Of a DNA stretch of 39,113 nt, positions 1 through 39,113 are shown piece after piece. Where the stretch lies: assembly GCA_024278565.1 (NCBI GenBank), contig JAJRSY010000333.1, forward strand, positions 1-39,113, given 5' to 3'. Each line of letters starts with the position of its first letter. Position 1 is the first letter of the stretch. The DNA comes from Bacteroidota bacterium. GTDB taxonomy: Bacteria; Bacteroidota; Bacteroidia; Flavobacteriales; Flavobacteriaceae. A program made the position numbers and the translations under genes. The notes beneath the pieces are model-generated. The model ran no database searches and was not told the origin of the DNA. It worked only from the letters and a program-made list of their open reading frames with translations.

Positions 1-156
1 ATACGGGCAGTCTATTTTTTCGGCGGGCAAGGCAAAATTTATCGGCATAGCCATAGCTATGGCTATAAATTTTAACGCCGATCGGCGGAAAAAGAGCAAG
101 CCTGCCTGCCGGCGAGGCAGGCGGAAATTTCGGGTTTTAAAATGGCAGGAGTATAT
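1..156. repeat. MITE-like element, copy A (left end outside window)
   Basis: This stretch matches the element at 3386-3607 over both ends; position 1 corresponds to about 3417 there. The right terminal repeat is at 131-156. The shared inner flank (cggcggaaaaagagc, then the GC palindrome at about 98-123) is almost identical in both copies. The centre differs: here it holds a perfect palindrome, atagccatagctatggctat, at 47-66. About 31 bp of the left end are missing because the window starts inside the element. No transposase is encoded in it; the short reading frame through it is not a credible gene. Confidence 0.75.
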
Positions 157-189
157 TATAGCATTGTCCCATTCTATCCTTCTATCAGT

Positions 190-302
190 CAATAACCTCG
201 GGGCAGGCCCACGAGGCATGAAAAAGGAAAATACCCCCGCCTGCCGGACGGGCAGGTTTTGCATTTCGATGCAAGCATCGGGGAATTAAACCCACCGGTG
301 GG
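190..302. repeat. Cluster of nested palindromes
   Basis: Several small inverted repeats follow one another: CCTCG/CGAGG with an inner GGGC/GCCC (about 196-216), the GC element at 236-257, CGATGC-AA-GCATCG at 267-280, and the perfect palindrome CCCACCGGTGGG at 291-302. No gene is recognisable. It resembles the mosaic intergenic repeats common in flavobacterial genomes; a structured RNA is possible but not shown. Confidence 0.5.
236..257. repeat. GC-rich palindromic repeat (same as in SWIM gene)
   Basis: A 22-bp block, cccgcctgcc-ggacgg-gcaggt, identical base for base to 1598-1619. Its arms pair as CCTGCC/GGCAGG-type inverted repeats. A near-identical inverse copy lies at 7466-7487. Confidence 0.8.
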
Positions 303-410
303 ATTAAATATGTGACCAGAATATTGGCGACGACACAATCGGACTATCAAAAATTAAGACTATGACAAAAAAGGAGGTCTTCATTGTAAAGATGAAAAAA
401 AACTAAACTA

Positions 411-432
411 CCCTGCACTGAAAGATGCAGGG
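411..432 (+). terminator. Hairpin, possible terminator
   Basis: CCCTGCA (411-417) pairs perfectly with TGCAGGG (426-432) across an 8-base loop and is followed by gtttcttt. The T tract is weak, and no intact gene ends just before it, so it could equally be the end of a decayed element. Confidence 0.3.
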
Positions 433-446
433 GTTTCTTTGACAAT

Positions 447-620
447 ATGGCTACCATTCAACAATTGGTAGTAATATCTAATCTTGAAAGCATCAATGCT
501 ATGCTTATTCATTAAGGTTTAGAACAAAAGAATAGACTAATACAATTAAACAAAATGGCAATTACACAAATGAAATCATTGGTAGAAAATATTACCATAA
601 AGAAATTAGACAATGAGTAA
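447..620 (+). pseudogene. Small ORF interrupted by one stop codon
   Basis: From ATG 447 a frame reads 22 codons (MATIQQLVVISNLESINAML...) to TAA at 513-515. It then continues open in the same frame for 35 more codons to the stop at 618-620, which overlaps the ATG of the BRO gene (613) by 8 bases. A CAA-to-TAA change would explain the break. The second half alone (ATG 555, MAITQMKSLVENITIKKLDNE) could be made as a 21-residue peptide. The spacing suggests a small gene once translationally coupled to the BRO gene. I do not recognise a family. It may also be chance; the argument rests on one uninterrupted frame of 58 codons apart from a single stop. Confidence 0.4.
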
Positions 621-1443
621 TAAAGACACAGCACTGAAAATATTTCAGGAACAAACTGTTCGTACCCATTGGGATGAAGAGCAAGAAAAATGGGTCTTTT
701 CCATTATTGATGTAATAGCAATTTTGGCAGATAACACTCGTTCGAGAAAATACTGGAGTGACCTAAAAAAGAAATTTAAAGATGAGGGAAGTGAACTGTC
801 CGAAAATATCGGACAGTTAAAAATGCTTGCTCAAGACGGTAAAATGCGACTAACAGATGTAGCAGATACCGAACAGTTATTTAGACTAATACAATCCATA
901 CCATCTCCTAAAGCAGAACCATTTAAACAATGGCTGGCAAAAATTGGAACAGAACGAATAGATGAAATTGAAGACCCCGAGTTAGCTTTTGACAGAGCAA
1001 TGGAAACGTATCTTAAAAAAGGTTATTCCAAAGAATGGATAAACCAACGCCTAAAAAGTATTGAAGTCCGCAAAGAATTAACTGACGAATGGGATACCAA
1101 AGGCGTAAAAAAAGGATTAGAATATGCCATCCTCACCAATGAACTAACCAAAGCTTGGGCAGGATTGGAAGTGAAAGATTACAAAAAACTCAAAGGACTT
1201 AAAAAGGAAAACCTCAGAGATAATATGAGCAATCTGGAATTGGTACTTAATATGTTGGCGGAAGCATCTACCACCGAAATATCCAAGCAAAAGAAACCGA
1301 AAAATTTTACTGAAAACAAAAAAGTAGCCAAAAAAGGTGGAGATGTGGCAAAAGCAGCTCGACTTAAATTGGAAAGTACTACGGGTAAAAAAGTGGTGAC
1401 AAAGCTCAATGCTAAATCAATAGCTAAAAAACTTAAGAAATAA
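613..1443 (+). CDS. BRO family N-terminal domain protein (DinD/antirepressor-like)
   Basis: 276 residues. Residues about 5-110 carry the Bro-N pattern: an early WDEEQEKWVFSIIDVIAILAD segment, KYWSDLKKKFKDEGSEL, then a recurring LRLTDVADTEQLFRLIQSIPSPKAEPFKQWL-type stretch. Bro-N domains are DNA-binding modules known from phage antirepressors, baculovirus BRO proteins and bacterial DinD-like proteins. The middle (about 115-215) matches the usual DinD-like extension (ERIDEIEDPELA..., ANELTKAWAGLEVKDYKKLKGLKKENLRDNM). The tail (about 235-276) is very lysine-rich and may add nonspecific nucleic-acid binding. It stands alone, with no phage structural genes near. A role in stress response or phage defence is only inference. 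Confidence 0.85.
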   Translation: MSNKDTALKIFQEQTVRTHWDEEQEKWVFSIIDVIAILADNTRSRKYWSDLKKKFKDEGSELSENIGQLKMLAQDGKMRLTDVADTEQLFRLIQSIPSPKAEPFKQWLAKIGTERIDEIEDPELAFDRAMETYLKKGYSKEWINQRLKSIEVRKELTDEWDTKGVKKGLEYAILTNELTKAWAGLEVKDYKKLKGLKKENLRDNMSNLELVLNMLAEASTTEISKQKKPKNFTENKKVAKKGGDVAKAARLKLESTTGKKVVTKLNAKSIAKKLKK

Positions 1444-1480
1444 AATCTGTGGACATCAGCGTAATCTGCGAGAAAAAATT

Positions 1481-3184
1481 ATGAGAATACCATTAAACGA
1501 ATTTGAGCAACTTATTGATGAGAAGATTTTAAAAAGAGGACTTTCTTATTTTAAAGGAAGTGCAATAACTGATTTTTCAGAAATATCTAATGGAGAACCC
1601 GCCTGCCGGACGGGCAGGTATGAAGCTATTGTTTCGGGTACGGAAGAGTACACCGTTCAATTAGAGGTTAGTGACAATACCATTACCGAACATAATTGCG
1701 ATTGTCCTTATGATATGGGACCTGTTTGTAAACACGTAGTTGCAGTAATTTTTCATTTACAGCAAGATGAATTAGAATTAAATCAACCGAGTATTTCTAA
1801 ACCAAGAAAGAAAAAAACTAAATCCGTTTCTCAACAAGTAAAAGAATTACTAAAAGAAATTTCACACAAAGAGCTAATTGATTTTGTGCAAGAAAACAGC
1901 AAAAAGGACAAAAAATTTAGAAACTACTTTTTAGCATCCTTTGGGCATTTAAGTCAAAACCAATCAAAAGAATTTTATCAAAAACAAATCCATTCCATTT
2001 TACAATCTGCCGCAGGAAGAGACGGTTGGATTGGTTGGTCAGATATGAAATACGTAGTAAACACCACAGAACCGTTTTTAGAAAATGCTGAAAAATATTT
2101 AGCCAATAATAATTTCGAAAATGTATTTTTTATAAGTACAGCTTTATTGGAAGAAATGACAGAAGCGTTTCAATATGGAGACGATAGTAACGGTGATTTG
2201 GGTTATTTTGTAGAGTCGGCAATGGAATTACTTTCAAAAGTAGCACAAGAAAAACTTCCTAAAGCCTTAAAGGAAGAAATATTTGAATATTGTATTTATA
2301 CCTTTAATCAAAAATTATTTGACGGTTGGGATTGGCATTTAGGAATGCTTCATATTGCCTCTGAATTAGTCGAACAAGAAAGTGATGTAGATATAATACT
2401 TAGTTGTCTGGATACCATTAACGGAGAATATGAAAGAAAACGAGCTCAATCTTTTAAATTGGACTTATTAAGAAAGTTTAAAACTTTAAAAGAAGTTGAG
2501 AGATATATCAACAAACACATTTCAAACTCATCAATAAGAACAACAGAGATAGAAAAGGCATTTGAAAGTAAAAACTTTGAAAGAGTAGTAAAACTCTCAA
2601 AAGACGGAATTAAATGTGATGAAAAAGACAAACCAGGCTTAGTAAAAGTTTGGTACAATTGGTTGCTAAAAGTTTCTCAATCAGAAAAAGACACTTCTAA
2701 AATTATTAAGTATTCTCGATTTTTATTTATTGACAATTTTCATCCTGAACAGGATTATTATCAAATCCTAAAAGATAACATTGAGGATAAAAATTGGCAT
2801 CCATTTTTAGAAGAAATAATAAAAGAAATCACTCCTAAACAGAGATGGACATACACTGAATTAATTCGAAAAATATATATTAAAGAAGAATGGTGGGATA
2901 GGTTATTTATTATGCTTAAACAAAATATATCTATGGAGAGCATTCAACAAAATGAGCAATATTTATCAAAAGACTATTCTTCTGAATTGATTGAATTGTA
3001 CAGCGAAAGAATTATAAATTACGTTGAAAAATATATAGGAAGAAATCACTACCAAACAGCTTGCAGGTATTTACGTAGAATGAAAAAGTTGGGTGGGAAA
3101 GAAAAAGTAAATGAGTTAATAGAATTATTCAGAAAACAATATCCACAACGTAAGGCACTAATGGATGAATTAAACCGAGTGTAA
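1481..3184 (+). CDS. SWIM zinc-finger domain protein with in-frame repeat insertion
   Basis: 567 residues. The SWIM finger is CxCx7CxH, with C73, C75, C83 and H85 (CDCPYDMGPVCKH). SWIM domains bind zinc and are linked to DNA or protein binding. The rest is mostly charged and helical, without a recognisable helicase domain, so this is a stand-alone SWIM protein. Residues 40-46 (PACRTGR) are encoded by a 21-bp copy of a GC palindrome; removing them restores the usual run-up to the finger (...NGE-YEAIVSGTEEY...). The insertion keeps frame, so the protein is probably still made. It follows the BRO gene by 37 bp in the same direction, and the pair is bracketed by two copies of the same mobile repeat. 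Function unknown. Confidence 0.85.
   Translation: MRIPLNEFEQLIDEKILKRGLSYFKGSAITDFSEISNGEPACRTGRYEAIVSGTEEYTVQLEVSDNTITEHNCDCPYDMGPVCKHVVAVIFHLQQDELELNQPSISKPRKKKTKSVSQQVKELLKEISHKELIDFVQENSKKDKKFRNYFLASFGHLSQNQSKEFYQKQIHSILQSAAGRDGWIGWSDMKYVVNTTEPFLENAEKYLANNNFENVFFISTALLEEMTEAFQYGDDSNGDLGYFVESAMELLSKVAQEKLPKALKEEIFEYCIYTFNQKLFDGWDWHLGMLHIASELVEQESDVDIILSCLDTINGEYERKRAQSFKLDLLRKFKTLKEVERYINKHISNSSIRTTEIEKAFESKNFERVVKLSKDGIKCDEKDKPGLVKVWYNWLLKVSQSEKDTSKIIKYSRFLFIDNFHPEQDYYQILKDNIEDKNWHPFLEEIIKEITPKQRWTYTELIRKIYIKEEWWDRLFIMLKQNISMESIQQNEQYLSKDYSSELIELYSERIINYVEKYIGRNHYQTACRYLRRMKKLGGKEKVNELIELFRKQYPQRKALMDELNRV
1598..1619. repeat. Palindromic repeat inserted inside a coding sequence
   Basis: Identical over 22 bp to the intergenic copy at 236-257. 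Because 21 bp are inserted (1598-1618), the reading frame of the SWIM gene is preserved and seven extra residues, PACRTGR, are added upstream of the zinc finger. The GC content of the block contrasts sharply with the surrounding AT-rich gene. Confidence 0.85.
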
Positions 3185-3385
3185 ATGCCAACACTAAAAG
3201 TCATACATCCCGAAAGCTTTCGGGGGCCAAGTCGCTCAAAAACCAACCGCACGAGCCAATCCCGAGCCTTCGGGAGTAAAAGAGTATGCCTTTACCAACG
3301 CTATCAGCAGAACGGAAAATAAAGCCCAGCCAGCTAAAAAAACCTATACGTAATGTGGGGTTCATCGCAAATTGAGAGATTATGG
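3185..3385. other. Intergenic stretch with two small palindromes
   Basis: No supported gene. It contains the perfect palindrome CCCGAAAGCTTTCGGG at 3209-3224 and a hairpin TCCCGA-gcct-TCGGGA at 3260-3275. A 45-codon frame starts right after the SWIM stop (ATG 3185) but is basic, passes through both palindromes and is probably chance. The hairpins could act as weak terminators for the upstream gene. Confidence 0.45.
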
Positions 3386-3607
3386 ATATACTCCTTCCAT
3401 TTTAAAATTCGGGAGAATACGGGCAGTCTATTTTTTCGGCGAGCAAGGCACGACATAGCGGGAGCTATGGGCGAGGTGGAGTGGTGGCAAAAGCATCCAC
3501 CTTAGGCGGACGGCGATAAATTTTAACGTCGATCGGCGGAAAAAGAGCAAGCCTGCCTGCCGGCGAGGCAGGCGGAAATTTCGAATTTTAAAATGGAAGG
3601 AGTATAT
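3386..3607. repeat. MITE-like element, copy B, complete
   Basis: The ends form a perfect 26-bp inverted repeat: 3386-3411 (atatactccttccatttt...) and 3582-3607. Inner arms (about 3429-3441 against 3531-3547) are also partly complementary, so the single strand can fold into a long hairpin. The total is 222 bp with no transposase, which fits a non-autonomous element. Copy A lies at 1-156. The two copies share ends and inner flanks but have different centres (about 3452-3515 here). The element abuts a decayed four-helix-bundle gene, so insertion may have removed that gene's 5' part. No clear target duplication was identified. Confidence 0.75.
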
Positions 3608-3654
3608 AAAGAAATTTAGTGGTAAATTGAAAGTGTGGAGCTTTAAAATACTGC

Positions 3655-4010
3655 ACTACGCATAGCTGGGTCGTTAAGTCATCCACATCTACTGGGCAAA
3701 TTACAGGGTAGCTTGCCGGGCATGGTTTAAAAAGGAATTTTTTAGTAAAATATGTATTGTGGCAGAAGAAGTTGATGAACCGGAATATTGGCTGGAAGTA
3801 ATAAAAGATGCAGATTTATCAAAAGAAAGTATAGAATTGGGAAGGCTTCTAGTGAAAGCACTTGAAATAACCAAGATAGTGTCAAAAGCAAAAAAAAAAA
3901 TCAACCTACGTTCAAAGATGAAAAACAGAAAAATATCAAAAAAAGCAATGTATTTAACCAGCCCCATTCAATCATTATATCATTCAATAATTGTCACGTA
4001 TAAAAAATGA
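3655..4010 (+). pseudogene. Decayed four-helix-bundle protein (23S rRNA IVS/S23 type)
   Basis: The C-terminal half reads FFSKICIVAEEVDEPEYWLE followed by LGRLLVKALEITKIVSKAKKK, the typical last two helices of the four-helix-bundle family encoded by 23S rRNA intervening sequences and by free-standing flavobacterial genes. Upstream, the family hallmark SSTSTG-ANYRVACRA is present but split between two frames: ...KSSTSTG is in the frame of 3661 and ANYRVACRA in the frame of 3759, explained by loss of one G near 3694-3697. Farther 5' the similarity fades towards the end of the MITE at 3607. A shorter protein from the GTG at 3759 (83 codons) is possible but lacks half the fold. The end overlaps the hutI start codon by 4 bases. 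Confidence 0.7.
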
Positions 4011-5266
4011 ACAACATAAAACTCATAGGACCATTCAAACAAATCATTCCCATGACCGGACTATCGCTTAAAGGCCCGATAACCGATGATCAACTGACTG
4101 TATGGGAAGATGCGGGAATCTTAGTTGAAAACGGATATATCCATTCCATCGGAAAATACATTGATGTATTTCCAAAAGCTGAAGAGTTGAAGGCAGAAAT
4201 CATCAAACTTGAAGGCAACCACACCTGTCTACCCGGATTTATCGATTCACATACCCATATTTGTTTCGGTGGCACACGCGCCAATGATTATGCCCTGCGC
4301 AATGCAGGAAAAAGCTATTTGGAAATTGCCAAGACCGGTGGCGGAATTTGGGATACCGTTACCCAAACCCGTAAAGCTTCGCAAGAAGAGTTGGTCAAGG
4401 GAATCGTAAAACGGGCAAAACAACACCTTAAGAACGGGGTGACGACCATAGAGGTAAAAAGTGGTTATGGCCTCTCGATCGCTGAAGAACTTAAAATGTT
4501 GCGCGCCATTAAAGATGCAAATGCTTCCATTTCGGCAGATTTGGTTCCCACCTGCCTGGCGGCGCACATGCTGCCAAAAGATTACCCAGGGTCTGCCAGT
4601 GAATATCTAGAAGAAATAAGTTCTGAGCTTTTTCCAATATTGAAAGAACAAAGGCTGACCAATAGGATCGATGCCTTTATCGAAGAAAGTGCTTTTTCAA
4701 AAAATGAGATTGCTCCCTATTTTCAAGAAGCAAAAGGAATGGGATTCGACATTACGGTACATGCCGATCAATTTTCAACAAGTGGCAGTAAGATTGCTGT
4801 TGAATTCGGAGCAATAAGCGCCGATCATTTAGAGGCCAGCACACAAAAAGAAATAACACTATTGGCAAAAAGCAATGTCATCGCGACCGCCCTACCAGGT
4901 GCATCTTTGGGGCTGGGCTGTAACTTCACCCCAGCAAGAAAAATATTGGATGCAGGTGGTGCCTTGGCCATTGCCAGCGACCACAACCCCGGTTCTGCAC
5001 CGATGGGCGATCTTTTGACACAGGCCGCCATTCTTGGAACTTTTGAAAAATTGACCAACGCCGAAGTCTTGGCGGGAATAACCTTTAGGGCAGCAGCAGC
5101 TTTAAACCTTTCTGACAGGGGACAATTGGCAAAAGGCTTTTTGGCAGACCTCAGCATTTTTCACACCCATGATCACAAAGAAATTTTATACAACCAAGGA
5201 GCGTTCAAACCCTGTGTGATATGGAAAAACGGAGGGGTGGTATTTGACAAACATAAAGCCCCCTAG
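4007..5266 (+). CDS. hutI: Imidazolonepropionase
   Basis: 419 residues, normal length for the family. It hydrolyses 4-imidazolone-5-propionate to N-formimidoyl-L-glutamate, the third step of histidine breakdown, in the cytoplasm. It is an amidohydrolase: metal ligands H82 and H84 in SHTHICFGGTR, H252 in VHADQF, the HLE motif at H274, and D325 in ASDHNPGSAP. GGGIWDTVTQTR and KSGYGL are further family signatures. The ATG overlaps the stop of the preceding pseudogene. hutU follows after 63 bp in the same direction and hutG after that, so the three form a likely operon with steps 2, 3 and 4 of the pathway. Confidence 0.97.
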   Translation: MNNIKLIGPFKQIIPMTGLSLKGPITDDQLTVWEDAGILVENGYIHSIGKYIDVFPKAEELKAEIIKLEGNHTCLPGFIDSHTHICFGGTRANDYALRNAGKSYLEIAKTGGGIWDTVTQTRKASQEELVKGIVKRAKQHLKNGVTTIEVKSGYGLSIAEELKMLRAIKDANASISADLVPTCLAAHMLPKDYPGSASEYLEEISSELFPILKEQRLTNRIDAFIEESAFSKNEIAPYFQEAKGMGFDITVHADQFSTSGSKIAVEFGAISADHLEASTQKEITLLAKSNVIATALPGASLGLGCNFTPARKILDAGGALAIASDHNPGSAPMGDLLTQAAILGTFEKLTNAEVLAGITFRAAAALNLSDRGQLAKGFLADLSIFHTHDHKEILYNQGAFKPCVIWKNGGVVFDKHKAP

Positions 5267-5329
5267 CCCCAAAGGGGGAATGTTTCATTTGTAAAACAAG
5301 TTTAGTATAAAAAATAAATTTTGATTTGT

Positions 5330-7375
5330 ATGACAGCATCAAATTTTAAATCGCAAATAGTACAAGGTATTCCCACAGAGCTGCCTCCGAAAAGGGCATA
5401 TTCCCTGAAACTTAGCCACGCTCCCAAAAGAAAGGATATTCTTTCCTTGAAAGAAAAAAAATTGGCCATCCGCAATGCACTGCGGTACTTTCCCAAAAAA
5501 TGGCATACTGAACTTGCCTCGGAATTCGCTACCGAGCTAAAGTCGTACGGCAGAATCTATATGTACCGTTTCAAGCCCGATTACAAAATATATGCCAGGC
5601 CCGTAAATGAATATCCTGCCAAAACGGTACAGGCCGCCAGCATCATGCTGATGATACAGAACAATCTGGATCCCGCCGTGGCCCAGCACCCTGAAGAATT
5701 GATTACCTATGGTGGCAATGGCGCCGTGTTCCAAAACTGGGCACAGTATCTATTGACCATGCAATATTTGGCGAACATGAACGATGAACAGACGCTGCAT
5801 ATTTATTCGGGCCATCCGATGGGACTGTTTCCCTCTTCCCAAGAAGCACCAAGGGCCGTGGTCACCAATGGCATGATGCTGCCCAATTACTCCAAACCCG
5901 ACGATTGGGAAAAATACAATGCCCTGGGAGTTACCCAATACGGCCAAATGACCGCCGGCTCGTATATGTACATAGGACCACAGGGCATTGTTCACGGCAC
6001 CACCATCACGGTTATGAACGCTTTTAGAAAGGTGCTGAAAAAAGGTGAAAAACCCTCAGGAAAAATATTCTTGACCTCAGGCTTGGGCGGTATGAGCGGG
6101 GCACAACCAAAAGCCGGTACTATTGCGGGCTGTATCACCATTTGTGCAGAAGTGAACGCCAAAGCGGCAACAAAAAGATATGCGCAGGGTTGGGTAGATA
6201 TTTTGGTCGATAACTTAGATGATCTCGTAACCCGTACTAAAGAAGCACAGCAAAAAGAGCAGGTAGTTTCCATCGCTTATATCGGTAATATCGTTACGGT
6301 TTGGGAACGGTTTTATGACGAAAACATTTTCATACACCTCGGTTCTGACCAAACTTCGTTGCACAACCCGTGGGCAGGGGGCTATTACCCGGTAGGAACA
6401 AGTTTTGAGGAATCGAACGAACTCATGGGCAACGACCCCGAAGCGTTCAAGGAAAAAGCACAGGAGTCGATACGAAGGCAAGTGGCGGCAATAAACAAAC
6501 ACACCAAAAAAGGCACTTATTTCTTTGATTATGGCAATGCCTTCTTACTGGAAGCATCACGGGCAGGGGCTAAAATCTATAAGGATGCCAATGGGGAATT
6601 CACAAACTCCACATCCCACAAAAATGAAGACTGGGCCTACCCTTCTTATGTACAGGATATTTTAGGTCCCATGTGCTTTGACTACGGTTTTGGCCCTTTT
6701 CGCTGGGTCTGCACTTCAGGAAAATCCAAAGACCTGCAAAAGACCGATACTATTGCATTAAAGGTCATGGAAGAAATAAAAACGAAAGCCCCCAAAGAGA
6801 TCCAACAACAAATGCAGGATAATATCACTTGGATCCGTGAAGCCGAAAACAATAAGCTAGTGGTCGGTTCACAAGCACGCATATTGTATGCCGATGCCGA
6901 GGGAAGGGCTAAAATTGCGGAAGCCTTTAACCAAGCTGTAGCAGCAGGTGAAATCTCCGCTCCCATTGTCTTGGGCAGGGACCATCATGATGTCAGCGGT
7001 ACCGACTCCCCTTATCGCGAAACCAGTAATATCTACGACGGCAGCAAGTTTACGGCCGATATGGCCATCCATAATGTCATCGGCGATAGCTTTAGAGGAG
7101 CCACTTGGGTATCGATACACAATGGTGGGGGCGTAGGGTGGGGCGAGGTCGTCAACGGTGGGTTCGGCATGGTACTGGACGGCTCCGAAAATGCTTCGAA
7201 ACGGCTGAAAAATATGTTGTTCTATGATGTCAACAATGGTATTTCAAGAAGAAGTTGGTCACGGAACAAGGAAGCGATTTTCGCCATAAAAAGAGAAATG
7301 GAAAGAACACCCGAACTGAAGGTCACTTTACCAAATTTAGTGGAAAATGAATTATTGGATGGCTTGTTTGATTAG
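5330..7375 (+). CDS. hutU: Urocanate hydratase
   Basis: 681 residues from ATG 5330; a TTG nine bases earlier is less likely. It converts urocanate to 4-imidazolone-5-propionate with tightly bound NAD+ used as an electrophile. Signatures seen are GGNGAVFQNWAQY, SGHPMGLFPS, GLGGMSGAQPKAG (NAD-binding region), GSDQTSLHNPWAGGYYPVG, DILGPMCFDYGFGPFRWVC with the conserved cysteine region, and HNGGGVGWGEVVNGGFGMVLDG. It is longer than the roughly 555-residue proteobacterial enzymes, in keeping with the longer type. It lies between hutI and hutG. Confidence 0.97.
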   Translation: MTASNFKSQIVQGIPTELPPKRAYSLKLSHAPKRKDILSLKEKKLAIRNALRYFPKKWHTELASEFATELKSYGRIYMYRFKPDYKIYARPVNEYPAKTVQAASIMLMIQNNLDPAVAQHPEELITYGGNGAVFQNWAQYLLTMQYLANMNDEQTLHIYSGHPMGLFPSSQEAPRAVVTNGMMLPNYSKPDDWEKYNALGVTQYGQMTAGSYMYIGPQGIVHGTTITVMNAFRKVLKKGEKPSGKIFLTSGLGGMSGAQPKAGTIAGCITICAEVNAKAATKRYAQGWVDILVDNLDDLVTRTKEAQQKEQVVSIAYIGNIVTVWERFYDENIFIHLGSDQTSLHNPWAGGYYPVGTSFEESNELMGNDPEAFKEKAQESIRRQVAAINKHTKKGTYFFDYGNAFLLEASRAGAKIYKDANGEFTNSTSHKNEDWAYPSYVQDILGPMCFDYGFGPFRWVCTSGKSKDLQKTDTIALKVMEEIKTKAPKEIQQQMQDNITWIREAENNKLVVGSQARILYADAEGRAKIAEAFNQAVAAGEISAPIVLGRDHHDVSGTDSPYRETSNIYDGSKFTADMAIHNVIGDSFRGATWVSIHNGGGVGWGEVVNGGFGMVLDGSENASKRLKNMLFYDVNNGISRRSWSRNKEAIFAIKREMERTPELKVTLPNLVENELLDGLFD

Positions 7376-7567
7376 CTTTTATAAGATTGTCTAGAATTTG
7401 GTTAAAGCCTTAGCTGCTCATTCTATTGCCATCCTCCAGATAAACCTGCCTGTCCGGCAGGCAGGCCTGCCCGTCTGGCAGGCGGGTCTGGAGGCAATTC
7501 AGATTTTGAATTACCAAGGCTTTAGTCTGTGAACAATAAAATAAGCAAGAACATCAGTATAGATTTT
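7376..7567. other. hutU-hutG gap with tandem GC palindromes
   Basis: Two GC palindromes sit back to back: CCTGCCTG-tccgg-CAGGCAGG at 7445-7465, and cctgcccgtctggcaggcgg at 7466-7487. The second is the reverse complement of the 236-257/1598-1619 repeat with one mismatch. They could form a hairpin that attenuates readthrough from hutU to hutG. Nothing else is recognisable in the gap. Confidence 0.7.
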
Positions 7568-8527
7568 ATGAAAAAACACACTTCTACAGACCCAAGCATT
7601 TGGAACGGACGAAATTCGCAAAACCAACTCTATCTGCATGAAAAGATAAAATGCATTGATCTTGAAAAGGAGCAGATATCCTCTAAATCTAAAAAGACCC
7701 TAGCGATTTTAGGGTATGACTGTGATGAAGGTGTAAAAAGGAACCAAGGAAGAAAAGGAGCAATCGAAGGATCTAAGGCCATTCGGAAACAGCTGGGCAA
7801 AATGCCCAATCACCTAGAAGAGAGTGTACATTTGATCGATGTTGGATCTGTTCAATGCCTTGATGCGGATATGGAGGCCTCACAAACAACCCTATCGAAA
7901 AAAGTCTCCCTTTTATTGGATAAGGATGTATTCCCCATTGTTTTGGGAGGTGGTCATGATGTGGCCTACGGACATTTCAGTGGTGTAAAAAATCATTTGG
8001 AAGAAAACAAAACAGTGGGCATCATTAATTTTGATGCACATTTCGACCTTCGCCCCAACAATAACGGAAATAATTCAGGAACTCCTTTTTACCAAATCGC
8101 ACAAGATTGCCAAGCAGCTGGTAGCCAATTCAATTATCTATGTCTGGGTATTCGAAAAGATGCAAATGACCGTACCTTGTTTACTACGGCCAAAGACCTT
8201 AATGTAACATATATTGAGAATAAAAACTTCAATATGCACCATTTGGGAAACATTCATGAAACCTTAAATAAATTCTTGGAAAAAATAGACCGTGTGTATT
8301 TGACAATAGATCTAGATGGGTTTTCATCGGCCTATGCCCCTGGTGTAAGTGCCCCATCGCCCATGGGTTTTGAACCGGATGTGGTTCTGGAATGTATTAA
8401 ACCCATTCTAGATTCAAAAAAACTGATAAGTATGGATGTGGCAGAAATGAACCCCACCTATGATATTGATGATCGAACCGCTAAATTGGCAGCATCTTTA
8501 GTCCATTTTGTAATGCATAAGGTTTAA
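7568..8527 (+). CDS. hutG: Formimidoylglutamase
   Basis: 319 residues from ATG 7568. A GTG at 7529 would add 13 residues, but the ATG start begins MKKHTSTDPSIWNGR, which matches how the family begins. It hydrolyses N-formimidoyl-L-glutamate to glutamate and formamide. It belongs to the ureohydrolase (arginase) fold with a dinuclear Mn centre: GGGHD at 127-131, DAHFD at 156-160, SGTPFYQ, and IDLDGFSSAYAPGVSAP. Last gene of the hut run; hutH (histidine ammonia-lyase) is not in the window. Confidence 0.95.
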   Translation: MKKHTSTDPSIWNGRNSQNQLYLHEKIKCIDLEKEQISSKSKKTLAILGYDCDEGVKRNQGRKGAIEGSKAIRKQLGKMPNHLEESVHLIDVGSVQCLDADMEASQTTLSKKVSLLLDKDVFPIVLGGGHDVAYGHFSGVKNHLEENKTVGIINFDAHFDLRPNNNGNNSGTPFYQIAQDCQAAGSQFNYLCLGIRKDANDRTLFTTAKDLNVTYIENKNFNMHHLGNIHETLNKFLEKIDRVYLTIDLDGFSSAYAPGVSAPSPMGFEPDVVLECIKPILDSKKLISMDVAEMNPTYDIDDRTAKLAASLVHFVMHKV

Positions 8528-8783
8528 GGGGTCTAAATTCTCCATGGTTTCATATCAATAACAATTAGGGTCTTCGTTTACCATCGTTCCCAATACGAAA
8601 TACCCTTATGAATTTATTACAAAATTATTCGATAATGTTTTAGTCTTTTCAGAAAATCAACAAATCATCTGGCAGTTAATCTATAAAGTTTGCCTTTAGT
8701 CGTTATCATTGACCAATCATCGATTAAAATTCATGAAGTACTTACGACCCCTTACTTTGTAATCATTGACCAAAACATTAAGT

Positions 8784-8942
8784 ATGAAAACAACTAACTG
8801 CCCAGTAAAATCCGAAAAAGCGAAGAAGGCGAGAAAAGAATGGCAACTACTACAGGAGCAAGTCGCCAATGACAAAAAAACCACACTAGATCTTCGGGAA
8901 GATAAAAAAGAAGTGATAAGCCACTTAAAAGTCACCGCCTGA
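8784..8942 (+). CDS. Small lysine-rich hypothetical protein
   Basis: 52 residues starting MKTTNCPVKSEKAKKARKEW, charged and predicted helical, with no signal peptide or membrane segment. I do not recognise a family. The leader contains a 12-bp direct repeat, ATCATTGACCAA, at 8705-8716 and 8762-8773, flanking TTACTTTG (8753-8760), one base off the TAnnTTTG -7 consensus. That arrangement supports a real, possibly regulated, transcript. The gene stands alone between hutG and the convergent universal stress gene. It could still be a chance frame. Confidence 0.5.
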   Translation: MKTTNCPVKSEKAKKARKEWQLLQEQVANDKKTTLDLREDKKEVISHLKVTA

Positions 8943-9180
8943 GGCTGCTTTCATATATCAAAAAGTAATGTCCATAAAAAAAGCCTCCCAACAAGGAAAG
9001 CCTTTCATTGGCCCAAACCTAGTTCATAGGCTTCTGGGTCACAACACAACGATACAAAGATAACAAAGGTTTTTGACTTAATCGAAGTTACTCTTTGTTT
9101 TATGTGAAATTAAGAATCCATTCAGGATATAGTGTGGCAAACCTAAAAACCATAGCGCAACCTGCTTGTAGCACAAATCA
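8943..9180. other. Convergent intergenic region
   Basis: Lies between the ends of the small ORF and the leftward universal stress gene. It holds repeated AAGCCT/AGGCTT words (about 8979-9033) and, on the minus strand, a T-run after a GGGAGGC stretch near 8979, which could be the terminator of the leftward gene. No gene is seen. Confidence 0.4.
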
Positions 9181-10077
9181 TTATTTTGAAAATAACGTTT
9201 CCCCTTTATGATTTTTTGAAGAACGCTCCATACCCAACTCCGGAATCACCAATAAGGGTATTTGCGTATGAAAAGCTATACGGTTTATCACGGGTTCACG
9301 TGTTATTTTTTCCACATAACTATGCTTATAATTAAGCATAGCAAGCAAATAAACATCGAATTCATCAGTAAAAACCTCCAAGGTATTTGAAATTGAATTC
9401 AATTCGGTAACTGTGTGCAACTCATGTGCTGCATTTTTTAAGTACTTACGTAACATTCCCAAATTAAACTGTTGAAGCTCGGTCAAATCTTTGGTCTTAT
9501 ACTGCACATGCACAATATGAATAGTAGCACCAAAGGTCTTCGATAAATTGATGATGGGCTGTAATTCGGATGGGGAATAGAACCGGTTCAAATCTGTAGC
9601 AAATGCAATTTCAGAAGGAACTGTAAATTGAAAGTACTGAGGTATAGCCAAAACAGGGCAGTTTTTGACAGATTTGATAATCTGAACGGTATTACTTCCC
9701 ATGAAAATTTCTTCCAAACCGGAAGCTCCCTTAGTACCCGTAACAATTAAATCAATACCCTCGCATTCAACCACCCTCTTAATCTCATTAACTAATAAAC
9801 TGAACGAAGAAATAGTCTCAAAACTATGATTTTTATAAGAATAGGTGTCTTTAATACGCTTTAAGACTTCTATCAAACCTTTTTCAGAACTATTCTTTTC
9901 GGAATTAACCTGATTGCTGTTTACATTAGAAGCCATAAACCGACTATTGGCAATAGCTGGGGTATAGGTATTGAGCAAAAAAAATATACAAGCCTCGTTC
10001 TTGAATAACTCAATACTATATTTGGCGGCGTTCCAAGAATTTTCTGAAAAGTCAATGGGTATCAATACTCTTTTCAC
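9181..10077 (-). CDS. Universal stress protein, two UspA domains
   Basis: 298 residues with two tandem UspA folds. Domain 1 (about 1-145) starts MKRVLIPIDFSENSWNAAKY and keeps the ATP-binding G-2x-G-9x-G-S motif in GTKGASGLEEIFMGS, followed by NCPVLAIP. Domain 2 (about 150-285) keeps the fold (EIAFATDLN..., IPLLVIPE) but has lost the glycine motif, so only the first domain probably binds nucleotide. Cytoplasmic, typically raised under oxygen or energy limitation. It is transcribed in the same direction as the upstream Crp/Fnr gene, 208 bp away. TGACA-tt-TGTCA at 10133-10144, 56-67 bp before the start, is a possible regulator site. Confidence 0.88.
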   Translation of the reverse strand: MKRVLIPIDFSENSWNAAKYSIELFKNEACIFFLLNTYTPAIANSRFMASNVNSNQVNSEKNSSEKGLIEVLKRIKDTYSYKNHSFETISSFSLLVNEIKRVVECEGIDLIVTGTKGASGLEEIFMGSNTVQIIKSVKNCPVLAIPQYFQFTVPSEIAFATDLNRFYSPSELQPIINLSKTFGATIHIVHVQYKTKDLTELQQFNLGMLRKYLKNAAHELHTVTELNSISNTLEVFTDEFDVYLLAMLNYKHSYVEKITREPVINRIAFHTQIPLLVIPELGMERSSKNHKGETLFSK

Positions 10078-10285
10078 AAGATAAATTTTCTTTCTATCTC
10101 GTAAAACTAATAAACTATAAAAACAAAAACTATGACATTTGTCAGGATATATAACACAAAATTATTTGTTCTATAACCCGTGCAACAGAAAATAGCACTA
10201 AAAAGAGAGGGCTATTCTAATATTTGGTAATGTTTTCACAAAAGAAACGGCACTAAAAACAAGCCCTTGTCTCAGATAATGCCCG

Positions 10286-10975
10286 CTACAATCTTTCTAC
10301 TAGCCCTTGAAGTTCCTTTTTGGCAATAATACCGATTTTTTTGCCAGAAGTTTTCAACCATCCCTTTTTCTTGAAATCTGATATAATTCGTATACAAGAT
10401 TCGGTAGCGGTACCCACTACATTGGCAATATCTTCACGAGACAGGGTGAGTAGTAGAAAGCCCTCTTTATCCTCCCCGAAATTATTTTTCAAGTACAAAA
10501 ATGCTTCGGCAACCCGCTGTTTCACCGTTTTTTGAGACATATTTACGATGACATCATCTGACTCTCTAAGGTCATGGGCCATATGGCGCAAAAGCTCAAT
10601 GGCAAAAGCAGGGTTTGTGTTCAATGTTTGTATAATATTCTCTTTCGGAATAAAACAGACCTCCATATCATTTACGGCAACCGCACTTAAATTGGTGGAT
10701 TCTTCTGAAATAACAGAACGTTGGCCCAAAACTTGGCCCTTGGTGACCAGTTTTACAATTTGATCCTTACCATTGGCACTTAACTTAGAAAGCTTGGAGA
10801 TACCCTTACGAACGCAGAAAACCCCATCAAGTTTCTCTCCTTCTTCGAACAGTACCTTACCCTTTTTGATGAACTTGGTGGTTTTGGAATCTGAAACTTC
10901 TTTCAATTCTTCTTTGTTCATAGCGCGCAGCGCATTGAACTGACGAATGATGCAATTTTCACATTTACTTTCCAT
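10286..10975 (-). CDS. Crp/Fnr family regulator, Fnr-like
   Basis: 229 residues from the ATG at 10975 (MESKCENC...). Domains are a cyclic-nucleotide-type beta-roll (about 25-140), a dimerisation helix, and a C-terminal winged HTH with LSREDIANVVGTATESCIRIISDFKKKGW. The N-terminal CENC (C5, C8) resembles the start of Fnr, but the third clustered cysteine of E. coli Fnr is absent. A later cysteine in MEVCFIP aligns with Fnr C122. An upstream ATG at 10999 is disfavoured because a TAnnTTTG box at 11009-11002 would place transcription start at or after it; ATG 10981 is also possible. Divergent from the cbb3 cluster, so oxygen-linked control of that cluster is likely. Whether it binds an Fe-S cluster cannot be told from sequence. 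Confidence 0.9.
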   Translation of the reverse strand: MESKCENCIIRQFNALRAMNKEELKEVSDSKTTKFIKKGKVLFEEGEKLDGVFCVRKGISKLSKLSANGKDQIVKLVTKGQVLGQRSVISEESTNLSAVAVNDMEVCFIPKENIIQTLNTNPAFAIELLRHMAHDLRESDDVIVNMSQKTVKQRVAEAFLYLKNNFGEDKEGFLLLTLSREDIANVVGTATESCIRIISDFKKKGWLKTSGKKIGIIAKKELQGLVERL

Positions 10976-11001
10976 GACCATGGTATTAATACCCAACATC
11001 G

Positions 11002-11009
11002 CAAAGTTA
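11002..11009 (-). promoter_or_regulatory. -7 promoter element of the Fnr-like gene
   Basis: On the minus strand the bases read TAACTTTG, an exact match to the Bacteroidetes -7 consensus TAnnTTTG. Transcription would start roughly at 10996, which argues for one of the two later ATGs (10981 or 10975). No clear -33 TTTG is seen. Confidence 0.5.
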
Positions 11010-11035
11010 ACTATATATTATTTAATTTGAAAAGC

Positions 11036-11049
11036 CTGATTTATATCAT
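11036..11049. promoter_or_regulatory. Fnr-like box between regulator and ccoI
   Basis: cTGATttatATCAt has both core half-sites of the Fnr consensus TTGATnnnnATCAA with the right 4-base spacer; only the outermost bases differ. On the plus strand a CAACTTTG box at 11072-11079 would put the ccoI transcription start near 11086, leaving the site centred about 43 bp upstream, the usual class II activator position. It could also serve autoregulation of the divergent gene. Confidence 0.5.
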
Positions 11050-11103
11050 ATTTTTAACACACGTTGATAATCAACTTTGTATTGGGCAATAATCAAATGT
11101 TTT

Positions 11104-13500
11104 ATGAATACGAATGAATGTTACCATTGTGGTGATGATTGTGGTACTTCGCCAATTTATCACGATGAAAAGCACTTTTGTTGCAACGGCTGCAAAACGG
11201 TCTACGAAATTTTCTCAAACAATGGTTTGTTGTATTATTATGACCTACAATCCAATGCTGGGGCGACCCCAAAAACAGTTGAAGGCAAATATGATTTTCT
11301 TGACTCCACCGCTATTGTTGAAAAGCTGACAGAATTCAATGATGGCAATCTTCAGGTCGTCAATCTTTACATTCCGCACATACATTGCAGCTCTTGTATT
11401 TGGGTCTTGGAAAACCTAAATAAGCTCAATCCCTCAATAAGTAGCTCATTAGTTGACTTTCCGAAGAAAACAGTTCGCATTTTGTACAAGCCAGAATCGG
11501 TTTCATTGAAAAACCTGATCACCTTGTTGGCAAGAATAGGCTATGAGCCCTACATTTCCTTAGATGATTTTGACAATAAAAAAAAGCCGGTAAACCGTAG
11601 TCTTATCTATAAATTAGGAGTTGCGGGCTTTGCCTTTGGCAATGTAATGTTCCTTTCCTTTCCTGAGTATTTTGACCTTCCTGGCATCAAAACAGGAGCA
11701 AGTGACTATTGGCTAGAACAATACAAAGAGCTTTTTCGATGGCTCATGTTCGCTTTTTCAGTACCCGTAGTCTATTATTCAGGGCAAGACTACTTGATTT
11801 CGGCGTACAAAGGACTTCGTTCTAGAATTTTGAATATAGATGTACCCATCGCCATTGGTATTTTGGTGCTTTTCATTCGCAGTACTTTGGAAATAATTTT
11901 CGATTGGGGGTCTGGTTTTTTTGATAGTTTGACGGGCTTGGTGTTTTTTCTGCTTCTCGGTAAATTTTTTCAACAGAAAACCTATTCCTTTCTATCTTTT
12001 GAGCGAGATTACAAATCATATTTTCCAATAGCCGTTACCCGAATAAGCCCCAACGGAAAAGAAGAGGTCGCCCAGGTGTACGATATAAAGCAAGGTGATC
12101 GTCTTCTTATACGAAACCAAGAGTTGATTCCTGTAGACGGCATACTTATCAATGGCAACGCCCGTATAGATTATAGTTTTGTCACGGGCGAATCTGAACC
12201 CGTTTACAAAGTGTCTGGCGATAAGATTTTTGCAGGGGGCAAGCAGCTCACCGGGGCCATTGAGATGGATGCCCTAAAGTCAGTTTCCCAAAGCTACCTA
12301 ACGCAATTGTGGGGCAATACCGTTTTTCAGAACAACCCCTCGGATACGTTCCAGACCCTGACCGATAGTATTGGAAAAAGGTTTACGGTCTCAGTGCTGG
12401 CCATTGCGTTTGTAGCGACCGTTTTTTGGCTGTTTTACGATAGTGCCAAAGCCCTGAATGTATTTACGGCAGTACTTATCATTGCCTGCCCTTGTGCTAT
12501 TGCTTTGGCCTCACCGTTTACCTTAGGTAATATGTTGCGTATTTTTGGCCGCCGGAAATTCTATCTTAAAGACACCCGGGCCATCGAGCGATTGGCGCAA
12601 GTCGATACCGCCATTTTTGATAAGACCGGCACTATCACAACGGTCCAAAAAAGTGCGGCAAGCTATGAAGGTATGCCCTTGACCCCGGCAGAAGAATCTC
12701 TTCTAAAGAATACCCTGCGCGCCTCTAACCATCCATTGAGCAGAACATTGTACGATATGCTCTCTGAGCAGAACATCATCACCTTAGATGAGTATGAAGA
12801 GCATCTGGGCAAAGGGATAAAAGGCAGCAAAGACAACAGTCATATTAAAATAGGCTCTGCAGATTTTGTAGAGAACCACCAAGGCTCAAAGACCTTGAAC
12901 ACCTCGGTACATATTAGCAGCAACGATGCCTACAAAGGAAAATATGTGTTTCACAACCAATACAGGGAAGGTGTTTTTGAACTTTTCAAAACAATGTCAG
13001 AAACGCTGGGTCTAGCAATTTTATCTGGCGATAACGAAGGTGAAAAATCTAGATTGGAAAAATTATTGCCGAAGCTAACACCCCTCTTTTTCAACCAAAC
13101 ACCAGAAAACAAACTAGAATTCATCAAATCATTACAAGACCAGGGCAAAAAAGTGCTTATGGTCGGTGACGGTCTCAATGATGCAGGTGCCTTGGCCCAA
13201 AGCGATGTCGGCATTGCCATATCAGAAAACGTCAATGTCTTTTCACCCGCCTGTGATGGTATAATGGATGCCTCTAAATTTCAACAACTGTATCAGTATA
13301 TAGTGGCATCAAAAAAAGCGATGAAGATCATTAAAATGAGCTTTATTCTATCTCTATTATATAATGTAGTGGGGCTCTATTTTGCTGTAACAGGACAACT
13401 TCAACCCGTAATTGCGGCAATACTAATGCCATTGAGCTCGATCAGTGTTGTCGTTTTCGCTACCCTTATGACGAATTTGTTGGGAAGGAAATTACAGTAA
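11104..13500 (+). CDS. ccoI: Copper-exporting P1B-type ATPase of cbb3 oxidase assembly
   Basis: 798 residues from ATG 11104; an upstream TTG is implausible because it overlaps the promoter. It moves copper across the inner membrane for CuB insertion into the cbb3 oxidase. Order of parts: a cysteine-rich N-terminal zinc-ribbon-like domain (CYHCGDDC...CCNGC, residues 6-30), an HMA domain with CSSC at 95-98, membrane helices, the CPC ion site at 462-464, phosphorylation motif DKTGT from D506, and the hinge GDGLND from 688. First gene of the cco cluster. Normally ccoS follows directly; here a pseudogene lies between. Confidence 0.95.
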   Translation: MNTNECYHCGDDCGTSPIYHDEKHFCCNGCKTVYEIFSNNGLLYYYDLQSNAGATPKTVEGKYDFLDSTAIVEKLTEFNDGNLQVVNLYIPHIHCSSCIWVLENLNKLNPSISSSLVDFPKKTVRILYKPESVSLKNLITLLARIGYEPYISLDDFDNKKKPVNRSLIYKLGVAGFAFGNVMFLSFPEYFDLPGIKTGASDYWLEQYKELFRWLMFAFSVPVVYYSGQDYLISAYKGLRSRILNIDVPIAIGILVLFIRSTLEIIFDWGSGFFDSLTGLVFFLLLGKFFQQKTYSFLSFERDYKSYFPIAVTRISPNGKEEVAQVYDIKQGDRLLIRNQELIPVDGILINGNARIDYSFVTGESEPVYKVSGDKIFAGGKQLTGAIEMDALKSVSQSYLTQLWGNTVFQNNPSDTFQTLTDSIGKRFTVSVLAIAFVATVFWLFYDSAKALNVFTAVLIIACPCAIALASPFTLGNMLRIFGRRKFYLKDTRAIERLAQVDTAIFDKTGTITTVQKSAASYEGMPLTPAEESLLKNTLRASNHPLSRTLYDMLSEQNIITLDEYEEHLGKGIKGSKDNSHIKIGSADFVENHQGSKTLNTSVHISSNDAYKGKYVFHNQYREGVFELFKTMSETLGLAILSGDNEGEKSRLEKLLPKLTPLFFNQTPENKLEFIKSLQDQGKKVLMVGDGLNDAGALAQSDVGIAISENVNVFSPACDGIMDASKFQQLYQYIVASKKAMKIIKMSFILSLLYNVVGLYFAVTGQLQPVIAAILMPLSSISVVVFATLMTNLLGRKLQ

Positions 13501-13517
13501 AATACAACACTGCCAAG

Positions 13518-13956
13518 ATGCAACCAAAAAACACAAGTACATACTAAAGCAAATCGGACAAAATTCATTATTGGCAATTTCAATAGGGGTGGTTTACCTA
13601 TGGTTCGGTTTTTAAAAATTCTTTCCCGGTATGAGTCCAGCTGAAAGTTTGGCGAAAGATACCATTGATTACCTCATGCTTTATTTCATCCCTCCAAATG
13701 TATCCATTGTTTTACTGGCTATTTTAGAGGTGACCATTGGTATTTTTCTACTGTTGAACATTTTTAGGAACAAAATAATACTATTGGCATTGGCGCACAT
13801 GAGATGTACATTCGCTCCTCTGTTCTTAAATTTAACGAAACTTCATTCACCAACAGCCCTTTTGCACTCACATTGCTTGGACAGTACATCATAAAAAACA
13901 TCATTATCGTAAGTGCTTTATTATCGCTTTTAAAAAGAAAAACAATATCTTCGTAA
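13518..13956 (+). pseudogene. DoxX-like small membrane protein, three lesions
   Basis: Joining frames gives a plausible 145-residue membrane protein. It starts MQPK at 13518, shifts frame in the A-run at 13525-13531, then runs ...NSLLAISIGVVYLWFGF. It meets a stop (TAA, about 13612) where LKFFPGMSPAESLAKD should continue, then reads the helix IPPNVSIVLLAILEVTIGIFLL and ALAHMRCTF. A second frame change near 13830 (one T lost in an AATTTT run) leads to SPFALTLLGQYIIKNIIIVS and the stop at 13954-13956. The FGxLKFFPGxSPAE layout with four helices resembles DoxX-like quinone-linked membrane proteins. It sits between ccoI and ccoS. The shorter frame from ATG 13631 ends in nonsense residues and is unlikely to be functional. 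Confidence 0.75.
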
Positions 13957-14035
13957 AAGGGCAAAACCTGATAAAAGTCATTTTTTGCAGAATAATGGCA
14001 AAGTAGTTTTGCACATCAATTTCAGGAGCGGGGCA

Positions 14036-14242
14036 ATGAATGTAATATATATGTTACTGGCAATCAGTATTATAGTTGCGATTATTTTTTTTACGGCGTT
14101 CATCGTTTCTGTAAAAAATGGTCAATATGATGATGCGTATACCCCATCGGTACGAATGCTGTTCGAAGATGAACTGGTCAAAGATGATTCAAGCAAAAAA
14201 GAGAATAAACAAAACCAACTGAATAAAAGTCAAAAAGTATAA
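14036..14242 (+). CDS. ccoS: cbb3 oxidase maturation protein CcoS
   Basis: 68 residues from ATG 14036, preceded by a good ribosome site (caggag, about 10 bases upstream), unusual in this window and deciding against the longer frame. One N-terminal membrane helix (MNVIYMLLAISIIVAIIFFTAF) and the conserved NGQYDDAYTPSVRMLFED tail with the acidic DD. CcoS is required for cofactor insertion into the cbb3 oxidase. Two bases before ccoNO, so probably co-translated with it. Confidence 0.9.
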   Translation: MNVIYMLLAISIIVAIIFFTAFIVSVKNGQYDDAYTPSVRMLFEDELVKDDSSKKENKQNQLNKSQKV

Positions 14243-14244
14243 TT

Positions 14245-16446
14245 ATGGAAGTACAGCAGTTTTATTACGATAACAAAATCGTAAAGAAATTTATCTACGC
14301 AACCCTGTTTTGGGGAGTTGTGGGAATGTCGGTGGGACTTTTACTGGCCTTCATGTTTCTTTTCCCTAATGTGACAGATGGTATTTCATGGCTGAGTTTT
14401 GGTCGTTTACGGCCCTTGCACACCAATGCGGTAATCTTCGCCTTTGTGGGCAACGCCATTTTTGCCGGGGTATATTACTCTACCCAGCGATTGCTCAAAG
14501 CACGAATGTTCAGTGATGCGTTGAGCAAGTTCAATTTCTGGGGCTGGCAGGCCATTATTGTTGCTGCGGCCATTACCCTGCCTTTAGGGTACACCTCCTC
14601 AAAAGAATATGCAGAACTCGAGTGGCCAATAGATATTGCCATTGCACTGGTTTGGGTAGCCTTTGGTGTTAACCTTATCGGTACCATGATAAAAAGAAGG
14701 CAACGGCATTTGTACGTTGCCATTTGGTTTTATGTAGCGACATTCGTTACCGTTGCCGTACTACATATTTTCAATAGTTTGGCACTGCCCGTAAGCGCAT
14801 TGAAAAGTTACTCTGTTTATGCAGGGGTGCAAGATGCCCTTGTACAATGGTGGTACGGCCACAATGCAGTAGCATTCTTTCTCACTACCCCTTTCTTGGG
14901 ACTGATGTACTATTTTGTGCCCAAAGCGGCAAATAGACCTATCTACTCCTACCGGTTGTCAATCGTTCACTTTTGGTCTTTGATATTCATATATATATGG
15001 GCTGGGCCACACCATTTATTATATTCCTCACTACCTGAATGGGTTCAAAACATAGGTATAGCATTCTCTATAATGTTAATTGCCCCTTCATGGGGTGGTA
15101 TGATCAATGGTTTATTGACCTTAAGAGGTGCTTGGGACAAGGTGCGAACAGATCCAACCTTAAAATTTATGGTGGTGGCCATTACCGGGTATGGTATGGC
15201 AACTTTTGAAGGACCCATGCTTTCACTTAAAAACGTGAACGCCATTGCCCACTTCAGTGACTGGATCATAGCCCACGTTCATGTAGGTGCCTTGGCATGG
15301 AACGGCTTCCTTACTTTTGGCATGATCTATTGGCTGGTTCCAAAAATGTTCAAAACCCGGTTAGCATCGTTAAGGATGGCCAATTTCCACTTCTGGATAG
15401 GCACCTTGGGCATCATACTGTACACCTTGCCCATGTACGTAGCGGGCTTTACCCAAGCCTTGATGTGGAAAGACTTTAACCCAGACGGCACCTTGGTCTA
15501 CGGTAATTTTCTGGAAACCGTAAATGAAATAATGCCTATGTACTGGATGCGTGCCATAGGTGGCAGCCTCTACATCGTTGGGGCATGTGTGATGATATAC
15601 AATGTGGTACTGACCATAAAATCAGGAAGCAAAGTAGAGGATGAATTGGCAGAAGCCCCAGCTTTGAGCCGGGTTTCGAAAAAGAGAACGGCCGGGGAGA
15701 CCTATCACACATGGTTAGAGCGCAAACCAGTACAATTGACCCTCTTGGCAACTGTCACGATTTTAATCGGCGGCATCATACAGATCGTGCCCACTATAAT
15801 GGTAAAATCCAACATCCCCACCATTGTCAGTGTAAAACCCTACACACCTTTGGAATTGGAGGGCAGGGATCTCTACATACGCGAGGGTTGTGTGGGCTGC
15901 CATTCACAAATGATACGGCCTTTCAGAAGTGAGGTAGAGCGTTATGGCGAATATTCCAAAGCAGGTGAATTCGTCTACGACCACCCATTTTTATGGGGAA
16001 GCAAACGCACTGGGCCCGATCTGCACAGAATCGGCGGAAAATACTCCGATAACTGGCACCTAAACCATATGTACGACCCCCAGAGCACCTCATCAGGCTC
16101 TATTATGCCCGCCTATCAGTGGTTGGTTAAAGATGAGCACGACCGCAGCGACATACAAGATAAAATGAAGGTTATGGCAACCTTGGGCGTAACCTACTCA
16201 GAAGAAGATATTGCCAATGCCAAAGCATCAATGGACGAACAGGCATTGAAAATTGAGAAAAACCTTTATTCGGATCCTGATTTCGCCAAGGGCTATGAAA
16301 CTGACAAAAAATACGCTGCCGATAATGGAGAAGAATTTGTGGAAATGCGAGATAGGGAGATTGTAGCCATGATCGCTTACCTACAGCGTTTAGGCACCGA
16401 TATTAAAGCGAAAGGAACTGAAGAGCAACTATCAGAAAACAAATAA
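14245..16446 (+). CDS. ccoNO: cbb3 cytochrome c oxidase, fused subunits I and II
   Basis: 733 residues. The N-terminal part (about 1-470) is CcoN, the haem-copper core: low-spin haem ligand H59 in RPLHTNAVIF, CuB ligand H206 in YGHNAVAFF, H256-H257 in AGPHHLLY, and H344/H346 in AHVHVGALAWNG. After a charged linker and a membrane helix (about 495-525) comes CcoO, a monohaem cytochrome c with C549-V-G-C552-H553 followed by SQMIRPFRSE. The fusion joins two normally separate subunits and is typical of Bacteroidetes. It reduces oxygen to water with high affinity, in the inner membrane. The internal fusion is continuous in one frame without any sign of error. Confidence 0.96.
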   Translation: MEVQQFYYDNKIVKKFIYATLFWGVVGMSVGLLLAFMFLFPNVTDGISWLSFGRLRPLHTNAVIFAFVGNAIFAGVYYSTQRLLKARMFSDALSKFNFWGWQAIIVAAAITLPLGYTSSKEYAELEWPIDIAIALVWVAFGVNLIGTMIKRRQRHLYVAIWFYVATFVTVAVLHIFNSLALPVSALKSYSVYAGVQDALVQWWYGHNAVAFFLTTPFLGLMYYFVPKAANRPIYSYRLSIVHFWSLIFIYIWAGPHHLLYSSLPEWVQNIGIAFSIMLIAPSWGGMINGLLTLRGAWDKVRTDPTLKFMVVAITGYGMATFEGPMLSLKNVNAIAHFSDWIIAHVHVGALAWNGFLTFGMIYWLVPKMFKTRLASLRMANFHFWIGTLGIILYTLPMYVAGFTQALMWKDFNPDGTLVYGNFLETVNEIMPMYWMRAIGGSLYIVGACVMIYNVVLTIKSGSKVEDELAEAPALSRVSKKRTAGETYHTWLERKPVQLTLLATVTILIGGIIQIVPTIMVKSNIPTIVSVKPYTPLELEGRDLYIREGCVGCHSQMIRPFRSEVERYGEYSKAGEFVYDHPFLWGSKRTGPDLHRIGGKYSDNWHLNHMYDPQSTSSGSIMPAYQWLVKDEHDRSDIQDKMKVMATLGVTYSEEDIANAKASMDEQALKIEKNLYSDPDFAKGYETDKKYAADNGEEFVEMRDREIVAMIAYLQRLGTDIKAKGTEEQLSENK

Positions 16447-16449
16447 GCT

Positions 16450-16620
16450 ATGTTGAAATTTATAAAAGGACATATGGAGAGTATTGATGGCATTGCCATC
16501 TACCCGATGATATCACTGCTGATTTTCTTTGTCTTTTTTGTTGTTCTGTTTTTGTGGGTGTTCACCGCCTCTAAAGAGCATATCAAAAAAGTAAGCAAAA
16601 TACCTTTGGAAGAAGATTAA
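16450..16620 (+). CDS. ccoQ: cbb3 oxidase small subunit CcoQ
   Basis: 56 residues: MLKFIKGHMESIDGIAIYPM, one membrane helix (ISLLIFFVFFVVLFLWVF), and a short charged tail ending LEED. Position between ccoNO and ccoP, size and single helix fit CcoQ/FixQ. It starts 3 bases after the ccoNO stop. Confidence 0.85.
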   Translation: MLKFIKGHMESIDGIAIYPMISLLIFFVFFVVLFLWVFTASKEHIKKVSKIPLEED

Positions 16621-16716
16621 GTACAACCTAATTCATTTGTACTGAAATATTTCGCTAAAGATACAAGCATACTAATATTAACGCAACATAAGCACTAAAC
16701 CTAAAAAATAACCACA

Positions 16717-17700
16717 ATGAAAAATATGTCACCTTGGTGGATCAGAATCCCCGTAGTTTTCTTCCTCATCTTCGGGTTGATGGAATACTTTGTAGACTCT
16801 GGAGACAAACTGGCAATTATAGAATACCCCATTGCCCAACTCTTCTTGCTAATGGTACTGTTGATATTGATCGCCATTGAATTGGTACTAAGCTCTATTG
16901 AAAATATAATGTTCCAAACGCTTTCAGAGGAAGCCAAGGAACGTTATTTCATCTCAAATTTAAAACAATGGGAATGGACCTGGGGCAAAAAAACCTACCA
17001 AAGAATGTTAGGGTCAAAACCTATTGAAAAAGAAGCGGAAATCATTCTCGACCACAATTATGACGGCATTCGTGAATTGGATAACGAACTGCCACCATGG
17101 TGGGTATATATGTTCTACGCAACTATTATCTTTGGGGTTGTTTACGTCATTCGTTTTGAAGTGTACAACGATTACGACCAGATTTCTGAATACGAGCAAG
17201 AGGTAGCTGAAGCTAAGATCGCAATTGAAGAATACAAAAAAACCGCAAAAGGCCTGATCGATGCAGAAAACATTGAATTGTTGACCGATGCCTCTGACCT
17301 AAGTGCAGGTAAGGCCGTTTACGAAGCCAATTGCATAGCCTGCCACATGGCAGATGGTGGAGGAGGAATAGGCCCCAACCTTACCGATCAAAATTGGATT
17401 TTGGGCGGTGGCATCAAAAATGTGTTCAATTCAATTTCTGAAGGTGGGCGTGACGGCAAAGGTATGGTAGCTTGGAAACAGATACTTAAACCAGAAGAAA
17501 TGGCACAGGTCTCAAGTTATATATTAACTGAAATAGTCGGAAAAACCGCAGCCAGCCCCAAAACCGCTGAAGGAGATATTTGGGTAGACGAAAATGCCCC
17601 CCCAGCCCCTGAAGGGAGTGTATCACCTGATGAAGAAAAATCGAGAGAAGACATTGCTCCCGAACAAGAGACCGACTCAACCAATACAGTAGTCGACTAA
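16717..17700 (+). CDS. ccoP: cbb3 oxidase cytochrome c subunit CcoP, monohaem
   Basis: 327 residues. Two N-terminal helices (about 9-25 and 38-60), then the family FixP_N segment (DGIRELDNELPPWWVYMFYATI), a coiled region, and a cytochrome c domain with C206-I-A-C209-H210 and GGGIGPNLTD. Only one haem motif is present, whereas proteobacterial CcoP has two. The last 60 residues are acidic and proline-rich and probably disordered. It passes electrons to the CcoO part of the oxidase. The 96-bp gap after ccoQ contains only a weak GTACAA/TTGTAC inverted repeat at 16621-16642. Confidence 0.93.
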   Translation: MKNMSPWWIRIPVVFFLIFGLMEYFVDSGDKLAIIEYPIAQLFLLMVLLILIAIELVLSSIENIMFQTLSEEAKERYFISNLKQWEWTWGKKTYQRMLGSKPIEKEAEIILDHNYDGIRELDNELPPWWVYMFYATIIFGVVYVIRFEVYNDYDQISEYEQEVAEAKIAIEEYKKTAKGLIDAENIELLTDASDLSAGKAVYEANCIACHMADGGGGIGPNLTDQNWILGGGIKNVFNSISEGGRDGKGMVAWKQILKPEEMAQVSSYILTEIVGKTAASPKTAEGDIWVDENAPPAPEGSVSPDEEKSREDIAPEQETDSTNTVVD

Positions 17701-17772
17701 ACCCTTCTTTTCGCTCACAGAGCGGTACCAATAATAATTCACCATCTTAACCAAAAAGAAGGTAGAGCGACA

Positions 17773-19191
17773 ATGTCAGAAGACAACGAAAATTTCAGGG
17801 ACTCAATAGGCACCATTGATAAAGATGGTAAACGTGCATGGGTATTTCCTAAAAAGCCAAGTGGCAAGTTCTGGAAATACAGAACATACGTAAGCTACTT
17901 CTTATTGGCGTTTCTTATACTATCGCCCTTTATAAAGATCAATGGCAACCAGTTCATGATGTTCAATGTTCTAGAAAGGCGGTTCAATGTATTCGGATTC
18001 CCGTTTTGGCCACAAGACTTCCACCTTTTCGTTGTCATTATGATCATCGGGGTCATTTTCATCGCCCTTTTTACCGTTGCTTTTGGCCGTATTTTTTGTG
18101 GATGGATGTGTCCGCAGACCATATTTTTGGAAATGGTCTTTCGCAGGATAGAATTTTGGATCGATGGCGATCGTGGTGCCCAAAAAAAATTGGACAGGCA
18201 AAAATGGGATGCAAAAAAAATACGGAAACGAATCTTAAAATGGACCGTTTTTCTAATCATTTCCTTTTTTATCGCCAATGTTTTTCTGGCCTATTTAATC
18301 GGTAGTGACAGGCTGTATCAATATATAACCAACGGGCCATTGCAACATATAAGCACTATGGTTTCCCTAATGATTTTCACTGGGATATTCTATTTTATAT
18401 TTGTTTGGTTTCGTGAGCAAGTCTGTATCATCGCTTGCCCCTACGGTAGAATGCAAGGGGTATTGTTAGACAATAAATCGATTATTGTGGCTTACGACCA
18501 TAAACGCGGTGAGTCGGAAAACGGAAGAAAGAAATTTAGAAAAAATGAAGATAGGGCCGCTTTGGGGCACGGTGATTGCATTGATTGTTTTCAATGCGTA
18601 CATGTCTGCCCAACAAACATTGACATTCGCAATGGCACACAATTAGAGTGTATAAACTGCACCGCCTGTATCGACGAATGCGATGCCATAATGGAGAAAA
18701 TAAACCTTCCCAAAGGGTTGATCCGCTATGCAAGTGAAGATGAGATCACCAATAAAGAAAAATTCCGGTTCACCCCACGTCTAAAGGGCTATACCGCCAT
18801 ACTGGTTATTTTAACAGGCATATTGGTAGGTATGCTCTTTTTACGAAACGATCTCGAAGCCAATATTCTGCGTTTACCAGGTCAATTGTACGAGCACAAA
18901 GAAGGAAATATCATCAGCAACGTGTATACCTATAAACTGGTCAACAAGACCTCTAAAGACATTTCAGATGTTAGTTTTAAACTATTGTCACATAAAGGAA
19001 CCATAAAATTGTTGCGACTAAAAGGCTTCACGGTTTCCGCACAAGAAATGGCAGAGGGAACCCTGTTTATAGAAATCGATAATTCGGCATTGAACGGCGA
19101 TAAGGATAATCTTAAAATAGGCATATATAGTGGCGATGAGAAGATCGAGTCGACAACGGCAAGGTTTTTGGCACCAAGAAGTTATAAATAA
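17773..19191 (+). CDS. ccoG: cbb3 oxidase accessory Fe-S protein CcoG
   Basis: 472 residues. Membrane helices lie at about 37-55, 85-110, 155-180, 195-215 and 335-355. Two ferredoxin-like clusters: C269, C272, C275, C279 (CIDCFQCVHVC) and C293, C296, C299, C303 (CINCTACIDEC). GRIFCGWMCPQTIFLE and EQVCIIACPYGRMQG are diagnostic of the RdxA/FixG family. The C-terminal 110 residues form the Ig-like FixG_C domain. CcoG is proposed to reduce copper for cbb3 assembly. Confidence 0.95.
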   Translation: MSEDNENFRDSIGTIDKDGKRAWVFPKKPSGKFWKYRTYVSYFLLAFLILSPFIKINGNQFMMFNVLERRFNVFGFPFWPQDFHLFVVIMIIGVIFIALFTVAFGRIFCGWMCPQTIFLEMVFRRIEFWIDGDRGAQKKLDRQKWDAKKIRKRILKWTVFLIISFFIANVFLAYLIGSDRLYQYITNGPLQHISTMVSLMIFTGIFYFIFVWFREQVCIIACPYGRMQGVLLDNKSIIVAYDHKRGESENGRKKFRKNEDRAALGHGDCIDCFQCVHVCPTNIDIRNGTQLECINCTACIDECDAIMEKINLPKGLIRYASEDEITNKEKFRFTPRLKGYTAILVILTGILVGMLFLRNDLEANILRLPGQLYEHKEGNIISNVYTYKLVNKTSKDISDVSFKLLSHKGTIKLLRLKGFTVSAQEMAEGTLFIEIDNSALNGDKDNLKIGIYSGDEKIESTTARFLAPRSYK

Positions 19192-19272
19192 CTAGTGTAT
19201 TCTATGATTAAAGATTATTGACTAAACTAAATAGGTTCTTTTCTTCAAGGGAATGAGGAATAAAAAAATGTT

Positions 19273-19719
19273 ATGAAAGTAAACTGGGGAACGGGAATCA
19301 TATTGGCATTCATAGCCTTTATAAGTTTCATCTTGTATTTTGTAGTGCGCATGAACATGGACGATAGTGCCAACCACGATTTGGTGACAGAAGAGTATTA
19401 CAAGGTCGAGGTTGGCTATCAGAAAGAAATCGATGCGGAAAACAACGCCAAAGAAGATTCGTTTAACCTGCAACTGAAAAAAACACCCGAAGGCTTGCGT
19501 ATTTCCTTTCCCGAAGGATTGGAATATCAAAACATAAAAGGAACTGTGTCCCTTTACAGACCATCTAATAAGCACTTGGATCTTGCCTTGCCCATAAGTC
19601 TATCCAATTCACATTTGCTCATACCTGACAAACGTTTATTAGATGGTCGTTGGGACATTAAAATTTGGTGGAAATACCAAGAAAAAAAGTATTTGCACAA
19701 AGAAAGCATCACGTATTAA
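19273..19719 (+). CDS. ccoH: CcoH/FixH family protein
   Basis: 148 residues. One N-terminal membrane helix (WGTGIILAFIAFISFILYFV), then the conserved DLVTEEYYKVEVGYQKEIDA segment and a periplasmic beta domain. FixH/CcoH interacts with the oxidase during assembly and stays bound. It begins 82 bp after ccoG and is followed 2 bases later by the TauE/SafE-type gene. Confidence 0.9.
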   Translation: MKVNWGTGIILAFIAFISFILYFVVRMNMDDSANHDLVTEEYYKVEVGYQKEIDAENNAKEDSFNLQLKKTPEGLRISFPEGLEYQNIKGTVSLYRPSNKHLDLALPISLSNSHLLIPDKRLLDGRWDIKIWWKYQEKKYLHKESITY

Positions 19720-19721
19720 AA

Positions 19722-20429
19722 ATGTTGTTATCCGCTATCTTATTAGGGTTAATGGGCAGTCTGCACTGCGTTGGTATGTGCGGGCCAATTGCCTTTATGC
19801 TTCCGGTTGATCAGACCAATAACTTCAAAAAGGCTTCTCAGATCTTGATATATCATTTTGGAAGATTGATGGCATATGGTACCATTGGCCTTGTTTTTGG
19901 CCTTTTGGGCAAGGGACTGTTCATTTTTGGCTTGCAACAAAAACTCTCGATCATTATAGGCATATTGATGATAGTTGTTGTGCTGATTCCATCTAAAATT
20001 CTCAACCGCTACAATTTTTCAAAACCTGTTTATAAGGTCATTTCAAAAGTAAAAAACAAATTGGGCAAAGAACTAAAAAAGAAAACATCCGACACATTTT
20101 TGACCATCGGTTTTTTAAATGGTTTTCTACCTTGTGGTCTGGTCTATATGGCTCTTTTTGGTGCCATTGCCATGGGAAATGCTTGGCAAGGCTCGCTTTA
20201 CATGCTGTTGTTTGGGCTGGGCACCGTACCTTTAATGACCACCGCCATTTACTTTAGTGGAATCTTAAAAGGTTCGGTAAAACAACGTATTCAAAAGATG
20301 GTGCCCGTTTTTGTAATCGTCATTGGGGCACTTTTCATTCTTCGTGGTATGGGCTTGGGAATTCCGTATGTATCTCCAAGACCAGTTACAGAAGTGGTAT
20401 CTTCACAAATTGAATGCCCTCAGCCTTGA
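19722..20429 (+). CDS. TauE/SafE-type (UreH domain) membrane protein, cbb3-linked
   Basis: 235 residues from ATG 19722. About six membrane helices; HCVGMCGPIAF near residue 15 and NGFLPCGLVYMALFGAIAMG in the middle are the repeated half-motifs of the UreH-domain TauE/SafE group. Members next to cco genes are thought to take part in metal supply for the oxidase; the substrate is not known. It is the last gene of the cco cluster, two bases after ccoH. The ATG is preferred over an upstream frame that would overlap ccoH by 55 bases. Confidence 0.88.
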   Translation: MLLSAILLGLMGSLHCVGMCGPIAFMLPVDQTNNFKKASQILIYHFGRLMAYGTIGLVFGLLGKGLFIFGLQQKLSIIIGILMIVVVLIPSKILNRYNFSKPVYKVISKVKNKLGKELKKKTSDTFLTIGFLNGFLPCGLVYMALFGAIAMGNAWQGSLYMLLFGLGTVPLMTTAIYFSGILKGSVKQRIQKMVPVFVIVIGALFILRGMGLGIPYVSPRPVTEVVSSQIECPQP

Positions 20430-20837
20430 TTTTTTTTTGACCCTATGTTGTTTGTAACGGGTAAAGGTAAAAAGGCTTAATGAATTTGCCATGCCTACGG
20501 CAGGCAGGTAAACCGGTAAGACCTCTTGAGTGATAACGCAGGAAATAGAATTAATTAAATTGCCCACTATATTCGACATAGAACCTTTTTTTAATAAATA
20601 TATCACTGTTGTCCTATTAAAACCTGCCGGTAGGCAGGTTTGTGTAAATACCTTAAGGCTATAAATAATGACGGATCGGGTGTTTTATAGAAAGATACAC
20701 CCTGCCAAATGCAGGCAAGATCCGGCAGGCGGGTCAGTTGGTTAAAATCAAGTCTTGTGTCTAACAGCAGAGCGGTCTTTTATCTTTTACCTGCCTGCCG
20801 GTCGATATTATAAACATATCACTAATTTTATTTATCT
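20430..20837. repeat. Repeat-filled intergenic region with GC palindromes
   Basis: About 400 bp without a gene. At least four GC palindromes of the CCTGCC/GGCAGG class lie here: around 20492-20509; a clean hairpin AAACCTGCC-ggta-GGCAGGTTT at 20620-20641; CCTGC-caaat-GCAGG at 20701-20715 with a second half at about 20722-20734; and acctgcctgccggt at 20789-20802. The 20620-20641 hairpin ends in TTT and may terminate the cco transcript. The promoter of the following CoA-transferase gene should lie after 20803, but no good TAnnTTTG box was seen. Confidence 0.65.
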
Positions 20838-22112
20838 ATGAAAATTGTTTCAGCAGCAGAAGCTGCTTCTTTGGTACACTCGGGAAACAGGGTTTTCCTT
20901 CAAGGAGCGGCAATGACACCCAACACCTTAATTGATGCCCTTTGTGAACGATATAAAGAGCTGAAAGATATAGAGATCATATCAATACATACCGAAGGGG
21001 AGGCAAAATACGCACGAGAGCCTTATAGTGAAAGTTTTAAAACGAACAGTTGCTTTGTTGGCAGTAACGTACGTGACCTTGTAAATACCGCACAAAGAGG
21101 GTACATCCCCATTTTTTTGAGCGAGATCCATTTACTGTTCCGAAAAAACATCTTACCGTTGGATGTGGCCATGGTTCAGGTATCTCCCCCTGACAAGCAC
21201 GGCTTTTGTTCCCTTGGGGTATCTGTTGATGTTGCCCTGCCCGCCATTCAGACCGCAAAAAAGGTAATCGCACAAATAAACCCAAAAGTGTCCAGGACCC
21301 ACGGCGATGGAATCATTCATATAAAAAACATCGACTGTGCCATTGAGGTAGACAGCCCTATACACGTACATAAGGTAACCGAAATTTCAAAAATCGAACA
21401 GCAAATAGGAAAAAATGTAGCCAATCTCATCGAAGATGGAGCTACTCTGCAAATGGGTATTGGAAACATTCCCAATGCGGTATTGAGTAATCTTTTTGAC
21501 CACAAAAGATTGGGCGTACATACAGAAATGTTTTCCGATGGCATTCTACCGCTCATAGAAAAAGGAGTCGTTACCGGCGAGGACAAGGAAATAAAAACAG
21601 GGAAAATCGTGACCTGTTTCGCCGTCGGCTCTCAAAAACTATATGATTTTGTTGACGACAATCCTTTGGTTCACTTTAAAGAAGCCGGCTACACCAATGA
21701 TACGGCCATCATACGGCAAAACCCAAAAGTAACCGCTCTAAATAGCGCAATAGAGATAGATCTTTCGGGTCAAGTCTGTGCTGATACCATAGGCTTTCGT
21801 CAATATTCAGGTGTGGGCGGACAAATGGATTTTATTCGCGGTGCCTCATTATCAGATGGAGGAAAGCCTATCTTTGCCATGCCATCTGTTACAGCAAAGG
21901 GAATCTCAAAGATAACGGCACATTTAAAACAAGGCGCAGGGGTGACCACTACGAGGGCACACGTACATTATGTCGCTACTGAACATGGTGTGGTAAACCT
22001 TTTTGGCAAAAATTTAAAGGAACGTGCCAGCGCCTTGATTTCGATTGCGCATCCCGACCACAGGGAAATATTGGAAAAGGAATCCTATGAACGGTTCAAA
22101 AGTGTCAAGTAA
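20838..22112 (+). CDS. Acetyl-CoA hydrolase/4-hydroxybutyrate CoA-transferase family
   Basis: 424 residues, full length for the family. The N-terminal half is a CoA_trans domain (NRVFLQGAAMTPNTLIDALC, VSPPDKHGFCSLGVSVD). The C-terminal half has GIGNIPNAVL and HTEMFSDG, where the glutamate is the expected nucleophile that forms the glutamyl-CoA thioester. It exchanges CoA between short acyl-CoA and a free acid; the exact substrate (acetate, 4-hydroxybutyrate, succinate) cannot be read from sequence. deoC begins 10 bp later, so acetyl-CoA or acetaldehyde-derived acetate handling together with deoxyribose breakdown is a reasonable guess. Confidence 0.88.
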   Translation: MKIVSAAEAASLVHSGNRVFLQGAAMTPNTLIDALCERYKELKDIEIISIHTEGEAKYAREPYSESFKTNSCFVGSNVRDLVNTAQRGYIPIFLSEIHLLFRKNILPLDVAMVQVSPPDKHGFCSLGVSVDVALPAIQTAKKVIAQINPKVSRTHGDGIIHIKNIDCAIEVDSPIHVHKVTEISKIEQQIGKNVANLIEDGATLQMGIGNIPNAVLSNLFDHKRLGVHTEMFSDGILPLIEKGVVTGEDKEIKTGKIVTCFAVGSQKLYDFVDDNPLVHFKEAGYTNDTAIIRQNPKVTALNSAIEIDLSGQVCADTIGFRQYSGVGGQMDFIRGASLSDGGKPIFAMPSVTAKGISKITAHLKQGAGVTTTRAHVHYVATEHGVVNLFGKNLKERASALISIAHPDHREILEKESYERFKSVK

Positions 22113-22122
22113 AATACGAAAA

Positions 22123-22767
22123 ATGCAGTTAGAGCACTATATAGACCATACACTGTTAAAACCAACGGCAACGGTTTCAGATATTATAAAACTGTGCGAC
22201 ATAGCTAAAGAATATAATTTTTTTGCTGTTTGTGTAAATAGTTGTTATACCCGTCTGGCCAAAAAGGAGCTGGAGCGTTCAAAAGTAAAATTGGTAGTTG
22301 TTGTAGGTTTTCCCCTTGGTGCCATGTCTATGGAAGCTAAAATTTTTGAAGCTTTGGAGGCTATCGAAAATGGGGCCGATGAAATAGATATGGTCATCAA
22401 TATCGGCTGGTTGAAATCAGGGGAATATTCCCTAGTAAGGAACGAGATCTCGCAAATAAAAAAGACTATCGGTGATAAAATACTCAAGGTCATCATAGAA
22501 ACCTGTTATTTGACGGTCAAGGAAAAACAAAAGGCCTGCCAATTGGCCGTTGGGGCCAAGGCGGATTTTGTAAAGACCTCTACGGGTTTTGGGCCTGGTG
22601 GAGCCACTTTTGAAGATGTTGAACTAATGAAGAACAGTGTGGGCGACAAAGCGAAGATAAAGGCATCAGGAGGCATTAAGGATAGAGAAACCGCATTGCG
22701 TTATATCAAACTAGGGGCATCGCGCTTGGGTACATCATCTGGCATATCGATCATAGCGGAAATTTAA
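22123..22767 (+). CDS. deoC: Deoxyribose-phosphate aldolase
   Basis: 214 residues from ATG 22123 (MQLEHYIDHTLLKPTAT). It splits 2-deoxyribose-5-phosphate into glyceraldehyde-3-phosphate and acetaldehyde. It is a class I aldolase TIM barrel: Schiff-base lysine K151 in VKTSTGFGPGGAT, helper lysine K180 in IKASGGIK, and D89 in DEIDMVIN. An upstream in-frame start would overlap the CoA-transferase gene and is rejected. Likely one operon with deoD. Confidence 0.96.
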   Translation: MQLEHYIDHTLLKPTATVSDIIKLCDIAKEYNFFAVCVNSCYTRLAKKELERSKVKLVVVVGFPLGAMSMEAKIFEALEAIENGADEIDMVINIGWLKSGEYSLVRNEISQIKKTIGDKILKVIIETCYLTVKEKQKACQLAVGAKADFVKTSTGFGPGGATFEDVELMKNSVGDKAKIKASGGIKDRETALRYIKLGASRLGTSSGISIIAEI

Positions 22768-22789
22768 AAGACATTAAACCAAAAACATT

Positions 22790-23491
22790 ATGAGCAATCA
22801 TATCGAAGCGAACAAAAACGAGATTGCCGAAACCGTATTGCTTCCCGGTGACCCGTTGCGTGCCAAATGGATCGCTGAAACCTTCTTGAAAGATGCCATT
22901 TGCTATAACAAAGTACGTGGCATGCTGGGCTATACGGGCACTTACAACGGCAAACGCATTTCGGTACAAGGCAGTGGAATGGGGATTCCCTCGTCTCTGA
23001 TCTACTATCATGAACTTATAAAGGATTATGGCGTAAAGAACCTCATCAGGGTTGGCACGGCGGGTTCTTACCAAAGTGAGGTGAAAATCAGGGATATCGT
23101 TCTGTCCATGGCGGCATCCACTACATCTAGCATGAACAGATTCAGGTTCCAAAATGCAGATTATGCCCCTACAGCTGATTTCGAGCTATTTATGAAAGCC
23201 GCCCAATATGCCAAAGAAAAAGGCATCCCCATAAAGGCCGGAAATATACTTTCACTAGATGAGTTCTACAATGAAGACCACGTATCTTACAAGAAATGGG
23301 CCGATTATGGTGTACTCTGTGTAGAAATGGAAACAGCCGGACTTTATACCATTGCCGCACAGTACAAGGTAAGGGCACTTGCGATTTTAACAATTTCCGA
23401 TTCTTTGGTGACCAATGAACGGTCATCAGTGGAAGAGCGGGAAACCTCATTCGAAGAAATGGTGGAGATCGCTTTGAATATTTCACAATAA
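22790..23491 (+). CDS. deoD: Purine-nucleoside phosphorylase, DeoD type
   Basis: 233 residues. It phosphorolyses purine (deoxy)nucleosides to base and (deoxy)ribose-1-phosphate, the step that feeds deoC through a phosphopentomutase not present here. Motifs are [14 protein letters not shown] (phosphate site), [26 protein letters not shown] and the catalytic aspartate in TISDSLVT. The length and motifs fit the hexameric bacterial class. It lies 22 bp after deoC. Confidence 0.95.
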
Positions 23492-23498
23492 ACAAATT

Positions 23499-23891
23499 AT
23501 GATGAAGAAAGAAGATATAAAAAACAGAGCTGATGTCAAACTTTTGGTAGATACCTTTTACGCTAAAATAAGGACGCACGAAGTCTTAGCACCTATATTC
23601 AATGGTATTATCACTGATTGGGAAAGCCATTTGATATTGTTGACCGACTTTTGGGAGACCCAACTTTTATTAAAAAGAAAGTACCACGGAAACCCTGTTG
23701 CCGCACATCAAGAAGTAGATGCCAAAATGGACTATTCAATCACTTCGGAACACTTTGGGCTTTGGTTAAACGATTGGTTTGCTACGATCGATGAGCTTTT
23801 TGAGGGCGATACCGCGTGGATCGCCAAGAACAGGGCACAAAAAATGTCTACCATGTTGTTTATGAAAATGTATGGGCATCGGTCGACCTGA
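23499..23891 (+). CDS. Group III truncated haemoglobin
   Basis: 130 residues. It has the group III pattern: the B-helix LVDTFYAKI with the B10 tyrosine at 21, FWETQLL at 52-58, KYHGNPVAAH, and the proximal haem histidine H85 in ITSEHFGLWL. Members such as Campylobacter Ctb are tied to microaerobic growth and nitrosative stress. It lies 7 bp after deoD but is followed at once by the convergent nap operon. A role in handling NO made during nitrate respiration is inference from that neighbourhood. Confidence 0.9.
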   Translation: MMKKEDIKNRADVKLLVDTFYAKIRTHEVLAPIFNGIITDWESHLILLTDFWETQLLLKRKYHGNPVAAHQEVDAKMDYSITSEHFGLWLNDWFATIDELFEGDTAWIAKNRAQKMSTMLFMKMYGHRST

Positions 23892-23892
23892 T

Positions 23893-23921
23893 GCCTTTAC
23901 TCAAAGGCTACGGCTTTTTTT
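23893..23921 (+). terminator. Intrinsic terminator of the deoCD-globin transcript
   Basis: GCCTTT-actc-AAAGGC (23893-23908) is followed within 6 bases by a run of eight T (23914-23921). It overlaps the stop codon of the convergent nrfD-like gene, so the two operons share this short junction. Confidence 0.6.
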
Positions 23922-25134
23922 TGTTATATCGAAGCTTCCCCGTCTCGATCCCGATCGCGGTTTTGGCCAACATGGTAAACACAAAAGCACCCAAGGCCCA
24001 TATACCCATTGTCACCCCTATCTCTATTCCCGTGGGTGTATACTCGGCTATTTTACCATAAGGGCCGGGAATAAACCCAGGTACGATAAGACCAAATCCT
24101 TTCTCGATCCAAATAGCAACGAATAAAATAAAACACGCAAAGAACAGTACTTTAAAATTATTTCTGAGTTTATGGAACGTAAGAATTACCGTAGCCAATA
24201 CATTTAAAGAAATGGCCGTCCATATCCAAGGCAATAAAGCTGTTTTCCCGTCCAATCCGAAGAATAGATAATATGCGCTTTCGCTATGGTGCGTTGGTGC
24301 GTAAAACTCCTTGAACAATTCTGAAATCAACATGATCAAATTTATCTGGGCGGCAACAGTGACTACCAGTGCTATTTTTTTTATGGTTTTATCTTTAATT
24401 ACAAATTCGGTATAGGTCCTTATAACGGCCAATACCAAAATAATCAATGCGGGGCCGGCCGCGAAAGCCGATGCCAAAAAGCGCGGTCCCAAGAGTGCAT
24501 TGTTCCAAAACGGACGTGCTTGTAGGCCTTGGTACAAAAAAGCGGTCACCAAATGAATTCCAACAGCCCAAAATACTGAGATCAATGCCCCTGGAATATA
24601 TACTTTTGGGTTCGGCTCTTTACCTTGATAACGCATAAAAAGAATATAAAACGGAATACTTATATTAATGAACAAATAACCGTTCAATGCAATAACATCC
24701 CAAGCCAACATAGAGTTTGGAAAGTTAAATACACCTATTCCCGGTATCATGTGCCATAAAACAGAAGGTCCTCCCATATCCGCAACTACAAAAGCCAAGC
24801 ACATAATCAATGCAGCTACGGCCAAACCTTCGCCAATGAGCACGGCTTGCTTAAAATCAATATCCTTTAGCACATAAGTAGGCATTACCAACATTACGGC
24901 AGCAGCGGCAACGCCCACCAAAAAGGTGAAATTGGAAATATACAGTCCCCAACTTACCCTGTCGGTCATTCCCGTAACGCTCAGCCCATGTTCTAATTGA
25001 ACTGAATAGCAGTACATGCCCACTAACATGACCAATGTTAAAAAAGCCATCCAGATATGGTATTTTTTTGAACCATGGGTTATGGTCTCCAAACTGTCCT
25101 TTACCAAACTACGCAAAACCCTAAGTCGTCTCAT
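23908..25134 (-). CDS. NrfD/PsrC-type membrane quinol oxidoreductase subunit
   Basis: 408 residues from ATG 25134 (MRRLRVLRSLVKDSLE), preferred over a start 51 bp upstream because the latter adds a hydrophobic stretch before the usual cytoplasmic start. About ten membrane helices. SWGLYISNFTFLVGVAAAAVMLVMPTYV and LAWDVIALNGYLFINISIPFYILF are typical of the NrfD family, which exchanges electrons with the quinone pool without haem. Last gene of the nap operon. Together with the Fe-S gene upstream it probably forms an NrfCD-type quinol dehydrogenase that replaces NapC or NapGH. Confidence 0.88.
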   Translation of the reverse strand: MRRLRVLRSLVKDSLETITHGSKKYHIWMAFLTLVMLVGMYCYSVQLEHGLSVTGMTDRVSWGLYISNFTFLVGVAAAAVMLVMPTYVLKDIDFKQAVLIGEGLAVAALIMCLAFVVADMGGPSVLWHMIPGIGVFNFPNSMLAWDVIALNGYLFINISIPFYILFMRYQGKEPNPKVYIPGALISVFWAVGIHLVTAFLYQGLQARPFWNNALLGPRFLASAFAAGPALIILVLAVIRTYTEFVIKDKTIKKIALVVTVAAQINLIMLISELFKEFYAPTHHSESAYYLFFGLDGKTALLPWIWTAISLNVLATVILTFHKLRNNFKVLFFACFILFVAIWIEKGFGLIVPGFIPGPYGKIAEYTPTGIEIGVTMGIWALGAFVFTMLAKTAIGIETGKLRYNKKKP

Positions 25135-25250
25135 TTTATATGTTGTTATTAACGTGGCGACAATAGACCAATAGACGCTGAACATTAAACCGGCAGGCGT
25201 TAGACCTTTAACCTTTTAACCATTAACCTTTCTTCTTTCTTCATGGTAGT

Positions 25251-26372
25251 TTAGTCCATAAAATACCAGAACTTAGGCTCTGTTCCCAAGTCTTCTTTGA
25301 GCCTAAAAACCTTTTTGTTTTCCAAAACCCAGCGAATGGTACTATCGGGATCTAACAGATTTCCGAAAATACGCGCTCCTGTAGGGCAAGCGTCCACACA
25401 GGCAGGATTTTTGCCCACACGTGACCGTTGTACGCAAAAGGTGCATTTTTCCACGACCCCTTTTTTACGCAACCTATTTCCTAAATAATGTTGGTTTTTG
25501 TTCACTTCCTTCTCTGGCACCTCGGGTGTGCTCCAGTTAAAACGACGGCCATCATAAGGGCAAGCAGCCATACAGTACCTACAGCCTACGCACCAATCAT
25601 AATCTACCACCACCAGGCCATCATCTTCCCGCCATGTTGCCTGTACAGGGCATACCTCTACACAAGGGGGGTTGTCACAGTGAAAACATTGGGTGCCCAT
25701 ATAAAAATGCCCTTCTGCCGGAACCTCATGATAATAATTGTCATCAGCTTCATTGAAGTTGAAACCCTTGCCATCTTTCATTTCGTGAATACGTATATAC
25801 TCCATTTGTGAATTTCTGTCCAGGTTGTTCTCTTCGACACAGGCAGTGACACAGTCCATATACCCTTGGCATTTAGAGATGTTGAACGCATAGCCAAAAA
25901 GAACATCTTCTTCTGCATTTTTTGAAGACATACTAATGTTCTTGCCTGTACGCAATTGGTAGGAGCGAACCAATCTACCCACAGTCGATTCCTTTTCGTC
26001 ACGGGTCATTAATTTATAGTTGCCCTTGAATTGTTCTTCCCAATCAATTTGGGCTTTTTCTTTGGTCTCATCCCCTGCGATCACACTGCAAGATGTACTT
26101 ACGGCGCCAGCACCAATGAGCAAACTTGCGGTTAATTTTTTAAAGGCGGTCCTACGGTCCATCTGTACATCGAAAACCTGTTCAAAACCATCTTTTGTTC
26201 GCTCTTCGGCAATGGTGGCATCTACAGCGGCATCAAAATCCGCATCTCTAAGATGGTCGTTGCCAGAAGAGTTGCACCCTTCGGATGTCTTACCGCACTC
26301 ACAAGTGCCCGGTTCTTGTTTTTTCTTGTTACTAAGGTTTAGAGAAAACCATTTTTTATTGTTATTGTCCAC
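25251..26372 (-). CDS. Four-cluster Fe-S protein, NrfC/PsrB/ActB-like, extended Tat leader
   Basis: 373 residues. Four cluster motifs are spread over C168/C174/C178, C229/C232/C237/C241, C261/C264/C267/C271 and C310/C313/C325/C329. The first motif reads CQGYMDCVTAC: the second cysteine is replaced by Y171, leaving 15 ligands instead of 16, so one [3Fe-4S] centre is plausible, as in ActB. A twin-arginine (R73-R74, DRRTAFKKLTASLLIGAGA) followed by a lipobox-like STSC lies about 70 residues in, after an acidic cytoplasmic leader, which matches the extended Tat signals of Bacteroidetes cofactor proteins. A second cysteine group (C24, C26, C33) is in the leader. Partner of the NrfD-like protein; it should carry electrons between quinol and the cytochromes. 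Confidence 0.88.
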   Translation of the reverse strand: MDNNNKKWFSLNLSNKKKQEPGTCECGKTSEGCNSSGNDHLRDADFDAAVDATIAEERTKDGFEQVFDVQMDRRTAFKKLTASLLIGAGAVSTSCSVIAGDETKEKAQIDWEEQFKGNYKLMTRDEKESTVGRLVRSYQLRTGKNISMSSKNAEEDVLFGYAFNISKCQGYMDCVTACVEENNLDRNSQMEYIRIHEMKDGKGFNFNEADDNYYHEVPAEGHFYMGTQCFHCDNPPCVEVCPVQATWREDDGLVVVDYDWCVGCRYCMAACPYDGRRFNWSTPEVPEKEVNKNQHYLGNRLRKKGVVEKCTFCVQRSRVGKNPACVDACPTGARIFGNLLDPDSTIRWVLENKKVFRLKEDLGTEPKFWYFMD

Positions 26373-26378
26373 ATCTGG

Positions 26379-27002
26379 TTATTTACGTTCTTTAACTTTT
26401 TGGGTATTATACCGTGCCGGCCATTTAGATTTAAAATGTGGTTTATGCGGATTATGGCAATTGACACAGGTCATTGATGCCCGTGGCGGTGCCCAACCGG
26501 CGATCTTCTTGCCATGTGCGCCCCCTTTCCAATCTTCAAATTGCCTAGTATGGCATTGTGCACATAATCGATGACTGGCATTAAAATTTATTTTGGTCCC
26601 TGTTATACTTTTTAAATCATCCATATTTGCACCATCGTGACAAGTTGCACAGTTCATCGTATTCGTATCGGCATGTTCTGTGGCAATCTGCCAATGTGCT
26701 TTTTTTACACTACTTTGCATTTGGTGCAAAGGTTTTGAATGGCATTCTGAGCAGGTATATGATTTTATCTGGCTTTTACGTTCCGGTATCAAGAAGGTAT
26801 GTTCGTTTTCTGTAACTTCAATTGTTTTAATGTCGCCTATATATTTTTCGGATGAAATTGAGGTGCCATGGAAATTTTTGCCCTCAGCTTCGATTTTATC
26901 GGTTATACTATGGTATTCACCTTCTTTATGTTTGCAAGAAAACACCAACAGTACTAAAAAGAAAGCGCAAATAAAATTGATCGCTATATGGTGTCTATTC
27001 AT
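26379..27002 (-). CDS. Tetrahaem cytochrome c lipoprotein
   Basis: 207 residues from ATG 27002; a TTG 15 bases earlier is less likely. The N-terminal hydrophobic stretch ends in the lipobox LVFSC (C23), so it is a lipid-anchored periplasmic protein. Four haem sites: C84-SECH88, C118-ATCH122, C147-AQCH151 and C179-VNCH183, plus several extra histidines that may be distal ligands. I do not recognise a named Nap subunit. It overlaps the NapB-like gene by 8 bases and precedes the Fe-S gene by 6 bp, so it is an obligate part of the operon and probably links the Fe-S protein to NapB/NapA. Confidence 0.85.
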   Translation of the reverse strand: MNRHHIAINFICAFFLVLLVFSCKHKEGEYHSITDKIEAEGKNFHGTSISSEKYIGDIKTIEVTENEHTFLIPERKSQIKSYTCSECHSKPLHQMQSSVKKAHWQIATEHADTNTMNCATCHDGANMDDLKSITGTKINFNASHRLCAQCHTRQFEDWKGGAHGKKIAGWAPPRASMTCVNCHNPHKPHFKSKWPARYNTQKVKERK

Positions 27003-27684
27003 TTTTGTTTCTTTCAAAAATTCCTATATCCATAATTTCTTTGTTGTTCGGCACATGACATTGTCTACAATTGATACGCTCTGGGTGTGACACTCTGATT
27101 TCTTTGGGGGCACTTGGACCGGCATGGCATGACATACAGTTTTCCCTCATCTGTATTTCGTGTGGAATAATAGGGGGGCTTCCGTTCAAGGCATTATTGG
27201 TTCCGGTCAAGGGCATGGGTATTTTTTCGAAATGTGATTCTTTAAACAATGTTTGCGTATGTTGTGGCACATGGCATTGGCGACAATTGATCATTTCAGG
27301 GTGCGGTGCTACAGGGGCATAGGCATTCCATTTATCTACAAAACCACCATTTTGATGACATTTTAAACAACTGTTGCCCCCCATATTCCGTTCCCCTGCC
27401 ACTGGATGCGGAATATATGGTGGTGCACCATGAAATGCCCTATTGTCATAATAGGTGCTCAAGGAGCGTTGATGGTTTATATCCATAGGTACGTTTGCAT
27501 ATTCCAATACAAACCCTGAACGTTGAAAAACCCCGATTTCCGAAGGGATAACAGGAAGTTCTTTCTCTTTCTGTATAGGAATATAGGCTTCCTCCAAGCC
27601 TGTTTGATAGCTGTAGTTCCAAACCACAATGAACACTATGAACAATACTATGAACAATGATATGACAACCAATCGTTTTCCCAT
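26995..27684 (-). CDS. napB: NapB-like cytochrome c with duplicated dihaem unit (tetrahaem)
   Basis: 229 residues. An uncleaved-looking membrane anchor at 5-22 replaces a normal signal peptide. Two tandem copies of the NapB pattern follow: unit 1 (about 86-145) has GAPPYIPH, C106-LKCH110 and C134-RQCHVPQ; unit 2 (about 168-214) has GSPPIIPH, C183-MSCH187 and C206-RQCHVPN. Ordinary NapB has one such unit with two haems. The stop of napA is 3 bp upstream. It should pass electrons to NapA in the periplasm. The call as NapB rests on the PPxIPH...CxQCHVP layout and on position. Confidence 0.82.
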   Translation of the reverse strand: MGKRLVVISLFIVLFIVFIVVWNYSYQTGLEEAYIPIQKEKELPVIPSEIGVFQRSGFVLEYANVPMDINHQRSLSTYYDNRAFHGAPPYIPHPVAGERNMGGNSCLKCHQNGGFVDKWNAYAPVAPHPEMINCRQCHVPQHTQTLFKESHFEKIPMPLTGTNNALNGSPPIIPHEIQMRENCMSCHAGPSAPKEIRVSHPERINCRQCHVPNNKEIMDIGIFERNKNE

Positions 27685-27687
27685 AAA

Positions 27688-30015
27688 CTATACTTTTTCG
27701 ACTTTAACGGCACATTTTTTATAGTCCGGTTCTTTAGAAATAGGGCAAAATGAATCTAAAGTAATTTCATTGATCAGCATATTCTCATCAAAAAAAGGCA
27801 CAAATACCTGCATGGGCGCAGGTATCCCCCTTTGATTTACAGAAGCTGGCAGTATAATCTCACCACGTCTGGTGGTCAGCTTTACCTTGTCTCCTGTTTG
27901 TATGTGCATTCTTTTTGCATCTTCTGGGTTTACCTCTACGTATGCATGGGGCATCGCTTTATGTAATACGGGAATTCTACGTGTCATAGAACCTGTATGC
28001 CAATGTTCTACCACACGGCCGGTACATAACCAATATGGGTACTCTGTATCTGGCGATTCGGCGGCAGGTTCATACGGGCGCTGCCATATAATGGCTCTGC
28101 CATCTGATTTTCCGTAAAAATGAAAGTCTTTTCCATTAGTACAGGCAGGGTCGTATTTAGCATTGAACCGCCATTTGGTGGATTTTCCGTCAACATAGGG
28201 CCACAGCACCCCCGGTTGCGACTTTAATACCTCTAGGGGAGCCATGTTGTGTTTTTTGCCAACATGGTGTTTTCTATATTCATTGTATATTTCCTCAATG
28301 TGGGTTTCCTCTTTATAATGGAACTGTTTTTCGTAGCCCATACGCTTGGCGACTTCGATCAATTGCCAAGTATCACTCATGGCTTCTCCTGGCGGATTGA
28401 CCATTTGTTCAAAATACTGGGTCCTACGCTCAGAATTACCGTACATTCCTTCACGTTCGATCCACATGGCCGATGGCAATATAACATCGGCTATATCGGT
28501 TGTTGGTGTCGGGTATATATCAGAAACCACTATAAACCGTCCTTCTTTTTTTGCACCATCCCTATAGCGTTTTAACTTTGGCATCGTTACCATTGGGTTC
28601 GTCACCTGGATCCACATAAAGCGAATATCGCCCCTGTCCAAGGCCCTGAACATTTCCACCGTATGGTATGTGGGCTTTGGGTCGATATTTTCAACAGGAA
28701 CATTCCATATCTTAGCAGCAAACTCACGGTCTTTTTTGTTCATTACCACACCATGGGGCAGTTTGTGCGTCAATGTACCCACTTCCCTTACGGTACCACA
28801 AGCTGATGGTTGCCCTGTTAAAGAAAACGGACTGTTGCCCGGTGCAGAGATCTTACCTGTCAGTAAGTGAATATTGTATATTAAATTGTTCATCCACGTT
28901 CCCCTAGTGTGCTGATTTGGCCCCATGCACCAAAATGACATCACTTTTTTATTGGGATCGCCATAATAAGCTGCCATATACTTAATGTCCTTTACAGAAA
29001 CGCCCGATATCTTTTCTACTTTTTCTGGTGTATAATCTTCTAAAAAATCTTTATAGGCATTAAAATCTATCTTTTCCGGTTTGTCTTTGAATTTGTAATT
29101 ATCTTTTAGCCCATAGCCCATATTGGTGAGGCCTTTGCTGAAGTTACAATGCCTTTCTACAAATGACCTATTGACCCAGCCATTTTTAATGATCTCATAA
29201 CAAATGGCATTGGCAACTGCCAGGTCTGTTTGGGGAAGAAATAAAATAGACTTATCCGCAGCCATACTGGTCCTAGTAGTCCTGGTAGCGAAATCTATGA
29301 TTTTCACACCTCGTTTCAAACGCTGATCCAACAATCTTGAAAATAGAACAGGGTGCATTTCAGCCATATTGTTTCCCCATAATACAAACACATCGGCATA
29401 ATCTATATCTTCATAGCAGCCCATAGGCTCATCCAGTCCAAATGACGTTAAAAAACCCGTAACTGCGGTAGCCATGCACAAACGCGCATTCGCTTCCACA
29501 TTATTGGTGCCGATGCACCCTTTGAAAAATTTTGAGGCCACATAGCCATCAGGAATCGTCCATTGCCCTGAGCCATAAATAGAAACTGCGTCCTTACCAT
29601 GATCTTTAATGGTTTCCTTCATTTTAGAAGCGATCAGATCCAAAGCTTCTTTCATTGAGGTTTCAACATATTGACCGTTTTTCTTTACCAATGGCTTGGT
29701 CAACCTGTCTTTACCGTACATGGCTATTACGGAATGGTATCCTTTTACACAACATAACCCTTTGTTGACACTGGATTTCGGATCGCCTTTTACCGCAACG
29801 GCCTTTCCGTTTTCCACACCTATTAAAACACCGCAGCCTACACCGCAAAATCTACAAGGAGCTTTTTTCCAATCAAGATCGGCATTTTTTGGCAGGCCCT
29901 CTTCTTGCTCTTCTGCAAATAATATTCCCGGAAACATAGTCGCTGCAGCCGTCATGGCCGACAACATTGCCATTTTTTTAATAAAACTTCGTCTATTGGC
30001 AAGAGAGGTATACAT
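27688..30015 (-). CDS. napA: Periplasmic nitrate reductase catalytic subunit
   Basis: 775 residues from ATG 30015, four bases after the napD stop; a start at 30039 would overlap napD. It reduces nitrate to nitrite with a Mo-bis-MGD cofactor. A Tat leader (NRRSFIKKMAMLSAMTAAA) is followed by the [4Fe-4S] site C54, C57, C61 and C88 or C89 (CRFCGVGC...CCVKGY). The molybdenum ligand is C180 in NARLCMATAV. SGQWTI, EPMGCYEDI, NMAEMHPVLFSR, NQHTRG, LTGKISAPGNSPFSLTGQPSACG and STGRVVEHWHTGSMTRR are strong NapA signatures and separate it from formate dehydrogenase and NasC. It is exported folded, with napD as chaperone. Confidence 0.97.
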   Translation of the reverse strand: MYTSLANRRSFIKKMAMLSAMTAAATMFPGILFAEEQEEGLPKNADLDWKKAPCRFCGVGCGVLIGVENGKAVAVKGDPKSSVNKGLCCVKGYHSVIAMYGKDRLTKPLVKKNGQYVETSMKEALDLIASKMKETIKDHGKDAVSIYGSGQWTIPDGYVASKFFKGCIGTNNVEANARLCMATAVTGFLTSFGLDEPMGCYEDIDYADVFVLWGNNMAEMHPVLFSRLLDQRLKRGVKIIDFATRTTRTSMAADKSILFLPQTDLAVANAICYEIIKNGWVNRSFVERHCNFSKGLTNMGYGLKDNYKFKDKPEKIDFNAYKDFLEDYTPEKVEKISGVSVKDIKYMAAYYGDPNKKVMSFWCMGPNQHTRGTWMNNLIYNIHLLTGKISAPGNSPFSLTGQPSACGTVREVGTLTHKLPHGVVMNKKDREFAAKIWNVPVENIDPKPTYHTVEMFRALDRGDIRFMWIQVTNPMVTMPKLKRYRDGAKKEGRFIVVSDIYPTPTTDIADVILPSAMWIEREGMYGNSERRTQYFEQMVNPPGEAMSDTWQLIEVAKRMGYEKQFHYKEETHIEEIYNEYRKHHVGKKHNMAPLEVLKSQPGVLWPYVDGKSTKWRFNAKYDPACTNGKDFHFYGKSDGRAIIWQRPYEPAAESPDTEYPYWLCTGRVVEHWHTGSMTRRIPVLHKAMPHAYVEVNPEDAKRMHIQTGDKVKLTTRRGEIILPASVNQRGIPAPMQVFVPFFDENMLINEITLDSFCPISKEPDYKKCAVKVEKV

Positions 30016-30019
30016 AATA

Positions 30020-30259
30020 TCAATCGTTTTGTGGTGCATTGAATCCAGAGACCATGGCCAAAAATTTCAGGCTTTCCAAGGTATCTAATTTTTTTTTGAG
30101 TATTTCTTCTTCTATCTGATCTTCGGTATCGGTAACAACAATTACGACATCTTTGTTCTCAGCGGGCATTACCTCACATTGACCAATGGTGGATAGTGCA
30201 TTGACCAGTTCTGCTTTTTTGCCCTTATGGGAATGGGCCAAATAACTTTTAATCGGCAT
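30020..30259 (-). CDS. napD: Tat leader chaperone NapD
   Basis: 79 residues. Ferredoxin-like small fold: IKSYLAHSHKGKKAELVNAL, ..GQCEVMPAENKDVVIVV.., and KLDTLESLKFLAMVSGF fit NapD. It binds the twin-arginine leader of NapA until the cofactor is inserted. First gene of the leftward operon, four bases before napA. The start is only 20 bp from a long perfect inverted repeat, so the leader is unusually tight. Confidence 0.9.
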   Translation of the reverse strand: MPIKSYLAHSHKGKKAELVNALSTIGQCEVMPAENKDVVIVVTDTEDQIEEEILKKKLDTLESLKFLAMVSGFNAPQND

Positions 30260-30278
30260 ATTTATGTAAATTAAGGGA

Positions 30279-30329
30279 TTTTTTACTCGAACTGGTTTAA
30301 AAAAAGCTTAAACCAGTTCGAGTAAAAAA
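30279..30329. repeat. Perfect 22-bp inverted repeat upstream of napD
   Basis: 30279-30300 (starting ttttttactcgaactgg) is the exact reverse complement of 30308-30329, with a 7-base spacer, aaaaagc. The stem carries its T run on the 5' side and its A run on the 3' side on both strands, so there is no U tract after the hairpin: it is not a standard intrinsic terminator in either direction. It lies 20 bp before the napD start. It could be an operator, an mRNA leader hairpin or the trace of an element end. Confidence 0.85.
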
Positions 30330-30769
30330 AAGCAACTAATCAATGTATTTAATTATATTGATAATAAGTGTATTTCGATATTTAAAATTTTGTCAAATTT
30401 CTCACTCTATTTCTTAAACAAGAAAAAGAGTTTAATATGTTGACAAACAATTACTGTAACTAATCAGTCTAGTTAAACATCTAATAATCAATATTTTGTG
30501 TGTCATTGAAAAATCGCACCTGATTCAAAAAAAGCTGTATTCCGATCTCAAAAAGCCATAAGTGATTGAATATCAGCAAAATTAAAATTTTGTTAAAGTT
30601 TTCGGACTAAAATCAAAATTTCAAAAAACGCCAGCTCAATGCTTTGAAAACAAGACCCTTATGGCATTTTATTAGCTAGAAAGGGCATACTGATTAGTTA
30701 CCAATTACTTAATTCAAAAAACCTACTGATTACAAAAAAACGGTTTCCAAATCAAAAACGTTCTCTTGG
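30330..30769. other. AT-rich region upstream of the nap operon
   Basis: About 440 bp without a gene. It should contain the nap promoter if that lies beyond the inverted repeat. A minus-strand TAATTTTG (-7 type) is present at about 30577-30584, inside the palindrome CAAAATT-aa-AATTTTG (30577-30592). TGAT-tgaat-ATCA at about 30563-30575 has Fnr-like half-sites but a 5-base spacer. None of these is strong. Confidence 0.35.
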
Positions 30770-31086
30770 CAAAGGTCGTAGGTTCAAGTTACAAGTGCAA
30801 CATTCAGGGTACTAATTTATGGTTTTCCCCTATAATGGTATCCACTTCCCAATCCTTAAAACACTCTTTGTTGTTGACCACTTGCGGCCGCTCACTTATG
30901 GGTATACGGTCTTTGATGGGCAAATGCCTTCCAATCGGCCGTCTGCGATGTTTTAAACGGCGCCTAAGTTCTTTATAGAAATCACCCCCTGGCACAGGTA
31001 GTTATAATTTTGGACTTGCCAATCTTTGAATATGCCTCTATTTGGTGTCTTTGGTTGTCCGTGAGTTGTTTGTACCTGTAATTCAT
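30770..31086 (-). pseudogene. IS30-family transposase remnant
   Basis: On the minus strand from ATG 31086 the frame gives MNYRYKQLTDNQRHQIEAYS-KIGKSK, the usual N-terminal start of IS30 transposases. It then jumps, with stops, to the middle of the protein: LRRRLKHRRRPIGRHLPIKD, then ISERPQVVNNKECFKDWEVDTIIGENHK (read in 30804-30995), which includes the DWExDTI part of the catalytic core. About 100 residues between the two parts and the whole C-terminus are missing. Clear terminal repeats were not found. The element is dead and old. Confidence 0.8.
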
Positions 31087-31211
31087 CGGCAACAATTTTT
31101 AGAACTTCGAATATCGGAAGCCAGCTCCCGGTATTTGTCCTAAATATTGCACTTACTGATCGAACTTGGCAATCAAGATAATATTATTTGAATAATATGA
31201 CTTTTATCATA

Positions 31212-31241
31212 TTTGGTTCAACCAACAAGGCGTTATATTTG
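31212..31241 (+). promoter_or_regulatory. Promoter of the moeA operon
   Basis: TTTG at 31212-31215 and TATATTTG at 31234-31241 (exact TAnnTTTG), 18 bases apart, form a good Bacteroidetes sigma-A promoter. Transcription would start near 31248. This shows that the frame extending upstream to 31188 is not translated from there and supports ATG 31290. The -7 box sits in an imperfect palindrome around 31233-31253, a possible operator. Confidence 0.65.
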
Positions 31242-31289
31242 CAAAGATATAACGATTTTTGTAAAATAGACACTTACACTCCTTTTAAT

Positions 31290-32462
31290 ATGATCGACGT
31301 TGAAGATGCCATACAGCAAGTTATTGATCATTCTGGGTTTTTAGGAAAATGTACCGTTCATTTGAATAAAGGGTTTGGCCAGTATTTGGCCGAAGATATT
31401 TTCTCCCCTATAAACATGCCCCCTTTCAGGCAATCGGCAATGGATGGGTACGCCCTTAATCTAAAAGAGGGTGCCATTTATGATCTTATAGGTGAAATAA
31501 AGGCGGGTGATTGCCGTCAACACGAATTAAAAACGGGCGGGGCGGTTCGTGTTTTTACAGGAAGCCCCGTACCCGATTCGGCCAATGCCGTTGTTGTACA
31601 AGAAAAAGTGGTTGTCAACGGCCCTACGATCACCATAGAAACGCCCATTAAGCAGGGCGATAATATCCGTCCACTTGGGGAACAGGTCAAAAAAGGAAAC
31701 CTGGCCCTTAAAAAGGGAACAAAATTAACGCCTGCCGCTATTGGTTATTTGGCCTCTCTTGGTATTGCGCAAACCGAAGTATATAAAAAACCTGCCATTG
31801 CAATAGTGGCCACGGGAAACGAGCTCGTTGGGGCCGGTCAAGACCTACCCTATGGCAAAATATACGAAAGCAATGCAACCATGTTGCTCAGTGCTTTAAA
31901 CAGTATTCATTACAACGATGTTGCATTATATAAGGTGGAAGATGATCTCCAAAGTACCCGTAAGATATTGGACAGGGTGATTACCGAGTACGATGTTGTA
32001 ATAATCACCGGGGGCATTTCTGTAGGCGAATACGATTTTGTTGGGAAAGCACTTCAAGAATTGGCCGTGCAACAAATTTTCCACAAGGTAAGGCAGAAAC
32101 CGGGGAAGCCTCTTTTTTTTGGAAAAAAAGAGGGCACTTCCATTTTTGCACTTCCGGGAAATCCGGCCGCAGCTTTGACTTGTTTTTATGTCTATGTGTA
32201 CCCTGCACTACAAAAAATGTCGGGCGATCCCGATCCCTTTTTATACAAAACAGTAATGAGATCAGCTTCGGCCCATATCAAAAAAGGAGATAGGGCACAG
32301 TTTTTAAAAGCTAGGGCAACCCATGATAAAGCAATCATTCTAGAAGGCCAAAGTTCTGCGATGCTACAGACCTTTGCATTGGCAAACGCCTTGTTGTACG
32401 TACCTATGGAAGGGGGAGATGTTCATATAGGTGATGTTGTGGAAGTACTGCACCTTCCGTAA
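31290..32462 (+). CDS. moeA: Molybdopterin molybdenumtransferase MoeA
   Basis: 390 residues from ATG 31290 (MIDVEDAIQQVIDH). It inserts molybdate into adenylylated molybdopterin. Family marks are SPINMPPFRQSAMDGYAL (domain I), VVVQEKV, VATGNELV, KIYESNATML, IITGGISVGEYDFV (MoCF domain) and KPGKPLFFG...FALPGNPAAALTCF. First gene of the cofactor operon. It stands opposite the nap operon, whose NapA needs the product. Confidence 0.95.
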   Translation: MIDVEDAIQQVIDHSGFLGKCTVHLNKGFGQYLAEDIFSPINMPPFRQSAMDGYALNLKEGAIYDLIGEIKAGDCRQHELKTGGAVRVFTGSPVPDSANAVVVQEKVVVNGPTITIETPIKQGDNIRPLGEQVKKGNLALKKGTKLTPAAIGYLASLGIAQTEVYKKPAIAIVATGNELVGAGQDLPYGKIYESNATMLLSALNSIHYNDVALYKVEDDLQSTRKILDRVITEYDVVIITGGISVGEYDFVGKALQELAVQQIFHKVRQKPGKPLFFGKKEGTSIFALPGNPAAALTCFYVYVYPALQKMSGDPDPFLYKTVMRSASAHIKKGDRAQFLKARATHDKAIILEGQSSAMLQTFALANALLYVPMEGGDVHIGDVVEVLHLP

Positions 32463-32472
32463 AGCACAGTGT

Positions 32473-32820
32473 ATGGACTATAAAATAAAAAGTAGGATTT
32501 GGATCGAGGCAGATGGCAAGGTCCTATTGGGAGAGGGAAGGGTAGATCTATTGAAGGCAATAGAAAAAACCGGGTCTTTGTCCAAAGCCGCCAAGGCATT
32601 GAAAATGTCTTATAAAAAAGCTTGGATCCTTATTGATGCCGTAAACAAATCTGCCAAAGAACCTGTGGTCATCTGCAGTGTTGGTGGTATAAATGGTGGA
32701 GGGGCAGAGGTAACGCCCTATGGTAGGTCCCTGATCGGGGCTTTTGACAAGATCAACAAAAATTGCTGGAACTATTTGGATACGCAAGTAATAAAAATTA
32801 ATGAACCCCATAGGAATTGA
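32473..32820 (+). CDS. ModE-like N-terminal winged-helix DNA-binding protein
   Basis: 115 residues: KSRIWIEADGKVLLGEGRVDLLKAIEKTGSLSKAAKALKMSYKKAWILIDAVNK is the ModE N-terminal winged helix (LysR-type HTH). ...GGAEVTPYGRSLIGAFD follows as in the family. The molybdate-binding TOBE domains of full ModE are absent, so this short form either does not sense molybdate itself or does so in another way. It starts 10 bp after moeA. A role in regulating the Mo genes is inference. Confidence 0.88.
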   Translation: MDYKIKSRIWIEADGKVLLGEGRVDLLKAIEKTGSLSKAAKALKMSYKKAWILIDAVNKSAKEPVVICSVGGINGGGAEVTPYGRSLIGAFDKINKNCWNYLDTQVIKINEPHRN

Positions 32821-32896
32821 AGAGATTTCCGTAAATGACCTAGCGGGCATTATGGGCTCTTCCACTAAAAAATGTGAAGATGCAGTTAAAGATTAA
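32801..32896 (+). CDS. Possible 31-residue ORF overlapping moaD start
   Basis: ATG 32801 to TAA 32896 reads MNPIGIEEISVNDLAGIMGS then STKKCEDAVKD. It overlaps the end of the ModE-like gene by 20 bases and the start of moaD by 17. No family is recognised. It may be a leader peptide coupling the two genes, a relic of a longer ModE-like C-terminus, or chance. Confidence 0.2.
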   Translation: MNPIGIEEISVNDLAGIMGSSTKKCEDAVKD

Positions 32897-33113
32897 ATAT
32901 TTTGGTATGCTGGCGGAAGTCGCACAATGCAGGGAGGAAGATCTTCATTGCAATGAAGTTACCGTTTACGGATTGCTCAAGGTATTGTACGGTAAATATC
33001 CAAAGTTAAAAGAAAAGAACTTTCAGATAGCCCAAAATAACGAGCTGCTTTCCCCCAAGGCCAAACTAACAACAGGTGAGATAGCGTTACTGCCCCCTTT
33101 TGCCGGTGGGTAA
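32880..33113 (+). CDS. moaD: Molybdopterin synthase sulfur carrier subunit MoaD
   Basis: 77 residues from ATG 32880 (MQLKIKYFGMLAEVAQ); a GTG two codons before is less likely. Ubiquitin-like beta-grasp fold with the essential C-terminal Gly-Gly (LLPPFAGG), which is thiocarboxylated and donates sulfur in molybdopterin synthase together with MoaE. The activating enzyme MoeB is not in the window. Confidence 0.93.
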   Translation: MQLKIKYFGMLAEVAQCREEDLHCNEVTVYGLLKVLYGKYPKLKEKNFQIAQNNELLSPKAKLTTGEIALLPPFAGG

Positions 33114-33276
33114 TACGGTAGAAAAGACAAAATACCGCTACGCTGTAAAAAACTAGACAAAAGACCGATTTGCAACAAATTGATGATCAATTACATGAAA
33201 AAATATGGCAAATGCCCCAACAAATATGGGACCGAACAGATTTTAGATAAACCTTTACCGGACAACAATGTAGAAC

Positions 33277-33720
33277 ATGAAAGAACATAAGCACAAAGAT
33301 GTATTTAAACAAGGTGCCATCACACCCGTATTTATAGGAGATTGCATTGCGAAACACCAATCTAAAACGACCGTGGGCGCCCATAACATATTTTTGGGGC
33401 AGGTTCGTGCAGACAAGATTGACGGTAAAACCGTTTCAACCATAGAATATACGGCCTATGATGATATGGCAAATAAAAAATTCAATGCTATTCGAGAAGC
33501 AGCTTTTACAAAATTCAATTTAACATGTATGCATATTTACCATAGTTTGGGCAAAGTACGTATTGGCGAAATATGCTTGTTCGTCTTTGTGTCCTCACCT
33601 CGGCGAAAAGAAGTGTTTGAAGCCCTGGAATTTGTTGTCGAGGAAATAAAGGCGACCGTACCCGTTTTTGGAAAGGAAATTTTTGAAGACACCTCGCACC
33701 GATGGAAAGTGAATTCTTAA
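33277..33720 (+). CDS. moaE: Molybdopterin synthase catalytic subunit MoaE
   Basis: 147 residues. VGAHNIFLGQVRADKIDGKTV, IEYTAYDDMA, IYHSLGKVRIGEICLFVFVSSPRR and VEEIKATVPVFGKEIFED match MoaE. It converts cyclic pyranopterin monophosphate to molybdopterin with sulfur from MoaD; the catalytic lysine lies in the EEIKATVPVFGKE segment. The 163-bp gap after moaD holds only a 35-codon frame (33183-33290) that runs into moaE and is not supported. Confidence 0.93.
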   Translation: MKEHKHKDVFKQGAITPVFIGDCIAKHQSKTTVGAHNIFLGQVRADKIDGKTVSTIEYTAYDDMANKKFNAIREAAFTKFNLTCMHIYHSLGKVRIGEICLFVFVSSPRRKEVFEALEFVVEEIKATVPVFGKEIFEDTSHRWKVNS

Positions 33721-33793
33721 AATATATCCGCCGGTTTAATAATAAACCCTCGGTTAAACATAGTTGAACAATTATACGAACCAAAGTACAACA

Positions 33794-34708
33794 ATGATCA
33801 ACATAACACATAAAACAAATACCCTGAGAACCGCAACCGCCCAAGCGATACTAAAGGTGGGCAAACCCGAGACCATAGTTGCGATCCAAAATAATACCGT
33901 TCCTAAAGGTGATGTCTTTGCAATGAGCAAAGCTGCCGGGTTGCTCGGTGTAAAAAAAACCCCGGACATACTGCCGGACTGTCACCCACTACCCATAGAA
34001 TATACAGGTATCGAGTACAAGATCACCAAGTTAGAAATCACGGTCCTCTGTACGGTCAAGACCATTTACAAGACAGGTGTCGAGGTCGAGGCCATGCACG
34101 GGGCAAGTGTGGTGGCCTTGAACATGTACGATATGTTAAAGCCCATAGACAAAGGTATTGAGATCCATCATATTAAATTATTGGAAAAAAAAGGAGGAAA
34201 ATCTGATTTTAAGGATACGTTCCGAAAAGATATTACAGCAGCTGTTGTTGTATGTTCAGATAGCATTTCCGCAGGCCAAAAAGAAGATAGGGCAGGAAAA
34301 AAAATCATTGAAAAGCTTAAAGAGAGTGATGTCGTTATTTCTGAATACTGTATTATTCCCGATGAAACGGAAATCATACGATCCAAGGTAATGGCATACC
34401 AACAAGAGGGCATAGATCTTATAATTTTCACAGGGGGAACAGGCTTATCAAAACGCGATGTCACCACTGAAGCCCTCGAACCACTATTGGACAGAAGAAT
34501 ACCGGGAATCGAAGAGGCCATTCGCAGTTACGGACAAAACAGAACACCGTACTCAATGCTGTCAAGGAGCATTGCCGGAACATTTAAGGGTAGTCTGGTT
34601 TTGGCATTGCCAGGCTCCACCAACGGGGCAAAAGAATCTATGGATGCCATTTTTCCGGCGATATTGCACATTTTTAGAATATTCAAAGGCGCAAGACACG
34701 ACTCATGA
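33794..34708 (+). CDS. moaCB: Bifunctional MoaC-MoaB(MogA-like) fusion
   Basis: 304 residues from ATG 33794. Residues about 1-150 are MoaC, which makes cyclic pyranopterin monophosphate: KGDVFAMSKAAGLLGVKKT, DCHPLPIEYTGIEY, GVEVEAMHGASVVALNMYDMLK with the catalytic KxxxK region. Residues about 160-300 are a MoaB/MogA domain that adenylylates molybdopterin: AAVVVCSDSISAGQKEDRAG, IIFTGGTGLSKRDVT, LPGSTNGAKESMDA. The fusion is known from Bacteroidetes and puts two non-consecutive steps on one chain. Its last 4 bases overlap the moaA start. Confidence 0.93.
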   Translation: MINITHKTNTLRTATAQAILKVGKPETIVAIQNNTVPKGDVFAMSKAAGLLGVKKTPDILPDCHPLPIEYTGIEYKITKLEITVLCTVKTIYKTGVEVEAMHGASVVALNMYDMLKPIDKGIEIHHIKLLEKKGGKSDFKDTFRKDITAAVVVCSDSISAGQKEDRAGKKIIEKLKESDVVISEYCIIPDETEIIRSKVMAYQQEGIDLIIFTGGTGLSKRDVTTEALEPLLDRRIPGIEEAIRSYGQNRTPYSMLSRSIAGTFKGSLVLALPGSTNGAKESMDAIFPAILHIFRIFKGARHDS

Positions 34709-35712
34709 ACAAAGAACAACATCTATTGACCGATACTTTTGGAAGACAACATAACTATCTTCGTATCTCACTTACCGAGCGCTGTAATTTACGCTGCACC
34801 TATTGTATGCCCGAGGAAGGGATTGCACTTTCACCCAAATCGCACATTATGTCGTTCGATGAGGTTTACAGCATCGCAAAAATATTTGTGGACCACGGGG
34901 TCACCAAAATAAGGCTTACCGGTGGTGAGCCTATGGTCCGCAAAGATATTCCCGTGATTTTAAAACAATTGGCATCTTTGCCCGTTGAACTGTCACTTTC
35001 TACCAACGGAATCAATATTGATAGGTTTATCGATACTCTTAAGGCAAACGATATTCACAATATAAACGTGAGCTTAGACTCTTTGGATGCTGAAAAATTT
35101 CATCAAATTACCCGAAGAAATTATTTTGAAAAAGTATATAACAACATTTTGCTCTTGGCAACCAATGGGTTTAAGGTGAAGATAAATACCGTTTTGATAA
35201 AAAATTTCAATGACAATGAAATAGTCGATTTCATCGAGCTTACCAAAAATATTCCCGTCACCATTAGATTTATCGAGTTCATGCCATTTGATGGCAATAA
35301 GTGGGACTTAAAGAGAATGATCTCTTATCAAGAGATCATGAACACCGTTTATAGGGTTTTTTCGCAAAATCGTGTCCATCGCTTGTTGGACGCTCCCAAT
35401 GACACCTCTAAAAATTACAAAATAGAAGGCTATAAGGGCAGCTTTGCCGTTATCAGTTCAGTTACCTCCCCGTTTTGTGGCTCCTGTAACAGATTGCGGT
35501 TAACGGCCAACGGCCAACTCAAAAATTGTCTGTTCTCGGCCTCGGAATCTGATTTGCTCACCGCCCTTCGCAAAGGGGAAAATATAGAACCCGTCATACA
35601 AAAAGCAGTACAGGGCAAACTTGGAATACGGGGTGGAATGGATACTTTAGAGAAATTAAAGACACCTCGCTTGCACACAAAGAACAGAAGTATGACCACC
35701 ATCGGGGGCTGA
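34705..35712 (+). CDS. moaA: GTP 3',8-cyclase MoaA
   Basis: 335 residues. Radical SAM enzyme that starts molybdenum cofactor synthesis from GTP. N-terminal [4Fe-4S] ligands C27, C31, C34 (CNLRCTYC), TGGEPMVRKD, and the C-terminal cluster C258, C261, C275 (CGSCN...NC). It ends with the conserved Gly-Gly (MTTIGG), which acts in the reaction. Its ATG overlaps the moaCB stop by 4 bases. Last gene of the Moco operon; it converges with the next gene, only 12 bp apart. Confidence 0.96.
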   Translation: MNKEQHLLTDTFGRQHNYLRISLTERCNLRCTYCMPEEGIALSPKSHIMSFDEVYSIAKIFVDHGVTKIRLTGGEPMVRKDIPVILKQLASLPVELSLSTNGINIDRFIDTLKANDIHNINVSLDSLDAEKFHQITRRNYFEKVYNNILLLATNGFKVKINTVLIKNFNDNEIVDFIELTKNIPVTIRFIEFMPFDGNKWDLKRMISYQEIMNTVYRVFSQNRVHRLLDAPNDTSKNYKIEGYKGSFAVISSVTSPFCGSCNRLRLTANGQLKNCLFSASESDLLTALRKGENIEPVIQKAVQGKLGIRGGMDTLEKLKTPRLHTKNRSMTTIGG

Positions 35713-35724
35713 ACCTATCTGCCC

Positions 35725-36933
35725 TTACCGCAATGGCCTCAAATTAATTGCCAACATAAACAGTAAGCTCAAAGGAACCGCCATACTGGCAAGGGCCAAT
35801 ATTTCAAAATACCCTTCCAAAAGAGGGGCTTTTTGCCAAGCCATTATTCCTTTATAGAAAATTAAGCCCTCAGTAGCGATAAAACCTAATATGTAGACGA
35901 AATATACCTTTTTGGGTAATTGTAACAACTTGTAATATTCCAAAAACAAAAATAACCCGAGGGTCGTTACACCCAAAAATGTCCAATGCAAATACCCAAT
36001 AACAAAATCGGTTATGGTGGCCGCCAAATTTGAAAAATAAGGAATTGCCGATAGCAATTGAAGCGTCATTTTCATTGCTAAAATAATGGTCGTGGTCAGT
36101 AGTATGCTCTTTTGGAACGGAGAAAAAACATCAGATAGCATTATTCTCGATTTTGAAAATGCCTTAAGAAGAATTACGAAGGCCATAATTTGGAGCACTG
36201 CGCCCATTGCCCCCAAAATAAACAATACTTCGGAAGGCTTTGTCCATAAGGTAGACAAAAAAAAAGTAAGTACGGCCCCTAAGTTCATACTCCAAAAAAA
36301 ATGTTTGAACGACCTCTTGGGGATTTGAACATTGTTTTCTTCCAGCGTATAGAACAATATTCCCAGAAGTGCTAGAATCATCCATCCATTGTATTGAAAA
36401 TGCAGATAAAAATAGATGGCCAGTCGATACCAGACTGACTCTGGCCCAAGGGTGGCCGTGACCCCGCCGAGTACCCACGGCCCCAAACTCGACAAAACCA
36501 TATACCACAAAGCAAACTTTACACACCTATAAGAACAGGTATTCTTATATGATGCAGGAACATTATTAATAAAAAACCAAGTAAACCAATACGATGCAAA
36601 CAAAAACAGGGTGGAAAAAATAATTGAAAAAAGGGCATAGCCCTGAAATGGGAAACTCAATAGCATACCCACCAACGTAAACTGGGTAAACCAAAAAAGA
36701 ATACGGTATTCCTTATCTCGGCCTTGCTTGTTCAAGTATAGCATATAGAGTAATGTGGTCAATGCCATATACACCCAGCCCAATAAGGCAATATGCGAAT
36801 GTGCATGAACGATATACCGATAATCCGCAGGTATTTTCACCGAAATATAGAACCTTAAAACAGTGCCCAATACCGCAGCAAACAAAAAGTAAGCCAACGC
36901 CAGCTTGGCATGGTTTTTTAAATTGAACATCAT
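35725..36933 (-). CDS. Polytopic membrane protein with histidine cluster, distantly oxidase-I-like
   Basis: 402 residues from ATG 36933 (MMFNLKNHAKLALAYFLFAA); an upstream TTG at 36984 is disfavoured. About twelve membrane helices. Helix 2 begins VHAHSHIALLGWVY (H43, H45, H47), and later helices contain HFQYNGWMILALLG and GYLHWTFLGVTTLGLF. The pattern recalls haem-binding helices of haem-copper oxidase subunit I and NnrS-like proteins, but the full CuB set is not seen. I do not assign a function. Its place between Moco genes and a cysteine-rich protein in a nitrate/oxygen-limitation island suggests a haem membrane protein linked to nitrogen oxide metabolism. Confidence 0.7.
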   Translation of the reverse strand: MMFNLKNHAKLALAYFLFAAVLGTVLRFYISVKIPADYRYIVHAHSHIALLGWVYMALTTLLYMLYLNKQGRDKEYRILFWFTQFTLVGMLLSFPFQGYALFSIIFSTLFLFASYWFTWFFINNVPASYKNTCSYRCVKFALWYMVLSSLGPWVLGGVTATLGPESVWYRLAIYFYLHFQYNGWMILALLGILFYTLEENNVQIPKRSFKHFFWSMNLGAVLTFFLSTLWTKPSEVLFILGAMGAVLQIMAFVILLKAFSKSRIMLSDVFSPFQKSILLTTTIILAMKMTLQLLSAIPYFSNLAATITDFVIGYLHWTFLGVTTLGLFLFLEYYKLLQLPKKVYFVYILGFIATEGLIFYKGIMAWQKAPLLEGYFEILALASMAVPLSLLFMLAINLRPLR

Positions 36934-37079
36934 ATAAATGTTTTTTAGAAAGCCAATTGGGTATTTAATGTGATTAACTGACAAATATCATATTTTTAGA
37001 TCTTATTATTTAGGAAAATTTGTCGTTACCGAACATTTTTCACTTATAAAATTGTTGTTTACCTTAAATAAATTGTGTT

Positions 37080-38876
37080 ATGACAAATACCCATTCGTTC
37101 CATATTCCCGTAATGGGAATTGGCTTCACCATTGATTCTCCTTTAAAAGTCTCACAGTTTGGCATCGACTCTGTCATTTCATTGGTAGATGATATTCTCT
37201 TGGAGAAGCTAAGAAAAATGTATTGCGAGAAATTTGAGCAACCTTACACTGAGATCACTAATAAAATGGCAGATTTCAGAGCAAAAAGAATTACTTCCTA
37301 TCTCGATCTTGTTCATGGTATTGCCAAAGAAAAATTTGAAGAACTTAAGAACATCACCATTGAATCTGGTGTTGACATAAAGAAATATTTTTCAATGTTA
37401 CCGGATACGTCTTCGTTAAAGCAAGAATTCAACCACCTTACCAAAGACTATTTCAATGTAGAGGAAATCAAAACTTGGGCAAAAGAAAATTTGACCATGG
37501 GCAGTATCGATGTAAATATCATGACCAAGGTCGATAAGGACAATTACGTGAAAAAAGAAAAGCTTCTCCCCGAGTACAATGATGCGCACGCCGCACTAAG
37601 GGGTTACGCAAACAGTGGCCTTGGGTCGTCGTTAATTCTTTCTGCTGGCATGAACCCTAGGCTCTATAGTTATATGGAGCAGTTCGATGATTTTTACCCT
37701 GATGAAAATGGATCTATAAAAAAGAAGATAGTATTGAAGGTCAGTGATTATAGGTCGGCTTTGATACAAGGAAAATTCTTGGCAAAAAAAGGACTATGGG
37801 TTTCAGAGTACCGCATTGAATCAGGGCTAAATTGTGGCGGACATGCATTTGCCACCGAAGGGTATCTTATGGGTCCGATCCTAAATCAGTTTAAAGAAAA
37901 CAAAGAAGAATTGAAGCAAACGGTACATGAGATCTTATCGAAGGCCTTGGTCAATAAAAACCGTATCGTTCCAAAAACCACATTGCCCTTAAAATTAACG
38001 GCGCAGGGTGGCGTTGGCACAACAGAAGAACACAATTTTCTATTGGATCATTACAAGATGGATTCTGTAGGTTGGGGCACCCCCTTTCTTTTGGTTTCAG
38101 AAGCTACCACAGTTGATGGTGCTACAGTGAAAAGTCTGGTAAAAGCTAAAGAAGATGACCTGTACCTTAGTAATATTTCCCCACTGGGCATTCCTTTTCA
38201 TAGTTTAAAGGGAAATACCAAGGATATGGAAAAATCAAAGCGAATGGCAAAAGGCACCCCTGGAAGCTCTTGTCCGAAAAAGTTCGTGTCACTGAACAAA
38301 GAATTTTTAGATACGGGTCTCTGCACCGCATCAAGACAGTACCAGTATTTGAAAATAAAAGAATTGGATCAGCAAGGGCTCTCTGAAGAGGATTACAATT
38401 ACCACTACAACAAAATAACCGAAAAATCATGTACCTGTGTCGGTTTGGGCACATCTGCCCTACTTGTATATGGGTTGGATACAAAAACCGAAGGTGAAGG
38501 TGTTTCAGTATGCCCAGGGCCCAATTTAGCTTATTTCTCCAAAATACTGGGGTTAAGTGAAATGGTAGATCATATTTACGGTAGAACCAATGTGATAACA
38601 AGAACTGACCGTCCGAATATGTTTGTCAAAGAGCTTCATATTTATCTAGAATACCTTAAAGAACGTATTACCGAAAACATTATCGATACGACAGATAAGC
38701 AACGAAAATATTTATTGTCCTTTGCCAATAATTTGAATGAAGGCATAAGCTATTACCAAGAATTGTTCACTAAACAAAAAGAAGGTTTTATGGCGACCAA
38801 AGACCAAGTTTTCAGTGAATTGAACGAAGGAAAGCAGACTTTAAACAAAATGGTACGGGAAATAGAAATATTATAA
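37080..38876 (+). CDS. Conserved protein of unknown function, FMN-type TIM barrel with cysteine motifs
   Basis: 598 residues. Likely a TIM barrel: PVMGIGFTIDSPLKVSQFGI at the start, GYANSGLGSSLILSAGMNP at 175-192, KVSDYRSALIQGKFLAKKGL at 220-239, KLTAQGGVGTTEEHNFLL at 305-322 and DSVGWGTPFLLVSEAT at 328-343. These resemble the glycine-rich phosphate-binding and substrate loops of nitronate monooxygenase/FabK-like flavoproteins. Cysteines are C49, C252 (GLNCGGHAF), C398, C415, C451 and C453 (CTCVGLG) and C478 (VCPGPN), enough for an Fe-S cluster. The C-terminal 100 residues are helical. I do not recognise a named enzyme. It has its own upstream region, divergent from the membrane protein gene. 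Confidence 0.7.
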   Translation: MTNTHSFHIPVMGIGFTIDSPLKVSQFGIDSVISLVDDILLEKLRKMYCEKFEQPYTEITNKMADFRAKRITSYLDLVHGIAKEKFEELKNITIESGVDIKKYFSMLPDTSSLKQEFNHLTKDYFNVEEIKTWAKENLTMGSIDVNIMTKVDKDNYVKKEKLLPEYNDAHAALRGYANSGLGSSLILSAGMNPRLYSYMEQFDDFYPDENGSIKKKIVLKVSDYRSALIQGKFLAKKGLWVSEYRIESGLNCGGHAFATEGYLMGPILNQFKENKEELKQTVHEILSKALVNKNRIVPKTTLPLKLTAQGGVGTTEEHNFLLDHYKMDSVGWGTPFLLVSEATTVDGATVKSLVKAKEDDLYLSNISPLGIPFHSLKGNTKDMEKSKRMAKGTPGSSCPKKFVSLNKEFLDTGLCTASRQYQYLKIKELDQQGLSEEDYNYHYNKITEKSCTCVGLGTSALLVYGLDTKTEGEGVSVCPGPNLAYFSKILGLSEMVDHIYGRTNVITRTDRPNMFVKELHIYLEYLKERITENIIDTTDKQRKYLLSFANNLNEGISYYQELFTKQKEGFMATKDQVFSELNEGKQTLNKMVREIEIL

Positions 38877-38932
38877 TCGGTTTCTCCGGCACTGCTAATT
38901 TACTACTGCCTGTCACATTTGTTAGTGAAACT

Positions 38933-38950
38933 CTCCCGATGAGTCGGGAG
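38933..38950 (+). terminator. Hairpin after the TIM-barrel gene
   Basis: CTCCCGA (38933-38939) pairs with TCGGGAG (38944-38950) across a 4-base loop, 57 bp after the stop codon. There is no T run behind it, so termination is uncertain; it is also of the CCCGA/TCGGG repeat class seen at 3209-3275. Confidence 0.4.
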
Positions 38951-38976
38951 TTAGTTGAACCTGCCTCGTCCGGGTC

Positions 38977-39113
38977 ACGTCCTGAAATAGGTTGACTAAA
39001 AAACGAATAAAAAGTCAACTTAAAACAGGACAAAATGAAAACAAAAGAAACGCTAAGTGAACAGAGTAAACGTAGAATAGTATCGGAAGTTCTATCGGGA
39101 AAATATACCAAAG
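38977..39113 (+). mobile_element. IS3-type insertion sequence, left end
   Basis: Around 38978 begins a left end of the type found in Bacteroidetes IS3 elements (gtcctgaaataggttgact). The leader before the transposase contains two nested inverted repeats: GTCCTG (38979-38984) with CAGGAC (39026-39031), and GTTGACT (38991-38997) with AGTCAAC (39013-39019). The element continues past the window. Confidence 0.7.
39035..39113 (+). CDS. IS3-family transposase OrfA, N-terminal fragment (cut by window edge)
   Basis: The 26 codons present start MKTKETLSEQSKRRIVSEVL and end SGKYTK, the first helix and turn of the HTH of IS3-family OrfA proteins. OrfB would follow with a -1 frameshift. The gene is cut by the end of the window, so nothing can be said of its integrity. 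Confidence 0.75.
   Translation, partial: MKTKETLSEQSKRRIVSEVLSGKYTK

Follow-up and report, generated by a model that had tools for sequence, protein, structure and literature searches.

A gene in the 39,113-nucleotide stretch of flavobacterial DNA analysed here (contig JAJRSY010000333.1, hereafter the window) encodes a NapB protein whose dihaem unit has been duplicated in tandem within a single polypeptide. This tetrahaem protein, which we term NapB(x2), is encoded on the minus strand at 26995..27684 (229 amino acids). It probably functions as a membrane-anchored four-haem NapB that serves as the electron donor of NapA and is itself fed from menaquinol through a DsrP/DsrO-like module and a tetrahaem lipoprotein.

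NapB(x2) is laid out as two PPxIPH...CxxCH...HP...CRQCH units. Unit 1 (27250..27504, minus strand; residues 61-145) contains PPYIPH at residues 88-93, CLKCH at 106-110, H128 and CRQCH at 134-138. Unit 2 (26998..27249, minus strand; residues 146-229) contains PPIIPH at 170-175, CMSCH at 183-187, H200 and CRQCH at 206-210, and the CxxCH motifs of the protein thus begin at residues 106, 134, 183 and 206. Local alignment of half 1 with half 2 returned a BLOSUM62 score of 123, compared with a mean of 39.9 (SD 7.6) and a maximum of 74 over 5000 shuffles in which the second half was permuted with its CxxCH residues held fixed. As no shuffle approached the observed score, the repeat is real and extends beyond the shared haem motifs; a chance likeness among CxxCH proteins was ruled out by the same motif-keeping shuffles. 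Profile-profile comparison of the two halves using hhalign gave a probability of 98.9%.

Each half was recognisable as NapB in its own right. Against Pfam, the whole protein matched the NapB family (PF03892) with 45.6 bits (cut-off 25.1). NapB was likewise the best match for half 1 alone (E 1.2e-7, 32.3 bits) and for half 2 alone (E 4.1e-5), the latter scoring 24.1 bits and falling slightly below the cut-off of 25.1. When compared by hhalign with an alignment of 13 canonical NapB sequences taken from plasmid records, half 1 and half 2 gave probabilities of 97.8% and 98.2%, respectively. The neighbouring tetrahaem cytochrome, included as a control possessing four CxxCH motifs, gave 0.0% against NapB, 0.0% against each half and 31.8% against whole NapB(x2). 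Since this control scores 0.0% against NapB, hhalign is not merely matching haem sites. A search of PDB sequences with the family profile placed 1ogy_B, the NapB of Cereibacter sphaeroides, at the top (E 3e-4), and the NapB motif order is kept in both halves, with PPxIPH preceding the first CxxCH and CxQCHVP at the second. The original prediction of a tandem-duplicated NapB dihaem unit is borne out by the hhalign comparison of the halves, the shuffles and the match of both halves to NapB; the outcome that would have told against it, in which one half only scored as NapB, did not occur. A NapC-type identity was also considered and rejected, with no significant match of NapB(x2) to Cytochrom_NNT (PF03264) and half 2 alone reaching just E 0.06. 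A PHROGs search returned no match.

We considered whether the protein might instead be a tetrahaem cytochrome of the NapM or c7/c3 type, with its resemblance to NapB due to convergence. In favour of this are weak hits in Pfam, to Cytochrome_C7 at 28.8 bits and to c3-like families, and the existence in Desulfovibrio and Caldithrix of NapM, a tetrahaem protein proposed to donate electrons to NapA (PMC5317091). Furthermore, the relative of NapB(x2) on a plasmid of Flammeovirga kamogawensis is publicly annotated as a 'cytochrome c3 family protein'. Homologues named to another cytochrome family had been foreseen as an argument against the NapB assignment; such a name is indeed found, but it is unspecific and finds no backing in the profile tests. 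With NapB the top Pfam family for each half, hhalign probabilities to NapB near 98% for both halves and 0 for the neighbouring tetrahaem protein, and the PPxIPH and CxQCHVP motifs in order, we regard convergence as very unlikely. Judged by its sequence and its genetic neighbour, NapB(x2) is a NapB by descent and partner. Standard NapB is a dihaem protein of about 16 kDa that is soluble once its signal peptide has been removed. Because NapB(x2) departs from the dihaem and soluble features, we file it as a variant of NapB rather than a standard member.

Across 20 homologues, exactly eight histidines of NapB(x2) are conserved without exception, namely those of the four CxxCH motifs together with H93, H128, H175 and H200. 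This is the number needed for four bis-histidine haems, in a presumed pairing of haems and histidines. Four CxxCH motifs were present in all 30 homologues for which DNA was retrieved, and both PPx[IV]PH patterns were exact in 29 of these. The expectation of four haems therefore held, resting on the four CxxCH motifs and the eight invariant histidines. In each unit, the distal histidine of the second CxxCH lies approximately 6 residues upstream of the motif, compared with approximately 20 in NapB; given this shorter spacing, the haem geometry may differ from that of NapB.

The N-terminus of NapB(x2) is probably an uncleaved signal anchor. Following a short basic start, residues 5-23 (27616..27672, minus strand) form a hydrophobic segment with a Kyte-Doolittle mean of 3.04 over 19 residues. 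An A-x-A signal-peptidase motif is absent from NapB(x2) and from 20 of 20 homologues, whereas about half of the 13 canonical NapBs possess one and most are less hydrophobic at the N-terminus. AlphaFold, supplied with a 16-sequence alignment, predicted a helix spanning residues 2-31 with block-mean pLDDT values of 73-94 over residues 1-30; for the protein overall the model (mean pLDDT 39.2, pTM 0.21) is reliable for this first helix only. It could be argued that the segment is cleaved as a signal peptide to release a soluble periplasmic shuttle like ordinary NapB, given that NapB is normally soluble and that signal peptides likewise begin with a few basic residues ahead of a hydrophobic core. 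We consider this unlikely in view of the hydropathy (2.0-3.0 over 19 residues), the missing A-x-A in all 20 homologues and the prediction of one helix over residues 2-31 that runs past the expected cleavage region. The membrane anchor proposed at the outset is thus upheld as probable by the hydropathy, the lack of A-x-A and the predicted helix.

NapB(x2) is encoded within a same-strand cluster of six genes in the order napD-napA-napB(x2)-tetrahaem lipoprotein-dsrO-like-dsrP/NrfD-like, in which the napD-napA, napA-napB and napB-cytochrome joints are overlaps or gaps of a few bases. The cluster opens with a napD-like chaperone gene (30020..30259, minus strand; 79 amino acids), which keeps this position with respect to napA in 15 homologous loci whose flanks are complete, followed by the gene for the catalytic subunit NapA (27688..30039, minus strand; 783 amino acids), which bears a twin-arginine motif. 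Downstream of napB(x2) lies the gene for a second tetrahaem cytochrome (26379..27017, minus strand), a probable lipoprotein with an LVFSC lipobox-like sequence and four CxxCH motifs. Its start is probably the ATG at 27002, and it is unrelated to NapB by hhalign. Next is a 373-residue DsrO-like 4Fe-4S protein (25251..26372, minus strand) with the twin-arginine-like motif RRTAFKK, which scores 199.3 bits against the NCBIfam DsrO model, just below the cut-off of 200; its PDB matches are ArrB-like, NrfC/PsrB-like and ACIII-B chains. The last gene encodes a DsrP/NrfD-type integral membrane quinone-binding subunit of 425 residues (23908..25185, minus strand), with matches to NCBIfam DsrP (419.6 bits; cut-off 350), Pfam NrfD (5.7e-33) and, in the PDB, ACIII subunit C.

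All 18 flavobacterial loci examined show this gene order over the stretch that each one covers, and Flammeovirga has it too. DsrM, DsrK and the triheme DsrJ were found neither among the cluster ORFs (by eye) nor in the annotated Flammeovirga cluster, and the cytochrome encoded next to napB(x2) has four CxxCH motifs rather than the three haems of DsrJ. In the plasmid cluster of F. kamogawensis, NapA is annotated as 'molybdopterin-dependent oxidoreductase' and the chaperone as NapD; the RefSeq name of the dsrP-like counterpart, 'sulfate reduction electron transfer complex DsrMKJOP subunit DsrP', is misleading in this context. A 2026 review lists the nap operon types napEDABC, napDAGHB, napCMADGH and napAGHBFLD (PMC13223375), and the cluster containing NapB(x2) fits none of these four. 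Elsewhere in the window, a molybdenum-cofactor gene group (31188-35712) adjoins the nap operon, and a single ORF within this group (33764-34708) appears to fuse MoaC-like and MoaB/Mog-like halves. A 63-residue ORF between napD and moeA (30804-30995, minus strand) resembles the remnant of an IS30-type transposase. All three observations were made by eye.

The NapA of the window scores 936.3 bits against the equivalog model TIGR01706 (cut-off 930.55) and 976.1 against PRK13532 (cut-off 904). It retains the lysine and tyrosine of the VKGY motif (Lys99 and Tyr101). The equivalent tyrosine, Tyr58 in Cereibacter, is reported to be conserved in heterodimeric NapA and to lie near haem II of NapB (PMC13223375), and Desulfovibrio NapA, which is monomeric and belongs to a system without NapB, has a serine at this position. 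The Cereibacter interface residues E47 and S772 are not kept, being S and N here, which tells against NapB(x2) as the relay to NapA, though E. coli NapA is also without them. Relative to the E. coli, Cereibacter and Cupriavidus proteins, a segment of approximately 45 residues (chain positions ~540-600) is missing around residues 571-584 of the window NapA; Desulfovibrio NapA aligns through this region without the insert.

Some variation in napA was seen among the relatives. In-frame stop codons occur in a few Flavobacteriaceae (locus L007, 5671-7998; genomes G652 and G476); Tamlana sp. 2_MG-2023 has just one, a TAA. These stops suggest sporadic decay of the pathway or sequencing error. Across loci L002-L016, flavobacterial NapA falls into two classes of identity to the window protein, ~85-90% and 68-77%, and NapB(x2) spans 56-71%; the two NapA classes, set against the steady identity of NapB(x2), hint that napA has been exchanged between lineages.

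In the genomes searched, the distribution of NapB(x2) follows that of NapA exactly. Among 301 Flavobacteriaceae genomes, near-full-length matches to the NapB(x2) profile were found in 56, with one further weak partial match, and NapA was found in the identical set of 56. The two genes are same-strand neighbours in 55 of these and lie on different contigs in the remaining genome. In a wider set of 396 Bacteroidota genomes, NapA and full-length NapB(x2) matches shared the same 4 genomes, and a NapB family search of this set found no two-haem or other full NapB; in two of the genomes (loci L027 and L029), frames of ~680 residues match NapB in part, at profile positions ~65-122. NapC/NirT is absent from 4 single-contig genomes that possess the system and from the window's own genome (85% complete). 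Similarly, NapH did not exceed its cut-off in any of 11 genomes with the system; all NapH-like matches were far below it, the one within the window being a CcoG-like ORF.

Multihaem carriers often serve several clients, and NapB(x2) might accordingly be imagined as a shared electron hub in the periplasm that supplies further reductases as well, such as those for nitrite or nitrous oxide. NrfA is indeed present in 3 of the 11 genomes with the system. The remaining 8 are without NrfA, however, and NapB(x2) is strictly one-to-one with NapA, such that we think a hub improbable.

A tree of the halves grouped the first halves together (96/99) and separated all 40 halves from canonical NapB (99/99); the second halves formed a group in the majority of bootstrap trees. 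Because the alignment has few columns, only these deep groups were used. As first and second halves form separate groups, a single duplication preceding the split of Flavobacteriaceae and Flammeovirga is most likely. This long divergence invites the idea of a division of labour, in which one unit docks NapA and the other docks, or stores electrons for, the tetrahaem lipoprotein or the DsrO-like protein, the benefit being a second interface or added electron capacity rather than length. In keeping with this, the two groups of halves parted before the sequences of Flavobacteriaceae and Flammeovirga did, the operon already supplies another tetrahaem cytochrome, and the linkers of the halves are unlike one another: NGGxVxKFxAYxPV in half 1 and a conserved segment of the AGPSAPxEIR type in half 2. 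On the other hand, all ligand histidines and NapB-like motifs are kept in both halves. Since the ligands persist, neither half has lost its redox function, although this excludes a dead half only and does not separate a wire from a division of labour. We hold the division of labour to be a serious possibility, at somewhat less than even chances.

For the preferred reading of NapB(x2) as an anchored electron donor of NapA, the attachment to the membrane in the living cell and the path of the electrons, including the sequence of its steps, are inferred by analogy with NapAB, DsrJOP and alternative complex III (ACIII). An ancestral NapB dihaem unit would have doubled in tandem and its cleavable signal peptide would have become an uncleaved membrane anchor, yielding a four-haem bis-histidine protein tethered to the inner membrane on its periplasmic side. 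Electrons from menaquinol would enter the DsrP/NrfD-like subunit and pass via the DsrO-like clusters and the tetrahaem lipoprotein to NapB(x2), and thence to the 4Fe-4S cluster of NapA, the Mo cofactor and nitrate. The DsrP/NrfD-like subunit, the DsrO-like protein and the tetrahaem lipoprotein would thereby take the place of NapC and NapGH. Within NapAB, the pair of NapB haems is stacked at a distance of ~10 Å and leads to NapA (PMC13223375); two NapB units in series could lengthen the electron path. The weakest step is the assumption that the four haems of NapB(x2) would form one continuous wire. A single chain spanning the distance from the membrane to NapA, as originally envisaged, is the less likely arrangement, given that the operon also encodes the tetrahaem cytochrome and the Fe-S protein, both of them redox proteins; any wire more likely comprises several proteins. 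The strains in which nitrate reduction was observed did not include two Flavobacteriaceae reported to possess both Nap subunits (PMC11165706). We count these two, whose NapB may be of another kind, against a relay to NapA.

A bolder extension is that the six genes specify one membrane-bound, energy-conserving menaquinol:nitrate oxidoreductase, rendering periplasmic nitrate reduction electrogenic in Bacteroidota. NrfD-like subunits have been proposed to translocate ions (PMC8076601), and no energy is considered to be conserved when NapC or NapGH feeds Nap (PMC6195509). We advance this idea tentatively and consider it rather doubtful; if true, it would make Nap, normally regarded as non-conserving, electrogenic in this phylum. 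The cluster also offers a testable case of a periplasmic nitrate reductase fed without NapC or NapGH, possibly conserving energy via an NrfD-type subunit.

In the Flavobacteriaceae, a group dominant in the sea, this cluster appears to be the usual arrangement of Nap. Since public annotation can hide it, as the Flammeovirga labels illustrate, flavobacterial nitrate respiration may be under-counted. NapB(x2) itself is apparently undescribed so far within the literature searched, which held no relevant account of a tetrahaem, duplicated or fused NapB; most subscription journals lay outside this scope, and an earlier description is possible.

Comparison with known systems places NapB(x2) closest to NapB itself (PF03892; 1ogy_B, 3ml1_B, 1jni_A). 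Each half shares the order of PPxIPH, CxxCH and CxQCHVP, the gene adjoins napA and the count of conserved histidines fits bis-histidine haems. NapB(x2) differs in having two units per chain, four haems, a probable uncleaved membrane anchor, a shorter spacing of the second distal histidine to its CxxCH and no NapC or NapGH partner genes. Compared by description, the NapM of napCMADGH clusters (Desulfovibrio desulfuricans and Caldithrix abyssi) also has four haems and is a proposed NapA donor. NapM systems are, however, without napB (PMC5317091) and contain napGH, napC being present in some and missing in others, whereas NapB(x2) combines a duplicated NapB with a DsrOP-type module. That module resembles DsrJOP of the DsrMKJOP complex and alternative complex III (ActABC), in which an NrfD-family membrane subunit, a multi-cluster Fe-S subunit and a multihaem c-type cytochrome are likewise encoded per operon. 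In contrast to these, the nap cluster has neither DsrM nor DsrK, its cytochrome has four haems rather than three and it is linked to NapA. A review of the NrfD family makes no mention of Nap and places DsrP1 and DsrP2 chiefly in sulfate reducers and sulfur oxidisers rather than in Bacteroidetes (PMC8076601). Finally, NrfABCD similarly employs an Fe-S subunit, an NrfD-type membrane subunit and a multihaem cytochrome to feed a periplasmic reductase; the nap cluster differs in ending in NapA rather than NrfA and in drawing its cytochrome from NapB rather than NrfB.
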